A stretch of DNA of 51,377 nucleotides, from the NCBI GenBank assembly GCA_017433725.1, contig JAFRGQ010000011.1:1-51377 (forward strand), written 5' to 3'. The DNA comes from Lachnospiraceae bacterium. Its GTDB lineage: Bacteria; Bacillota; Clostridia; Lachnospirales; Lachnospiraceae. This document shows positions 1 through 51,377 of this stretch, in pieces. The position numbers and the translations under genes are program-made. Numbering within the stretch: the first letter of the stretch is position 1; every line of letters begins with the position of its first letter. The notes beneath the pieces are model-generated. The model was not told the DNA's origin and did no database searches. It saw only the letters and a list, made by a program, of their open reading frames with translations.

Positions 1-176
1 GCTTCGAAAAGATGTACAGTAAAGCCCTTGTCCCGTGCAATCTCCTGTACAGGATCTTTCAGGAACTGTTCTTTCTGAGGGGTGATGATCTTACGACGGT
101 ACTTCACGCACCATACCACATGGTAGTTAATATTACACACACAGGTCCTGTATCTGACAATATTTGTTTCATACAT
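1..176 (-). mobile_element. tnpA: IS200/IS605-family TnpA transposase, 3' part beyond the window
   Basis: Single-strand transposase of the Y1 (HUH) type that moves IS200/IS605 elements. Reading leftward from an ATG at 174-176 gives about 58 codons without a stop up to the window edge. The translation contains the family's typical N-terminal signature, NINYHVVWCVKYRRKI, followed by a DKGFTVHLFE-like stretch. Family members are about 130-155 residues, so roughly the first 40% is present; the HUH motif and catalytic Tyr lie outside. The hairpin at 248-268 just upstream suits the left end of such an element, and the adjoining abiEii gene is cut there. Whether a tnpB follows cannot be seen. Confidence 0.85.
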
Positions 177-247
177 CTAGTATATCACGCCGAACGCATG
201 TTTGCAAACATTTGTTCTTGTTAGTAAATAAAAAAGGGGCAATTCCT

Positions 248-268
248 CTCGGCAATTGAATTACCGAG
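248..268. repeat. Subterminal hairpin of the IS200/IS605 end
   Basis: A 21-nt near-perfect inverted repeat (CTCGG...CCGAG outer arms, one C/A mismatch, single-base loop) lies 70-90 bases upstream of the transposase start. TnpA enzymes recognise imperfect hairpins at their element ends, so this is probably the left-end hairpin. The coding frame of the truncated abiEii runs into it and stops at 261-263. The exact insertion junction is probably between about 265 and 300; the cleavage tetra- or pentanucleotide cannot be fixed without an empty-site sequence. Confidence 0.55.
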
Positions 269-545
269 AATCCTTGCCTATTCTTCTTGACCTGGCATCC
301 TGAATGGACAGATTCAAATTTCTGATTGTGGTATCAATATCCATCGTTGAACGTCTATCCAACCCGACCATTGACGAAACAAGAATACCGCCTTTCAGAA
401 TGAAATTGTCACGGTATTTGGATACAGACAGCCGTTCAAGGAAGCGTTCCATCGTATAGATACGGATCAAAGTCTGAGCCTTTTTGCTATCACTATTAGA
501 ACGATTTCTGACCAATGCTTTCAATTGACGGGCTGTATGAATCAT
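261..545 (-). pseudogene. abiEii: AbiEii nucleotidyltransferase toxin, truncated by IS insertion
   Basis: N-terminal 94 codons of an AbiEii/AbiGii-type (DUF1814) toxin of a type IV toxin-antitoxin and phage abortive-infection system. Full-length relatives are near 300 residues. Visible are the start MIHTARQLKALVRNRS, the FILKGG motif and the S-T-MDID acidic pair of the nucleotidyltransferase active site. The sequence then leaves family-like sequence at about residue 80 and ends with a short unrelated tail running into the IS hairpin. Its ATG overlaps the antitoxin stop (ATGA at 542-545), as expected for a coupled operon. It lacks most of the fold, so it should be inactive as a toxin unless rejoined by IS excision. 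Confidence 0.8.
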
Positions 546-1135
546 AACAGCACCTCCATATATGACTTTAGTTTCTTTGTCACACGGAATGTCTCTCCAT
601 AACGCATAAGAAGCGGAATATCCCTGTCTCTCCGTTTTACATATACCCTAAACGCATTTGTTAATTCCTGATAATCCACCGTCCTCTGGCTTCTTAACAG
701 GTCACATAATGTCCTTTCGATATTATAACAGCGCACCGGATAACCTGTTGGGGACTCCTTCACTGTGAGTCCAATATCAATATTTGCTGGTGAAATGGTA
801 TAGATTTTCAATCCATACTCCTTCATACTGGAGGAATGATAACCCCGCTTCACAGTAATCGCAATCGGATCAGGTTCCCTCTCTGAAATTCCGTGCAGAT
901 ACAGCGAACTTTCATGTGAAAAAATAACAGATGCGTACTGCATCTGAATCTGCCTGAAAATATCCGGCCACGCATCATCCGAGGCATAAATCCCATGAGC
1001 CATTTTTCTCAAACCCATCTGTTTTACATATTCAAGAAAAACTGGTTTTGAAATCTGATGTTTCAAGGCATCTGCCGTAGTAATCACACCATCTTTTTCT
1101 ACTAAAATCGCTTCGATCAGTTCTTGTCTGTTCAT
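542..1135 (-). CDS. abiEi: AbiEi-family antitoxin / transcriptional repressor
   Basis: 197-residue protein resembling AbiEi antitoxins: an N-terminal winged-helix part (residues 1-70, with LIEAILVEKDGVITTADA and HGIYASDDAW), then the C-terminal antitoxin domain (VIFSHESSLYLHGISER, PVRCYNIERTLCDLLR). In characterised AbiE systems this protein represses its own promoter through inverted repeats and neutralises AbiEii. The length is normal for the family and no break is visible. It overlaps the truncated toxin by 4 bases. With the toxin broken it is an orphan antitoxin, which could still repress its promoter or counter related toxins elsewhere. Family assignment is from recognised motifs, not a search. 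Confidence 0.85.
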   Translation of the reverse strand: MNRQELIEAILVEKDGVITTADALKHQISKPVFLEYVKQMGLRKMAHGIYASDDAWPDIFRQIQMQYASVIFSHESSLYLHGISEREPDPIAITVKRGYHSSSMKEYGLKIYTISPANIDIGLTVKESPTGYPVRCYNIERTLCDLLRSQRTVDYQELTNAFRVYVKRRDRDIPLLMRYGETFRVTKKLKSYMEVLL

Positions 1136-1219
1136 ATCATCTCCTTACTTTCACACATCAATTATGACTAAATGTCGTGCAAAAGTAAACATCAATTTAA
1201 TGTAGACATTTTGTAGACG

Positions 1220-1252
1220 AAAAAAACGAGGATCCGCAATTTATGCGGATCC
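1220..1252 (-). terminator. Rho-independent terminator of the GMP synthase gene
   Basis: On the minus strand a perfect 9-bp stem (GGATCCGCA / TGCGGATCC, 5-nt loop) is followed by a run of seven T within TCGTTTTTTTCG. It starts 15 bases past the stop codon of the GMP synthase gene. Confidence 0.85.
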
Positions 1253-1266
1253 CCGGCGTTTTTACA

Positions 1267-2247
1267 TTATTCGAATTCTATTGTCCCTGTCGGCTTCGGC
1301 GTAAGATCATACAGCACGCGGTTGATTCCCGGCACCTCGCTTGTGATCCTCTGTGTGATCTTATCAAGCACCGCCCAGTCAACATGCTCGATTGTTGCCG
1401 TCATGGCATCCTTCGTGTTAACGGCACGAATGATTGCCGGCCACTCCCAAGCACGCTTGCCGTCCTTGATACCGGTGGACTTGAAATCCGGAACAACAGT
1501 GAAGTACTGCCATACCTTTCCGGCAAGACCTGCCTTCTCGAACTCCTCGCGAAGAATCGCATCGGATTCGCGAAGCGCCTCGAGACGGTCACGTGTGATA
1601 GCACCCACGCAGCGAACGCCGAGACCCGGACCCGGGAACGGCTGACGGTATACCATATTGTCCGGCAGACCGAGCTCATGACCGACAACGCGGACTTCAT
1701 CCTTGTAGAGGAACTTCAGCGGCTCTACGAGCTCAAGCTTCACATCCTCCGGAAGACCGCCTACATTATGATGAGCCTTAATGCCATCGCTTTCGAGAAT
1801 ATCAGGATAAATTGTTCCCTGACCGAGGAATTCAATGTTCTCGAGCTTTGCAGCTTCCTCATCGAACACCTCAATGAATTCGCCGCCGATGATCTTTCTC
1901 TTCTGCTCCGGATCGTCAACGCCTGCCAGCTTGTCAAGGAAACGATCTGTGGCGTCGATATAAATAAGGTTCGCGCCAAGCTGGTTCCTGAACACTTCGA
2001 TGACCTGCTCGCTCTCGCCCTTACGCATAAGGCCATGATTTACATGAATACACGTAAGCTGCTTTCCTACAGCCTTGATAAGCAGTGCTGCAACTACGGA
2101 TGAATCTACGCCGCCTGAAAGTGCAAGCAGAACGTTTCCGTCACCGATCTGTGCCTGAAGAGCCTTTACCTGCTCTTCGATAAATGCCTGTGCAAGTTCC
2201 GGTGTCGTAATGCGCTCCATTGTCTCCGGTCTTTTGTTGTCGCTCAT
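1267..2247 (-). CDS. guaA: GMP synthase ATP-pyrophosphatase subunit without the glutaminase domain
   Basis: Converts XMP to GMP by adenylation and amination. The 326 residues match only the synthetase half of GuaA. The PP-loop SGGVDSS is near residue 45, and the dimerisation domain follows with QPFPGPGLGVRC and the ending LTPKPTGTIEFE that closes normal GuaA proteins. Ordinary bacterial GuaA is about 510-525 residues and begins with a class I glutamine amidotransferase domain; here the protein starts just before the ATPase domain, behind a good site (GAGAGGAG, 8 bases before ATG). No amidotransferase gene lies upstream. It is either ammonia-dependent or paired with a glutaminase subunit elsewhere, as in many archaea. 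Confidence 0.9.
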   Translation of the reverse strand: MSDNKRPETMERITTPELAQAFIEEQVKALQAQIGDGNVLLALSGGVDSSVVAALLIKAVGKQLTCIHVNHGLMRKGESEQVIEVFRNQLGANLIYIDATDRFLDKLAGVDDPEQKRKIIGGEFIEVFDEEAAKLENIEFLGQGTIYPDILESDGIKAHHNVGGLPEDVKLELVEPLKFLYKDEVRVVGHELGLPDNMVYRQPFPGPGLGVRCVGAITRDRLEALRESDAILREEFEKAGLAGKVWQYFTVVPDFKSTGIKDGKRAWEWPAIIRAVNTKDAMTATIEHVDWAVLDKITQRITSEVPGINRVLYDLTPKPTGTIEFE

Positions 2248-2439
2248 TTTTCACTCCTCTCCGGTCATGTTACGATGACACGGCCTTCAGTAATCATTTT
2301 CTGTGATGAAGCGGATTGTATCACACTTTTGTAGAGTACATCAATAAAAAGATAAAGATTTCCTTGGAAATAGTATGCATCGACCAAGGGGATTCCCCTT
2401 TTTCATGGAGCCAATCACGGTCTTCTGCATACACAGCCG

Positions 2440-3216
2440 TCATTCTCTCCAGAGAAAATCCATGAAAATGGGAACCTGCTTCTCCCAATCTGCCTCACAG
2501 TGATTTCCTCCCACCTGACAGTACAGCATCGCAGTTGCTCCCGCCTTCTGAATGCGGTTCTCCACTGCCTTGTTGCACTTATAAGTGTAGCTGACGGTAT
2601 CTTCTGTCTCAGGATTCAGCACCCCGCGTGCCTCGCATGTCCCCCAGGACAGGAACACTCTAGTATCCGGACTCATCTCATTCCGGTTCATATCGTGGAG
2701 CAGCTGGTTACGGCAGAACACGATGGAACTTGAAACACATGCCGCTTTGGAAAAGACGGTATTATACATTGTGATCGCATAGACAGACATAAGTCCTCCC
2801 ATGCTCGACCCGGCGATTCCTGTGCACTCCCGATCCGGAATCGTACGGTATTCGCTGTCTATCATCGGCTTGATCTCATTCACGATCCATTGCAGAGTAA
2901 CATCCCCCATAGCCTCGTACTTGCTCAGGAATCCTGTCTTCGTCCTGTACGGGCTATATTCCGAGAGACGTTCCTCTCCCTCATGTCCGCACTCTATTCC
3001 CACTACAATGATGTCCTTCGGCCAATGCTCCAGGAATTCTTTGAGCCCCCAGCTCTTACCGAAAGTAGCATCCTCATCAAAATAAAGATTATGACCGTCA
3101 AAAAAGTACATGACCGGATACCGCTCATCCGTCTCGTTATATCGATCGGGAAGCCAGATGTGAAGCATGCGGCCTTTCCCTTTCGGCGTATATATAAAAT
3201 CCCGTTTGATAACCAT
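2440..3216 (-). CDS. Esterase D/enterochelin-esterase-like alpha/beta hydrolase
   Basis: 258-residue cytoplasmic hydrolase of the putative-esterase family. Visible are the nucleophile elbow GSSMGG, the strand and turn VMYFFDGHNLYFDEDA, and the C-terminal GGNHCE that supplies the catalytic His. There is no signal peptide. The start was placed at the ATG at 3214-3216 because GAGGAGG lies 8 bases upstream; an in-frame ATG 45 bases earlier lacks such a site. Substrate is unknown: relatives act on acyl or siderophore esters and on acetylated sugars. It is preceded by the terminator of the kinase gene, so it is probably transcribed separately. Confidence 0.8.
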   Translation of the reverse strand: MVIKRDFIYTPKGKGRMLHIWLPDRYNETDERYPVMYFFDGHNLYFDEDATFGKSWGLKEFLEHWPKDIIVVGIECGHEGEERLSEYSPYRTKTGFLSKYEAMGDVTLQWIVNEIKPMIDSEYRTIPDRECTGIAGSSMGGLMSVYAITMYNTVFSKAACVSSSIVFCRNQLLHDMNRNEMSPDTRVFLSWGTCEARGVLNPETEDTVSYTYKCNKAVENRIQKAGATAMLYCQVGGNHCEADWEKQVPIFMDFLWRE

Positions 3217-3381
3217 TCTTACGGTCCTCCTCAAATAAGCAAGAAATTTTTGAAATCCCAAGGTGTTTCACCCGGTATATCTCCCTGTAAATTCCATATT
3301 CAGCCTTCCGGTTCAGCCTTCCTTCACAGGAGATTCATGATCAGCATGAAACCTGATTATATCCTGTTATGGTGCAGAAAG

Positions 3382-3412
3382 AAAGTGGACGGTGCAAAAA
3401 TCCGTCCACTTT
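3382..3412 (-). terminator. Terminator after the hybrid sensor kinase
   Basis: An 11-bp perfect stem (AAAGTGGACGG / CCGTCCACTTT) with a 9-base loop lies about 50 bases past the kinase stop. On the minus strand it is followed by the T-rich CTTTCTTTCTGC. The stem is strong and the tail is moderate. Confidence 0.7.
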
Positions 3413-3458
3413 ACTCTTAATTCTTAAAGATTTAAATCTTTTTTCCCTCCCTTGCGGT

Positions 3459-5816
3459 TCAGCCGATAAATTTCGACATGACCGCATACAATTCCTGAGG
3501 ACTGAACGGTTTTGTCAGATGCTCATTCATGCCCGCAGCAAAGCTTCCTTTTACATCTTCCTCAAAGGCGTTTGCCGTCATAGCTATAATCGGGACCTGA
3601 TCTCCGCCGAGATCTTTTTCACTGCGGATCATTCGGGTAGCTTCAAGACCGTCGACCAGAGGCATCTGGATATCCATCAGAATGAGGTCATACGCTCCTT
3701 CCGCCTTTCGGAATGCATTGAGAGCTTCCTCACCGTTCATAGCTGTATCCACATCCAGTCCGGCCTTCTCAAGCATTTTCACGCCGATTTCCAGACTGAT
3801 TTTGTGATCATCAACAAGAAGCACTCTTCCCTTCTTGAACGAATATTTCCTGCTCGTTTCCGCAGGAAGTCTCGTGAATGTCTCATTTCTGTCATAGGAA
3901 ATCGGGAACGTCATGGTGACCGTGACACAGGAACCCCGATCATCGAGACTCTGTGCCTCTACACGTCCTCCCATAGCAGCGACATTGCTCTTTGCAAGTG
4001 TGAGTCCGAGATCGAGCTGATCAGGAGACTCAACCTGCACGATCACCTTCGGATCTACCGGTTCAAAAATCGCCGACAGATACTCTGCATTCACGCCGGT
4101 CGAACTGTCGGATATCGCAAATCTGAGTGTCGTTCTGTTACTCTCCCGCTTCTGCTCGGTGACCAACAGCCGGACCTTTCCGCCATTGGCATTGTAGTCA
4201 AATGTATTCTCCAGAAGTCTCGTCAGCACCTGTTCAAGACGATATCGGTCAGCCATGATCTGCTGAGGCACGTGACTCCCGAGCTCGACGGAAAATGTAA
4301 GTCCTCTCTCCGATGCACTCGGAAGCATTTTTGCCTCCAGGATGCCGAAAAACTCTGCAAGATCCAGCCTCTCCGGTGTGAGCAAAACACCGTTTCGCTC
4401 AATCTGGTGAAGGGTAAGCATGTCATCGATGATCGAGTGTATAGACGCCCCAGCCGTAATGATATTATCAAGATAGACCGCTTCCCTTGTATCGTCGGAA
4501 ATCTCCGACCGGGCAATTTCCGCAAAACCGATTATAGAACTAAGCGGTGAGCGAATATCCCTGCTGAGCCGGGATAATATGGAGTTTCTGGAATTCAAAG
4601 CATTCTGAACCTTATTCAGCGCATCCCGAAGTTCCGCTTCCCTCTCCATGGCGTTTTCAATGACACCGCTGACATCCTGAACCGTTCCGCATATCAGCTC
4701 TCCGGGGATATCAATTGTATAAAAAGTAGCCTTTTTGTGTTTCCGTGTTCCGTCCTCACCGATCGTTTCATAGTAAACAGTATAGTTGGACCGATGGTGC
4801 AGTTCCCTTCGGATATTTTCCAGTGCCAGCATTTCAAACACTTCATAATACCCTTCGGAATCCTTCGGAATCCTGTTCATAAAGCGATTCAGCAATACTT
4901 TGTAGTCAACGCCGTTTTCTTTGATGTCGCGCCCGGGGTTCCGGCGTATATCAGAGAACTTGTATGCTCTGTTATACTTCGCATCGATCAGATATACCCC
5001 GTCATAATCATTTTCGGAAACGGCACCGAGCAGTTCTTCCAGAATCTTTGCGCGGAAAACATCCACGGAGTAGAGCACCGCCTCCACATCCCCGGTATCA
5101 ACATTTTTTGCCGTGCTGATTGCCGTTGTGATCCACATCACCTTTTCTGTTTCCATATAGAAGGTGTGTTCCAGCGAAAAATGTGTGCGGCCCCTCTCAT
5201 ATTCCCGCATCAGTTTTTGACGATTGAACATACTCATGAAATTCCCGGAATCCTCTTTTCTTGCACAGCGCTCTGCAAGGAACTGGAAAAAAGCATCTAC
5301 ACTCATCGGATACAGAAGTTCCATTCCCTCAGGCATCTTGCCCAGAGGTATTCCCATCTTATTCTGCGAAAGATTGAGCCGGTACATTCCAAGGGCATAC
5401 GGAGAAACATCTGACATGAGTGTTATTTCCGAGTAATATCTGTTCCGAAGGTTCGTCCTTATACGATGTTCCGCCGTCACATCATAAAAGTAATGAGCCA
5501 TGACCCTATGACCTTCAAACTCGATCTCCCTTCCGTGAATCGCCCAGCACTTTTTTCTATGTTCAAAATATTCCTCGATATCATATTCTTTCCCGGACCT
5601 GATTTTATCCACAAATCTGAACCCACGCCACTCCGGACACTTATCGATAACTTCCTGACAGTTTTTACCGATCAATTCTTCCGCATCTGTTTCCGTGATG
5701 AACTCTTTTATGGTATCCGTGGCATACAGAATCTCCTGCGTCTCAGCATCACACACAAGGATGCATGTATCAGTATGATTCATCACTGCTTTTAACAAGC
5801 CATTAAAGCTTTCCAT
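3459..5816 (-). CDS. PAS hybrid sensor protein with degenerate kinase and intact receiver
   Basis: 785-residue soluble signalling protein. Order: PAS (about 8-115), a second PAS-like sensory stretch (about 150-390), HisKA-like helix (about 410-475), HATPase_c (about 515-640), receiver (about 665-785). The HisKA motif reads SRDIRSPLSSIIGF: the phosphoacceptor His is Arg419, with codon AGG read directly. The ATP lid is also weakened (DSSTGV instead of DTGxG, LDLGL instead of GTGLGL), although the N-box Asn survives. The receiver keeps its acidic pocket (VDD), Asp715 in LMDIQMP and the conserved Lys. It probably cannot autophosphorylate and may act as a sensor-regulated scaffold or phosphate acceptor. 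It diverges from the CheB-CheR-kinase fusion. AAGGCGGGA precedes the ATG. Confidence 0.85.
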   Translation of the reverse strand: MESFNGLLKAVMNHTDTCILVCDAETQEILYATDTIKEFITETDAEELIGKNCQEVIDKCPEWRGFRFVDKIRSGKEYDIEEYFEHRKKCWAIHGREIEFEGHRVMAHYFYDVTAEHRIRTNLRNRYYSEITLMSDVSPYALGMYRLNLSQNKMGIPLGKMPEGMELLYPMSVDAFFQFLAERCARKEDSGNFMSMFNRQKLMREYERGRTHFSLEHTFYMETEKVMWITTAISTAKNVDTGDVEAVLYSVDVFRAKILEELLGAVSENDYDGVYLIDAKYNRAYKFSDIRRNPGRDIKENGVDYKVLLNRFMNRIPKDSEGYYEVFEMLALENIRRELHHRSNYTVYYETIGEDGTRKHKKATFYTIDIPGELICGTVQDVSGVIENAMEREAELRDALNKVQNALNSRNSILSRLSRDIRSPLSSIIGFAEIARSEISDDTREAVYLDNIITAGASIHSIIDDMLTLHQIERNGVLLTPERLDLAEFFGILEAKMLPSASERGLTFSVELGSHVPQQIMADRYRLEQVLTRLLENTFDYNANGGKVRLLVTEQKRESNRTTLRFAISDSSTGVNAEYLSAIFEPVDPKVIVQVESPDQLDLGLTLAKSNVAAMGGRVEAQSLDDRGSCVTVTMTFPISYDRNETFTRLPAETSRKYSFKKGRVLLVDDHKISLEIGVKMLEKAGLDVDTAMNGEEALNAFRKAEGAYDLILMDIQMPLVDGLEATRMIRSEKDLGGDQVPIIAMTANAFEEDVKGSFAAGMNEHLTKPFSPQELYAVMSKFIG

Positions 5817-5943
5817 AGTATCCCGCCTTTATCAACACCTGTTCACACTCTATTTCAAGTCTCGCTCGCGAGACTTGGCGCGGGATTCGGGTCAGCTTTA
5901 GCTGACATCTTCCAAACCGAATCCCTGCGCATCCTCGCGGAGC

Positions 5944-6033
5944 GTATATCTCAGTGTAGGATTGACACCCGCCACTGAGACTATTTAGTTGCACACCGCC
6001 TATAGAGGCGGGGGCATCTCACACTGAGATATA
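5944..6033. repeat. 90-bp element bounded by perfect 14-bp inverted repeats
   Basis: GTATATCTCAGTGT at 5944-5957 is exactly complementary to ACACTGAGATATAC at 6020-6033. Inside are a second CACTGAGA copy and the hairpin CCGCCTATAGAGGCGG (about 5997-6012). The nested palindrome pattern resembles non-autonomous ends left by IS200/IS605-type elements, or a structured RNA. No second copy was noticed in the window. Confidence 0.5.
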
Positions 6034-6330
6034 CAAATCATCCTATAATACTTGTATGAAATGCTGTTATCTCAGTATAATAAATATATACTTTTATGCA
6101 TTCTAACAAATTCATTTTAACATATTTCACAAGAATAATACATTTTATTTTCATGACTTATGTAATTTTCTGACCGAATATGAACTCGCAGGAATTCGGT
6201 TCGGAATTAAGTCGGCTGGTACTAATCTACTTCCTCGCAAATTCCGCATGAGTGAATTGATTCCCGGTCAGTGCATACTTTACTATGGTATAAAAAAAGG
6301 CTACAATAACAGATATGAGAAGGTTGACTA

Positions 6331-6413
6331 TTTTTATTCTTCATCGCGCAACAATAGCGGGGAAGGCGCTTACTCGCCGCGCATGTCGCGTCAAGAACGT
6401 CGAGGCGTTCTTA
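6331..6413 (-). repeat. Copies of dispersed repeat families A and B
   Basis: 6331-6352 carries the family B signature TTTTTATTCTTCATCGCG. 6359-6413 is an inverted copy of family A, with GGAAGGCGCTTACTCGCCGC and the palindrome AAGAACGTCGAGGCGTTCTT. Closely similar sequences recur at 19878-19940, 22121-22187 and 39352-39433. Confidence 0.65.
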
Positions 6414-6447
6414 ATAGTCTTACTCCTAAAAATATAGCAGGAGGTAT

Positions 6448-9400
6448 ATGATGGAATACTCATCCGAAAAGCCACGCCAGGAACTTCAGCCGAACTGTGT
6501 TGTCGGCATCGGTGCTTCAGCAGGCGGACTCGAAGCGCTTCAGCAATTCCTTACATTCCTGCCCGGAAATACGGGCATGGCATTTGTCATCATTCAGCAT
6601 CTTGCACCCGATCACAAGAGTCTCCTCACAGATATACTGGGCAAGTATACCAGCATGCCGGTCATCGAGGCACGGGATGGAATGCGGGTGCTTCGCAACC
6701 ATATCTACATGATACCTCCGCGCTACAATCTTGAGATTGTCTCGGACGTACTTCACCTTCGCGAATATAATCACCAGAAGATCAATCATCCGATCGACAT
6801 ATTCTTCCGCTCACTCGCTGCGGCTTATGAGAACCGGGCTGTTGCAGTCATCCTGTCCGGCACCGGTTCTGACGGTACCAACGGAATTCGTTCCATTAAG
6901 GAACAGAACGGCGTCATCATCGTCCAATCTCCTGAAAGCTCAAAGTTCGACGGTATGCCGAGAAATGCGATATCGACCGGTTTTGTCGATATCGTGCAGT
7001 CACCGGATAATATTGCCCGTGAAATGGCGCACATCTCTGCCTCGCTGGTCGATTCGACCACACAGCTTCAGCTGACAGACAATGATTTGATGGGCAAAGT
7101 GTTCACCATATTAAAAAATGTCACGAATATTAACTATACATATTATAAGCAGACTACGATCCTGCGAAGAGTAGAACGCAGGCTTGTTGTCACGCACAAC
7201 CGGAACCTTCAGGAATATGTCAATTATCTGAACAATAATCCTGAGGAAGCAAAGATACTGGCCAAAGAAGTTCTGATCGGAGTCACCAGTTTCTTCCGCG
7301 ACCCTGACTACTTTGAAGTCCTCAAAGAACGTGTCATCAAAACTCTGATCCAGAATGGTCAGAAATCTGAACAGATCCGAGTGTGGGTAGCCGGCTGCTC
7401 CACCGGTGAGGAAGCTTACTCAATTGCTATCCTTTTCATGGAGGCCATGGAGGAGCTGAATATCCGGAGAGACATCAAGATTTTTGCGACCGACCTTGAC
7501 TCGGATTCCATCAGCGTTGCCGGTCGTGGCGTATACGGCGACAACATTATTGAAGATGTCAGCGTGACCAGACTTTCCCGTTACTTCACACGGAAAGGGA
7601 ATAAGTACTTTATTCGTCACGATATAAGGAAAATGATCGTATTCGCTCAGCACAACGTTTTCCAGGATCCGCCTTTCGGAAAGCTCGACCTGATAAGCTG
7701 CCGCAACCTGCTGATCTACTTCCAGACTGTCCTGCAGAGGAACCTTTTCGCCATCTTCCACATGGCGTTGAATGATCGCGGATATCTTTTCCTCGGCCGT
7801 TCCGAATCAGTCATCAATTATGACGATGTGTTCCGCACAGTCTGTGCAAATGAAAAAATATTCGTCCACAACGCCTCCGGCAAAGCACCGACCCATGACC
7901 GCATCAACTACGCGATGCAGGCTGTGGATATGCCGATTCTTCCGATCCATACCCCGAGACAGGAAACACAGAGCATAAAATATTCTCCGAGCGAACTTGA
8001 TACTTCCATTTTTGAATCGCTCATGCCCGCCACACTTCTGGTCGATGAGAACAATGAATTGACCCGCACCTACGGAGACTGCTCGAAGCTCATTTCCATG
8101 CCGACGGGAGCTGTGACGCTTGATGTATTTGCACTGATCCGCAACGACCTCAAGATTCCCGTTTCGACCGCACTCAAGGAAAGCCGTCAGAAACAGGAGC
8201 GCGTCGGATATGTGAAGATTCCGGTCCATCTCGAGGATACGCCGGAGTATATCTCCATTCTCGCAGAGCCTGTCAAGGATAAGATGGGCGTGTACACAGG
8301 ACATACAGCGCTCTCCTTCGTCCGCGGAAATACGCCCATTGAAGGTACTATGCAGGAATACCAGATCGAGACCGCTGCGGCCAGAAGAATTGCCAATCTG
8401 GAGCACGATCTGAAAGTCACGCAGGATAATCTTCGCCAGACGGTATCTGAACTCGAATCCGTCAACGCAGAGCTGCAGGCTGCAAATGAAGAGCTGCTCA
8501 CAGCAAATGAAGAACTGCAGAGTTCGAACGAAGAACTGCAGTCCGTAAACGAAGAGCTCTACACTGTAAATTCAGAATACCAATCCAAGGTAACTGAACT
8601 GGCCGGGCTGAACGACGATCTCGCCAATTTCCTGTCGACGACACTGGTCGGCATCCTTATGGTCGACCGCGACCTCAGCATCCGCAAGTTCACGGAATAT
8701 ATTGCATCCGAGTTCAATGTTGCCGACCAGGATGTGGGGCGCTCACTGCGCTACATCTCATATAATTTTGTAACGATCGACCTCATGTCCATCTGCCGCG
8801 AAGTCCTGCACACTATGAAGCCGGTCGAACGCAACTGCGCATCAATCGGAGGAAAGACCTATCTGCTTCGCATTGCGCCGTACCGCGTTCAGAGCATCAG
8901 CGAAATGCTGCCGGATACTTCATCGACATCTGTGAGAGTAAAAGGCCTCGTCATTACATTTGTCGACACCACGAAGCAGATTGACGACCAACAGCAGATC
9001 GAGGAGATGGCAAGGGCACTGCGCGAGGCAGTACGTTCCGGCCGTGAAAAGGAAACGTTCCTCTCTCATATGAGCCACGACATGAGAACGCCCATGACCG
9101 CCATCTTCGGTCTCACACAGCTCAGCCTGGAGGATAAATCGCTTTCGGAGCCTATCCGTGATAATCTGCAAAAGATACAGGCGTCGAGCCGTTATCTGAT
9201 GAGCCTGATAGAGGAAATTCTCGAGACAAGCCGTATCAATGCGGGAAAGATCGTTACGGTAAGCCATGCAGTTCAAGAGGATGCTCTTCTGGAAGATATT
9301 CACACGATCATCCGCGAGCGGGCAAGAGAAGCCGGACAGACTTTCCATTACATTATCCACGGCTGCCAGAGCCGCTATTGTCTGATGGACACCGAGCACG

Positions 9401-10224
9401 TTGAGCGCATCCTGATGAACCTGCTCAGCAATGCCGTCAAGTTTACGCCGACAGGCGGCACCATCCGCCTTGAAGTACATGCACGCTATACCGATACGGA
9501 TGTTGAACACACCTATATAATCAGCGATACAGGAAAGGGCATCAGCAGCGAATTCCAGAACCGTATGTTCATGCCGTTCGAACAGGAAACCGATGACGAG
9601 GGACCGAGAGAGGGTACCGGCCTCGGGCTTTATATCTGTAAGAGTCTGACGGAACTCCTCGGCGGAACGATCTCCTGCCGCAGCATGCTGGGGCAGGGAA
9701 CAGAATTCAGAGTCGTGCTGACATATCCGCTTGCGACAAATGAACAGATTGCTCTCAACCAGCGCCGCTACCTTCCGTACTCGGACAAGACTCTCTCAGG
9801 CAAATGCGTCCTGCTCGCAGAAGACACCCGCATCAACGCCGAGGTCATCATCAAAATGCTTGACCGCAAGGGAATCCATGTCGAGCTTGCCCGGGACGGT
9901 CAGGAAGCCGTTGAGCTTTTCCGCAAGCAGGGTCCCTATCACTATCAGGCAATCCTGATGGATATCATGATGCCTGTGAAAAACGGCCTTGAAGCTGCCA
10001 GGGAAATCCGCAATACAGGATCTATCGACGCCAAGACGATCCCGATCATAGCTCTTACGGCCGACGTTCAGGCAGAGACCGAGAGCCGCTGTCTTGACGC
10101 CGGAATGAACGCATATCTCTGCAAACCGATCGACCCGGACAGACTGTTCGATGCACTCTATATCGAGCTCACGAGAGTTCGGGAGGATCGATTGATTGAG
10201 AAGTTGTTCCACCCTGATGAATGA
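6448..10224 (+). CDS. CheB-CheR-PAS-histidine kinase-receiver fusion
   Basis: 1258-residue multidomain signal protein. CheB-type methylesterase (about 18-200) keeps its triad context: GIGASAGG, IQHLAPDH, GTGSDGTNG. CheR-type methyltransferase follows (about 215-480; SAM motif VAGCSTGEEAYS, then ISCRNLLIYF). A heptad coiled coil rich in NEEL repeats (about 650-730) leads into PAS (about 731-835), HisKA with intact His877 (SHMSHDMRTP), HATPase (NLLSNAVKF, DTGKG, GTGLGL) and a receiver with Asp1172 (LMDIMMP). No membrane segment is visible. Two adjacent ATGs (6448, 6451) follow AGGAGG. No chemotaxis receptor lies nearby, so the targets of the CheB/CheR parts are unknown. It is probably the active phosphodonor for the HPt protein downstream. 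Confidence 0.93.
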   Translation: MMEYSSEKPRQELQPNCVVGIGASAGGLEALQQFLTFLPGNTGMAFVIIQHLAPDHKSLLTDILGKYTSMPVIEARDGMRVLRNHIYMIPPRYNLEIVSDVLHLREYNHQKINHPIDIFFRSLAAAYENRAVAVILSGTGSDGTNGIRSIKEQNGVIIVQSPESSKFDGMPRNAISTGFVDIVQSPDNIAREMAHISASLVDSTTQLQLTDNDLMGKVFTILKNVTNINYTYYKQTTILRRVERRLVVTHNRNLQEYVNYLNNNPEEAKILAKEVLIGVTSFFRDPDYFEVLKERVIKTLIQNGQKSEQIRVWVAGCSTGEEAYSIAILFMEAMEELNIRRDIKIFATDLDSDSISVAGRGVYGDNIIEDVSVTRLSRYFTRKGNKYFIRHDIRKMIVFAQHNVFQDPPFGKLDLISCRNLLIYFQTVLQRNLFAIFHMALNDRGYLFLGRSESVINYDDVFRTVCANEKIFVHNASGKAPTHDRINYAMQAVDMPILPIHTPRQETQSIKYSPSELDTSIFESLMPATLLVDENNELTRTYGDCSKLISMPTGAVTLDVFALIRNDLKIPVSTALKESRQKQERVGYVKIPVHLEDTPEYISILAEPVKDKMGVYTGHTALSFVRGNTPIEGTMQEYQIETAAARRIANLEHDLKVTQDNLRQTVSELESVNAELQAANEELLTANEELQSSNEELQSVNEELYTVNSEYQSKVTELAGLNDDLANFLSTTLVGILMVDRDLSIRKFTEYIASEFNVADQDVGRSLRYISYNFVTIDLMSICREVLHTMKPVERNCASIGGKTYLLRIAPYRVQSISEMLPDTSSTSVRVKGLVITFVDTTKQIDDQQQIEEMARALREAVRSGREKETFLSHMSHDMRTPMTAIFGLTQLSLEDKSLSEPIRDNLQKIQASSRYLMSLIEEILETSRINAGKIVTVSHAVQEDALLEDIHTIIRERAREAGQTFHYIIHGCQSRYCLMDTEHVERILMNLLSNAVKFTPTGGTIRLEVHARYTDTDVEHTYIISDTGKGISSEFQNRMFMPFEQETDDEGPREGTGLGLYICKSLTELLGGTISCRSMLGQGTEFRVVLTYPLATNEQIALNQRRYLPYSDKTLSGKCVLLAEDTRINAEVIIKMLDRKGIHVELARDGQEAVELFRKQGPYHYQAILMDIMMPVKNGLEAAREIRNTGSIDAKTIPIIALTADVQAETESRCLDAGMNAYLCKPIDPDRLFDALYIELTRVREDRLIEKLFHPDE

Positions 10225-10336
10225 AACATGAAAATCAGAAGCAAAGAGGCGACCCAATGAACAGAACATGAAAATCAGCGCCACAGAAGTGACCCGTTAA
10301 TCGAAATATGAAAATCAGCAGCTAAGGAGTGACCCG
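10217..10336 (+). repeat. Three 40-bp direct repeats in the kinase-HPt junction
   Basis: The unit ATGAAAATCAG...GACCC recurs exactly every 40 bases, with its ATG at 10228, 10268 and 10308. Each unit ends with a ribosome-site-like purine run and GACCC (AGAGGCGACCC, AGAAGTGACCC, AGGAGTGACCC). In unit 1 this is followed by ATG at 10257 and a four-codon frame (M-N-R-T-stop). In unit 2 the corresponding start is lost (TTA). In unit 3 it is the real ATG of the HPt gene. The spacer thus appears to be a triplicated translation-initiation region. Confidence 0.8.
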
Positions 10337-10693
10337 ATGGATATGATATTAAGCGAGCTTGACAAATGGGGATGCGATGTGACCGGAGCCATGAACCGTT
10401 GTTTCGGGGATACCGATTTTTATCTGCGGTGGGTGAAGGAATTCGCTGTCGACCCGGGATTCGAGCGGCTCGATCGCGAGCTTGAGCAAATGAACTATAA
10501 AGAAGCGTTTCGTACTGCCCACGGTCTCAAAGGAGATGCGGGCATGCTTGGGCTGACTCCCCTGCTTCTTGCGATCTGTGAGATAGTCGAGGATCTTCGG
10601 CATGAACCGGCGCCTCGGCTCGACGACGATTATGATGCTATGAAGAGGGAATACGAGATTTTTGTAAACATACTGCGGAACAACCGCGACTAA
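10337..10693 (+). CDS. HPt phosphotransfer protein
   Basis: 118-residue histidine-containing phosphotransfer domain. The motif TAHGLKGDAGMLGL places the phospho-accepting His at residue 62, inside the expected four-helix bundle. It stands alone with no extra domain. It lies 112 bases downstream of the hybrid kinase on the same strand, behind AAGGAGTGACCCG. It most likely relays phosphate from one of the two adjacent receivers to a response regulator outside the window. Only the domain family can be assigned, not the pathway. Confidence 0.85.
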   Translation: MDMILSELDKWGCDVTGAMNRCFGDTDFYLRWVKEFAVDPGFERLDRELEQMNYKEAFRTAHGLKGDAGMLGLTPLLLAICEIVEDLRHEPAPRLDDDYDAMKREYEIFVNILRNNRD

Positions 10694-10821
10694 GCATTAT
10701 GTTCAAGTCTCGCAAGTGAAACAATGCTCCGTCTAAGCTTTATGCAGCAAAACGAGTATCTACGTTCCGATATCTGCGTCAGGAGTGGGCGAAATTCGCG
10801 CATAAATCTACAGAATAAATG

Positions 10822-10916
10822 CAGGCTGCCGCATAAAATGATGCGTTCTCTGCACAGGGGAGACTCTGCTTAAGATGTCTCCTTATCAGGGAATGCTTCA
10901 CTTCATGCGGCAGCCT
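10822..10916 (-). repeat. Family C palindromic element / terminator of the AIM24 gene
   Basis: A 95-base segment bounded by CAGGCTGCCGCAT and ATGCGGCAGCCTG (perfect 13-bp arms) encloses an internal hairpin (GGAGAC/GTCTCC). It lies between the converging HPt and AIM24 genes, and the outward sequence AAACAGGC...GCCTGTTT suits a two-way terminator. Read on the minus strand its start, GGCTGCCGCATGAAGTGA, resembles the elements at 14799-14889 and 31220-31311. Confidence 0.6.
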
Positions 10917-10940
10917 GTTTACATCTCTCCCGTCAATCTG

Positions 10941-11621
10941 TCATGATGACGATGAATGGGGCATCAGATTATAAAGCATCATTGCGGTCTGAGATACCGG
11001 CATCGTCTGCAATGTCAGCTTGCCGGGACCCGTTATTACGGTATTGAAAAGTCCTTCACCTCCGAGGAGCACGTTCTTTACGCCTTTGATCTGGACGATA
11101 TCAAGACTCATATTTCCCTGCAGGGCAACGACGTGGCCTGTATCGACAATCTTTTTCTGTCCGGGTTCCAGTACATAGTCGATCGCTGAGCCGTCTACTT
11201 CGAGGAATACGATTCCGTCACCGAAATACTTCCTCATAAGAAATCCTTCACCGCCGAACAGTCCTCCCCCGAACTTTTTCTGAACGTAAACCTCAGAATT
11301 GATCTTGCCCATACTGCACAGATATGCGCCTTTCTGAATATACAGCGGTTCGGATGGCGTTACGCGTATAGCACGAATCGATCCGGGGAATTTGCCTGCG
11401 AAGGCTATCTCACCTTTCACTCTGGCTGTATAGTGATTTACAAATGCACTCTCATTGGTCAGCAGCCGTCCGAACATTTTACCGATACCGCCTCCCTCTG
11501 TCTGCATATCGATTCCTTCATCCATCCAGGACATGGCTCCGGCTTCACACTCAATTGTCTCACCGGGCTCAAGCGTGATAAGTACGACCGGAAGATTTCC
11601 GCCTTTTATATCATATTTCAT
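10941..11621 (-). CDS. TIGR00266/AIM24-family protein
   Basis: 226-residue protein of the AIM24/TIGR00266 family, a beta-sandwich fold of unknown biochemical role found in many bacteria. Recognisable parts are the opening MKYDIKGGNLPVVLITLEPGE, the AGAMSWMDEGIDMQTEGGGIG segment, the glycine-rich FGGGLFGGEGFLMRKYFGDG, and the late LGGEGLFNTVITGPG repeat-like echo. The length is typical and no signal peptide or membrane helix is visible. It appears to be a single-gene transcript, ending at the family C element and bounded upstream by a 500-base repeat-rich spacer. Confidence 0.88.
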   Translation of the reverse strand: MKYDIKGGNLPVVLITLEPGETIECEAGAMSWMDEGIDMQTEGGGIGKMFGRLLTNESAFVNHYTARVKGEIAFAGKFPGSIRAIRVTPSEPLYIQKGAYLCSMGKINSEVYVQKKFGGGLFGGEGFLMRKYFGDGIVFLEVDGSAIDYVLEPGQKKIVDTGHVVALQGNMSLDIVQIKGVKNVLLGGEGLFNTVITGPGKLTLQTMPVSQTAMMLYNLMPHSSSS

Positions 11622-12125
11622 GCTGTCACCTCCTAAGCTTTCTCAGTTCACCTGACACTGAAATGATAAGACTGCACATGAACTGCAAGCAGAACATTTA
11701 ATATCACTCTTCCATTCCACGTGTCAATTTGTAACTAAAATGAGTATAACATTTTTTCCTCCCACAGAGATTATTTTCACGCTAATTTCATAATTGCCTG
11801 TTCTCTTGTGAGGCTCATGTATCAGGAGCGCCTCAGCGTTTTTGCCTCGCCGCGCATGCTGCGAAACACTTTCCTTAATGCACGGCTTCGATCCGCCGTG
11901 CCTGGGCATGCGTAACAATGCTCCGATGGAGCATTGTGTAACGGATGTTTTAATCTCTGACACAAAAATACAACCCTCGCAAAATGTATCTGTGGACGAA
12001 TGATAAAATATGATAAAATGCCTTTTGTATGCACATATCAGGACGCACAGCGTTCTGCCGAGTCGCGAAAAGTGCAAAACACCTTTCCAAATACGCGGCT
12101 TTAATCAGTTTATGGAGATCATTTC
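11622..12125. other. Repeat-rich intergenic region (family A copies)
   Basis: No gene is convincing here. A full family A copy spans 11823-11940: GCCTCGCCGCGCATG, then CACTTTCCTTAATGCACGG, GATCCGCCGTGCC, and a terminal hairpin AATGCTCC...GGAGCATT. A degenerate second copy lies at about 12037-12103 (CACAGCGTTCTGCC, ACACCTTTCCAAATACGCGGC). The remainder is A/T-rich and presumably carries the divergent promoters of the AIM24 and acetyltransferase-patatin genes. Confidence 0.5.
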
Positions 12126-13655
12126 ATGACAGAAAAAGAGAAAAGGGACGCAGGGCTCATCTATGATGCAAATTACGATGAGGCTCTGCTGAAAGAACTC
12201 ATCAGGACACAGGACGCCTGTTTTGAGTACAATTCCATGGCACCCGGCGACCCGGGACGGGACGCGTGTATCAGAAGGATACTCGGCAAGGCCGGTGAGA
12301 ACCTCACCATCCGCTCTCCTTTCTACTGTGACTATGGATATAACATTGAAATCGGCGACAATTTCTTCTCCAACTTTAATGTCACAATACTGGACGGAGC
12401 ACGGGTAACATTCGGGGATAACGTATTTATTGCACCCAACTGCGGCTTCTACACCGCAGGTCATCCGATTGATTTCCCGAGACGCAATGCCGGGCTTGAA
12501 TACGCATGGCCGATCAAAGTCGGTGATAATGTCTGGTTCGGCGCCGGCGTCCAGGTCATGCCCGGCGTCACAATCGGGAGTAACGTTGTCATCGGAGCCG
12601 GCAGCATCGTGAACAAGGACATTCCGGATAACGTAATCGCCGTCGGTAATCCTTGCAGGGTCCTCCGCGAAATCTCTTCCGAAGAACTCACGCGTGACTA
12701 TACATGGAATGCGCCGGAAAAGAAGGAAGTTCAAAATCTGCAGGCACAGACAAAAAACATATTCAGAGGAATAGAATTCCTGCCTCACGGTCAGGCTTCC
12801 GATAAGCTGACCGAGGGCTGCATCGTCCTCGAGGGCGGGGCATTTCGTGGGCTCTACGGCGAAGGCGTGCTCGATGTTCTGATGGAGGAATGTATAAACT
12901 TCCAGACAGTAATAGGGACGTCCGCAGGTGCATTGAACGGAATGAATTATGTTTCCGGTCAAATTGGCCGCTCTGCCCGCCTCAATCTCACATATCGCCA
13001 CGACAGCCGGTATGTGGGCATGAAAGCTTTCCGGAAAAACCAGGGACTGATCGGTTTTGATTTCGCATATAATGAATATGAAAAGATCGATCCGCTGAAT
13101 CGCGAGCGTTTTTTCGATCCGAGAAGAAAGTACGTAGCGGTAACGACCAGGTACCCGTCCGGCGAAACGCGTTATTTCGATCGGGATGAGTGTGATGATA
13201 TCCTTCAAGCCATCCGCGCTTCTGCATCGATGCCATTCTTATCGAGACCGGTGGAGGTCGAAGGCGAACACTTCCTGGATGGCGGCTGCAGCTGTAAGAT
13301 TGCAATCGACTGGGCTCTGGAGCACGGGTTTGAAAAAATTGTAGTGGTACGCACCCGCGATACGGCTTACAGATATGACCTGAGCAAGGATAACTATGCA
13401 AAAATGTCAAGAAGGTTCTATCATAAGACGCCGGCATTTGCAGAAATACTCGCTGCGGGAAACGAAAACTATAACGAAACGGCAGACAGGCTCGATGCTC
13501 TGCATAACGCCGGGCGCATTTTTATGATTGCTCCCTCCGTGCGACCGACAGTATCCAGAGTCGAGAGTAATATGGAAAAGCTCGGAGAGCTCTACTATCT
13601 CGGATATAATGATGCAAGGGAACAGTTGGTATCGCTCAGAGAGTATCTTAAGTAA
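12126..13655 (+). CDS. Fusion of maltose/galactoside-type O-acetyltransferase and patatin phospholipase
   Basis: 509 residues in one uninterrupted frame. Residues 1-190 form a left-handed beta-helix acetyltransferase of the Maa/LacA kind: hexapeptide repeats (VGDNVWFGAGVQVMPGVTIG), the active-site TAGHP with its His, and the closing GNPCRVLRE. After a linker of about 30 residues, residues 220-509 form a patatin-like acyl hydrolase. There GGAFRG is the oxyanion loop, GTSAG holds nucleophile Ser266, and the LDGG motif holds Asp385. No signal peptide was seen, so both activities should be cytoplasmic or at the inner membrane face. GGAG lies 8 bases before the ATG. One plausible idea is acyl or acetyl exchange on a lipid-linked sugar, but no substrate can be named. 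Confidence 0.88.
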   Translation: MTEKEKRDAGLIYDANYDEALLKELIRTQDACFEYNSMAPGDPGRDACIRRILGKAGENLTIRSPFYCDYGYNIEIGDNFFSNFNVTILDGARVTFGDNVFIAPNCGFYTAGHPIDFPRRNAGLEYAWPIKVGDNVWFGAGVQVMPGVTIGSNVVIGAGSIVNKDIPDNVIAVGNPCRVLREISSEELTRDYTWNAPEKKEVQNLQAQTKNIFRGIEFLPHGQASDKLTEGCIVLEGGAFRGLYGEGVLDVLMEECINFQTVIGTSAGALNGMNYVSGQIGRSARLNLTYRHDSRYVGMKAFRKNQGLIGFDFAYNEYEKIDPLNRERFFDPRRKYVAVTTRYPSGETRYFDRDECDDILQAIRASASMPFLSRPVEVEGEHFLDGGCSCKIAIDWALEHGFEKIVVVRTRDTAYRYDLSKDNYAKMSRRFYHKTPAFAEILAAGNENYNETADRLDALHNAGRIFMIAPSVRPTVSRVESNMEKLGELYYLGYNDAREQLVSLREYLK

Positions 13656-13799
13656 GACTGCAACTAATATGCACAGAAAAGCGAGGATCTGCCAACGCAA
13701 GTTCCTCACTCTATGCCGAAAATGCAGCTACATTTCATAAAACAACATAATTTTGCAAACGGTTCCTTAGGAACCCGTCTTTCACCGGAGGAAATACAC

Positions 13800-14687
13800 A
13801 TGTCAAACTTTATCCTGAGCTGCTGCTCGACTGCAGACCTGTCGGCTGAACATTTCGCAGCGCGAGACATTAAATATGTCTGTTTTCATTTTGAAGTAGA
13901 CGGAAAAAGTATGCCCGACGATCTTGGGCAATCCGTTCCGTTCAAAGATTTTTATCAGATGATGCGTGACGGCGCTATGACCAAAACATCCCAGGTCGGC
14001 GTCGGGGAATACGAAGACTACTTTGAAGGTTTTTTGAAAGAAGGTTTGGATATTCTGCACATTGCCCTGAGTTCAGGTATCTCCGGAACTTTTAACTCTG
14101 CAGTGCTGGCTGCACAAGACCTGCGTGAGCAGTATCCGGAGAGAAAGATTTATATCGTAGATTCGCTGGCTGCATCAGCGGGATTCGGTCTGCTAATGGA
14201 TAAGCTTGCCGACCTCAGAGATTCCGGAATGGGAATCGATGAGCTCCGCGAGTGGGCTGAGGCCAATAAACTTAAGTGTAATCACTGGTTCTTCACTACC
14301 GACCTCACGTATCTGATCCGCGGCGGCCGCGTTTCAAAAGCCGCCGGAATGATTGGACAGTTTCTTAACATTTGTCCGCTTCTCAATGTCGATTACTGCG
14401 GCAAGCTGATTGCGCGGGAAAAACATCGCGGGAAAAAGAAGGTCATACACGCGATCGTAAAAAAGATGAAGGAACTCGCTGAGGATGGCACGGATTATTC
14501 AGGAAAATGCTTCCTATCTCAGTCCGATTGCTATCAAGACGCAAGAGCAGTCGCCGACGAAATAGAAAAAGAATTCCCGAAAATGAACGGCAAAGTAGAA
14601 ATCTTCAACATAGGTACAACAATAGGAAGCCACACCGGTCCCGGTACGGTCGCCCTCTTTTTCTGGGGAGCGGAACGGATCGACTGA
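13800..14687 (+). CDS. DegV-family fatty-acid-binding protein
   Basis: 295-residue DegV protein. This family binds a fatty acid between two domains and serves as the lipid-presenting partner (FakB) of a fatty acid kinase in Bacillota. Features seen: opening beta-strand with the Ser/Thr-rich CCSTADLS, the MTKTSQVG segment, the ALSSGISGTFNSA loop that contacts the carboxylate, YIVDSLAAS, RGGRVSK, and the terminal GTTIGSHTGPGTVALFF. The ATG at 13800 was chosen for GGAGGAAATACAC upstream; the frame extends 29 codons earlier without a site. No FakA-like kinase gene is nearby. A second DegV gene lies at 19948-20889. Confidence 0.9.
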   Translation: MSNFILSCCSTADLSAEHFAARDIKYVCFHFEVDGKSMPDDLGQSVPFKDFYQMMRDGAMTKTSQVGVGEYEDYFEGFLKEGLDILHIALSSGISGTFNSAVLAAQDLREQYPERKIYIVDSLAASAGFGLLMDKLADLRDSGMGIDELREWAEANKLKCNHWFFTTDLTYLIRGGRVSKAAGMIGQFLNICPLLNVDYCGKLIAREKHRGKKKVIHAIVKKMKELAEDGTDYSGKCFLSQSDCYQDARAVADEIEKEFPKMNGKVEIFNIGTTIGSHTGPGTVALFFWGAERID

Positions 14688-14713
14688 TAAACATTCTGTA
14701 ATTTGCTTCTCCA

Positions 14714-14783
14714 GGGTCAGGCGACCATGCTTGCATGGACATCTGACCCGCCGATCAAAGTTTGAAAGTCTGCTTTCAAACTT
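14714..14783 (+). terminator. Double hairpin terminator after DegV
   Basis: Two stems lie in series. GGGTCAG/CTGACCC (14714-14749) has an inner CCATGC/GCATGG stem. AAAGTTTGAAAG/CTTTCAAACTT (14757-14783) runs into CTTTTATATC. The second has the stem-plus-T form of an intrinsic terminator for the upstream plus-strand gene. Confidence 0.6.
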
Positions 14784-14798
14784 TTATATCAAGCTAAA

Positions 14799-14889
14799 GG
14801 GCTGCCGCATTCAGGCGTGACGTCTCAATGCAGCATACATTATGTACACATGTCTGCTATATTGTCATCACTGCCTGATGTGACAGCCC
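14799..14889 (+). repeat. Family C structured element, copy 1
   Basis: 91-base element whose ends pair over about 20 bases (GGGCTGCCGCATTCAGGC with GCCTGATGTGACAGCCC) and whose interior carries GTGACGTCTCAATG and ATGTCTGCTATAT. The same interior words occur in the same order at 31220-31311. It sits between converging genes, so it may act in transcript ending or as a structured RNA. Confidence 0.6.
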
Positions 14890-15006
14890 ATCTTACTATC
14901 TCATGATGACTTACCACATGAAATTTATGTGGTTTATCAGCACTATCGAAAGTACTCCGACTACGGATCAGGTAGCTTATTTCATGTCTTGCTCCCCACC
15001 CGGTCT

Positions 15007-15357
15007 TTACGCATAAACAATTACTGCTACCAGTTCTACGACCTCATCTGTCTTGTTGGCTATGCCATGGCATGTGCCTGTCGGACAGATCGTAACATCT
15101 CCGGCATGAACAATTCTCATCTCGCCATTATCATTGTACTCCGCAGTGCCCTTCAGAATATAAAACAGTTCCGCATCCTTATCATGCAGATGGTAGCCGA
15201 TGCTGCATCCCGGATTAAGAGTGATTTTGGAAAAAAGTCGTCCTTTACCGTTCAGTTCTTCCGGTCCCTTAATGAAGTGGGTCAGTTGAACGGTCCCGTC
15301 GCCGTCGCGCATATGCTCCTTGTAATCGATTGTAAATTCTTCAGGTTTCCTTATCAT
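15007..15357 (-). CDS. Small cupin-domain protein
   Basis: 116-residue single-domain cupin. The two conserved metal motifs are visible: GYHLHDKDAELFYILKG (motif 1, H-x-H...E) and AGDVTICPTGTCHGIAN (motif 2, closing H). Such stand-alone cupins bind a divalent metal and include isomerases, small dioxygenases and sugar-binding sensors; the substrate cannot be read from sequence. The ATG at 15355-15357 was chosen for AGGAGGTATTTCTC directly upstream, which drops a 32-codon extension. It lies 85 bases downstream of hypA on the same strand and may be co-transcribed with it. Confidence 0.85.
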   Translation of the reverse strand: MIRKPEEFTIDYKEHMRDGDGTVQLTHFIKGPEELNGKGRLFSKITLNPGCSIGYHLHDKDAELFYILKGTAEYNDNGEMRIVHAGDVTICPTGTCHGIANKTDEVVELVAVIVYA

Positions 15358-15442
15358 GAGAAATACCTCCTTCATTGAAATCTTGCTTCCTATCATACCA
15401 TAAATAAAATCCGCTCGCATCATGAGCCTCGGTTTTTCAGCA

Positions 15443-15796
15443 TTACTTATCATCCGGGACGAGAATCTCCTTTATATTACACTCGCGGCCGACCAGCAGC
15501 CACGTCTCCCCGCTGCCGCAGTGCGGACACGTCTTCCCATACTGAACAGTCGGATAGTTCCTGCCGCATCCGTCGCAATGGGTAATTGCCTTAATAGTCT
15601 CGCAACGCAGCTTAGAGCCTGCCAGAACCGGATAGTTTTTGCGAAAATAATCCCATGCGTCAATCAGAAACTCCGCAACGATGCCGGATACCTCTCCTAT
15701 TTCGATGACAACCTCTGCTATCTCATCGATTTCATTTTCCCTGGCGACTTCATCAACCTGTCTGGCCACATATGTCACAATTCCAAGCTCATGCAT
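15443..15796 (-). CDS. hypA: HypA nickel metallochaperone
   Basis: 117-residue HypA, which delivers nickel with HypB to [NiFe]-hydrogenase or related nickel enzymes. The N-terminal MHE supplies the nickel ligands. The zinc site is two CxxC pairs, CDGCG and CPHCGS, at about residues 74-93. Length and order match the family. No hydrogenase structural genes or hypCDEF lie in the window; the two hypB-like GTPase genes are 13 kb away (29126-30476). The partner nickel enzyme must be encoded elsewhere. Confidence 0.93.
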   Translation of the reverse strand: MHELGIVTYVARQVDEVARENEIDEIAEVVIEIGEVSGIVAEFLIDAWDYFRKNYPVLAGSKLRCETIKAITHCDGCGRNYPTVQYGKTCPHCGSGETWLLVGRECNIKEILVPDDK

Positions 15797-16206
15797 AGTT
15801 TTATCTCCGTTCTGCGTTTTGGTTCACTTTACCATTGCATCGATATATCATAAGCAGTGCAATAAGAAAAATACCTTCCTCATTATTGTATAAGTCTCAT
15901 GAAACAATATCAAAAAACTATCTTCTATAGTTTAGCTTTTAAAACATTTGTATAGTTAACTTCTAAAGTTTTTCTAATCATTCGCACAACTTCTTGATTA
16001 AAGTCAGCATACCATTTACAATACGAGTATGGACATCTTGCGTTTTGCACAATAACAGTACATCACAACATGCAAAAATCGTCAATATCCCATATTGATT
16101 CGATATCTATATATCGATATAATGATATCAATAAATCGATATCGATATAACGCTATCGAGTTAGTGTTACCCGGCAACCCTTATACATATCCAGGGAGGT
16201 TTCCAA
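15797..16206. promoter_or_regulatory. Upstream region of adhE with clustered ATCGATAT palindromes
   Basis: About 410 bases without a gene. Between 16091 and 16158 the words GATAT, ATCGAT and ATATCGAT recur, including TCGATATCTATATATCGA and the perfect 12-bp palindrome ATCGATATCGAT (16135-16146). They end about 50 bases before the adhE start, where a repressor would act. A GGGAGG site (about 16194-16199) precedes the ATG. The clustering is seen directly; regulatory function is inferred. A clear Rex operator was not found. Confidence 0.45.
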
Positions 16207-18834
16207 ATGGAAGAAAAAGTTCAGGCAACAGGTATCATCGATTCTGTTGAAGCGCTCGAAGCACGCATGGCCGAGATGCGTAAGGCACAGGCGGTCTTCG
16301 CGACCTATTCGCAGGAGCAGGTCGACAAGATCTTCAAGGCTGCCGCTACAGCAGCTGACAAGGCAAGAATCCCGCTTGCCAAGATGGCTGCAGAGGAGAC
16401 CGGCATGGGCCTCGTCGAGGACAAGGTCATCAAGAACCACTATGCAGCTGAGTACATCTACAATGCTTTCCGCAACACAAAGACATGCGGCGTGATCGAG
16501 GAAGACCCGGTCTACGGCATCAAGAAGGTCGCCGAGCCGATCGGCCTCATCACGGCTGTCATCCCTACCACTAACCCGACATCAACAGCAATCTTCAAGA
16601 CCCTTATCTGCTTAAAGACCCGCAACGCCATCATCATCTCCCCGCATCCGCGTGCAAAGAACAGCACGATCGCCGCAGCAAAGATCGTCCTTGACGCGGC
16701 TGTCGCAGCTGGCGCACCGGAAGGTATCATCAGCTGGATCGACGTTCCGTCCCTCGCCCTCACACAGACCGTCATGAAGGATTCCGACTGCATCCTCGCC
16801 ACGGGCGGCCCGGGCATGGTGCGCGCAGCCTACTCATCCGGCAAACCGGCCCTCGGCGTCGGCGCGGGCAATACGCCGGTCATCATCGACAGCTCAGCTG
16901 ATATCAAGCTGGCAGTCAACTCCATCATTCATTCCAAGACGTTCGACAACGGCATGATCTGCGCATCCGAGCAGTCCGTCACAGTCCTCTCCGATATTTA
17001 CGACGAGGTCAGGGATGAATTTGAATACCGCGGATGCTACTTCCTGAAGGGCGACGAAATCGAGAAGGTCCGCAAGACCATCCTCATCAATGGTGCCCTG
17101 AACGCCAAGATCGTCGGCCAGAGCGCTTACAAGATCGCCGCCATGGCAGGCGTCGAAGTCCCGGAGACAACCAAGGTCCTCATCGGTGAAGTTACATCCG
17201 TCGATATTTCCGAAGAGTTCGCACACGAGAAACTTTCCCCGGTCCTTGCCATGTACAGGGCTGACAGCTTCGAGGAAGCCCTCGACAAGGCAGACCAGCT
17301 CGTCCGCGACGGCGGCTTCGGCCACACGGCTTCCCTCTATATCGACACGGCTGAGAAAGAGAAAATGGCAGCCCATGCAGACCGCATGAAAGCATGCCGT
17401 ATCCTGGTCAACACACCATCCGCGCAGGGCGGCATCGGCGACATTTATAACTTCGCGCTTCTTCCGTCTCTGACCCTGGGCTGCGGCTCCTACGGTGGAA
17501 ACTCCATTTCCCACAACGTAGGCGCGCTGGACCTCATCAACATCAAGACTGTCGCAGAGAGGAGAGAGAATATGCTTTGGTTCCGCACACCGGAAAAGGT
17601 CTATTTCAAGAAAGGCTGCATGCCTGTCGCTCTCGACGAGCTCGGAACGATCATGCACAAGAAACGCGCGTTCATCGTAACGGACACATTCCTTTACAAG
17701 AACGGCAACACGAAACCGATCGAGGAGAAGCTCGACGCCATGGGCATCGTACACACCTGCTTCTCCAATGTACAGCCTGACCCGACACTTAAGAACGCCC
17801 TGGAAGGCACAGCCCAGATGCGGGCGTTTGAGCCGGATGTCATCATCGCGTTCGGCGGCGGCTCCGCAATGGACGCAGCCAAGATCATGTGGGTGCTCTA
17901 TGAGAACCCGGATGCCGACTTCTCCGACATGGCCATGGACTTCATGGACATCAGGAAACGTATCTACATGTATCCGCAGATGGGCAAGAAGGCTTACTTC
18001 GTAGCGATCCCGACCTCCTCCGGTACAGGCTCCGAGGTCACACCGTTCGCTATCATCACGGACAGCGACGCGGGCATCAAGTATCCGCTGGCAGACTATG
18101 AGCTCCTTCCGGATATGGCGATCGTCGACACGGACAACATGATGACACAGCCCAAGGGCCTGACATCCGCTTCCGGTATCGACGTCATGACGCACGCAAT
18201 CGAGTCCTATGTCTCCATGCTGGCATCCGACTTCACAGAGGGCACATCACTCAAGGCGACCAAACTCGTATTTGACTATCTGCCGACCGCTTACGCTGAC
18301 GGCACGAACGTCACGGCCCGCGACCATATGGCCAATGCATCCTGCCTCGCAGGTATGGCATTTGCAAATGCCTTCCTGGGAATCAACCACTCCCTGGCCC
18401 ACAAGCTCGGCGCGTTCCACCACATTGCACACGGCGTGGCAAATGCTCTCCTGCTCACCTACGTCATCCGCTACAACGCGAAGGAAGTCCCGACAAGAAT
18501 GGGCACATTCCCGCAGTATGAGTATCCGCACACGCTGCGCCGCTACTGCGAGATTGCGGAATACAACGGAATCAAGGGCAAGGATGACAACGAAACTCTG
18601 GATCTCTTCATCGAGAAACTCCGCGACCTGAAGCACGCAATCGGCATCAAGGATTCCATCCGCGAGTACGGCGTTGACGAGAAGTATTTCTTCGATACAC
18701 TGGATGAGATGACCGAGCAGGCGTTCAACGACCAGTGCACAGGCGCCAACCCGAGATATCCGCTCATTTCCGAGCTCAAGAAGATCTACACACTCGCATA
18801 CTACGGCGAGGATGACAAGAAAGTAGATTTCTGA
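16207..18834 (+). CDS. adhE: Bifunctional acetaldehyde-CoA/alcohol dehydrogenase
   Basis: 875-residue AdhE that reduces acetyl-CoA to acetaldehyde and then ethanol with NADH, regenerating NAD in fermentation. Residues 1-450 are the CoA-acylating aldehyde dehydrogenase half, with the catalytic Cys in DNGMICASEQS. Residues about 460-875 are the iron-dependent alcohol dehydrogenase half, with the nucleotide-binding GGGSAMDAAK and metal-binding His residues in GINHSLAHKLGAFHHIAHG. The length is standard, and AdhE of this type forms helical filaments. Its codon use is more strongly biased to C-ending codons than that of its neighbours, as expected for a highly expressed gene. GGGAGGTTTCCAA precedes the ATG. 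Confidence 0.97.
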   Translation: MEEKVQATGIIDSVEALEARMAEMRKAQAVFATYSQEQVDKIFKAAATAADKARIPLAKMAAEETGMGLVEDKVIKNHYAAEYIYNAFRNTKTCGVIEEDPVYGIKKVAEPIGLITAVIPTTNPTSTAIFKTLICLKTRNAIIISPHPRAKNSTIAAAKIVLDAAVAAGAPEGIISWIDVPSLALTQTVMKDSDCILATGGPGMVRAAYSSGKPALGVGAGNTPVIIDSSADIKLAVNSIIHSKTFDNGMICASEQSVTVLSDIYDEVRDEFEYRGCYFLKGDEIEKVRKTILINGALNAKIVGQSAYKIAAMAGVEVPETTKVLIGEVTSVDISEEFAHEKLSPVLAMYRADSFEEALDKADQLVRDGGFGHTASLYIDTAEKEKMAAHADRMKACRILVNTPSAQGGIGDIYNFALLPSLTLGCGSYGGNSISHNVGALDLINIKTVAERRENMLWFRTPEKVYFKKGCMPVALDELGTIMHKKRAFIVTDTFLYKNGNTKPIEEKLDAMGIVHTCFSNVQPDPTLKNALEGTAQMRAFEPDVIIAFGGGSAMDAAKIMWVLYENPDADFSDMAMDFMDIRKRIYMYPQMGKKAYFVAIPTSSGTGSEVTPFAIITDSDAGIKYPLADYELLPDMAIVDTDNMMTQPKGLTSASGIDVMTHAIESYVSMLASDFTEGTSLKATKLVFDYLPTAYADGTNVTARDHMANASCLAGMAFANAFLGINHSLAHKLGAFHHIAHGVANALLLTYVIRYNAKEVPTRMGTFPQYEYPHTLRRYCEIAEYNGIKGKDDNETLDLFIEKLRDLKHAIGIKDSIREYGVDEKYFFDTLDEMTEQAFNDQCTGANPRYPLISELKKIYTLAYYGEDDKKVDF

Positions 18835-19042
18835 TCACCGGTTCGGGAACTGTACAGAATCCGTGCGCATCCCGCCGAAGGCTTACAGTCAGCGGCAGAC
18901 GGCAGGTTTGCCCTGTGACAGTTCCTTAGAAATGCCTGACGGAAACGGACTTGAACCATGAACATAAGACTGCATAGGGTGCCCCATGCACCTTATGCCA
19001 CGCAAAAGAAAGCACGGCCTGCTTTCTGAGAGGAGATCTGGT
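18835..19042 (+). other. Spacer after adhE with two inverted repeats
   Basis: GGAACTGT (18846-18853) pairs with ACAGTTCC (18918-18925) around a folded interior, and GCATAGGGTGC pairs with GCACCTTATGC at about 18972-18998. Neither has a good T-run, so they may be adhE 3' structures or leader structures of the phosphotransferase rather than standard terminators. Confidence 0.35.
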
Positions 19043-19798
19043 ATGGAATTTAACGAGAAAGATATCATTGTCAGACGTGCCAATAAGACCGTCTATAAAG
19101 TAGGGAACGAAGTCATTAAGGTATCCGCTCCCGAACATCCTAAGACAGGCGTCTTCAACGAAGCCCTGATCACATCCTACATCGAGTCCTTCGGTGTTCC
19201 GGCTGCGAAAGTATTATATGTAAAAGAATTCGACGGCTGCTGGGGACTCGGTCTCGAGTATATCGAAGGCCAGACACTGGCTGAGAAAATGCAGAACGAG
19301 CCGGAGAACCTTGAGGCCAACCTTGAGAAGTTCGTAGACATCCAGCTCGAAGTCAACAGCTTCCGGGCGATCGGCCTTCGCAACACGTTCCCGAAGCGCA
19401 CAGAGGAGATCAATGCCCTCGACATCGACCCGAGCATCAAGTGGGAGCTCCTTCAGCGCCTGGCCGGCATGAAGCGCCACACCAAGCTCTGCCACGGAGA
19501 CTTTGTTCCGTCCAACATCATCCTGACGCCGGACGGTGGCTACAAAGTCATCGACTGGGCACACGCTACCTCCGGCAATGCCGGCGCGGATGCTGCGCTC
19601 ACCTACCTGCAGTTCACACTCGAGGATCAGGATCTTGCAGATAAGTATCTGAAGCTCTACAGCAGAAAGTCCAATACGGCAATCCAGTATGTCCAGAAGT
19701 GGATGCCGATCGTCGCGGCAGGCCAGCTCCACAAGGCTAAATCCGAAGAGGAGAAGGCGCTGCTCGAGAAGTGGATCTCAGTTGCTGAATATCAGTAA
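19043..19798 (+). CDS. Aminoglycoside/choline-kinase-fold phosphotransferase
   Basis: 251-residue small-molecule kinase of the APH/choline kinase superfamily. The catalytic loop reads LCHGDFVPSNIILT, the Brenner motif HGD-x-x-x-x-N, and the metal-binding segment is VIDWAHATSG. The ATP-site Lys lies in EVIKVSAPEH near the N-terminus. The ATG at 19043 was chosen for GAGAGGAG 9 bases upstream. Relatives phosphorylate aminoglycosides, choline, thiamine or sugars. Nothing specific to resistance enzymes is evident, so a housekeeping metabolite kinase is as likely as a drug-modifying one. Confidence 0.8.
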   Translation: MEFNEKDIIVRRANKTVYKVGNEVIKVSAPEHPKTGVFNEALITSYIESFGVPAAKVLYVKEFDGCWGLGLEYIEGQTLAEKMQNEPENLEANLEKFVDIQLEVNSFRAIGLRNTFPKRTEEINALDIDPSIKWELLQRLAGMKRHTKLCHGDFVPSNIILTPDGGYKVIDWAHATSGNAGADAALTYLQFTLEDQDLADKYLKLYSRKSNTAIQYVQKWMPIVAAGQLHKAKSEEEKALLEKWISVAEYQ

Positions 19799-19839
19799 AT
19801 AATCAGCTGAGAAGTTTCCTATGACATAAAAAACTTAAC

Positions 19840-19863
19840 GGGAGCTGTCACACGACAGCTCCC
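19840..19863 (-). terminator. Terminator of the second DegV gene
   Basis: Perfect 10-bp stem GGGAGCTGTC/GACAGCTCCC with a 4-base loop. Read on the minus strand it is followed by GTTAAGTTTTTT. It lies between converging genes, and a family A copy sits between it and the DegV stop codon. Confidence 0.7.
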
Positions 19864-19877
19864 CGCGAATCGCAGAC

Positions 19878-19940
19878 GTGCGCAGTGGAAGGCGCTTACG
19901 CGCCGCGCACGTCGCGGCAAGAACGCCGAGGCGTTCTTGA
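19878..19940 (-). repeat. Family A dispersed repeat, inverted copy
   Basis: Contains GTGCGCAGTGGAAGGCGC and the palindrome AAGAACGCCGAGGCGTTCTT. It is the reverse complement of the copies at 22121-22187 and 39352-39433 and ends a few bases from the DegV stop codon. Confidence 0.7.
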
Positions 19941-19947
19941 ATCTTCA

Positions 19948-20889
19948 TTAAATCATATCAAATATTCTCTTCTCTCTCCATTCGGTATCCACAAGCTTTC
20001 CCTGCAGCTCCCGGTCATATCCGATAAAGAACAGGGCAATCGTGTCCGGCCCGACATGTGACCCTGTACAGAAGTCATAGGATGTGTTGATGAACTCCCG
20101 CACCTTGACACGTTCCTGAATCCTCTCCATTACATAGAGCGAATCCTGATAGGCATCCGCATAGGCAATCCCGATAATCTGTTTCTCAGGCTCGACTATG
20201 TTCTCGGACACCATATCGATCAGCGTATTGAGTGACTTCTTTCGTCCCCTGGTGAGGCAATGCTGAACAATAAATCCATCGCGGTTCCCTCTGAGGATCG
20301 GTTTGATCTTGAGCAGATTTCCGACGGCAGCCGTTGCGTTATGCAGCCGGCCTGTGCGTGCCAGATACTTCAGGTCGTCGACCGTGAAGGTCCCGTTCAT
20401 ACTGTGAGCAGTCTCACGAAGCACTTCAGCTATCTCACGGAGCGGATATCCCTTCTCACGCAGCTCATAGGCGTAAATCGCCAGTATTCCCTGAGCCAGC
20501 GAAGCGTTCAGGGAATCGACCAGCTCAATCTCGCGGTCGGGGTAGGCTTCACGAAGTTCCTCCATAGCCAATCTGGCTGCGTTGCATGTTCCGCTTATAT
20601 TGCTGCTAAGGCAGAAGTAAATTAAATCCTTGCCTTCCTTCAGCACAGGCTCAAAATTCTCGCGAAACTCCTCACTGTTAATCAGCGAAGTTTTTACGAT
20701 TGCGCCTGCTCGAATGGCATTGTAGTAATCCCTGCCTTTACTCCTCTCTTCTTCCGGCGAAAGCCCTGCCTCAAATCCGGGGATAGTTCTTCCGTCAATG
20801 ATATTCATAAAACATATCACATGGATTCCGTATTTTGCGACATGTTCGGCGGGTATATTGGCTCCCGAATCAACGAATATTTCAAACAT
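19948..20889 (-). CDS. DegV-family fatty-acid-binding protein
   Basis: 313-residue DegV protein, divergent from the one at 13800-14687. Seen: MFEIFVDSGANIPAEH at the start, the AIVKTSLINSEEF segment, the CLSSNISGTCNAARLA lipid-contact loop, ELVDSLNAS, the YLARTGRLHN helix turn, and the late TSYDFCTGSHVGPDTIALFF. Family members bind long-chain fatty acids and can feed a FakA kinase; two paralogues in one genome commonly differ in chain or saturation preference. No kinase partner lies nearby. Length and order are normal. Confidence 0.9.
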   Translation of the reverse strand: MFEIFVDSGANIPAEHVAKYGIHVICFMNIIDGRTIPGFEAGLSPEEERSKGRDYYNAIRAGAIVKTSLINSEEFRENFEPVLKEGKDLIYFCLSSNISGTCNAARLAMEELREAYPDREIELVDSLNASLAQGILAIYAYELREKGYPLREIAEVLRETAHSMNGTFTVDDLKYLARTGRLHNATAAVGNLLKIKPILRGNRDGFIVQHCLTRGRKKSLNTLIDMVSENIVEPEKQIIGIAYADAYQDSLYVMERIQERVKVREFINTSYDFCTGSHVGPDTIALFFIGYDRELQGKLVDTEWREKRIFDMI

Positions 20890-21058
20890 AGTTAGTATCC
20901 TCTCCTGTCTCTCGTTGGGAACTACCTTCGTAATATATCACTTTTCAGGAGTTATCTCAATGCAATGAAATGAAAAAAGGGACAAATGCATTGAATTTGT
21001 TACCAAATTTTGCTATCACGAAATCATCCGATCATGCAATCCTCTCCTCTCATTTGTC

Positions 21059-21087
21059 TTGCTTTTTGACACTCCGAAGACTATAAT
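21059..21087 (+). promoter_or_regulatory. Sigma-A-type promoter candidate for the ABC operon leader
   Basis: TTGCTT at 21059-21064, then 17 bases, then a consensus TATAAT at 21082-21087. A TTGACA at 21066-21071 is closer to consensus but sits only 10 bases from the TATAAT, so it is not the matching -35 box. Confidence 0.5.
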
Positions 21088-21190
21088 CTGTACTTAGATA
21101 GTTAGGCGTATTAAACCAAAGGCACACAGGAGCTTTTGCGGGACCGGAACTCTTTCAGCATCATTAGGAAGAAGAATATACGAGAAAATC

Positions 21191-21228
21191 AGGGCATTTG
21201 TATTCATAATAGATGCCCTTACCTTTTT
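21191..21228 (+). terminator. Leader terminator or attenuator ahead of the ABC exporter
   Basis: AGGGCAT (21191-21197) pairs with ATGCCCT (21213-21219), followed by TACCTTTTTC. It lies between the promoter candidate and the ATPase gene with no gene upstream on this strand. It could end a small leader RNA or attenuate the operon. Confidence 0.5.
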
Positions 21229-21292
21229 CACATTGGTTATCTATAACTAATCAAGAGAATTGTGCCTTAGCCTTGTGTTGCGGAGGCTTTTA

Positions 21293-21385
21293 TTCTTCAT
21301 CGCGAGACAATATTCACGATGAAGGAGAATATCACTTTTCATGCATATCTCACGTCTAAAGTCGCGAGTATAGCGAGATGAAAAA
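21293..21385 (+). repeat. Family B dispersed repeat
   Basis: Begins TTTATTCTTCATCGCGAGAC, continues to CACGATGAAG (complementary to CTTCATCG), and ends AGCGAGATGAAAAATAAAG just upstream of the ATPase ribosome site. Related copies lie at 6331, 25502 and 32044. Confidence 0.6.
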
Positions 21386-21398
21386 TAAAGGAGTCACT

Positions 21399-22100
21399 AT
21401 GTACCTCGAAATCAGGGACTTGAAAAAGAGTTATGAGAGCGGCGAAAGCCGCATCATGATACTGAAAGGCATCTCCACACACGTGGACCGGGGCAATATG
21501 TGCGTCATTCAGGGTCCGAGCGGATCCGGCAAATCAACCTTTCTCAACTGCATAGGAGGTCTCGATCTTCCCGATGCCGGTTCTATTAAGATTGAGGGTG
21601 ATGAAATTGTCGGTCTCTCCCCTGATAAGCTCGCCGAATATCGACGCGACAAGCTCGGCTTCATCTTCCAGTTCTATAACCTCGTGCCGAATCTCACGGT
21701 AAGAGAGAATATCGAAGTCTGTCAGTATCTGACAAAGCACCCGCTTGATCTGAGTGAACTATTAGATGTGCTCGGTCTTACGGATTATCAGAACAAATTT
21801 CCGTCCCAGCTCTCAGGCGGCCAGCAACAGCGATGCGCCATTGCGCGTGCGCTCATCAAGAATCCCAAGCTTCTCCTGTGCGATGAACCGACCGGCGCCC
21901 TCGATTCCACGACATCCCGAAGCATCCTGATGCTTCTCGAGGAGGTCAACAAAACCTACGGTACGACCATGCTGATCGTCACACACAATAATGCGATCCG
22001 CCGGATGGTGCATCAGGTAATTGAAATCCGTGACGGCATGATATCCGGGGAATATGTCAACGACGTATTGGTGCCGGCAGCAGACCTCATGGACTTGTGA
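21399..22100 (+). CDS. ABC transporter ATP-binding protein (LolD/MacB type)
   Basis: 233-residue nucleotide-binding subunit that powers the FtsX-like permease encoded next. Walker A is GPSGSGKST, the Q-loop is [15 protein letters not shown], the signature is LSGGQQQR, Walker B is [12 protein letters not shown], and the switch His is in VTHNN. The [11 protein letters not shown] and DEPTGALD forms are typical of the MacB/LolD/BceA branch of exporters and mechanotransmitters. The ATG at 21399 follows AAAGGAG; a longer frame begins inside the family B repeat. The permease gene follows after about 150 bases that contain a family A repeat. Confidence 0.93.
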
Positions 22101-22120
22101 CCGCGACTTGGCACTGTGAA

Positions 22121-22187
22121 TCAAGAACGCCTCGGCGTTCCTGCCTCGCCGCGCATGGTGCGAAACACCTTCCTTAACACGCGGCTT
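22121..22187 (+). repeat. Family A dispersed repeat between ATPase and permease genes
   Basis: Begins with TCAAGAACGCCTCGGCGTTC, continues CTGCCTCGCCGCGCATGG and CACCTTCCTTAACACGCGGC. It lies within an apparent operon, so it is transcribed and could form a hairpin between the two cistrons. Confidence 0.7.
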
Positions 22188-22248
22188 TTCAATCCTTCTT
22201 TTGTGCAGATACAGACCCGAATGAAGACAGCATAAAGAGGAACTATCA

Positions 22249-24642
22249 ATGGATAAAATACTGCGAAAACGAATTATACGGGACCTGAAAGATCATTTTC
22301 TCAGATACGCTGCTCTATGCCTGCTGATTATCTTAGGATGCTACATGCTCGTAAGCCTTCTTGCAGCTGCGGAAAATATCATTCAGGGAACCAAAGAACA
22401 CCAGCTTTCCAACCGCATGGAGGACGGCCAGTTCACAACGTTCACTGCCCTTAACGCTAAGGAAGAGCAAGTGATACGCGACAAGGGCATTTCTCTCGAG
22501 AGAGCTTTCTACTATGATGTGAGATCCGGAGACGGGAGTACCATACGTATTTTCAGGAACCGCAAAATGATAGACCTGATTGAATGCGACGAAGGGCGGC
22601 TCGCAGAAAGTCCGGGCGAAGCTGTTCTTGAAAAACGATTCTGTGAAGTAAAGGGACTCCGCATAGGAGATGCGATAGATCTGGACGGTGAGTCCTGTAT
22701 CATCACAGGAATCGGGACTGTGCCGGACTATGAATCCCCGCTTGCCAAGATGAGCGACAGTATCGTAGATTCTGAATCGTTCGGTCTGGCATTTGTCATA
22801 CCGGAACAATACGAACGCATGCTGTCGGAAGGGCACGCGCTCGAATCCGAGAATTTCGTATATGCTTACCATCTGAACGGGGCTCTCACACATAATGAGT
22901 TAAAAGACCTGATCGAAAGCTTTGAATTTGACTACAAAGACGTTGAAGACCCCTGGTTCAGAGAATATATCAGCGAGCAAATGGGCGCCGCCGAATCCGT
23001 TCGCGATTTCCTCTCCTCCCCGCTCTTTTCAAATGATAACGACGTCACGGAGCTGCGTGACATGCTCGATCCGAACATTCATAATCTGCAGCAGCTGATT
23101 GCTGCCGAGGATAATATGAGAATCGGAACAGCCGGCGACGATGTGCAGATCAACAAGAGTTCCTGCCTCTTTGCCGGTATAATTGTTCTCGCCCTCTTCG
23201 CATATTGTATCGCTGTCTTCGTCATCCATGAGATCGACGATGAGAGCGAAGTGATCGGCGCACTGTATGCCCTGGGTGTAAAGAAAAGTGAGCTGATTCG
23301 TCATTACACCATTATGCCCATTGTTATCACTTTTCTCGGCGGACTGATCGGAACGGCTCTTGGTTACAGTCCGGCAGGATGCAATTTTCAGATGTCGGAT
23401 TCTTACCTGTATTTCTCGATACCGGAGATCTCGGTGCGCATTTTCCCATACATAATCATCTATGGTCTCGCGGTGCCTCCGGTCATCTCGCTCATTGTCA
23501 ATTATCTGGTTATACGGAAAAAGCTGTCCCGACCGGTTCTTTCACTCCTGAGACACGAAAAAAAGCGCGGACGTATCCACGCAATCAGGCTTGACAGATT
23601 CGGGTTTATAACGCGTTTTCAAATCAGACAGATGCTTCGCGAACTCCGCGGCGCACTCACCGTTCTGGCCGGCCTTACGGTTTCTCTCATGCTCGTGTTC
23701 ATCGGCGTCAATTGCTGGGTCATGTGCGGCCATGTTAAGGCAGACAATGTAACGGACACAAGATTTGCCTATATGTATACTTACAAATATCCCGAGCAGA
23801 CCGTACCGAAAGACGGAGAACCTGCCTGCGCGGTCACATTGAGCCGCGCATCATTCGGCTATGAATTCAATGTGACACTTCTCGGTATTGAGGAAGATAC
23901 TCCATATTTCGACCTTGATCTTCGAAAAAACCGGGAAGATGTCATGATAAGCTCTGCGATGGCACAGAAATTCGGCTTTACCGTCGGAGAGGAGATTGTT
24001 CTGGAAGATCGCGAAAATGATCAGCTCTACGCGTTCCGTGTCAGCGGTATCACCCAGTATTCTCCGGGTTTCTTCGTCTTCATGGATCTTGAGACCATGC
24101 GCGATATGTTCGGGTTCGACGAGGATTATTACAATGTTGTATTTGCGGACAAGGCCCTCGATATCCCGTCAGGAAGGCTGTATGCGACGCTTGATAAAGA
24201 GAAAGTCATTGCGGCGGCGGGCGTATTTGTCAAGCTGATGTACTCCATGATTTACATCATGATCGGCGTATCGGCCATCATCTTCATCATCGTCATGTAT
24301 CTCATGCTGGGTGTGATGGTGGACAATTCATCCTACGATATCTCGCTTATGAAAATATTCGGCTATAAGCGCTCGGAAATCCGCAAGCTCTACTTAAACG
24401 GCAATTTCTACATTGTTGCGTTCGGAACCCTGATCATACTTCCGCTGTCCAAAATGATCATAAATTCGCTGTATCCATACTTCATCTCCAACGTCACCTG
24501 CGCGATGGATCTCAGTATGTCGCCGCTTATCTACGTGGGAATTTATTTTGCGATCATAGCAATCTATCTTCTTGTGAGTTTCTTCCTAAACCGGAAGATC
24601 GATGCGGTGAGCATACAGGAAGTCCTGAAAAACAGGGAGTGA
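22249..24642 (+). CDS. FtsX-like ABC transporter permease
   Basis: 797-residue membrane subunit partnering the ATPase upstream. One membrane helix lies near the N-terminus (YAALCLLIILGCYMLVSLLA), followed by an extracellular region of about 270 residues. The first FtsX core (about 300-430) has three helices (LFAGIIVLALFAYCIAVFVI and later ones). After a cytoplasmic loop, a second half begins near 470 with a helix and external domain and ends with the last FtsX core (about 660-790). There is no large coiled coil, unlike the paralogue at 32097-36008. Substrate is unknown; such pairs export lipids or peptides, or transmit force to cell-wall hydrolases. Confidence 0.9.
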   Translation: MDKILRKRIIRDLKDHFLRYAALCLLIILGCYMLVSLLAAAENIIQGTKEHQLSNRMEDGQFTTFTALNAKEEQVIRDKGISLERAFYYDVRSGDGSTIRIFRNRKMIDLIECDEGRLAESPGEAVLEKRFCEVKGLRIGDAIDLDGESCIITGIGTVPDYESPLAKMSDSIVDSESFGLAFVIPEQYERMLSEGHALESENFVYAYHLNGALTHNELKDLIESFEFDYKDVEDPWFREYISEQMGAAESVRDFLSSPLFSNDNDVTELRDMLDPNIHNLQQLIAAEDNMRIGTAGDDVQINKSSCLFAGIIVLALFAYCIAVFVIHEIDDESEVIGALYALGVKKSELIRHYTIMPIVITFLGGLIGTALGYSPAGCNFQMSDSYLYFSIPEISVRIFPYIIIYGLAVPPVISLIVNYLVIRKKLSRPVLSLLRHEKKRGRIHAIRLDRFGFITRFQIRQMLRELRGALTVLAGLTVSLMLVFIGVNCWVMCGHVKADNVTDTRFAYMYTYKYPEQTVPKDGEPACAVTLSRASFGYEFNVTLLGIEEDTPYFDLDLRKNREDVMISSAMAQKFGFTVGEEIVLEDRENDQLYAFRVSGITQYSPGFFVFMDLETMRDMFGFDEDYYNVVFADKALDIPSGRLYATLDKEKVIAAAGVFVKLMYSMIYIMIGVSAIIFIIVMYLMLGVMVDNSSYDISLMKIFGYKRSEIRKLYLNGNFYIVAFGTLIILPLSKMIINSLYPYFISNVTCAMDLSMSPLIYVGIYFAIIAIYLLVSFFLNRKIDAVSIQEVLKNRE

Positions 24643-24660
24643 CGCCGGGAAAATCGGAAA

Positions 24661-25470
24661 TTAAAAGAACCTGTCAATTACTTCGACAATTCCGTCATGA
24701 TCGTTGTCAGACACGACAACATCGCACACTTCCTTCACATGTGCATTTGCATTGCCCATCGCGACTGCAAGACCGGCAGCCTTGAGTACGTCCAAATCAT
24801 TATCCGCGTCACCGACGGCAACGGTCTCCTCGATGGGAATATTCAGATATTCACATAAGATCTCCAGTCCTCTTGCCTTTGTGATCCCGGTCGGAGATAC
24901 CTCGAGCGATGTGGTCTCTGCATCCGCGAGCTGCATGCCGAGGTGTGAAATCGCCGCCCGCGTGATTTCGCGGGTCTCCTCGCTGCGATGGTAGATGCAA
25001 AGCTTTAAACTGTCGCCCGGATGTGTCCGCAGATATTCTTCCGCATCGGGAACCACTGTGGCAACCCTGTCGTACATGGACTGATAGATGCCCATGTGGA
25101 ATACAGACACATCGCGCATATCTTCTGTCTGCGCCACAGAAGCATCGGTCGTGAGAAGATAAGGCATTGCGTTGACTTTCGCGGCCGCCTTAAGGCACTC
25201 CAGAACGACATCATCATCCAGCAGTTTCCTGTACAGAGGTTTCTTCGCCCTGAAGTCATACACACATCCCCCGCTGTTCAGTATTCCGTACGGGATTTCT
25301 TCGAATTCCTTCTCATAATCCTTCAATTCTGCGACTCCTCTGCCTGTACACAAGGAAACCGCAATACCTCTCCCGACCAGTTTGTTCAGGGCTTCCATTG
25401 TAGCTCGAGAAATCTCTTTTCGGCTGTTCAAAAGGGTGCCATCCATGTCAAGTGCAAGTAATCGATACAT
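24661..25470 (-). CDS. Cof-type HAD-IIB phosphatase
   Basis: 269-residue sugar-phosphate or cofactor phosphatase of the haloacid dehalogenase superfamily, type IIB cap. Motif I is LALDMDGTLLNS (nucleophile and acid Asp), motif II is SLCTGRG, the motif III Lys is in GITKARGLEIL, and motif IV is AVGDADNDLDVLKAAG. The start ATG at 25468-25470 gives the compact N-terminus MYRLLALDMDG; the ribosome site is modest (AGAGGG). The gene converges on the ABC permease with only 18 bases between stops. The natural substrate cannot be assigned within this promiscuous family. Confidence 0.9.
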   Translation of the reverse strand: MYRLLALDMDGTLLNSRKEISRATMEALNKLVGRGIAVSLCTGRGVAELKDYEKEFEEIPYGILNSGGCVYDFRAKKPLYRKLLDDDVVLECLKAAAKVNAMPYLLTTDASVAQTEDMRDVSVFHMGIYQSMYDRVATVVPDAEEYLRTHPGDSLKLCIYHRSEETREITRAAISHLGMQLADAETTSLEVSPTGITKARGLEILCEYLNIPIEETVAVGDADNDLDVLKAAGLAVAMGNANAHVKEVCDVVVSDNDHDGIVEVIDRFF

Positions 25471-25501
25471 TTTTCCCTCTTTTTTGTTTTGCTGTTTTCC
25501 G

Positions 25502-25666
25502 CTTTTATTCTTCATTGCGAGATTGTTCTCACGATGAAGCCAAATTTCACTTTGCGCGCGTATCATAGACTCATGTCACGAGTGTTGCGCGATGAACACG
25601 CGTGTCACCTTTCGCGTATCATAGACTCATGTCACAGATATTGCGCGCTAAAGAATAAAACTCCAT
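25502..25666. repeat. Family B repeat with an internal 22-bp direct repeat
   Basis: Starts TTTATTCTTCATTGCGAGA and ends GCGCGCTAAAGAATAAAA, so the ends are complementary (TTTATTCTT/AAGAATAAA). Inside, GCGTATCATAGACTCATGTC recurs exactly at 25558 and 25614, a 56-base spacing. It fills most of the 316-base divergent spacer between the HAD phosphatase and cobT. Confidence 0.65.
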
Positions 25667-25786
25667 ACGTCGATTACGGATTGTTCTGTGCTTCGCACTC
25701 CGACAATCTTGTACACATCATTATATCATGTGCGTGCATGCTTATGCACAACTTTGTGTGGTATACTGTCCGAGGAGGTAACAACC

Positions 25787-26863
25787 ATGAACAGATACGA
25801 ACAAATCATCAGGAGTATTCAACCCGCCGACAGTCATGCGAGACAGGAAGCGGCATCCTACATAGACTCACTCATCAAACCGATGGGAAGCCTCGGCAGA
25901 CTCGAGACGCTCGCCATCGACATTGCGGGCATCACGGGAAATGCACGCACGGGCAGTCTCAAAAAACGCACGATCATTGTCATGTGTTCCGATAACGGCG
26001 TATATGAGGAACGTGTCGCTTCCGCACCTCAGGATGTCACCGTCCTCATGGCACACGTCATGGCGAAAGGAAAAAGCGGTATGACGGTCCTGGCAAAGGA
26101 AGCAGGATCGGACTACATCCTCGTGGATGTCGGAATCAATACCGATGAAAAACTTCCCGGTCTTCTCGATCGCAAGATCGCAAACGGCACCGCTAACTTC
26201 ACCAAAGGCCCTGCCATGACAAGAGAGATGTGCATCAGGGCCATCGAGACAGGTATCGACATTGTTCTGCAATTGAAGGAGGAAGGCTGCGAGCTAATCG
26301 GAACCGGCGAGCTCGGAATGGGCAACACGACTTCCAGCGCATGTGTTCTGATGAGCTTGACAGGACTGACAGCCAACGAGGCTGTCGGAAAGGGTGCCGG
26401 ACTGACGGATGAAGCATTTGAAAACAAAAAGAATGTCGCTGCCCGTGCAATTGCGGTAAACGAGCCGAACGCCGATGATCCGATCGACGTTGTCTCAAAA
26501 GTCGGCGGTTTCGACATTGCAGGTCTCGTCGGCGTATACCTCGGAGCAGCATGCTGCCGAATACCTGTCGTGATCGACGGTTTCATCTCAGCTGTTGCAG
26601 CCCTTGCAGCAAGCCGTCTGTGTCCCGCCTCCGCGGACTTTATGATTCCGTCACACTGCTCGGCTGAACCGGGATTTTCCCGCGCGATGAAAGAACTCGG
26701 AAAGAAGCCCGTGCTTTTCATGGATATGCGGCTCGGCGAAGGAAGCGGCTGCCCGCTTGCTTTTCATTTAATTGACGCCTCGCTTGCCATGGTGAACGGA
26801 ATGGCAACATTTAAAGAAGCCTCTGTTGACAGTACACAGCTGGTGGATATACGGGAACGCTGA
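25787..26863 (+). CDS. cobT: Nicotinate-nucleotide--dimethylbenzimidazole phosphoribosyltransferase
   Basis: 358-residue CobT that makes alpha-ribazole phosphate for the lower ligand of cobamides from nicotinate mononucleotide and a base. Seen: IDSLIKPMGSLGRLE at the N-terminus, MCSDNGVYEE, GELGMGNTTSSA, VVIDGFISAVAALAA, and the catalytic-Glu loop RLGEGSGCPLAF. The length is normal. The ATG at 25787 follows GAGGAGG; an upstream extension has no site. It stands alone, with no cob/cbi genes in the window, which suits lower-ligand activation or remodelling in a salvaging organism or a scattered pathway. It is followed by the pyrophosphatase gene. Confidence 0.95.
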   Translation: MNRYEQIIRSIQPADSHARQEAASYIDSLIKPMGSLGRLETLAIDIAGITGNARTGSLKKRTIIVMCSDNGVYEERVASAPQDVTVLMAHVMAKGKSGMTVLAKEAGSDYILVDVGINTDEKLPGLLDRKIANGTANFTKGPAMTREMCIRAIETGIDIVLQLKEEGCELIGTGELGMGNTTSSACVLMSLTGLTANEAVGKGAGLTDEAFENKKNVAARAIAVNEPNADDPIDVVSKVGGFDIAGLVGVYLGAACCRIPVVIDGFISAVAALAASRLCPASADFMIPSHCSAEPGFSRAMKELGKKPVLFMDMRLGEGSGCPLAFHLIDASLAMVNGMATFKEASVDSTQLVDIRER

Positions 26864-26970
26864 CCGAAACTCATCACAATATGTGTATTATCATTGCACA
26901 ATTTCAGTGTTTTGTTGCATGTTTTCCGATTTCGTTCTACAATTATGGAAAATAGCCGGAGGTGACGCTT

Positions 26971-28944
26971 ATGTTATATGTAATACCTGTCATAGCTGTT
27001 TGTGCTCTTTTGTTTGCGGTCTATCTTGCCTTTTCTGTCAAAAAGGAGGAGGAAGGAACCGATCGAATGAAAGAGATTGCGGGTGCGATCCGCGAAGGCG
27101 CCAATGCATTCCTCTTTTCGGAATACAAGGTACTTGTGATATTTGCGGCGGTACTCTTTGTAGTCATCGGTGTCGGAATCGGTAACTGGATCACCGCAGT
27201 ATGTTTCCTGATCGGTGCGATCTTCTCGACACTTGCCGGCTTCTTCGGTATGCGCATCGCGACGGATGCAAATGTCCGCACCGCCAACGCTGCCCGTACT
27301 TCCGGTATGGCCAAAGCTCTCACCGTCGCTTACCACGGCGGAGCTGTCATGGGATTCTCCGTGGTCGGGCTCGGTCTTCTTGGCGTCAGTGCGATTTATC
27401 TGATCACGGGCAATGCTGACGTCCTCTTCGGTTACAGTCTCGGAGCCTCCTCCGTTGCTCTTTTCGCCCGTGTCGGCGGCGGTATCTATACGAAGGCTGC
27501 GGACGTAGGCGCTGACCTCGTCGGAAAGGTAGAAAACAACATTCCGGAGGATGATCCGAGAAATCCCGCTGTTATCGCGGATAATGTCGGTGACAACGTC
27601 GGAGACGTTGCCGGAATGGGCGCGGATCTCTTTGAATCCTATGTAGGCGCCGTCGTTTCCGCCATCACACTCGGTATTCTTGCACATGACAAAGCCGGAG
27701 CCATTTATCCTCTTCTGCTCGCGGCCGTCGGCATCGTCGCTTCCATGATCGGCACATTCTTCGTCAAGGGCGATGAGAACGGAAATCCGCAGGCAGCCCT
27801 CAACAGAGGCAGCTATGTGGCATATATCATTACGATCATCTTTGCTCTGGTCGGAAGCAACATGATACTCGGCTCCATGAAACCGGCATTTGCCGTAATC
27901 TTCGGTCTTGCCGTCGGATTCATCATCGGTCAGGCAACCGAGATGTTCACATCAGACCGTTACTCTTCCGTCAAGAAGATAGCTGAGCAGTCTCAGACCG
28001 GTTCTGGTACCAATATTATTTCCGGTCTTGCCGTCGGTATGAAATCTACAGTCATTCCTATCGTCTGCATCTGCATCGGCATCATGGGAGCTTTCCTGAT
28101 CACAGGTCTTTACGGTATCGCGCTTGCCGCGGTCGGTATGCTAGCCACGACAGGAAGCACGATTGCAGTCGACGCTTACGGTCCGATTGCCGATAACGCA
28201 GGCGGTATCGCCGAAATGTCCGGACTGGATGAGAGCGTGAGAAATATCACGGACAAACTTGACTCTGTAGGAAATACAACGGCTGCCATCGGCAAAGGAT
28301 TCGCTATCGGCTCCGCAGCTCTGACAGCGCTCGCTCTGTTCGTATCCTACGCTCAGGCTGTATCTCTGGATGCAATTGATATTATGGCGCCGAAGGTCAT
28401 CGTCGGTCTCTTCATCGGCGGCATGCTTACTTTCCTCTTCTCCGCGATAACGATGGAGTCCGTTTCAAAGGCGGCTTACAGCATGATCGAGGAAGTTCGC
28501 CGCCAGTTCCGCGAAGATCCGGGTATTCTGCAGGGAAAGAGCCGTCCGGATTATAAGACCTGCGTCGGCATTTCAACCATCGCAGCCCTTCGCGAAATGA
28601 TCGTCCCCGGTATCATCGCAGCTGCAGCTCCGATCATCATCGGTCTCCTTCTCGGAACGGAGGCTTTGGGCGGACTTCTCGCCGGAGCGCTCGTGACCGG
28701 CGTTCTGCTTGCGATTTTCATGTCCAACTCCGGCGGAGCGTGGGACAACGCCAAGAAGTATATCGAGAGCGGCAACTACGGCGGCAAGGGTTCCGAGGCC
28801 CATCACGCGGCAGTCGTCGGAGATACGGTCGGCGATCCGTTCAAGGACACATCCGGACCTTCCATCAACATCCTGATCAAGCTGATGACGGTCGTGTCTC
28901 TGGTATTTGCACCGCTCTTCCTTTCCATTGGAAGTTTATTCTAA
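26971..28944 (+). CDS. hppA: Membrane-bound ion-pumping pyrophosphatase
   Basis: 657-residue multi-helix pump that couples pyrophosphate hydrolysis to H+ or Na+ export. Seen: the substrate loop [20 protein letters not shown], the acidic [22 protein letters not shown], and the late [12 protein letters not shown] and [15 protein letters not shown] loops. [18 protein letters not shown] carries Ala at the position where potassium-independent enzymes carry Lys, so this is predicted to be the potassium-dependent kind. About 16 hydrophobic segments are visible. The ATG at 26971 follows GGAGGTGACGCTT; a GTG nine bases earlier overlaps that site. Proton versus sodium specificity was not decided. Confidence 0.96.
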
Positions 28945-28957
28945 GAACGAAAGACTC

Positions 28958-28984
28958 TGAGCCGCACTCTCCGGGTGCGGCTCA
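28958..28984 (+). terminator. Terminator of hppA
   Basis: Stem TGAGCCGCAC/GTGCGGCTCA (10 bp, 7-base loop) begins 14 bases past the hppA stop and is followed by TAATTATTTAGG, a weak T-run. Confidence 0.65.
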
Positions 28985-29125
28985 TAATTATTTAGGGACT
29001 TTTTGCACTGGAATCATACATACTTTTCGCTTATTATATAGATAGTATCAGTAGTTTTCGCAGACCCGAATTGCAAAAACGGGCAAGCCCTTTATCACAA
29101 TTACTCTGACAGGAAAATTAATTCA

Positions 29126-29800
29126 ATGCAAATCAATAAATTCAACATTCTGGAAACCAAGAACCGCATAATAGCCGACAACGACGAAGTCGCTTCCCGG
29201 GTCCGCAAAGACCTCTCGGATAAGAACATCTTTTTTCTGAATCTTATGGCCTCGCCCGGTGCCGGCAAAACTACCACCCTGGTGCGCACAATCAACGCTA
29301 TAAAAGACAGATACCGCATCGGCGTTATTGAAGCGGACGTGGACTCAACTGTCGACGCGGAGATGGTAGCGGGGACAGGCGTACGAGTCATTCAGGTTCA
29401 TAACGGTGGGTCTTGTCATATGGATGCCGATATGACTCTACAGGGTCTCGAAGGGCTCGGTCTTCAGGATTTAGATGTCATATTCCTTGAAAACATCGGC
29501 AACATGGTCTGCCCGGCGGAGTTCGATGTCGGGGCGTCCTGCTCCGCAATGATCCTCAGCGTGCCTGAAGGAGACGACAAACCGCTCAAGTATCCTCTCA
29601 TGTTCCGTGTCAGTGATGTGCTTCTCATCAACAAGACGGACACCATGGAGATCTTTGATTTCGATCAGGAAGCTCTGCGTAAACGGGTAGCTGACCTGAA
29701 CCCCGACTGTGAAATCATCCCCGTGAGCGCACTCACGGGAGAAGGATTCGATGTGTGGATAAAATGGCTGACTGACCGCATCGAAAGTCATCGCTGCTAA
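29126..29800 (+). CDS. hypB: HypB-type nickel-insertion GTPase, first paralogue
   Basis: 224-residue SIMIBI-class GTPase that loads nickel into hydrogenase or related enzymes. P-loop MASPGAGKTT; EADVDSTVDAE switch region; metal-site GGSCHMDADM with the Cys-His pair; NMVCPAEFDVG with the third conserved Cys; guanine-specificity NKTD. It lacks the His-rich N-terminal nickel-storage tract and CxxCGC motif of some HypB proteins. It is followed 22 bases later by a second hypB. hypA lies at 15443-15796. Confidence 0.92.
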   Translation: MQINKFNILETKNRIIADNDEVASRVRKDLSDKNIFFLNLMASPGAGKTTTLVRTINAIKDRYRIGVIEADVDSTVDAEMVAGTGVRVIQVHNGGSCHMDADMTLQGLEGLGLQDLDVIFLENIGNMVCPAEFDVGASCSAMILSVPEGDDKPLKYPLMFRVSDVLLINKTDTMEIFDFDQEALRKRVADLNPDCEIIPVSALTGEGFDVWIKWLTDRIESHRC

Positions 29801-29822
29801 TAAGAATCCGGGAGATAGACTT

Positions 29823-30476
29823 ATGAGGATAATAGAACTTAACAAAAGCGTCACAGCGTCTAATGATCTCGACGCCGAAATGCTGCGCGGCGAGCTGAAA
29901 GAAAGGGGAATCTGCCTCGTTAACCTGATGAGCTCACCGGGATCCGGAAAAACGACACTTATATCCCGCCTCATCCGGGACATGAACGAAGAAGTTCCGA
30001 TTGCGGTATGTGAGGCCGACATTGACTCAGCGGTGGATGCTGAACGGATCGAGGCTCTCGGTGCGGTCGCGATTCAGGTCCACACGGACGGAATGTGTCA
30101 CATGGACGCAGGAATGACCCGCAGAGGTCTTGAAGGTATGAACCTTGACGGTATTCGTCTGGCCTTTCTCGAAAATGTCGGCAATCTGATTTGCCCGGCA
30201 GAATACGACACAGGAGCTCACATAAATATGATGATACTGTCCGTTCCCGAGGGCGACGACAAACCCCTCAAGTATCCGCTTATGTTCGAGAAAAGCGATG
30301 TGCTCGTCATTACAAAGACGGATGCGCTCCCCTACTTTTCTTTTGATACGGAAAAATGCGTGCAACGCGCTCTCGCACTGAATCCCGATCTGACAATATT
30401 CCCGGTCTCCGCTAAGACCGGAGTTGGGATGGATGCTTTAGAGGCGTGGCTGAAGGAACAGACTTTCACAAATTGA
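29823..30476 (+). CDS. hypB: HypB-type nickel-insertion GTPase, second paralogue
   Basis: 217-residue paralogue of the preceding protein with the same motifs: P-loop MSSPGSGKTT, EADIDSAVDAE, metal Cys-His in GMCHMDAGM, NLICPAEYDTG and a guanine-site variant TKTD. The two share the block EGDDKPLKYPLMF exactly but differ widely elsewhere, so this is an old duplication rather than a recent one. GGGAGATAGACTT precedes the ATG. Two GTPases in one transcript suggest two nickel targets or a heterodimer. Confidence 0.92.
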   Translation: MRIIELNKSVTASNDLDAEMLRGELKERGICLVNLMSSPGSGKTTLISRLIRDMNEEVPIAVCEADIDSAVDAERIEALGAVAIQVHTDGMCHMDAGMTRRGLEGMNLDGIRLAFLENVGNLICPAEYDTGAHINMMILSVPEGDDKPLKYPLMFEKSDVLVITKTDALPYFSFDTEKCVQRALALNPDLTIFPVSAKTGVGMDALEAWLKEQTFTN

Positions 30477-30603
30477 TTACACGTCATTTATAGATTGAAT
30501 AAAGAAACTGCTTAATATGGGAGTGCTGATGCGCTCGATGTACCCGTCTTGCTGTAACTATCAGGCAAAAAATGCATAAACAGGAAAAATCCGGGAGGTC
30601 AAC

Positions 30604-31200
30604 ATGAAAATATGGATTACACGGCATGGACAGACAAGGCTTAACAAGGCTCGCCTCATGCAGGGACTTACAGACGAGCCGCTGAACGAAACAGGGATCA
30701 TGCAGGCCAAAAAGACTCGGGAAATAATAGGCGATGTCCATTTTGACGCAGTCTATGCCAGCCCGCTGAACCGTGCCATCATGACGGGATCCATCATCGG
30801 CGACGTCGACCCTTCCGAGGTCATCATCGACCCCCGGATCATTGAGGCAGACTTCGGAAAGTATGAGCAGAAAAAATATTATCTGCTCGGTCCCGCGATG
30901 ACGCTCTATTGGGCGCTGCCGGAAATTTTCCCGGCTCCGAAAACAGTGGAAACAATCGCCTCCCTCAGGAAGCGCAGTTCCGATTTTCTGAAAGAGCTGG
31001 AGCAAAAAGATTATGAAAATGTACTGGTCTCCTGCCATGGCGGCATCATGCGCGCTCTGACAGGTTACATGATGGATAAGAAAAACGGGATTGTATGGCG
31101 GCCGAAACCGCACAATTGCGAGATCAGAGTATTTGAGTCAGTCGACGGGAAACATACATTTTTAGAAACGATAAGCGCTAAAAAATCCGGGAAGAAATGA
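30604..31200 (+). CDS. Histidine phosphatase family protein (phosphoglycerate-mutase-like)
   Basis: 198-residue phosphatase. The catalytic ITRHGQTRLNKARLMQG opens the protein, NETGIMQAKKTREI follows, and SCHGGIMRAL carries the second His. The acid/base Glu is in PRIIEADFGKYE. Members dephosphorylate sugar phosphates, cobalamin intermediates or proteins. CobC-like alpha-ribazole phosphatases belong here and cobT is 4 kb away, but nothing in the sequence singles that role out. The ribosome site is CCGGGAGG, 6 bases before the ATG. Confidence 0.88.
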   Translation: MKIWITRHGQTRLNKARLMQGLTDEPLNETGIMQAKKTREIIGDVHFDAVYASPLNRAIMTGSIIGDVDPSEVIIDPRIIEADFGKYEQKKYYLLGPAMTLYWALPEIFPAPKTVETIASLRKRSSDFLKELEQKDYENVLVSCHGGIMRALTGYMMDKKNGIVWRPKPHNCEIRVFESVDGKHTFLETISAKKSGKK

Positions 31201-31219
31201 TTACACAGTCGCATCACGA

Positions 31220-31311
31220 GGGGCTGTCGCATTAAGTGACGTCACAATGTATGGCAGGCGGCATTTGCAAATGTCTGCTATATCTTGTGTCGATTCTTAT
31301 ACGACAGCCCC
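31220..31311 (+). repeat. Family C structured element, copy 2
   Basis: 92-base element with perfectly paired ends GGGGCTGTCG/CGACAGCCCC. The interior GTGACGTCACAATG and AAATGTCTGCTATAT match copy 1 (14799-14889) in order and spacing, and GGCATTTG/CAAATGTC forms an inner hairpin. It lies between the histidine phosphatase and the second ABC operon and may end the former transcript. Confidence 0.65.
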
Positions 31312-31341
31312 TTCTCCCACTGAACATAAAGGTAGATTGCC

Positions 31342-32043
31342 ATGTCCTATGTCGAATTCCGAAATGTCAAAAAAATATATAAAAGCGGCGAAGTGGAGAT
31401 CCCCGCTCTGAACGGAGCGGACTTCTGCATCGAGAAGGGTGAATTCTGCGTGATCGTCGGCGCATCGGGAGCAGGAAAGACCACCATCCTGAATATCCTC
31501 GGCGGAATGGATTCCCTCACTTCAGGATCCGTCTTTCTCGACGGAAAGGAAATCTCCTCCTACGACAAAAGGAAACTGACCGAATACCGCCGGTTCGAAA
31601 TAGGCTTCGTGTTCCAGTTCTACAACCTTGTCCAGAATCTGACCGCTCTTGAAAATGTCGAGCTTGCTACGCAGCTCTCGAAAGATCCTCTCGACCCGGC
31701 CGAAATCCTGAGACAGGTGGGGCTGTCGGACAGGCTGACGAACTTCCCGGCACAGCTCTCCGGCGGTGAGCAGCAGCGAGTCGCGATAGCGAGAGCGCTC
31801 GCCAAGAATCCGAAGCTGCTTCTGTGTGATGAACCGACCGGCGCTCTGGACTATCAGACAGGCAAATACGTACTCAAGCTTCTCTACGACACCTGCCGGC
31901 AGAATAAGATGACGGTGGTCGTAATAACGCATAACTCTGCACTGACGGCGATGGCTGACCGGATCATAACGGTCAGGAGCGGAAAAATAGAGAAAATGTA
32001 TATGAACGAGAACCGTGTGGATATCTCGGAAATCGAGTGGTGA
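31342..32043 (+). CDS. ABC transporter ATP-binding protein (LolD/MacB type), second system
   Basis: 233-residue ATPase closely parallel to the one at 21399-22100. Walker A is GASGAGKTT, the Q-loop is [15 protein letters not shown], the signature is LSGGEQQR, Walker B is [12 protein letters not shown], and the switch His is in ITHNS. It is followed after 53 bases by its permease gene. The shared FQFYNLV and DEPTGALD motifs and matching gene order show that the two operons are duplicates. Confidence 0.93.
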
Positions 32044-32080
32044 TGAAATCACGAATATTTCGCGATGAAGAATAAAATCA
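32044..32080 (-). repeat. Family B repeat fragment
   Basis: Reads on the minus strand as TTTTATTCTTCATCGCGAAA followed by TATTCGTGATTTCA. It fills most of the 53-base gap between the ATPase and permease genes, so it is transcribed within the operon. Confidence 0.6.
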
Positions 32081-32096
32081 AATAGAGTCCGAAACA

Positions 32097-35000
32097 ATGA
32101 ATAAAAAGCGAGCGAACAGAAAACCGAATATTCTTCTGAAAATGACGCTCCGGGAAATAAAGAGTTCCTTCGGACGTTTTTTCGCTGTGCTCGCAATCAT
32201 CGCTATCGGAACCGGCTTCTTTTCCGGCGTCAGAATCACCACCCCGGTCATGGTCCACACAGTAGACCAGTATTACCGTGATAATCAGCTGTACGATTAC
32301 CGCGCACTCTCAACGATAGGCTGGGAAAAAGAGGAAGTAGGAAAACTGTCCGAAGAAGAAAATGTCCGCTCCGCGGAAGGCTCCTGGCAATACGATGTCC
32401 TCTGCAAGACAGATGACGGGTCCACCGGCGTCTACAAAGTGCACTCCATCACGCAGAACATCAACAGTCTGCAGCTGACAGAAGGACGAATGCCCGAAGC
32501 CGGCAACGAATGCATACTGGATACCCGAAACCGCTGCGGACTCGGGATAGGGGATTCGATCCATTTCTCTGAGGAGAATGAGAGCGATACGCTGGAGGCA
32601 TTTTCCTATACGACCTACAAAGTAGTCGGCTTCGCGGAATCCTCCCTGTATATCAATTTTGAGCGCGGCACTACATCTCTCGGAAACGGGACAGTCCTCG
32701 GCTTTATGTATCTTCCGAAGAGCTCCTTCAGCGCGGATTATTTCACGGATATCTACGTGAAACTCGACTCCGATCCGGTCATCTACTCCGATGCATATAA
32801 AGACCGGATGGAAGAGCTGCGCCCGAAGTGGGAAGATCTTGTTCAGTCCACGGCTGACGACCGGTACACAAGGCTCTATAACGACGCGGATCAGGAACTG
32901 AAGGACGCCCGGAAGGAATTCGAGGACAAAAAAGCCGAGGGGGCGCAGGAGCTTGGCGACGCCGCAAAAGAACTTGAGGACGGAAAGAAAGAACTTGAGG
33001 ACGCGGCAAAAGAGCTGGAAGACGGAAAGAAAGAGCTCGACGATGCAGCCACGGAATTGTCTGACGGAAAGAAAAAGCTCGATGACGCGGCAAAAGAGCT
33101 GGAAGACGGAAAAAAGGAGCTCGACAGCAACGCCGTCAAACTTTCTGATGCAGAAAAAGAGCTGAACTCCGCCAAATCTCAGCTGGATGAGGGCGGCTTA
33201 CAGCTGGATGATGCTGCCGACCAGCTCATATCTTCGGGTGAACAGCTCTCCTCTGCTCTTGAAGAAATTGTAAACGGCGAGGCGGAGCTCATCGCCGGCG
33301 GTGCTGAACTGGATGAGGCGGCTGCACAACTATCCGAGAGCGAAATACAACTTGCCGCAGCAGAGCAACAGTTATCCGAGAGCGAATCTCAGCTTGACGC
33401 AGCCTGGCAGCAGTTATCCGAATCGAAAGCTGTCCTCGATGAAACTCAGGTAGCTCTATCTGATGCAGAAGCACAGCTTGCGTCCGGAAAAGCGGAACTC
33501 GATGAAACCGCCATCCGGCTCACTCAGTCAGAGGCTGCGCTGAATGCCTCTCAGGAAGAGCTTGACCGTCAGCAGGTAGAACTTTCCATGGCTTATGCTG
33601 TGGGTTTTATAAATGAGGAAGCCTATCTTGCCGCTCAGGCCGAACTTGACGCTGCGCAATATGAACTTAACGCTTACCGGGCTGAGTACGAGAGCGGTGC
33701 CGCCGCCTATGAGGCAGGTCTCGCCGAATACGAAGCCAACAGAGCAGAATATGAAGCGGGTAAAGCCGCCTATGAAGCGGGACTCGCTCAATATCAGGCC
33801 GGCCTTTCCGAATACGAGGCCGGAAAAGCAGCTTACGAGCAGGGTGTTGCCGAATATGAAGCCGGAAGGGCTGCCTATGAGCAGGGCGCTGCCGAGTACG
33901 AAGCCGGAAGAGCTGCCTACGATGCGGCTAGTGAAGAGTATGAGGCAGGCGTTGCCGAATACAATGACGGCGTTTCTCAGTACAATGACGGGCTCGCCGC
34001 TTATTATGACGCTCTCGAAGAGTACGAGGCAGGCGTTGCCGAATACAATGACGGACTTGCAGAGTATATTTCGGGAAAGGAACAATATGACCGGGGCGTT
34101 CAGGAATACAAAGACGGCAAAGCAGAATATGATAAAGCCCTAGCAGATTACGAGAGTGGTAAGAAAGACTACGATCAGGGTGTGCTCGATTATGAAGAAG
34201 GCCTTCAGGAATATAAAGACGGGCTCGTCGAATACGAGGACGGCGTTGCCGAATACGAGGACGCCAAAAAGACGTATGATACGGAAATAGCGGACGCAGA
34301 AAAAAAGCTGCAGGATGCGGAAGACGAATTGGCAGATTTCGAGGAACCTGACACGTATCTTCTCGAGCGGTCCACAAATATCGCCTACGCCTGTTTCGAG
34401 AGCGACTCGGAAATCGTGAAGCAGGTCGCCCGGGTCCTCCCGCTCTTTTTCATCCTGGTCGCGGTCCTTGTCTGTATGACGACCATGACCCGTATGGTAG
34501 ACGAGAGACGCGGTCAGATCGGAATTCTGAAGGGGCTCGGATATTCCGGACGGGACATTATGATGACTTTTATGCTCTATTCGGGTACTGCCGCAATCCT
34601 GGGCTGCATTATCGGATACGCGATAGGCGTCGTACTGTTCCCGGCCGTTATCTGGTTCGCCTACGAAATGATGTATAACAGTATACCGATCCGGTTCCTT
34701 ACTAACTGGAAACTGGCGACGATCGTTTTTATTGTCTCCCTTGCCTCCACTCTCGGTACTACCTATATCTCCTGTCGCAGCGAGATGTCGGAATCCGCTG
34801 CAAGCCTGCTGCGCCCGAAGGCACCGAAAGCCGGCAAGCGGGTCTTTCTGGAGTACATCCCTGCCATCTGGAGCCGCATGAAATTCATGCATAAGGTATC
34901 TGTCCGTAACATTTTCCGCTATAAGAAGCGATTCTTTATGATGGTTGTGGGAATCAGCGGCTGCACAGCCCTCCTCCTGACGGGATTCGGTCTGAAGGAT

Positions 35001-36008
35001 TCTATCGCTACATTTGTCGATACACAGTATGAAGAAATCCAGGTCGCGAAGGCGGAACTGCTCATGGAGGAGACGGAGAATGACAACCTCCCGGATGATC
35101 TGACGAAGACCTTAAAGGAACTTGACGCATCCTGTTTCCCGTATCAGCAGACGTCCTGGGATCTGCAGCTTGAAGACCGCGTAAAAGGCGTCACGGTCAT
35201 TGTGCCGCAGGACTGGTCGGACATCGACTCCTACTTCTGCTTAAAGGATATGGACGGAGAAAAAATACCGAAAGCCGGGCCGGGCGAGGCACTCGTCAGC
35301 ATCAGTATTTCAAGGCGCTACGGTCTATCCGTAGGCGATAAGATTCGACTTCGGAATGAAGATATGCAGACGATTGAGGCTACGGTAGCCGGTGTGTTTG
35401 AGAACCACGTCTACAACTATGTATTTTTATCCAAAGAGACCATGAAAGATGCGACCGGCAGATACTACCAAAACGGCGCTTATGTGAACATACCTGACGG
35501 CCGTGATATCTACGAGGCACAGGCGGCTCTCGATAAGTGCGACAGTGTTGTCTCTGTCTCCGTATTTGCGGATTTCCGGGAACGAATTGCAAATATGATG
35601 TCAAGCCTGAATTATGTAATTCTGGTCATTATACTGAGCGCGGCCGCTCTGGCATTTGTCGTCCTCTATAACCTGACAAATATCAATATCATAGAGCGCA
35701 TCCGCGAAATCGCGACCATCAAGGTGCTCGGATTCTACAGGAATGAGACATCGAACTATGTATTCCGGGAGAACATCCTTCTGACCTCGTTCGGCATGTT
35801 CGCGGGGCTTGGTCTCGGCGTGCTCCTGCACGGTTTTGTGATCGATCAGATCGTGGTAGACCTTGTCTACTTCCGGAAGGAAATTACGCCGATGAGCTTC
35901 CTGTTCTCGATTCTTCTGACATTCTCTTTCACTTTCGCGGTGAATCAGATCATGGCGATCAAGCTGGACAAGATTAATATGGCGGAGTCGTTGAAGTCTA
36001 TTGAGTGA
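32097..36008 (+). CDS. FtsX-like ABC permease with a very long extracytoplasmic coiled coil
   Basis: 1303 residues. TM1 is at about 28-46, then an MacB-like external domain (about 50-255), then about 490 residues of low-complexity heptads (about 262-751), then the first FtsX core (about 770-890). A second half has its own helix and external domain and ends with the last core (about 1170-1300). The first part of the coiled coil repeats KELEDGKKELDDAA; the second part repeats a seven-residue unit of the form YEAGxAE about 30 times, with Tyr at every seventh position. Such stalks could span the thick wall to reach a substrate or hydrolase. Repeats at DNA level are imperfect, with no frame loss. 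Confidence 0.9.
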   Translation: MNKKRANRKPNILLKMTLREIKSSFGRFFAVLAIIAIGTGFFSGVRITTPVMVHTVDQYYRDNQLYDYRALSTIGWEKEEVGKLSEEENVRSAEGSWQYDVLCKTDDGSTGVYKVHSITQNINSLQLTEGRMPEAGNECILDTRNRCGLGIGDSIHFSEENESDTLEAFSYTTYKVVGFAESSLYINFERGTTSLGNGTVLGFMYLPKSSFSADYFTDIYVKLDSDPVIYSDAYKDRMEELRPKWEDLVQSTADDRYTRLYNDADQELKDARKEFEDKKAEGAQELGDAAKELEDGKKELEDAAKELEDGKKELDDAATELSDGKKKLDDAAKELEDGKKELDSNAVKLSDAEKELNSAKSQLDEGGLQLDDAADQLISSGEQLSSALEEIVNGEAELIAGGAELDEAAAQLSESEIQLAAAEQQLSESESQLDAAWQQLSESKAVLDETQVALSDAEAQLASGKAELDETAIRLTQSEAALNASQEELDRQQVELSMAYAVGFINEEAYLAAQAELDAAQYELNAYRAEYESGAAAYEAGLAEYEANRAEYEAGKAAYEAGLAQYQAGLSEYEAGKAAYEQGVAEYEAGRAAYEQGAAEYEAGRAAYDAASEEYEAGVAEYNDGVSQYNDGLAAYYDALEEYEAGVAEYNDGLAEYISGKEQYDRGVQEYKDGKAEYDKALADYESGKKDYDQGVLDYEEGLQEYKDGLVEYEDGVAEYEDAKKTYDTEIADAEKKLQDAEDELADFEEPDTYLLERSTNIAYACFESDSEIVKQVARVLPLFFILVAVLVCMTTMTRMVDERRGQIGILKGLGYSGRDIMMTFMLYSGTAAILGCIIGYAIGVVLFPAVIWFAYEMMYNSIPIRFLTNWKLATIVFIVSLASTLGTTYISCRSEMSESAASLLRPKAPKAGKRVFLEYIPAIWSRMKFMHKVSVRNIFRYKKRFFMMVVGISGCTALLLTGFGLKDSIATFVDTQYEEIQVAKAELLMEETENDNLPDDLTKTLKELDASCFPYQQTSWDLQLEDRVKGVTVIVPQDWSDIDSYFCLKDMDGEKIPKAGPGEALVSISISRRYGLSVGDKIRLRNEDMQTIEATVAGVFENHVYNYVFLSKETMKDATGRYYQNGAYVNIPDGRDIYEAQAALDKCDSVVSVSVFADFRERIANMMSSLNYVILVIILSAAALAFVVLYNLTNINIIERIREIATIKVLGFYRNETSNYVFRENILLTSFGMFAGLGLGVLLHGFVIDQIVVDLVYFRKEITPMSFLFSILLTFSFTFAVNQIMAIKLDKINMAESLKSIE

Positions 36009-36017
36009 GGCAGGAAA

Positions 36018-37151
36018 TCACTTTCCCACCTGCAGTCTCTTGTATTGCCATAGGCCAATCACAAAAGCAGCTGCGGCAATGGCAATATAGATCACTGGCG
36101 CGGCCTGATAGTTCATAAAAAACTTACCGACCAGACGTATCAGGCGGTAATTCACAAACCCGGTGTTCATCAGGATCGCATTTGGCCGAAGCGACCAAAC
36201 CGCCTGCAGAAGTCTGAATCTGTTCGGAACATCCGCAAAGAGATCAATCAGCAGATATCCCAGCAGGCTACAGGTAACAGCCGGCGAATTCTGGATAGTC
36301 ACAGACAGCAGCATTGTAATACTTGCAAAGAGGACCGCTGCCAGAAGATAAATTCCAAGGCAAATAGCCAGCATCTGACCGATTGTACACGGCAGCATGG
36401 ACAGCGGTTTCACCAGCTGCAACATTTCGCCTGCACCATCCATGCCATACATAATGCCAAAAGGAATCAACAGTGCCAGAACCACAAGTATTGCCGCCGC
36501 CAGGATCCATGTCATGCCGGCGGCATACTTAATTAAATACAGCTTTTTCTTACCGTACCTGCTGCACAACAGAAGCTGATTCATGTTGTCTGCTGTCTCT
36601 TTTGCATACACCCCTGAAAGACCGACGGCGGACAACAGCAGTGTAAAGAAACCGAGTGCCTGAAAGGATTTCAGCAGATTCGCGGGACCGTTATGATAGT
36701 GATAAACAAAAGGCTTCTGTACTTTTTCTTCAAGGGAATCCCAATATGCTTTTTCCGCTTCCGTAAGCCCCTGCTTTTCAAGGCGCTGACTGATCCTCTG
36801 TCGACGCAGCTCATAAAAACCCATTCCCTGAAACCGGGCGAAATCAATCTCGTCTCCGCTCACCGGCATGATCATGTTCAAAATCGGGACATACTTTTCA
36901 TACCCTTCTTTTACCTGTAACAGTGCCACTCCGTTCTCATACTTCAGCGCAGATTTCATCTCATCGAAAAGCTGTCCGTCAATTATCCTGCCGTCCAGTT
37001 CCCGGGCTGTCTCCCGGAAAGCCGACTGATCTTCGGCAACGGAGGAAATCGCAAGGAATAAAAGCATCATAACAGCACCCACGAGCGTAATCAGGTTTAC
37101 CTTCGAAAAGAACAGTTTTTTCAGTTCAAACATATAAATCGTTTTCAGCAT
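36018..37151 (-). CDS. ABC-2 type transporter permease
   Basis: 377-residue membrane protein. A first helix (NLITLVGAVMMLLFLAISSV) is followed by a soluble loop of about 120 residues. Five or more hydrophobic segments fill the second half (FFTLLLSAVGLSGVYA, ILAAAILVVLALLIPFGIMY, MLAICLGIYLLAAVLFASIT and others), the layout of ABC-2 exporter permeases. It is the last gene of a four-gene minus-strand operon (sigma factor, membrane protein, ATPase, permease), 51 bases after the ATPase. Substrate unknown. It converges on the coiled-coil permease with 9 bases between stops. Confidence 0.82.
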   Translation of the reverse strand: MLKTIYMFELKKLFFSKVNLITLVGAVMMLLFLAISSVAEDQSAFRETARELDGRIIDGQLFDEMKSALKYENGVALLQVKEGYEKYVPILNMIMPVSGDEIDFARFQGMGFYELRRQRISQRLEKQGLTEAEKAYWDSLEEKVQKPFVYHYHNGPANLLKSFQALGFFTLLLSAVGLSGVYAKETADNMNQLLLCSRYGKKKLYLIKYAAGMTWILAAAILVVLALLIPFGIMYGMDGAGEMLQLVKPLSMLPCTIGQMLAICLGIYLLAAVLFASITMLLSVTIQNSPAVTCSLLGYLLIDLFADVPNRFRLLQAVWSLRPNAILMNTGFVNYRLIRLVGKFFMNYQAAPVIYIAIAAAAFVIGLWQYKRLQVGK

Positions 37152-37202
37152 GATTCCTTTCCCTCTTCTTCCGACGATAAATTGCAGTCTGTAAAGCCGT
37201 CA

Positions 37203-37910
37203 TCAGCATGACTTTTCATCTCCACTGATGACAGAAATATAGAACTTCTCCAGGTCCTCTTTTCCGGCTTCCCATCTGCCCTGCCAGATGAGTCTCCCCT
37301 CCTTCATGACCATCAGCCGGTCTGCGATATGCTCCAGATCGGAAACGATATGCGTGGAGAGCAGAACGACCCTGTCCCGCCCCAGTCCTGAGATTAATTC
37401 TCGAAAACGGATTCTCTCCTGCGGATCCAGCCCTGCGGTAGGCTCATCCATGATCAGAACCTGAGGATTATTCAGAAGTGCCTGTGCGATTCCAAGCCTC
37501 TGCTTCATGCCGCCGGAATAGGTGCGAACCTTTTTCCGGGCTGCATCTTTCAGCCCCACCAGTTCAATTAATTCCTCTGTCTTACGCTTTGCATCAGGAT
37601 TTGCCAGTCCTTTTACGGCAGACATGTAAAGCAGAAAATCTCTTCCGGAGAACTCCGGGTAATACCCGAACTCCTGGGGCAGATATCCGAGGATATCCCG
37701 GTATTCCTCCGTATCCACGTCCATTCCGTCACAGGTAACCGTTCCGCTTGTAGGGATAAGGATACCGCTAAGAAGACGCATCAGTGTTGTTTTTCCTGCT
37801 CCGTTTGCCCCAATGAGTCCCGTCACTCCGTTCGTAAGAGTAAAGGATATCCGGTCAACGGCGATTTTGTTTTTATATTGCTTGGTAAGTCTGTCCGCTG
37901 TCAGCTCCAT
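37203..37910 (-). CDS. ABC transporter ATP-binding protein (ABC-2 partner)
   Basis: 235-residue ATPase. Walker A is GANGAGKTT, signature YSGGMKQRLGIAQALL, Walker B VLIMDEPTAGLD, switch His in LSTHIVSD. It has the CcmA/DrrA style typical of ABC-2 exporters rather than of FtsX systems. Its start overlaps the end of the upstream membrane-protein gene by 10 bases, indicating translational coupling. It pairs with the permease at 36018-37151. Confidence 0.92.
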   Translation of the reverse strand: MELTADRLTKQYKNKIAVDRISFTLTNGVTGLIGANGAGKTTLMRLLSGILIPTSGTVTCDGMDVDTEEYRDILGYLPQEFGYYPEFSGRDFLLYMSAVKGLANPDAKRKTEELIELVGLKDAARKKVRTYSGGMKQRLGIAQALLNNPQVLIMDEPTAGLDPQERIRFRELISGLGRDRVVLLSTHIVSDLEHIADRLMVMKEGRLIWQGRWEAGKEDLEKFYISVISGDEKSC

Positions 37911-38626
37911 AACGGTTCCTCCCTCTCAGTTATGCTTTTCCGTATGCAGACCGTCAGACCGCAGCTCAAAAAGATAAATACAACTGCCCAGAGAACGATC
38001 AGATTTTCTTCGTACAACGTATTAAAAAACGACGATGCTGTTGCGAAAAAGACGGATGACAAAATACAGATCAGTACGCTTCCCCATCCCTGATCTGCCC
38101 TGTGACTTCTTTCATATACCGAACCCAGCAGTGATGCAGTGAGATACGGCACCATCATATACAGGAACACTTGCACCATGGTATATGAAAAAAAGGGCTG
38201 GACCGCCAAAATGACAATAAGCAGTCCCGCAGTATTAACCGCACTGAGCAGAAATATCCTTGCCAGCATGACTGCTCTTGCAGAAAATCTGGCAGCCTGC
38301 TCCAGTTCTGTCATATTCCATCTTCTGGATCTTCCTGTTTCAAAAAGAATCCCTGCCGCAAGAAGAGGTGTAAGTGCAAACGGATAGTTCCCGGTATGCC
38401 GGCAGCAGATCCATGCAATAAACAGCAGGAGAAGTCCGGACATTAGCCAAATTCGTTTTTCTATATAAAAAAACTGGATAGCCAGGAACTCTTTATGGCT
38501 TATCACAACCGGTCGTCGTGTCAGTAACCCCATATCTCCCACTCGCCGGAAGAATTCCTTTTTGCGTTCCGGCTCCGGGGCAAAACCGAGTTCTCGTATC
38601 TGTTCGGTGATATTCTTATGATTCAT
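37901..38626 (-). CDS. Six-helix membrane protein of the sigma factor/ABC operon
   Basis: 241 residues, not confidently recognised. A cytoplasmic N-terminal segment of about 50 residues (NITEQIRELGFAPEPERKKEF) is followed by about six hydrophobic helices, e.g. LMSGLLLLFIAWICC, YPFALTPLLAAGILF and LIVLWAVVFIFLSCGLTV. It overlaps the sigma factor gene by 11 bases at its start and the ATPase gene by 10 at its end, so all are tightly coupled. By position it could be a second permease subunit or a membrane anti-sigma factor; the charged N-terminus exposed to the cytoplasm would fit the latter. This is inference from context only. Confidence 0.75.
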   Translation of the reverse strand: MNHKNITEQIRELGFAPEPERKKEFFRRVGDMGLLTRRPVVISHKEFLAIQFFYIEKRIWLMSGLLLLFIAWICCRHTGNYPFALTPLLAAGILFETGRSRRWNMTELEQAARFSARAVMLARIFLLSAVNTAGLLIVILAVQPFFSYTMVQVFLYMMVPYLTASLLGSVYERSHRADQGWGSVLICILSSVFFATASSFFNTLYEENLIVLWAVVFIFLSCGLTVCIRKSITEREEPLWS

Positions 38627-39083
38627 TTTCCATCCCCTCCAGTTCTCTTCTGATTCTTTTCAGGATGCTCTTCAATCTTCTGTACACTGCAAAACGCGAA
38701 ATCATATACATACCGCTGATCACTGTTACCGGAACACCATTCACATAGTGCAGAAACAGCAGTTCCCTGTCTTCCGGAGAAAGCTTCTGCATTGCTTCGC
38801 GCAGAGTAATCTGCTCAAGCAACGGCTGTTCAAAGCCCTCTGACACCGGAGTGTCCTCCTGCTCTTCCAGCGTATATGTGATTGTTCGATCCCTGTAGTG
38901 CTGGCGGCACAAATTGCGGGCGATCGTATACAGATACTGCAACTGCCGATTCTCATCCCGATACGTCCTGCTTTTCAGAAATCGGAGGAAGGTTTCCTGC
39001 GTCAGATCTTCCGCGGCATGTTTGTCATGAAGATGAAAATACAGGTATCTGAAAATCTTGTCGTATTGGTCTTCCGGATTCAA
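38616..39083 (-). CDS. ECF-like RNA polymerase sigma factor
   Basis: 155-residue sigma-70-family factor with only regions 2 and 4. Region 2 includes YLYFHLHDKHAAEDLTQETFLRFL and the DNA-melting YLYTIARNLCRQHYRD. Region 4 includes LREAMQKLSPEDRELLFLHYVNGV and the helix-turn-helix MYMISRFAVYRRLKSILK. It heads the operon with the membrane protein and ABC-2 transporter, overlapping the next gene, so it probably activates this operon in response to a signal sensed or exported by the transporter. Ribosome site AAGGAGGGCGC is close before the ATG-region codons. Confidence 0.88.
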   Translation of the reverse strand: MNPEDQYDKIFRYLYFHLHDKHAAEDLTQETFLRFLKSRTYRDENRQLQYLYTIARNLCRQHYRDRTITYTLEEQEDTPVSEGFEQPLLEQITLREAMQKLSPEDRELLFLHYVNGVPVTVISGMYMISRFAVYRRLKSILKRIRRELEGMENES

Positions 39084-39269
39084 GATGCGCCCTCCTTCCT
39101 ATACTTTCTTCAAAGTGTATAACGGATTTCTTAATGTTTTGTGCGGAGGAAATAAAAAATCTTCTACTGCGCGTTCTCCTGCGCCTTCTCCTGCGCACCA
39201 GTTGCATCCTCGCGTGCCTATGCATGCGTAACAATGCGTCGGTGAAGTAATTGTGTAGCTAAGCGTTTT

Positions 39270-39302
39270 TATGTCATAGGGAATGAAGTTTCCTATGACA
39301 TA
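39270..39302. repeat. Inverted repeat shared with the region at 19811
   Basis: TATGTCATAGG and CCTATGACATA pair perfectly around an 11-base loop. The right arm with its flank, GAAGTTTCCTATGACATAAA, also occurs at 19811-19830, next to another terminator and another family A copy. Confidence 0.55.
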
Positions 39303-39305
39303 AAA

Positions 39306-39330
39306 ATACCCCGGATTTTCGCCGGGGTAT
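39306..39330. terminator. Two-way terminator between phosphatase and sigma genes
   Basis: Perfect 9-bp stem ATACCCCGG/CCGGGGTAT with a 7-base loop. The minus strand continues TTTTTATGTC, the plus strand CTTTTCTTC. It lies downstream of the tyrosine phosphatase gene. Confidence 0.75.
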
Positions 39331-39351
39331 CTTTTCTTCAGATTGTCAAAA

Positions 39352-39433
39352 TCAAGAACGCCTTGGCGTTCTTGCCGCGCCGCGCATGGTGCGAAGCACC
39401 TTCCTTACTGCGCGGCTGCGATCCGCCGTGCCT
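39352..39433 (+). repeat. Family A dispersed repeat, longest copy
   Basis: Begins TCAAGAACGCCTTGGCGTTC, then TTGCCGCGCCGCGCATGG, GCACCTTCCTTACTGCGCGG and GATCCGCCGTGCC, and ends on the phosphatase stop codon. All the blocks seen in the other copies are present here in one order. Confidence 0.7.
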
Positions 39434-39908
39434 ATTCCTTGCTGCCATAACCAAGGAAATACAACAGGCCATTACAGCCCTCTATCAAATCCTGCCAGGT
39501 CTCCTCGAAGTCGCCCGTGTACCACGGATCTGCCACTTCGCCCGGTCGATCGGTGTACTCCATCATCAGATGAACTTTCCCATCGGGATCTTTTCCTACG
39601 AACCGCGCCATATTCCTGCGATTCCAGTTATCCATACAAATCAGAAGATCATAATACTGATAATCTTTCTTTGTCATCTGGCGCGCTCTCTTTCCCTCAC
39701 ATGAGATACCATGCTCGGCGAGCTTGCGCTGTGCCGGCGGATAAACCGGGTTGCCTCTGCCGCCCCAGACTTCCTCGGAGCTGGTGGCGGCGGAAGCAAT
39801 TTCAAACTCATTGCTCAGGCCATTCTTTTCAACCAAATCTTTCATAATGAACTCGGCCATTGGGCTGCGACAAATATTGCCGTGGCAGATGAATAGTATT
39901 TTTATCAC
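39432..39908 (-). CDS. Low-molecular-weight protein tyrosine phosphatase
   Basis: 158-residue phosphatase. The P-loop CHGNICRSP lies at residues 8-16, with nucleophile Cys8 and Arg14. The general-acid loop is DPWYTGDFE near 127. Length and layout match the family, which in bacteria commonly acts on tyrosine kinases controlling polysaccharide synthesis. No kinase or capsule genes are visible here. It is the last chromosomal-type gene before the integrase region; its 5' end is about 185 bases from the integrase stop, so the left end of the mobile element lies between them or overlaps this gene's upstream DNA. Confidence 0.93.
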   Translation of the reverse strand: MIKILFICHGNICRSPMAEFIMKDLVEKNGLSNEFEIASAATSSEEVWGGRGNPVYPPAQRKLAEHGISCEGKRARQMTKKDYQYYDLLICMDNWNRRNMARFVGKDPDGKVHLMMEYTDRPGEVADPWYTGDFEETWQDLIEGCNGLLYFLGYGSKE

Positions 39909-40032
39909 AGTTTCAAAACCTCAAAATGCTTAATAATGCGTTAAAAATCAATACTTTTGTTTCTGTTGCTATGATACAAGCTAACAGCTCACCGACATTT
40001 TCCGGTTATTTCCGGCTTGTTCTGCCCCTCAT

Positions 40033-40080
40033 TAGTGTCAAAATAGTGTCAAATTCACCGGCAGATATTGTAATTGACAC
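40033..40080. repeat. TAGTGTCAAA repeats beside the integrase (possible arm-type sites)
   Basis: TAGTGTCAAA occurs at 40033 and 40044 (11-base spacing) and an inverted TTGACAC at 40074-40080. This lies just past the integrase stop. Tn916-type integrases bind short direct repeats near the element ends through their N-terminal domain, so these may be such sites. No matching copy was found that would mark the other end. Confidence 0.4.
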
Positions 40081-40093
40081 CGCGAAAAAAACA

Positions 40094-41329
40094 TCAGTTA
40101 AGAGCGGCTTCAGCACGGTCGCCAATAACGCCCATTCTCCTCAACTCGTCCACGGCATCATCAAATCTGGTGTGAGTATATGTCCCCAACGTGATATCCG
40201 TTTCCGAATGCCCCATAAGATAGGCCAGATGAACAGGGTTCATCCCCGCTTTTGCTTTCTTGCTGCAATAAGTATGGCGGCAGACATGCGGAGTAATGTG
40301 CGGAATCGGTTTCTTATATATTTTGTTGAACTTAATCCGGATATGCTTGAAATAATGTTCCCAATGAAGAGCAAGCATAGGATTATCATCCTTATCAAGA
40401 CAAATAAAATTACTCACACCGTCAACAGACGGATTTGCGGGGTTCATCTTCCTTTTTTCAAGAATAGTGCGGAATGCCTCATACACACCGTCTTCCATGG
40501 GAATCACCCTTGTTCCCGCTTTGGTCTTAGCTGTATCCTCGATATATACTCTTGTTCCGACACGATGCAGCTGTTTGTTAATGCTGATAGTCCTACGCTC
40601 CATATCCAGGTCATCAGTTGTCAGTCCGCAAAACTCGGAAATACGCATCCCTGTATTAAAAAGAATATATATCCCCTCGTAGTATCTTGAAAAGTGCTTA
40701 TCATTTCTGACAAATTCAAGAAATCTCCTTTCATCCGCCGGGCTGACAGCATCACGTCTTACTGAATCAGTCACGATAACTTCATGAAGCTGAAAATCAT
40801 CAAATGGATTCTTAAAAATCCACTCACTCTGTACGGCTTTACGGAATGCAGGCCGCAGTACTCCGCGAATATTCTGAATCGAGGAGTATCGCTTTTTGCC
40901 GCTTGCCTGTAGCTCTGTGAGCCATTCCATGGCGGTAGATGTGGTGACATCCTTTATCTTTACGTTCCCGAATTCTTCACTCTTAAGGAAGTTCTGCACC
41001 GTTTTATAGTTCTGTTTTGTTGTATTCTTTACCCTTCCGTTCGAACGTGTTTTTACATAAAAATCAACCAGTTCCGAGACTGTCATATCGCAGGTTGCAA
41101 AGTTTTCCTTTCTGTCTTTTTCCTTCTGATAGAGCGCCTCTTTCTCCCTTAACGATAATCCTGCCCGTTTTCCTTCCGGAGTGGGATCCTTTTCGTTAAG
41201 TCTCCATGAACGGAAATTCTTCTTTTTGCCGTTCTCGTAATAACTGAACCTGTATTCTCCGGTTTTCGGATCCTGGGTTTCGCCATTACGCAGAACGCGT
41301 CCGCGCTTGTCTTTTCGTTTTTGGCTCAT
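40094..41329 (-). CDS. int: Tn916-type tyrosine integrase
   Basis: 411-residue site-specific recombinase. It has an N-terminal arm-binding domain (KDKRGRVLRNGETQDPKTG, SYYENGKKKNFRSWRL), a core-binding domain (about 75-175), and a catalytic domain with the first Arg in FNTGMRISEFCGLT, HVCRHTYCSKK (His-x-x-Arg), the second His in LMGHSETDITLGTYTH and the nucleophile Tyr in that segment. It integrates and excises the element with the Xis-like protein upstream. The ATG at 41327-41329 follows AAGGAGG and a second GGAGG. The order vapE-xis-int on one strand is typical of small integrative elements. Confidence 0.93.
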   Translation of the reverse strand: MSQKRKDKRGRVLRNGETQDPKTGEYRFSYYENGKKKNFRSWRLNEKDPTPEGKRAGLSLREKEALYQKEKDRKENFATCDMTVSELVDFYVKTRSNGRVKNTTKQNYKTVQNFLKSEEFGNVKIKDVTTSTAMEWLTELQASGKKRYSSIQNIRGVLRPAFRKAVQSEWIFKNPFDDFQLHEVIVTDSVRRDAVSPADERRFLEFVRNDKHFSRYYEGIYILFNTGMRISEFCGLTTDDLDMERRTISINKQLHRVGTRVYIEDTAKTKAGTRVIPMEDGVYEAFRTILEKRKMNPANPSVDGVSNFICLDKDDNPMLALHWEHYFKHIRIKFNKIYKKPIPHITPHVCRHTYCSKKAKAGMNPVHLAYLMGHSETDITLGTYTHTRFDDAVDELRRMGVIGDRAEAALN

Positions 41330-41408
41330 TTTCCTCCTTTCCTCCTTAAGACATGCGCTATAGCATACGATAGTATACCATAGCAATGGCAGGATTATCC
41401 ATCTGTAA

Positions 41409-41630
41409 TCAGAATGTTTGCGTCAGGTCAAAATATCTCTCAAAATTCTTTCTGTGTATCATGAGCCTTTCTCCATTAAAACGGATCCAGTCTGCATCTT
41501 TATCATTACTTATCAGATTTCTCAGTTTCTTCTCTCCGATGTTAAACACTTCGGAAGCCTCATTTACTGTCAGCAAATACTTCTCCCAAAGCGGTACTCT
41601 TGCATCTTTCTGTTTCTTTGAATCAGACAT
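41409..41630 (-). CDS. xis: Excisionase / DNA-binding protein of the integrative element
   Basis: 73-residue basic protein resembling Tn916-type Xis: PLWEKYLLTVNEASEVFNIG (winged helix-turn-helix), KKLRNLISN, and WIRFNGERLMIHRKNFERY at the end. It would bend DNA and direct the integrase toward excision. It lies 79 bases upstream of int on the same strand. Two starts three codons apart are possible (41639 or 41630); the second has a better spaced GAGAGG. About 270 bases without a clear gene separate it from vapE. Confidence 0.82.
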   Translation of the reverse strand: MSDSKKQKDARVPLWEKYLLTVNEASEVFNIGEKKLRNLISNDKDADWIRFNGERLMIHRKNFERYFDLTQTF

Positions 41631-41901
41631 ATCCCTCATCCTCTCCCTGTAGTATCAGATCAAATCATTAAAATAGTTCCAGAGTTTTGATGATTCCTCC
41701 CGCTTGAAACAAAATAGTGTGTTTAATTTCTCAGGAATATTTATTTCATAGCATCTATACATACCTTTTCTTCACTTATTTTGTACTATAAGAAATCCTG
41801 TTCTTTGTTCCAATATCGGGGATAATCGCATATTCAAGCCTGTCTGCCGGAACAAACTGGCTGATGCGTTGTTCCCTCTGTTCCACCTTTGTTCCAATTC
41901 C

Positions 41902-44220
41902 TTACTGTTTTCTAACGTAAATTCTCTGCTTACCATATATAGGAATGCGTTTGGTTCGTTCGGTCTTTTCCCAATCATCAATCCGACTCATAATCATCGC
42001 AATGCTATATGAGTCTGACTTACGCATATCTTCTTTAGCTTTACCGAAACACTCCGTCCAGATTTCAATATTCGACACCTCCATGCGTTTCACGCTGGCA
42101 GGTAAAAACAAACTACCTTCAAGGAATCGTACTCTTTCACCAAGGTCCATGGAATCCCAAATCTCCGGCAGGAGTTTATCAAGGTATTCCTGAACGGTGC
42201 CCTCACGATCATCACGTTCCAGGGCTTCCCGCTGTTCCTTTTCAGCATACTTTTCAAGTTCCGGCGTAAGATACAGTTTTTCCCCGGCTTTCGCAATAAG
42301 CGCGGTCTCTGCCCAGATTTGCTTCACGGCATTTTCATCGAGTTCCCATGGTTTGTATTTGCTTTCGCCTGTCACCTTCACGTGCCAGAACCTACGGTTT
42401 CCGGTAAAGTCCCGAAGGTATCCGTCACGGCTGTTGGTAGTTCCAAAGAAAACGCACTGCCTGGGATGCGGTGTTACTCTTCTGCCAAAACTCGCCCGAT
42501 ACTTGTCATCCATCCTCGATATAAACGCCTTCACTTTATCGATATCTGCCTTTTTCATGCCCTCAAGTTCCCCGATTTCCAGGATCCAATAGCCTTGCAG
42601 CTTTTCCGCCGCCGTCTTATCATTCATATCCGACAAGTTCAAGCTGTCCGAATACCAGTCACCTCCTATTTTTGAAATCAAAGTACTTTTACCGATTCCC
42701 TGACCACCGTTCAAAACAATCATATTGTCATATTTGATCCCAGGTTTATATACCCGGAGATATGCCGCACAGAGCTGCTTCCTAGTAACAGTCCGTACAT
42801 AGGGTGTATCAGCCGCTCCAAGATAGTCAATCAGAAGCGTTTCAACACGTTTTATACCGTCCCATTCCGGAAGAGCCTCGAAATACTCACGGATAGGATG
42901 GTAGGATCTGTCATCGGCTACTTTCGTAACCGCAATATTATAATTGCGCTGGGAGAAAGAGCCATAATGGCTGTCTATATAACTGATAAGCTGTGCATCA
43001 TCCGCATCCCTCCAGTACTGAGCCGGATGCTTCCAGGGCACACTACCTTTGATTTCCATGCCGTCCGCCAGCTGATTGAATACAATCGCTTTCAGGTTTG
43101 GATCATTTGCCATGATCAGCGTGATATTGTGAAGATTATTCGTTAATGTTATCCCCTTCTTGTTGTCATACTGAAGCAATTTCTTCCAATCATCCGAACC
43201 ATTCCCCTTATAATCCGTATCCGCCTCTTTCTGTTTTTCTGCAAGTACCAGGAACTTAACCTTCTCATCCGCAAGTGCAAACGCAGACATCTTCTGATAG
43301 GATTTTTTCGGATCATTATCCGGAAACCGGTGCATCCGGACGAGATCAAATGCATTCAAGAGTTTGCCGTTGGCGGGATCCGTAGCGTGATAGCTGTATG
43401 CAAAAACGTCATCATAGACCGCCAGACCCGCGGAACCCTCGCCTGCTTTGTAGTCATACCTGCCCGCTTGGGCTGACGGCTGATATACATCAGATAAGAA
43501 CTTTTCTATCGCCTCCCGTATCAGATATGCACGACAGAAAGCACCCACAACACCCTTTTTGCCGAAAGGATTTTCCTGCTTGTTTTTACCGGTCTTCATG
43601 GCTTTTGTCTCCCGGGAAGATACCGGCCATGAGGATATATCATGCCAATCATTATATTGACCCAGATAATAATCCGGATCCACCGGTTCACCGGCTATTT
43701 CCCTGAATACATACTGCCCATCGGCAGAAGTGGACGGCCAATACATAAGCCTGTACGGCTGGTATGTCGTATCATCGAACAACTCCATGTCGATTTCCTG
43801 CGCGACCTTTCGGGCTACTGCCGGATATTCCTCTTCTGTCACATCCCTTTTAAGAGGAAAGATAAGACGAAGCCTCGGTGCATAGGGCGTATGCTTATGT
43901 GTCGAATAGATGCACATTTTGTGCTTTCCTGCCTTTTCAAGCCTATCAATTACATTCTCAGTCCCATAATCCATATCAAGCGTCAACATCGACCTTAGCA
44001 ATACGTTTCCGGATTTCCGCTTGCCATCTTTCAAATGCCCTCCTACAAATCCGCCTATATCCTTGATTTCGCCCTGCTGTGCCTTCGTCATCTTACTGAA
44101 TTCTTCAACAGTTTCTGTCGTCCGATACGTTGTGCTGACTTTCCGGCAAAAATCTTCCCAAGATATCTCGCTGTTCCTCCATTCCTTCTCAAATCGAGAC
44201 TTACCATATGCTATCTTCAT
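41902..44220 (-). CDS. VapE-domain primase-helicase of an integrative element
   Basis: 772-residue replication-type protein. The N-terminal half (about 60-220) resembles the primase-like domain of phage and satellite proteins (LLRSMLTLDMDYGTENV, then MYWPSTSADGQYVF). The C-terminal half is the VapE ATPase: REYFEALPEWDGIKRVETLL, Walker A LNGGQGIGKST at about 502-512, Walker B-like GYWILEIGELEGM, then QCVFFGTTN and NRRFWHVKV. Similar proteins drive replication of phage-inducible islands and plasmids. It begins just downstream of three stacked hairpins and an array of repeats, fitting an origin-adjacent initiator. GGAGGG precedes the ATG. After its TAA the same frame stays open for about 40 codons (VEQREQRISQFVPADRLEYA). 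Confidence 0.88.
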   Translation of the reverse strand: MKIAYGKSRFEKEWRNSEISWEDFCRKVSTTYRTTETVEEFSKMTKAQQGEIKDIGGFVGGHLKDGKRKSGNVLLRSMLTLDMDYGTENVIDRLEKAGKHKMCIYSTHKHTPYAPRLRLIFPLKRDVTEEEYPAVARKVAQEIDMELFDDTTYQPYRLMYWPSTSADGQYVFREIAGEPVDPDYYLGQYNDWHDISSWPVSSRETKAMKTGKNKQENPFGKKGVVGAFCRAYLIREAIEKFLSDVYQPSAQAGRYDYKAGEGSAGLAVYDDVFAYSYHATDPANGKLLNAFDLVRMHRFPDNDPKKSYQKMSAFALADEKVKFLVLAEKQKEADTDYKGNGSDDWKKLLQYDNKKGITLTNNLHNITLIMANDPNLKAIVFNQLADGMEIKGSVPWKHPAQYWRDADDAQLISYIDSHYGSFSQRNYNIAVTKVADDRSYHPIREYFEALPEWDGIKRVETLLIDYLGAADTPYVRTVTRKQLCAAYLRVYKPGIKYDNMIVLNGGQGIGKSTLISKIGGDWYSDSLNLSDMNDKTAAEKLQGYWILEIGELEGMKKADIDKVKAFISRMDDKYRASFGRRVTPHPRQCVFFGTTNSRDGYLRDFTGNRRFWHVKVTGESKYKPWELDENAVKQIWAETALIAKAGEKLYLTPELEKYAEKEQREALERDDREGTVQEYLDKLLPEIWDSMDLGERVRFLEGSLFLPASVKRMEVSNIEIWTECFGKAKEDMRKSDSYSIAMIMSRIDDWEKTERTKRIPIYGKQRIYVRKQ

Positions 44221-44280
44221 TACATTCCCTCCATAAATTGCATTGACAGAAGTTTCCCTGATTTCACAGACAACAAAAAA

Positions 44281-44300
44281 GAAAGGGTGTACACCCTCTC
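44281..44300 (-). terminator. Hairpin with T-run just upstream of vapE
   Basis: AGGGTGTACACCCT is a perfect 14-base palindrome followed on the minus strand by TTCTTTTTTG. It stands about 60 bases before the vapE start, so it would block incoming transcription or act as an attenuator of vapE. Confidence 0.65.
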
Positions 44301-44420
44301 AGAAAACAGCTATGTATTGCATCTAATATTAGTTTTGCGTTGTTGTATCGTTTCTATAAAAGCTATCCTTTATCCAGCCTCTCCGTCATCATTATTTCCA
44401 ACCTTTTTGAATATAGAAAA

Positions 44421-44454
44421 AGACAGACTGATAATCATCCAATCATTCTGTCTG
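44421..44454 (-). terminator. Second stacked terminator upstream of vapE
   Basis: On the minus strand AGACAGAATGAT pairs with ATCAGTCTGTCT (11 of 12) and is followed by TTTTCTATATTC. Confidence 0.65.
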
Positions 44455-44490
44455 CCTTCACTTTATTATATCTCTGTCGCCTTCCGGCAT

Positions 44491-44521
44491 AAAAAATGCC
44501 CTAAGGATTGCTCCGAAGGGC
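44491..44521 (-). terminator. Third stacked terminator upstream of vapE
   Basis: On the minus strand GCCCTTCGGAG...CTTAGGGC forms a stem followed by ATTTTTTATG. Three terminator-like hairpins thus lie within 250 bases, all pointing toward vapE. Confidence 0.6.
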
Positions 44522-44704
44522 TTTATCGTTCTTACATTAAATCTGATTATACTATATCATTCTCATAACCGTTGCACAAGGTTGCATATAGTTTCATCTA
44601 GTTTCATTTGAGTTTTTTTTCGCGCTAAAAAGCTCTGACAGCAGACCAACGAATCTGTTGATTATATCATATCGCGCTGTCAAGGGCGGCTCAAGATGAC
44701 AAAA

Positions 44705-44775
44705 ATGACATTTTTGTCAATTTTGGACATTTTTGACATAATTGACATTTTTGACATAATTGACATTTTTGTCAC
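44705..44775. repeat. 18-bp TTGACA-rich direct repeats (iteron-like)
   Basis: The unit TTGACATTTTTGACATAA occurs at 44742 and 44760 (second copy ending GTCA) and, with one change, at 44724; a more degenerate copy precedes at about 44705. Each unit contains two GACAT words, and TGACATTTTTGTCA forms a palindrome. Regular phased repeats beside a replication gene are typical of initiator or repressor binding sites. Confidence 0.65.
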
Positions 44776-44855
44776 GCAGTACAATGCCCGGACCGTATCA
44801 TGAATAAGACTATTTATCTTGAATGCTTTTAATATCACACCGACTTTTTAATATC

Positions 44856-45310
44856 TCACTGGATATTCTCCATACACTGGTGGATGTCGGATGGATATTG
44901 TTCTTCTTCCACTGGATATTTCCCACGCACCACTGGATATCTACTGGATATGCTGCCTCTTTCACTGGATATTTCCCGCGCACCGCTGGATATCTACTGG
45001 ATATGTGGTCTCTTTCACTGGATATTTCCCGCGCACCGCTGGATATCTACTGGATATGCGGCACCTTTCACTGGATATTTCCCGCGCACCGCTGGATATC
45101 TACTGGATATGCGGCACCTTTCACTGGATATTTCCCGCGCACCACTGGATATCTACTGGATATGAAGTCACTTTCACTGGATATTTCCCGCGCACCGCTG
45201 GATATCTACTGGATATGTGGCCTCTTTCACTGGATATTTACTGCGTATCAACTGGATATTTCTCGCGCAGGCACTGGATATTTAGTGCGTATATCCACAG
45301 AATATCCAGG
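44856..45310 (+). repeat. 53-bp tandem array with three CTGGATAT words per unit
   Basis: Six consecutive 53-base units begin with CACTGGATATTTCCC at 44910, 44963, 45016, 45069, 45122 and 45175, with a seventh partial start at 45228. Degenerate words flank both sides (from about 44860 to 45290). Each unit holds CACTGGATAT, CGCTGGATAT and TACTGGATAT separated by CCCGCGCAC and a short variable spacer. Only a few bases differ between units, mainly in that spacer. An inverted pair (ATATCC) closes the array near 45293-45309. 53 is not a multiple of three, and all three forward frames stay open through the array, so those frames are a repeat effect. Location beside vapE suggests an origin or partition site. 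Confidence 0.9.
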
Positions 45311-45344
45311 AATATTGTTCCCTGATCACTGAATTAGGTTATTG

Positions 45345-45399
45345 CAAGATACGCATTTGTGTACCAACCAAATGCTATCTTGTTAAGGGGCAGAGCCCC
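45345..45399 (+). other. oriT-like hairpin pair at the array's far side
   Basis: CAAGATACGCATTTG (45345-45359) pairs with CAAATGCTATCTTG (45369-45382) with one bulged base. GGGGC-AGA-GCCCC follows at 45387-45399, then CTAAGACCC. Such hairpin pairs occur at transfer origins and at ends of mobile elements in gut Bacillota. No relaxase is encoded in the window, so if it is an oriT it would be used in trans. Function is inferred. Confidence 0.35.
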
Positions 45400-45747
45400 C
45401 TAAGACCCTCAGCAGTCCTCCTGTAGTTAAATCCGACATCGCATATTTAGTTCCCCTATCGCCACGAAAGATCACAATGTCCACAGATTATAGTTAACCA
45501 TGTCCATCAGTTGCACTGTTTACTTGCTATTTCTCACTATAGATTCTTTTCTTTTTTCCTTTTCGGCGTTTTGCAAATAAGCCTACGCTCTTCAGTTATA
45601 AGTACGAGCGTCTCCGCATATGATGAAGTAATATCCAAGATTCCAAAAAACAAATGAAAAGGATGTCATTGCAAAGAGCATCTCATAACTCCACTTGCAT
45701 ATATTTTAAGAAGTTCCTTTCCTTGAATTATCGCTACCTCTAAAGAG
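45400..45747. other. Non-coding A/T-rich stretch
   Basis: About 350 bases between the oriT-like hairpins and the accessory genes. No open frame with a ribosome site, no repeat of the neighbouring arrays and no clear terminator was seen. Confidence 0.4.
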
Positions 45748-46107
45748 CTATAAGATGGCGGAAGCTCCCTCACAAAGTTTTTCATTAATATCACCTAGCT
45801 TAATTCTATGGTATCCCATATTTAGGCATATCCAAAAATCCTCTCTTGCCGATACATATTTAAAAATACATGTCCAATATTCTTTCGGTTCAGCATTAAC
45901 GTCCATTATTAGCAACTTATATTGAGAATCTTCCTGAGATATCTCTTCGTAAGCTGTATCCACCTGACATCTCCTTATTTTCTTATCAGATATCTGCGAT
46001 CCTGTTTCAGCTCTCTTTCTAAAGGCTGTACACTGATATCGGAAATTTAAACCATATAAACAGGCTTTACCACTTCCATTTTTCCAAGGCAGCAAGTTCT
46101 TCATCAT
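45748..46107 (-). CDS. Hypothetical protein, doubtful start
   Basis: 119-codon frame overlapping the end of the preceding gene by 41 bases. Its first 14 codons are an out-of-frame reading of that gene, so the true start may be later or this may be a remnant. The C-terminal part (YKLLIMDVNAEPKEYW, EDFWICLNMGYHRIKLGD) looks like genuine protein with an alternating hydrophobic pattern. Not recognised. Position suggests the last gene of the accessory operon. Confidence 0.4.
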   Translation of the reverse strand: MMKNLLPWKNGSGKACLYGLNFRYQCTAFRKRAETGSQISDKKIRRCQVDTAYEEISQEDSQYKLLIMDVNAEPKEYWTCIFKYVSAREDFWICLNMGYHRIKLGDINEKLCEGASAIL

Positions 46108-46939
46108 TTTTATTTGTAAGATATACTATCTCACCTGATACTATGTCTAACCGGGTAATCATTTTGTTATGGCCAAAATACACAAGGTTTCCGACCGTTG
46201 CCAAACTATTGGTTGATGATATGACAACATCCAGTTCACATCCAATGTCACAATTCCCTCTGCGATCAATTTGAAGCAAGATGGTCCGATATCGTTCCTC
46301 TTTATTCGGATGTTTGTTATCCGGCCAGAAAGAACCACTGAAGATAACCGTCCATCCACATCCATTATCAAATCGCCCCAAGTATTCAAAACTATTTAAT
46401 CCGTCTTCATAAGAATTGTCATACAGTGTTACTGCATTAAGAGACTTGTCTATTCTTACGATCTTAAAATCACCAAGACACATATGCATAAGATTTGATA
46501 TAGCATATGTATAATCTCCGCAGTCAAACATATCGCAGAAATTACCTTCTACATAAAAATCACTACGTCCGAAGGACATGTGCAGTTCCCGTTCCTTTTC
46601 CGTAAGTCCCTCATAATTACCTTTTCCAAGCCAACTATAAAATTCTCCTCGGTTATGATTGTTAAAGGGACCAAACTGCGTTTCAAATGCTTCCGGCAGC
46701 TCCTTACGCACATAATTCACATTCACCCTGTAGAATATAGATCCATTTTCCGCCATAACTTCTAAAAGCTCATAGTAATTTATCATACTTGAACTGCACC
46801 AGTGCGGCCTTTTTATCTTATTCAATTTGTGTTCTTTTATATAATCCATATTATATCCGAAGTTTGATATATCCTCCTGCACTATTGTTAATTCGGAAAC
46901 AGGTTTCCATTCTGACATGGATCCTTTTTTTATTTCCAT
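46067..46939 (-). CDS. Hypothetical protein downstream of the radical SAM cassettes
   Basis: 290 residues, not recognised. It is rich in Tyr, Trp, Asp and Gly turns (GPFNNHNRGEFYSWLG, CGWTVIFSGSFWPDN) and in short beta-like stretches at the end (GNLVYFGHNKMITRLDIVSG), which could be a propeller-like or sandwich fold. No signal peptide or membrane helix. The ATG at 46939 was chosen because AAGGAG lies 6 bases upstream; an earlier GTG at 46981 has no site. It follows the first-copy radical SAM gene after about 140 bases on the same strand, so it may be a functional partner, substrate or cargo. Confidence 0.7.
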   Translation of the reverse strand: MEIKKGSMSEWKPVSELTIVQEDISNFGYNMDYIKEHKLNKIKRPHWCSSSMINYYELLEVMAENGSIFYRVNVNYVRKELPEAFETQFGPFNNHNRGEFYSWLGKGNYEGLTEKERELHMSFGRSDFYVEGNFCDMFDCGDYTYAISNLMHMCLGDFKIVRIDKSLNAVTLYDNSYEDGLNSFEYLGRFDNGCGWTVIFSGSFWPDNKHPNKEERYRTILLQIDRRGNCDIGCELDVVISSTNSLATVGNLVYFGHNKMITRLDIVSGEIVYLTNKNDEELAALEKWKW

Positions 46940-47081
46940 CTCAGTCTCCTTTTCATAAACACCGTATTGGATTTCTTTCACTTAAATTGAACACCAGAAA
47001 ACTCTGTTTGATTTTTCGTTACTCTCATGGTATTCACATATTTCCCTATCCTTCTTCACCGTCTAATCATGCCCAGCATCT

Positions 47082-47759
47082 TTATATAATATAGTAATCG
47101 AACACCTCTGGCTCTACCCAGATATTATTTCTTATCCACAAAACAGATTTTTCAACGAGTTCATCATTATTATATCCACGAATTCGGGGTATTCTTATTC
47201 GAAACATCTCAGGTTTCAAGACATCCCTCAGCTTCAAAAGATTATCGATCACCTTTTCATTATTGGAACCGGTATAATCTTTATAGATTGTCGAATCCAT
47301 ATCCTTAATATCTATGATCCACTCATCCAGGTCTTCGACCAACGGCTCCACGTTTTCCCATGGGACATTCAGTGATGTTTCTATTCGCTTATCCCATCTA
47401 TCATCCGCTAATTGACATACCTCATGGATAAACGCTGACTGCAACAGTGGTTCCCCACCGCCAAACACGATCCCTCCGCCGGTCATAAGATAATATAACT
47501 CGTCTTTCCTGAGCACTTTCACCAATTCTTTCGGTTTATAGAGGGCTCTTGGTGTATCAGAATAATCCTCTTTTTCGCACATCAATCCTTTATCGTATTT
47601 CTTCAAAAACTCAGGGATTTCAATGAAGGTCTCATGACAGGCTTCATTTATGCAATATTTGCAATGAAGCGGACAGCCATACATGGCCACTAACGTAGAT
47701 ACGCCTTTTCCATCTGAAGCCATGCGCAGCCTTGAAACAGACATAACATCACCGACCAT
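47082..47759 (-). CDS. Minimal radical SAM enzyme, cassette copy 1
   Basis: 225-residue radical SAM protein with cluster ligands Cys29, Cys33 and Cys36 in YGCPLHCKYC, and the SAM-binding GGGIVFGGGEPLLQ. It lacks a SPASM or extra ferredoxin domain, so it has the size of activating enzymes (pyruvate formate-lyase and anaerobic ribonucleotide reductase activases) or QueE. Compared with copy 2 it has about 20 extra residues after the cluster, with two more Cys (EACHETF, LMCEKED). The substrate is unknown. The start follows GGGAGGTGTGAGGA, which overlaps the end of the partner gene 3 bases upstream: coupled expression. Confidence 0.88.
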   Translation of the reverse strand: MVGDVMSVSRLRMASDGKGVSTLVAMYGCPLHCKYCINEACHETFIEIPEFLKKYDKGLMCEKEDYSDTPRALYKPKELVKVLRKDELYYLMTGGGIVFGGGEPLLQSAFIHEVCQLADDRWDKRIETSLNVPWENVEPLVEDLDEWIIDIKDMDSTIYKDYTGSNNEKVIDNLLKLRDVLKPEMFRIRIPRIRGYNNDELVEKSVLWIRNNIWVEPEVFDYYII

Positions 47760-47762
47760 TCC

Positions 47763-48755
47763 TCACACCTCCCACTTTGACAGTTCACAATCTGGAATAA
47801 TCCTTTTTTCCGGAGTTATTCGGTTTATTGCATCTCTCAAATATGCTGATTCTTCTTCACATTTCTTACAGGTTCCGGCGCAGGGACCGCTGAATGAGCA
47901 CCTGGCCGGATAATACTTAATGTTGTTCGCCCTCGCGATTTGAATTCTTAATTGACGGAGATACTCACAGATCTTTTTACCATCTGTTCTTGGAGGCTGC
48001 CATTCAACTTCTTCCCTGGTTCGTTTATCATTTTTAGGATACTGCTCCTTTACTATTATTCCAAGCGTCCCCTGCGGAGCAACACTCAGCGGTACTTTTA
48101 CTTCAGAATCCAAGGCAGCTATGTTTTTACCTGCCGCAGCATATCCTTCCGTAACCGGAATATAAGAATTTGTCCCAAAATCAAAGCAGGATACTTTATT
48201 TATCGATTCAATGTTGTTTATAACGGTAGGCAAATATGAACTATAGGCATCATATACTGACCACATTGTGATTTTGTTATGGTTTTCTTTATCTATCTTA
48301 CTCAGGTATTCAGCTGGATTAAAATACAAGACAGACTTGAGTTTTGATAAATCTGACAAGAGTTGTTTATGAGTTGTTATGCGTCTTTTTGCTTCAAATC
48401 GAAATGGTGCCATAGTGCACAGATGTAAATCATTATATTCATTCAGATCTTTGACAACATGAAAGGGATACAAGCTTTCCGGATTATTATCAGTCAGAAA
48501 CAACACGCTGTCCCACCAATAGAGACGATTATTGAGTTCTCCTGCTACGGATTTTAATGCTTTATAGTGCATAGTCTCAGTGCCGAAGCTATCTGTTCCC
48601 ATGCCAACCTGTTTGTATGGACTCACAAAACATTCGTACTTGTCTGTAACCTTTTTCCCATTCAGACATACTACCAGAACATTATCTTTGTATTTTTCCA
48701 ATTCTGCATTAGCATGATTCCAAACATGCGCTGTATCTGTTATAACGATTCTCAT
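47763..48755 (-). CDS. Unrecognised radical-SAM partner protein with C-terminal four-Cys motif, copy 1
   Basis: 330 residues, family not recognised. The N-terminus MRIVITDTAHVW and the following YECFVSPYK, VLFLTDNNPESLYPFHVVKD and CTMAPFRFEAKRR blocks look like an alpha/beta domain. The middle includes VYDAYSSYLPTVINNIESIN. The C-terminus carries CSFSGPCAGTCKKC (Cys286, 292, 296, 299), then a fifth Cys in IPDCELSKWEV. The four Cys could hold an Fe-S cluster or zinc. The start at 48755 follows CAAGGAGATAAAC. It is transcribed with the radical SAM gene 3 bases downstream and duplicated in the next cassette. Confidence 0.85.
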   Translation of the reverse strand: MRIVITDTAHVWNHANAELEKYKDNVLVVCLNGKKVTDKYECFVSPYKQVGMGTDSFGTETMHYKALKSVAGELNNRLYWWDSVLFLTDNNPESLYPFHVVKDLNEYNDLHLCTMAPFRFEAKRRITTHKQLLSDLSKLKSVLYFNPAEYLSKIDKENHNKITMWSVYDAYSSYLPTVINNIESINKVSCFDFGTNSYIPVTEGYAAAGKNIAALDSEVKVPLSVAPQGTLGIIVKEQYPKNDKRTREEVEWQPPRTDGKKICEYLRQLRIQIARANNIKYYPARCSFSGPCAGTCKKCEEESAYLRDAINRITPEKRIIPDCELSKWEV

Positions 48756-48870
48756 GTTTATCTCCTTGATAGCATTCAGACTGTACAAGAATATAATGCT
48801 TCATCTTTCCATGGATGATCATGTATGGTTACCTTCAGCCGTACCGGCGTCTTTCTTACGAAGTAGATAT

Positions 48871-49491
48871 TCAGACAACTATATAATCAAAAACATCCGG
48901 CTCCACATGGAAGGTCTTCTTCACCCATTCAGCAGATCTGGCAACTTGTTCATCTGTATTATAACCGCGAATATGAGGAACCCTTATACGAAAGGCTTCC
49001 GGACTCAATAATCTCCGTAATCCCATCAGGTTATTCAACACCTTTTTATTATCGGAACCGGTATATTTTTGATATCTGAACTTATTCAGGTCTTTGATAT
49101 CAATGATCCACTCATCTATGTCTCCGACCACCGTTGCAACACTTTCCCACGGGACATTAAGCGAAGTCTCTATCCTCTTTTTCCATCCTTCACCTGCAAG
49201 CCGACAGACTTCATGAATGAACTCCGCCTGGAGCAACGGTTCACCTCCTCCAAATACAATCCCGCCCCCTGTCATAAGGTAATAGATTGCATCCTTCCTG
49301 AGCAATTCAATAAGTTCCTCCGGCTCATATAATGCTCTTGCCGTACCGAGCAAAGTATGCTTATTATTGTTGCATTCATTAATACAATACTCGCATTTAA
49401 GAGGACATCCATAAAAGGCTACCAACGTAGATACTCCTTTGCCATCTGTCGCCATGCGCAGTCTGGAAACGGACATGATATCTCCGGTCAT
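48871..49491 (-). CDS. Minimal radical SAM enzyme, cassette copy 2
   Basis: 206-residue paralogue of the copy 1 enzyme. Cluster Cys29, Cys33 and Cys36 are in YGCPLKCEYC; SAM-binding GGGIVFGGGEPLLQ is identical to copy 1. Conserved blocks RIETSLNVPWE, DEWIIDIKD, KYTGSDNKKV and a C-terminal PHIRGYNTDEQ are shared. The segment after the cluster is shorter (CINECNNNKHTLLG). The ATG at 49491 sits behind GGGAGGTGTAAA, one base after the partner stop. This copy is intact although its partner gene is frameshifted. Confidence 0.88.
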   Translation of the reverse strand: MTGDIMSVSRLRMATDGKGVSTLVAFYGCPLKCEYCINECNNNKHTLLGTARALYEPEELIELLRKDAIYYLMTGGGIVFGGGEPLLQAEFIHEVCRLAGEGWKKRIETSLNVPWESVATVVGDIDEWIIDIKDLNKFRYQKYTGSDNKKVLNNLMGLRRLLSPEAFRIRVPHIRGYNTDEQVARSAEWVKKTFHVEPDVFDYIVV

Positions 49492-49492
49492 T

Positions 49493-50486
49493 TTACACCT
49501 CCCATTCAATCAGTTCACAATCCGGGACTATTCTCTTATCAGGTGGTATCCGATAAAATTCATCCCGTAAATAAGCTGCTTCCGCATCGCATCTTTCACA
49601 GGTTCCTGCACACAGACCAGTAAAAGAACACGTTTCCGGATAATAATCAATTCTGTTGGCTTCAGCAAATCTTATTCTCATCTGCCGTAGATAATCACAG
49701 ATCCTTTTCCCATCAATTCTCGCACGTACTTTTTCCACGTCTTCTTTTGTCCGACTGTAATTATTAGGATAATACTCAGAATCTACATCTCCGAGCATAT
49801 CGGGCGGTCCTGCTACCAGCGGCACAGTAACCCTTGTATCCAACTCAGACTTATTCAAATGCTCCGCCGCGAGGTATCCTTCAGAAATCGGAACATAGGA
49901 ATTTGTTGCGAAGTCAAAACACGATGTCCTATTGATCTTCTCTATGTTGTTTATGACAGTGGGTAAGTACGATCCGTAAATATCGTAGACTGAACTTATC
50001 GACATTTTTTTCATGATCTTCAATCTTCACCCTACTCAAATAATCATCAGAACTGAAGTACAGGATTGATGTCAGCTCCGAAAGGTCCTCCAACAGATCC
50101 TTATGGGCTTTAATCCTCTTTTTACTTTCAAAATAAAAAGGCTCCATTGTACATAAATGCAGTCTATTGAACTCATTAAGATCTTTGATTACATAAAATG
50201 GATACAGACTTTCCGGAAAATTATCAGTCAAGAAAAGTATTGTATCATGCCAATACAGTCTGTCATTTAGTTCTTCAGCTACTGACTTCAATGCTTTATA
50301 CCTCATGGAACTGATGCCGATGCTGCTGCCCAATACCATAGCCTTATAAGGACTGATAAAACATTCATATTTATCCGTTACTCTTTTTCCATCCAGGCAG
50401 ACTACGAGAAGAACATCTTTCATTATTTCCAATTCGGAATACTTATTAATCCAATACAACATATCATCTGTGATTACTATTCTCAT
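49493..50486 (-). pseudogene. Radical-SAM partner protein, copy 2, frameshifted in a seven-A tract
   Basis: Two overlapping frames together reproduce the whole of copy 1. The 5' frame starts MRIVITDDMLYW and runs to SRVKIEDHEKN, then loses similarity. The 3' frame carries SISSVYDIYGSYLPTVINN to the end, with CSFTGLCAGTCERC and CELIEWEV. The break falls at a run of seven A (T at 50005-50011 on the plus strand). Removing one A gives DHEKMSISSVYD, which aligns without gaps to NHNKITMWSVYD of copy 1. It may be a true mutation, a phase-variable tract, a site of transcriptional slippage or a sequence error. MRIVITD was taken as start by analogy; AGGGGTG lies upstream. Confidence 0.85.
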
Positions 50487-50621
50487 ATTCATCACCCCTA
50501 ATGCATGTGATATCTCTTAGTTTAATCCTATAATTCACAATTCGTATGTCCCAAAGTACGGACTACCCTCTGAAGCCATAAATTTTCGTCATGATTGCTA
50601 AATACCTGAAGTCGTTTTTAT

Positions 50622-50924
50622 TCATATTTTCATAAAAATAATCTTAGTCCTTGATTGAATCAACGAATTTCGTGCCGTCTTCCTGTCCGCCACAGCCGCC
50701 CTCTTTCTTTTCGTTGTATCATCTATGATCTGGAAGACCCTCTCCGACGGATGCAGCATATCCTGCTCCCTAAAAGAAAAATAATTGAAATTGCCGTTAT
50801 CTGCGACCACGATGTGGTTCAGAAGACCTATCCCCATGATGTAAAAATAAGGACACAAAATTTGCCCTTGTTCGTTTTGAATAAACACAGGCCGTGTAGT
50901 AATCAGCTCAGCTTTAGAACTCAT
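50622..50924 (-). CDS. Small hypothetical protein, weak support
   Basis: 100-codon frame starting MSSKAELITTRPVF with the plausible central stretch PYFYIMGIGLLNHIVVADNG and a basic tail (TTKRKRAAVADRKTARN). No good ribosome site precedes it (AGAAAG only), no family was recognised, and an overlapping 93-codon frame exists on the other strand. It may be a remnant. Confidence 0.3.
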   Translation of the reverse strand: MSSKAELITTRPVFIQNEQGQILCPYFYIMGIGLLNHIVVADNGNFNYFSFREQDMLHPSERVFQIIDDTTKRKRAAVADRKTARNSLIQSRTKIIFMKI

Positions 50925-51000
50925 GCTTTCTACTAAACTTCACGTTATCTATCTTTAAGCCGTATATATAAAATTATTTTTTGTATTTCTGCTTTAAACA

Positions 51001-51029
51001 TTGTTTTTCCCATAGGTTCATGCTATCAT
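51001..51029 (+). promoter_or_regulatory. Promoter candidate for the AAA15 ATPase
   Basis: TTGTTT (51001-51006), 17 bases, TATCAT (51024-51029), about 45 bases before the ATPase start. Confidence 0.5.
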
Positions 51030-51074
51030 AAAGATAGGCATTGAATGAAACCAGTTGAATAGGAGGTGGCGATC

Positions 51075-51377
51075 ATGTTATGCCAGTTTTCATTCAGCAA
51101 CTTTCGCTCCTATCGCGATGAAACCACATTCGATTTCCAGGCTGCGGCTCTTTCTGAATTTAAGGACAGCCTTATAAAGACTGAAAAGGGAAATGCTATC
51201 CTGCCGGTCGGTGTGATTTACGGTCCGAATGGGGGCGGCAAGTCCAACCTTCTTGCTGCCCTGGGATGCGTGATCTCCCTTGTTACTGAGCCCGTCTATG
51301 AGCTTGGCAAGAATCACGCCCGTTTCATTATGCAGCAGAAGGTATCCTGTGTCCCCTATCTGTTCGATGAGGATTCC
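51075..51377 (+). CDS. AAA15/RloA-like ATPase, N-terminal part
   Basis: 101 codons up to the window edge. The protein opens MLCQFSFSNFRSYRDETTFD, the usual start of SMC/RecF-like AAA15 (COG1106) ATPases, and has a Walker A GPNGGGKSN near residue 58. AGGAGGTG lies 7 bases before the ATG. Relatives of about 370-430 residues are often paired with a RloB/TOPRIM-like nuclease in anti-phage or abortive-infection loci. The partner, if any, would be just outside the window. The gene is on the opposite strand to the radical SAM operon. Confidence 0.82.
   Translation, partial: MLCQFSFSNFRSYRDETTFDFQAAALSEFKDSLIKTEKGNAILPVGVIYGPNGGGKSNLLAALGCVISLVTEPVYELGKNHARFIMQQKVSCVPYLFDEDS

Follow-up and report, generated by a model that had tools for sequence, protein, structure and literature searches.

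In glycyl-radical-enzyme activases the DGxGxR segment lies at the glycine-peptide site (no account of this signature was found in the literature searched), the activases grouped in TIGR02494 carry a ferredoxin insert, and the glycyl radical enzymes themselves have an R-V-x-G-Y loop. The pair of proteins analyzed here, a radical SAM protein (R) and a client carrying a Cys domain (A in the locus under study), resembles these systems in the core of R, where CxxxCxxC, GGGEP/GGE and D-G-x-G align with PFL activase (3c8f/3cb8) over profile positions 14-198. It departs from them in that R falls below the TIGR02494 cut-off and is shorter where those activases have the ferredoxin insert, in that Ser/Thr replaces the Arg that follows DGxG in PFL activase, and in that the partners have no detected glycyl radical enzyme domain.

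Three other kinds of system invite comparison. FtsZl1 and FtsZl2, as presented by Makarova and Koonin 2010 (PMC2875224), are divergent FtsZ-superfamily proteins with extra domains, found in the context of a vWA protein, a GTPase and OmpA-type proteins. Protein A would likewise be a divergent member of this superfamily with an extra domain, but the context described for FtsZl1 and FtsZl2 is different and the word "radical" is missing from the main text. Radical SAM RiPP systems, to judge from a review (PMC8326336) in which lipoprotein, TonB and FtsZ are not mentioned, also join a radical SAM enzyme to a client with separate recognition and target segments; unlike them, R is only 206-225 aa long, with no SPASM/twitch domain seen in Pfam searches, and its clients are large and structured (330 aa in the case studied); in one branch the recognition domain is followed by a lipobox. 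Finally, the radical SAM family enzyme QueE reportedly has a second, moonlighting function in E. coli as a regulator of cell division (PMC11142719), which is the sole link between radical SAM proteins and division met in the literature searched. R may be a second radical SAM protein tied to division, and R1 has a weak QueE-like PHROG match (4.8e-9); in contrast to QueE, R matches activases far better (5.6e-38) than QueE models (1e-6 to 4e-5), and it is encoded together with an FtsZ-like client. The literature searched holds no description of a system formed by R and a Cys-domain client, in keeping with the initial annotation, which had singled out the locus as a candidate undescribed system.

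The window, i.e. the whole stretch of 51,377 nt that was analyzed, contains two such cassettes on the minus strand. In the first, the intact 330-aa A1 gene (ATG at 48755, stop ending at 47763) is separated by 3 nt from R1 (225 aa, 47082-47759). In the second, which lies upstream, 1 nt separates A2 from R2 (206 aa, 49491-48871), the sister of R1 by family match, alignment and tree. The two radical SAM proteins are 66% identical, and for A1 and A2 the identity is 62.5% in one half and 59.6% in the other, far above chance. The open reading frames thus confirm what had been annotated initially, namely two adjacent cassettes of common order, strand and coupling, and both partners do end in C-x5-C-x3-C-x2-C. 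A length of 330 residues had been given for both partners, and this holds for A1 but not for A2, in which the distance from ATG (50486) to stop (49493) is 994 nt, no multiple of three. Two overlapping open frames of A2 (50495-49929 and 50023-49493) match the two halves of A1 and join near a run of A; the gene is frame-shifted, with no intact 330-residue reading frame. Its 5' part (49932-50486) encodes the FtsZ-like domain and its 3' part (49493-50023) the linker and Cys domain, and these pieces were used as separate search queries.

PF04055 (1.2e-11 for R1) and PF13353 are the only Pfam domains of R. Its best named family is TIGR02494 (5.6e-38), although both proteins score below the curated cut-off of 174.35 bits (R1 130.9, R2 130.5), and its best solved structure is PFL activase (E 5e-20). 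In the four R proteins scanned, which are much shorter than the TIGR02494 model, the best stretch starts at profile position 102-107 of 293. The radical SAM cluster motif CxxxCxxC (C29, C33 and C36 of R1, 47652-47675) is invariant in 22 aligned rows, as is D-G-x-G, represented in R1 by D16-G-K-G19 (47703-47714) and aligned to the D-G-P-G of PFL activase. The Arg that follows in PFL activase (DGPGIR) is replaced by Ser/Thr or another residue in the alignment and by Ser/Thr in the R proteins of the window, and it is kept in a fused relative, L012. Similarity to viperins is at superfamily level only (PADLOC pVip, E 9e-4, 16.8 bits), with 11 and 21 bits against a cut-off of 180 for the viperin-type model NF038283. 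By sequence, R is nearest to the glycyl-radical-enzyme activases, while the partners and clients scanned gave no match to glycyl radical enzyme families.

The partner could not be placed in the initial annotation, but profile comparison indicates that its N-terminal part (residues 1 to about 250; 48006-48755 in A1) is a divergent FtsZ-like domain. Residues 51-212 of A1 are co-linear with FtsZ (PF00091/PF12327, TIGR00065) in hhalign, with P 1.7e-5 and a probability of 79%, as against best P values of 0.13 for 30 column shuffles, 0.29 for reversed profiles and 0.033 for other real clusters. A1 had no direct match to the FtsZ models PF00091 and TIGR00065, and no significant match was obtained when A1, the profile built on it or the Cys domain served as query against solved structures; FtsZ appeared there in the correct register, at E 0.69 and ranked after two unrelated chains. 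The partner slot in four Selenomonadaceae loci is occupied by a recognizable FtsZ paralogue (PF00091, 2.7e-33 to 5e-21), and the R of these loci nests in the clade of the window's R in a quick tree (SH-aLRT 98). FtsZ ancestry of the N-terminal ~250 residues is therefore well supported at the level of profiles, the link of A itself depending on a single type of profile comparison together with the R tree. Unlike FtsZ, A1 lacks the glycine-rich GTP-binding loop (GGGTGTG type), where TDNNPESLYPF is found instead, and it is joined to a Cys domain and accompanied by an R gene; the client is probably a soluble, non-GTP-binding FtsZ descendant. Tails of the type IPxFL, similar to the FtsZ C-terminal peptide, occur on some R or A proteins. 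IEIPEFLKK of R1 (47598-47624), which lies in an insertion unique to this protein among 22 aligned R proteins, also resembles that peptide. The N-domain of the fused L012 shows a weak likeness to A (P 0.0013) and no resemblance to FtsZ directly (P 0.054).

The C-terminal ~65 residues of the partner constitute a mobile Cys domain that very different proteins carry at one end or the other, lipoprotein- and TonB-like ones at the N-terminus. In A1 (residues ~255-321, 47790-47993) it has five Cys, and four of them (domain positions C9, C38, C42 and C45, comprising the Cx3Cx2C) are invariant in a 24-row alignment; in A2 it spans 49520-49723. The one named family that it matches repeatedly is TIGR03826 YvyF (E between 1e-4 and 0.04, far under the cut-off), which bears on a zinc-ribbon reading, and the domain is probably metal-binding. 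It has been fused to R twice, in L012 and L164, in opposite orders.

Occurrence of the Cys domain closely follows that of R. In the window's family, 14 of 299 genomes have the domain and 15 have R, with 14 in common, and among 198 Bacteroidales genomes both occur in the same four. R adjoins the Cys protein in all 36 loci with a Cys domain among L019-L055, the thirty-seventh being a fragment; partners that usually occur without the enzyme, which would speak against a pair, are not what these loci contain. The tight coupling and the pairing proposed initially thus stand as regards genome co-occurrence and adjacency, although in Bacteroidota Cys proteins are often distant from R, which is missing from the stretch examined in 20 of the 40 loci L056-L095. 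In 12 of 14 Bacteroidota genomes without a local R at their loci, R is encoded elsewhere. Eighteen genomes searched have 1-7 Cys matches each, some fragmentary, and R is present in one copy in 15 of them, in two copies in one and in none in two, so that clients outnumber the enzyme; in G304 and G313, Cys proteins are present and R was not found. The genome of the window also holds a paired lipoprotein-type version, and the system is absent from the one other genome of the genus that was searched.

Outside the Cys domain, the clients have in common a glycine motif, [L/T/M]-x-G-[D/E/x]-[V/I], often with Pro next. It lies in the linker of A1 as TLGIIVKEQYP (48036-48068), with G232 as the proposed target, and in that of A2 as MLGDVDSEYYP (49766-49798), a form like the LMGDV motif of exported clients. 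The linker Gly is kept in all 20 ungapped rows of 22 and missing from L024, L044 and L036. In an unbiased pattern scan LxGxV came out on top (28 of 74 tails versus 1.6 in shuffles), [LMITVF]xGx[IV] occurs 112 times in exported tails versus 16, and RLxG in 10 tails versus 0.6, shuffle expectations that take no account of kinship among tails. Against 1021 control ORFs, the density of [LMITVF]xGx[IV] is 19.8 versus 3.6 per 1000 aa and that of LxG[DE]V 5.5 versus 0.05. A scan of the centre residue, with a pattern fixed after the motif had been seen, gave 87 versus 7.5 for Gly and at most 1.2-fold for all other residues. The [LMITVF]xGx[IV] form is missing from 15 of the 74 tails and the widest pattern from 12. 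The motif recurs in FtsZ-like clients without an export signal as well as in exported ones, which share otherwise, among the features seen here, the Cys domain and R only. A lipobox-like site follows the Cys domain in 59 of 76 proteins with an N-terminal Cys domain, using a permissive pattern.

Pairing, a shared Cys domain, diverse clients, a glycine motif and the relation of R to activases are thus established by sequence comparison, and from them we infer docking on a metal-bound domain, chemistry at a glycine target, tail export and contact with division proteins. R would be a stripped-down relative of glycyl-radical-enzyme activases acting on client proteins, united with them by the ~65-residue Cys domain, and one or more glycine motifs would sit in a flexible stretch of the client. 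R would most likely take H from the C-alpha of the motif glycine while client and enzyme are still cytoplasmic. In the lipoprotein branch the Cys domain would be an N-terminal leader before the lipobox, so that the modified tail is exported, whereas in the window's branch the motif would be in the linker between the FtsZ-like and Cys domains of a soluble client. Since in some members of the latter branch R or the client bears a motif like the C-terminal peptide of FtsZ, the modified complex may reach the division machinery. We consider the chances evenly balanced that the Cys domain is the docking site of R and the C-alpha of the motif glycine its point of attack. The broader proposal is more tentative, and somewhat short of even: that this is a new modification class, in which a Cys-domain-guided radical SAM enzyme alters glycine C-alpha in exported lipoprotein/TonB-like tails (Bacteroidota, Lachnospiraceae) and in FtsZ-derived proteins (Lachnospiraceae and other Bacillota including Selenomonadaceae), with FtsZ-peptide mimics on enzyme or client coupling it to division. 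If true, radical SAM glycine chemistry would be joined to the FtsZ cytoskeleton, a modification system common to Bacillota and Bacteroidota would come to light, and the common glycine motif would be a directly testable target site.

The initial annotation had left the partner as a substrate, a carrier of an Fe-S cluster or a glycyl-radical-like target. The C-terminal Cys segment is now seen to be a separate mobile domain, on either end of differing proteins or fused to R, for which a docking or cofactor role is likelier, and the glycine outside it is the better target. In a cofactor role the Cys domain would carry an auxiliary Fe-S cluster that serves R in trans and takes the place of the ferredoxin insert of TIGR02494 activases. 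A and R together would then make up one enzyme, acting on a small molecule or on some other protein, for instance FtsZ, with the glycine motif serving for binding. The reduced length of R and its late start on the TIGR02494 profile, the four invariant Cys including Cx3Cx2C and the fusions L012 and L164 are in its favor; in L164 (genome G638) the Cys domain is fused behind R with no tail-bearing client seen within 1.5 kb, which suits a cofactor better than a client tag. This reading is nevertheless doubtful, as a single R faces up to seven Cys matches per genome with unrelated payloads, and a mere carrier has no need of a repeated glycine motif in tails. Less likely still, the glycine motif would be a sorting or binding motif independent of R, which would then modify a Cys-domain residue or a Cys; the 12 tails without the motif in any form and the tail-less Cys domain of L164 are consistent with this, but not the presence of one motif in exported and in non-exported FtsZ-like clients that otherwise share only the Cys domain and R. 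It is improbable that the client is a catalytic glycyl-radical protein whose linker glycine receives a stored radical from R, as happens in true glycyl radical enzymes. The closeness of R to activases fits this, as do several tail motifs that read R-L-x-G, similar to R-V-x-G-Y, but the clients scanned match no glycyl radical enzyme family, and a glycyl radical would not be expected to persist in the flexible and often exported tails that hold the motifs.

The neighborhood of the locus includes a Tn916-type integrase (40097-41386) and a VapE-like helicase (41905-44220). Neither of the two genes that follow R1 (46981-46070 and 46107-45751) reached the limits used for any family of Pfam, NCBIfam, PADLOC or PHROG. 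A blastp comparison (E 1e-8, 40% coverage) of the ORFs from 37 related loci gave no homologue of either gene, so the system does not seem to include them. No third conserved gene recurs widely near these loci, the commonest other cluster being found in seven, several of them Lachnoanaerobaculum. A mobile or defence island, the setting suggested at first, finds no support in the superfamily-level viperin likeness, in the diverse neighbors or in the searches of viral contigs, which gave 0 and 1 loci, and no sign of phage or defence function was seen. Two of 50,697 phage records had matches and were given no weight, being unannotated "Bacteriophage sp." scaffolds from faeces. That A and R belong to a mobile island as a cassette of the phage-defence or toxin type is accordingly very improbable. 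The nearby integrase and helicase, the sporadic distribution (including the genome of the genus that lacks the system), the decayed copies and the one plasmid with the system speak for it; against it are the weak PADLOC similarity to viperin, the single locus from viral contigs, the diversity of neighbors and the paired lipoprotein-type version in the same genome. The plasmid in question is the one matching record among 72,556, and it carries both Cys proteins and R. In one annotated record, the system is split into a "radical SAM protein" and an "energy transducer TonB".

Linkage between the small radical SAM enzyme R and its partner A, a protein with an N-terminal FtsZ-like and a C-terminal cysteine (Cys) domain, is real and tight. 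In the 37 best loci out of named records (L019-L055; the best 80 of 164 relatives were retained, as 77 loci), R lies directly behind the Cys domain in 36, with its match starting anywhere from 45 nt ahead of the partner frame's end to 30 nt past it, and the 37th (L042) is a fragment devoid of the Cys domain. A first survey of the window's family, taken to be Lachnospiraceae since its member G088 shares its locus with Lachnoanaerobaculum gingivalis, recovered A in 11 of 200 genomes, R adjoining it in all 11, once as a fusion. In larger samples, each including one genome picked as its centre and searched with query alignments that contain rows out of several surveyed genomes, 14 of 299 family genomes had the Cys domain and 15 had R (E ≤ 1e-40), the 14 all being among the 15 (Fisher P 4e-23), and both occurred in the same 4 of 198 Bacteroidales genomes (P 1.6e-8). 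The 15th R genome of the family carries a remnant with two stops. In the Selenomonas order the Cys domain occurs in 5 of 189 genomes, and the single other genome searched from the genus of the window has neither Cys domain nor R.

The window, contig C5 of a 2.66-Mb genome assembly (completeness 76.8%), carries two tandem cassettes on the minus strand, A2-R2 (50486-49493 and 49491-48871) and then A1-R1 (48755-47763 and 47759-47082), with 1 nt and 3 nt, respectively, from partner stop to enzyme start. R1 and R2 share 66% identity and, in a quickly built tree covering 85 R proteins (no bootstrap), are sisters (SH-aLRT 95), so the cassettes arose by duplication. The A1 gene is intact (330 aa) and A2 is frame-shifted, its 994 nt from start to stop containing two overlapping open frames that jointly span A1. 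Interrupted or fragmentary A copies also occur in L042, L046, L048, L049 and L050; in the latter (87-1691) the gene is split by a putative AbrB/PIN toxin-antitoxin pair, recognized by eye, and R is shortened internally. The ORFs that follow the cassettes (46070-46981 and 45751-46107) matched nothing in four family libraries, and the related loci yielded no homologue of them. Also, a 53-bp unit is repeated in tandem between a VapE-like helicase and the cassettes (44892-45259; 6.6 copies, 89% matches), and an 18-bp A/T-rich repeat occurs at 44697-44771.

The Cys domain makes up the last ~65 residues of A and contains five cysteines; across 24 aligned rows four are invariant, those of Cx3Cx2C among them. 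The C-x5-C-x3-C-x2-C ending described in the initial annotation holds as a pattern, save for its first cysteine, which is absent in two aligned rows (L055, L053). The domain is also found at the N-terminus of other proteins, followed in Lachnospiraceae by a hydrophobic segment and then an acidic tail, and ahead of TonB-type or SusC/RagA-like regions in Bacteroidota. A lipobox-like site (permissive pattern) lies behind it in 59 of 76 such non-redundant proteins, in which the Cys domain thus occupies the place of the signal-peptide n-region. One protein of this type is paired with R on contig C38 of the window's own genome, and two fusions, A-Cys-R (L012) and R-Cys (L164), were recovered. At L044 (82-12428), many double-zinc-ribbon proteins and a reverse-transcriptase-like ORF (5627-6931) accompany the A-R pair, whose A protein (649 aa) is itself fused behind zinc-ribbon and other domains; these domains and the reverse transcriptase were recognized by eye.

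Clients outnumber R. Within 40 further loci (L056-L095), R is directly behind the Cys gene in 13, directly before it in 4 (L068, L083, L087, L092), 1.3-1.4 kb downstream in 3, and absent locally (≤10 kb per side, less at contig ends) in 20. These last loci belong to 14 Bacteroidota genomes, 12 of which encode R elsewhere; in the other two (G304, G313) Cys proteins are present and R was not found in the genome. Each of the 18 genomes searched has 1 to 7 Cys matches, a few being fragmentary, and of the 16 bearing R, 15 have one and 1 has two. One R alongside several proteins with unrelated payloads is the pattern expected of an enzyme that modifies proteins bearing a recognition tag.

R is a radical SAM protein of 206-225 residues. 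Among named families it fits the glycyl-radical-enzyme activase subfamily TIGR02494 best (R1 5.6e-38, below cut-off), and by sequence its closest solved structures are those of PFL activases. A glycyl radical is introduced by PFL activase (PMC9326890). The D-G-x-G motif is retained in R, with the next Arg replaced by Ser/Thr in the window proteins; in the fused L012 DGPGIR is intact. An unbiased pattern scan of 74 non-redundant exported tails, the regions behind N-terminal Cys domains, ranked LxGxV first (28 tails versus 1.6 in shuffles), and [LMITVF]xGx[IV] occurs 112 times in 59 tails (16 occurrences in shuffles), although these shuffle controls overstate significance because the tails share ancestry past the 70% identity filter. 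Its density is 19.8 per 1000 residues in tails, compared with 3.6 across 1021 further ORFs from these loci and 3.0 within polar windows of those ORFs. When the centre residue was replaced, with flanking letters chosen after the motif was seen, Gly alone was enriched (87 versus 7.5), Asn coming next (6 versus 4.7). The L108 tail has six copies of the widest pattern. [LMITVF]xGx[IV] is absent from 15 of the 74 tails and the widest pattern from 12, including 3 of the 8 from Lachnospiraceae. The linker ahead of the Cys domain in A-type proteins is poorly conserved save for TLGxIxxPxYP: in a 22-row alignment, all 20 rows without a gap there keep its Gly; the window copies read TLGIIVKEQYP (A1) and MLGDVDSEYYP (A2). 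This linker motif is absent in L024, L044 and L036, and no clear copy is seen in the FtsZ-type L054. Neither the glycine-only scan nor the recurrence of the motif in non-exported clients rests on shuffle statistics alone. The core of the mechanism would be an enzyme from a glycine-targeting family and adjoining clients with a glycine-only motif, suggesting that R may target this motif.

Sequence comparison relates the N-terminal domain of A to FtsZ. At four loci from Selenomonadaceae (L051-L054), an FtsZ paralogue stands in the partner position, ahead of the Cys domain and R; it matches PF00091 in 4/4 (E 2.7e-33 to 5e-21) and PF12327 in 1/4, and the best solved match of the L052 partner is FtsZ (3e-75). 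A fifth locus of this family (L034) has the divergent A type. In the tree of 85 R proteins, the four FtsZ-type R form one group (support 94) within a 37-row clade (support 98) comprising these, all 32 A-type R and L177. Profile-profile comparison aligned the A domain with FtsZ co-linearly over A1 residues 51-212 (probability 79%, P 1.7e-5), covering the P-F-x-F-E-x-x-x-R and x-x-D-F segments, versus best P values of 0.13 for 30 column shuffles, 0.29 for reversed FtsZ and 0.033 for 20 other protein clusters out of the loci studied. Since the FtsZ model TIGR00065 did not find A in 12 genomes and the G-rich loop is absent from A, the protein probably does not bind GTP. The same model found FtsZ in 11 of 11 other genomes and none in the window's genome, at 76.8% completeness. 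Three genomes of the Selenomonas order (G316, G437, G450; L190-L213) have 4 to 6 matches each, some fragmentary and one the Cys-FtsZ itself, indicating that FtsZ paralogues are frequent there.

The A-R system is apparently undescribed. Among the proteins scanned, neither A nor the Cys domain reaches the cut-off of any Pfam or NCBIfam model, PADLOC and PHROGs have no family for A among the window proteins, and the Segatella pair is annotated merely as TonB plus radical SAM protein. The system was not found in literature consulted largely outside subscription journals, and the titles of entries listed for radical SAM and FtsZ together include no such gene pair. QueE, a radical SAM family enzyme, is reported to regulate division in E. 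coli (PMC11142719). The system may represent a new form of activase-like radical SAM protein modification, for which an FtsZ-derived client would be unexpected.

Motifs resembling the FtsZ C-terminal peptide give supporting, post hoc evidence for the FtsZ link. This peptide binds division proteins, and resident FtsZ C-termini in the family read IPDFLKN, IPDFFKR, IPSFLSKK and similar. IPxFL motifs occur in the R tails of L019, L021, L023 and L031, 4 of 27 extensions of at least 8 aa, versus a mean of 0.06 (maximum 2) in shuffles and 5 of 1021 in the last 25 aa of control ORFs, a comparison made post hoc. R1 carries IEIPEFLKK in an insertion unique to it among 22 aligned R and lacking in R2, and in L055 the tail of A has the sequence SIKIPDFLRRDSDE.
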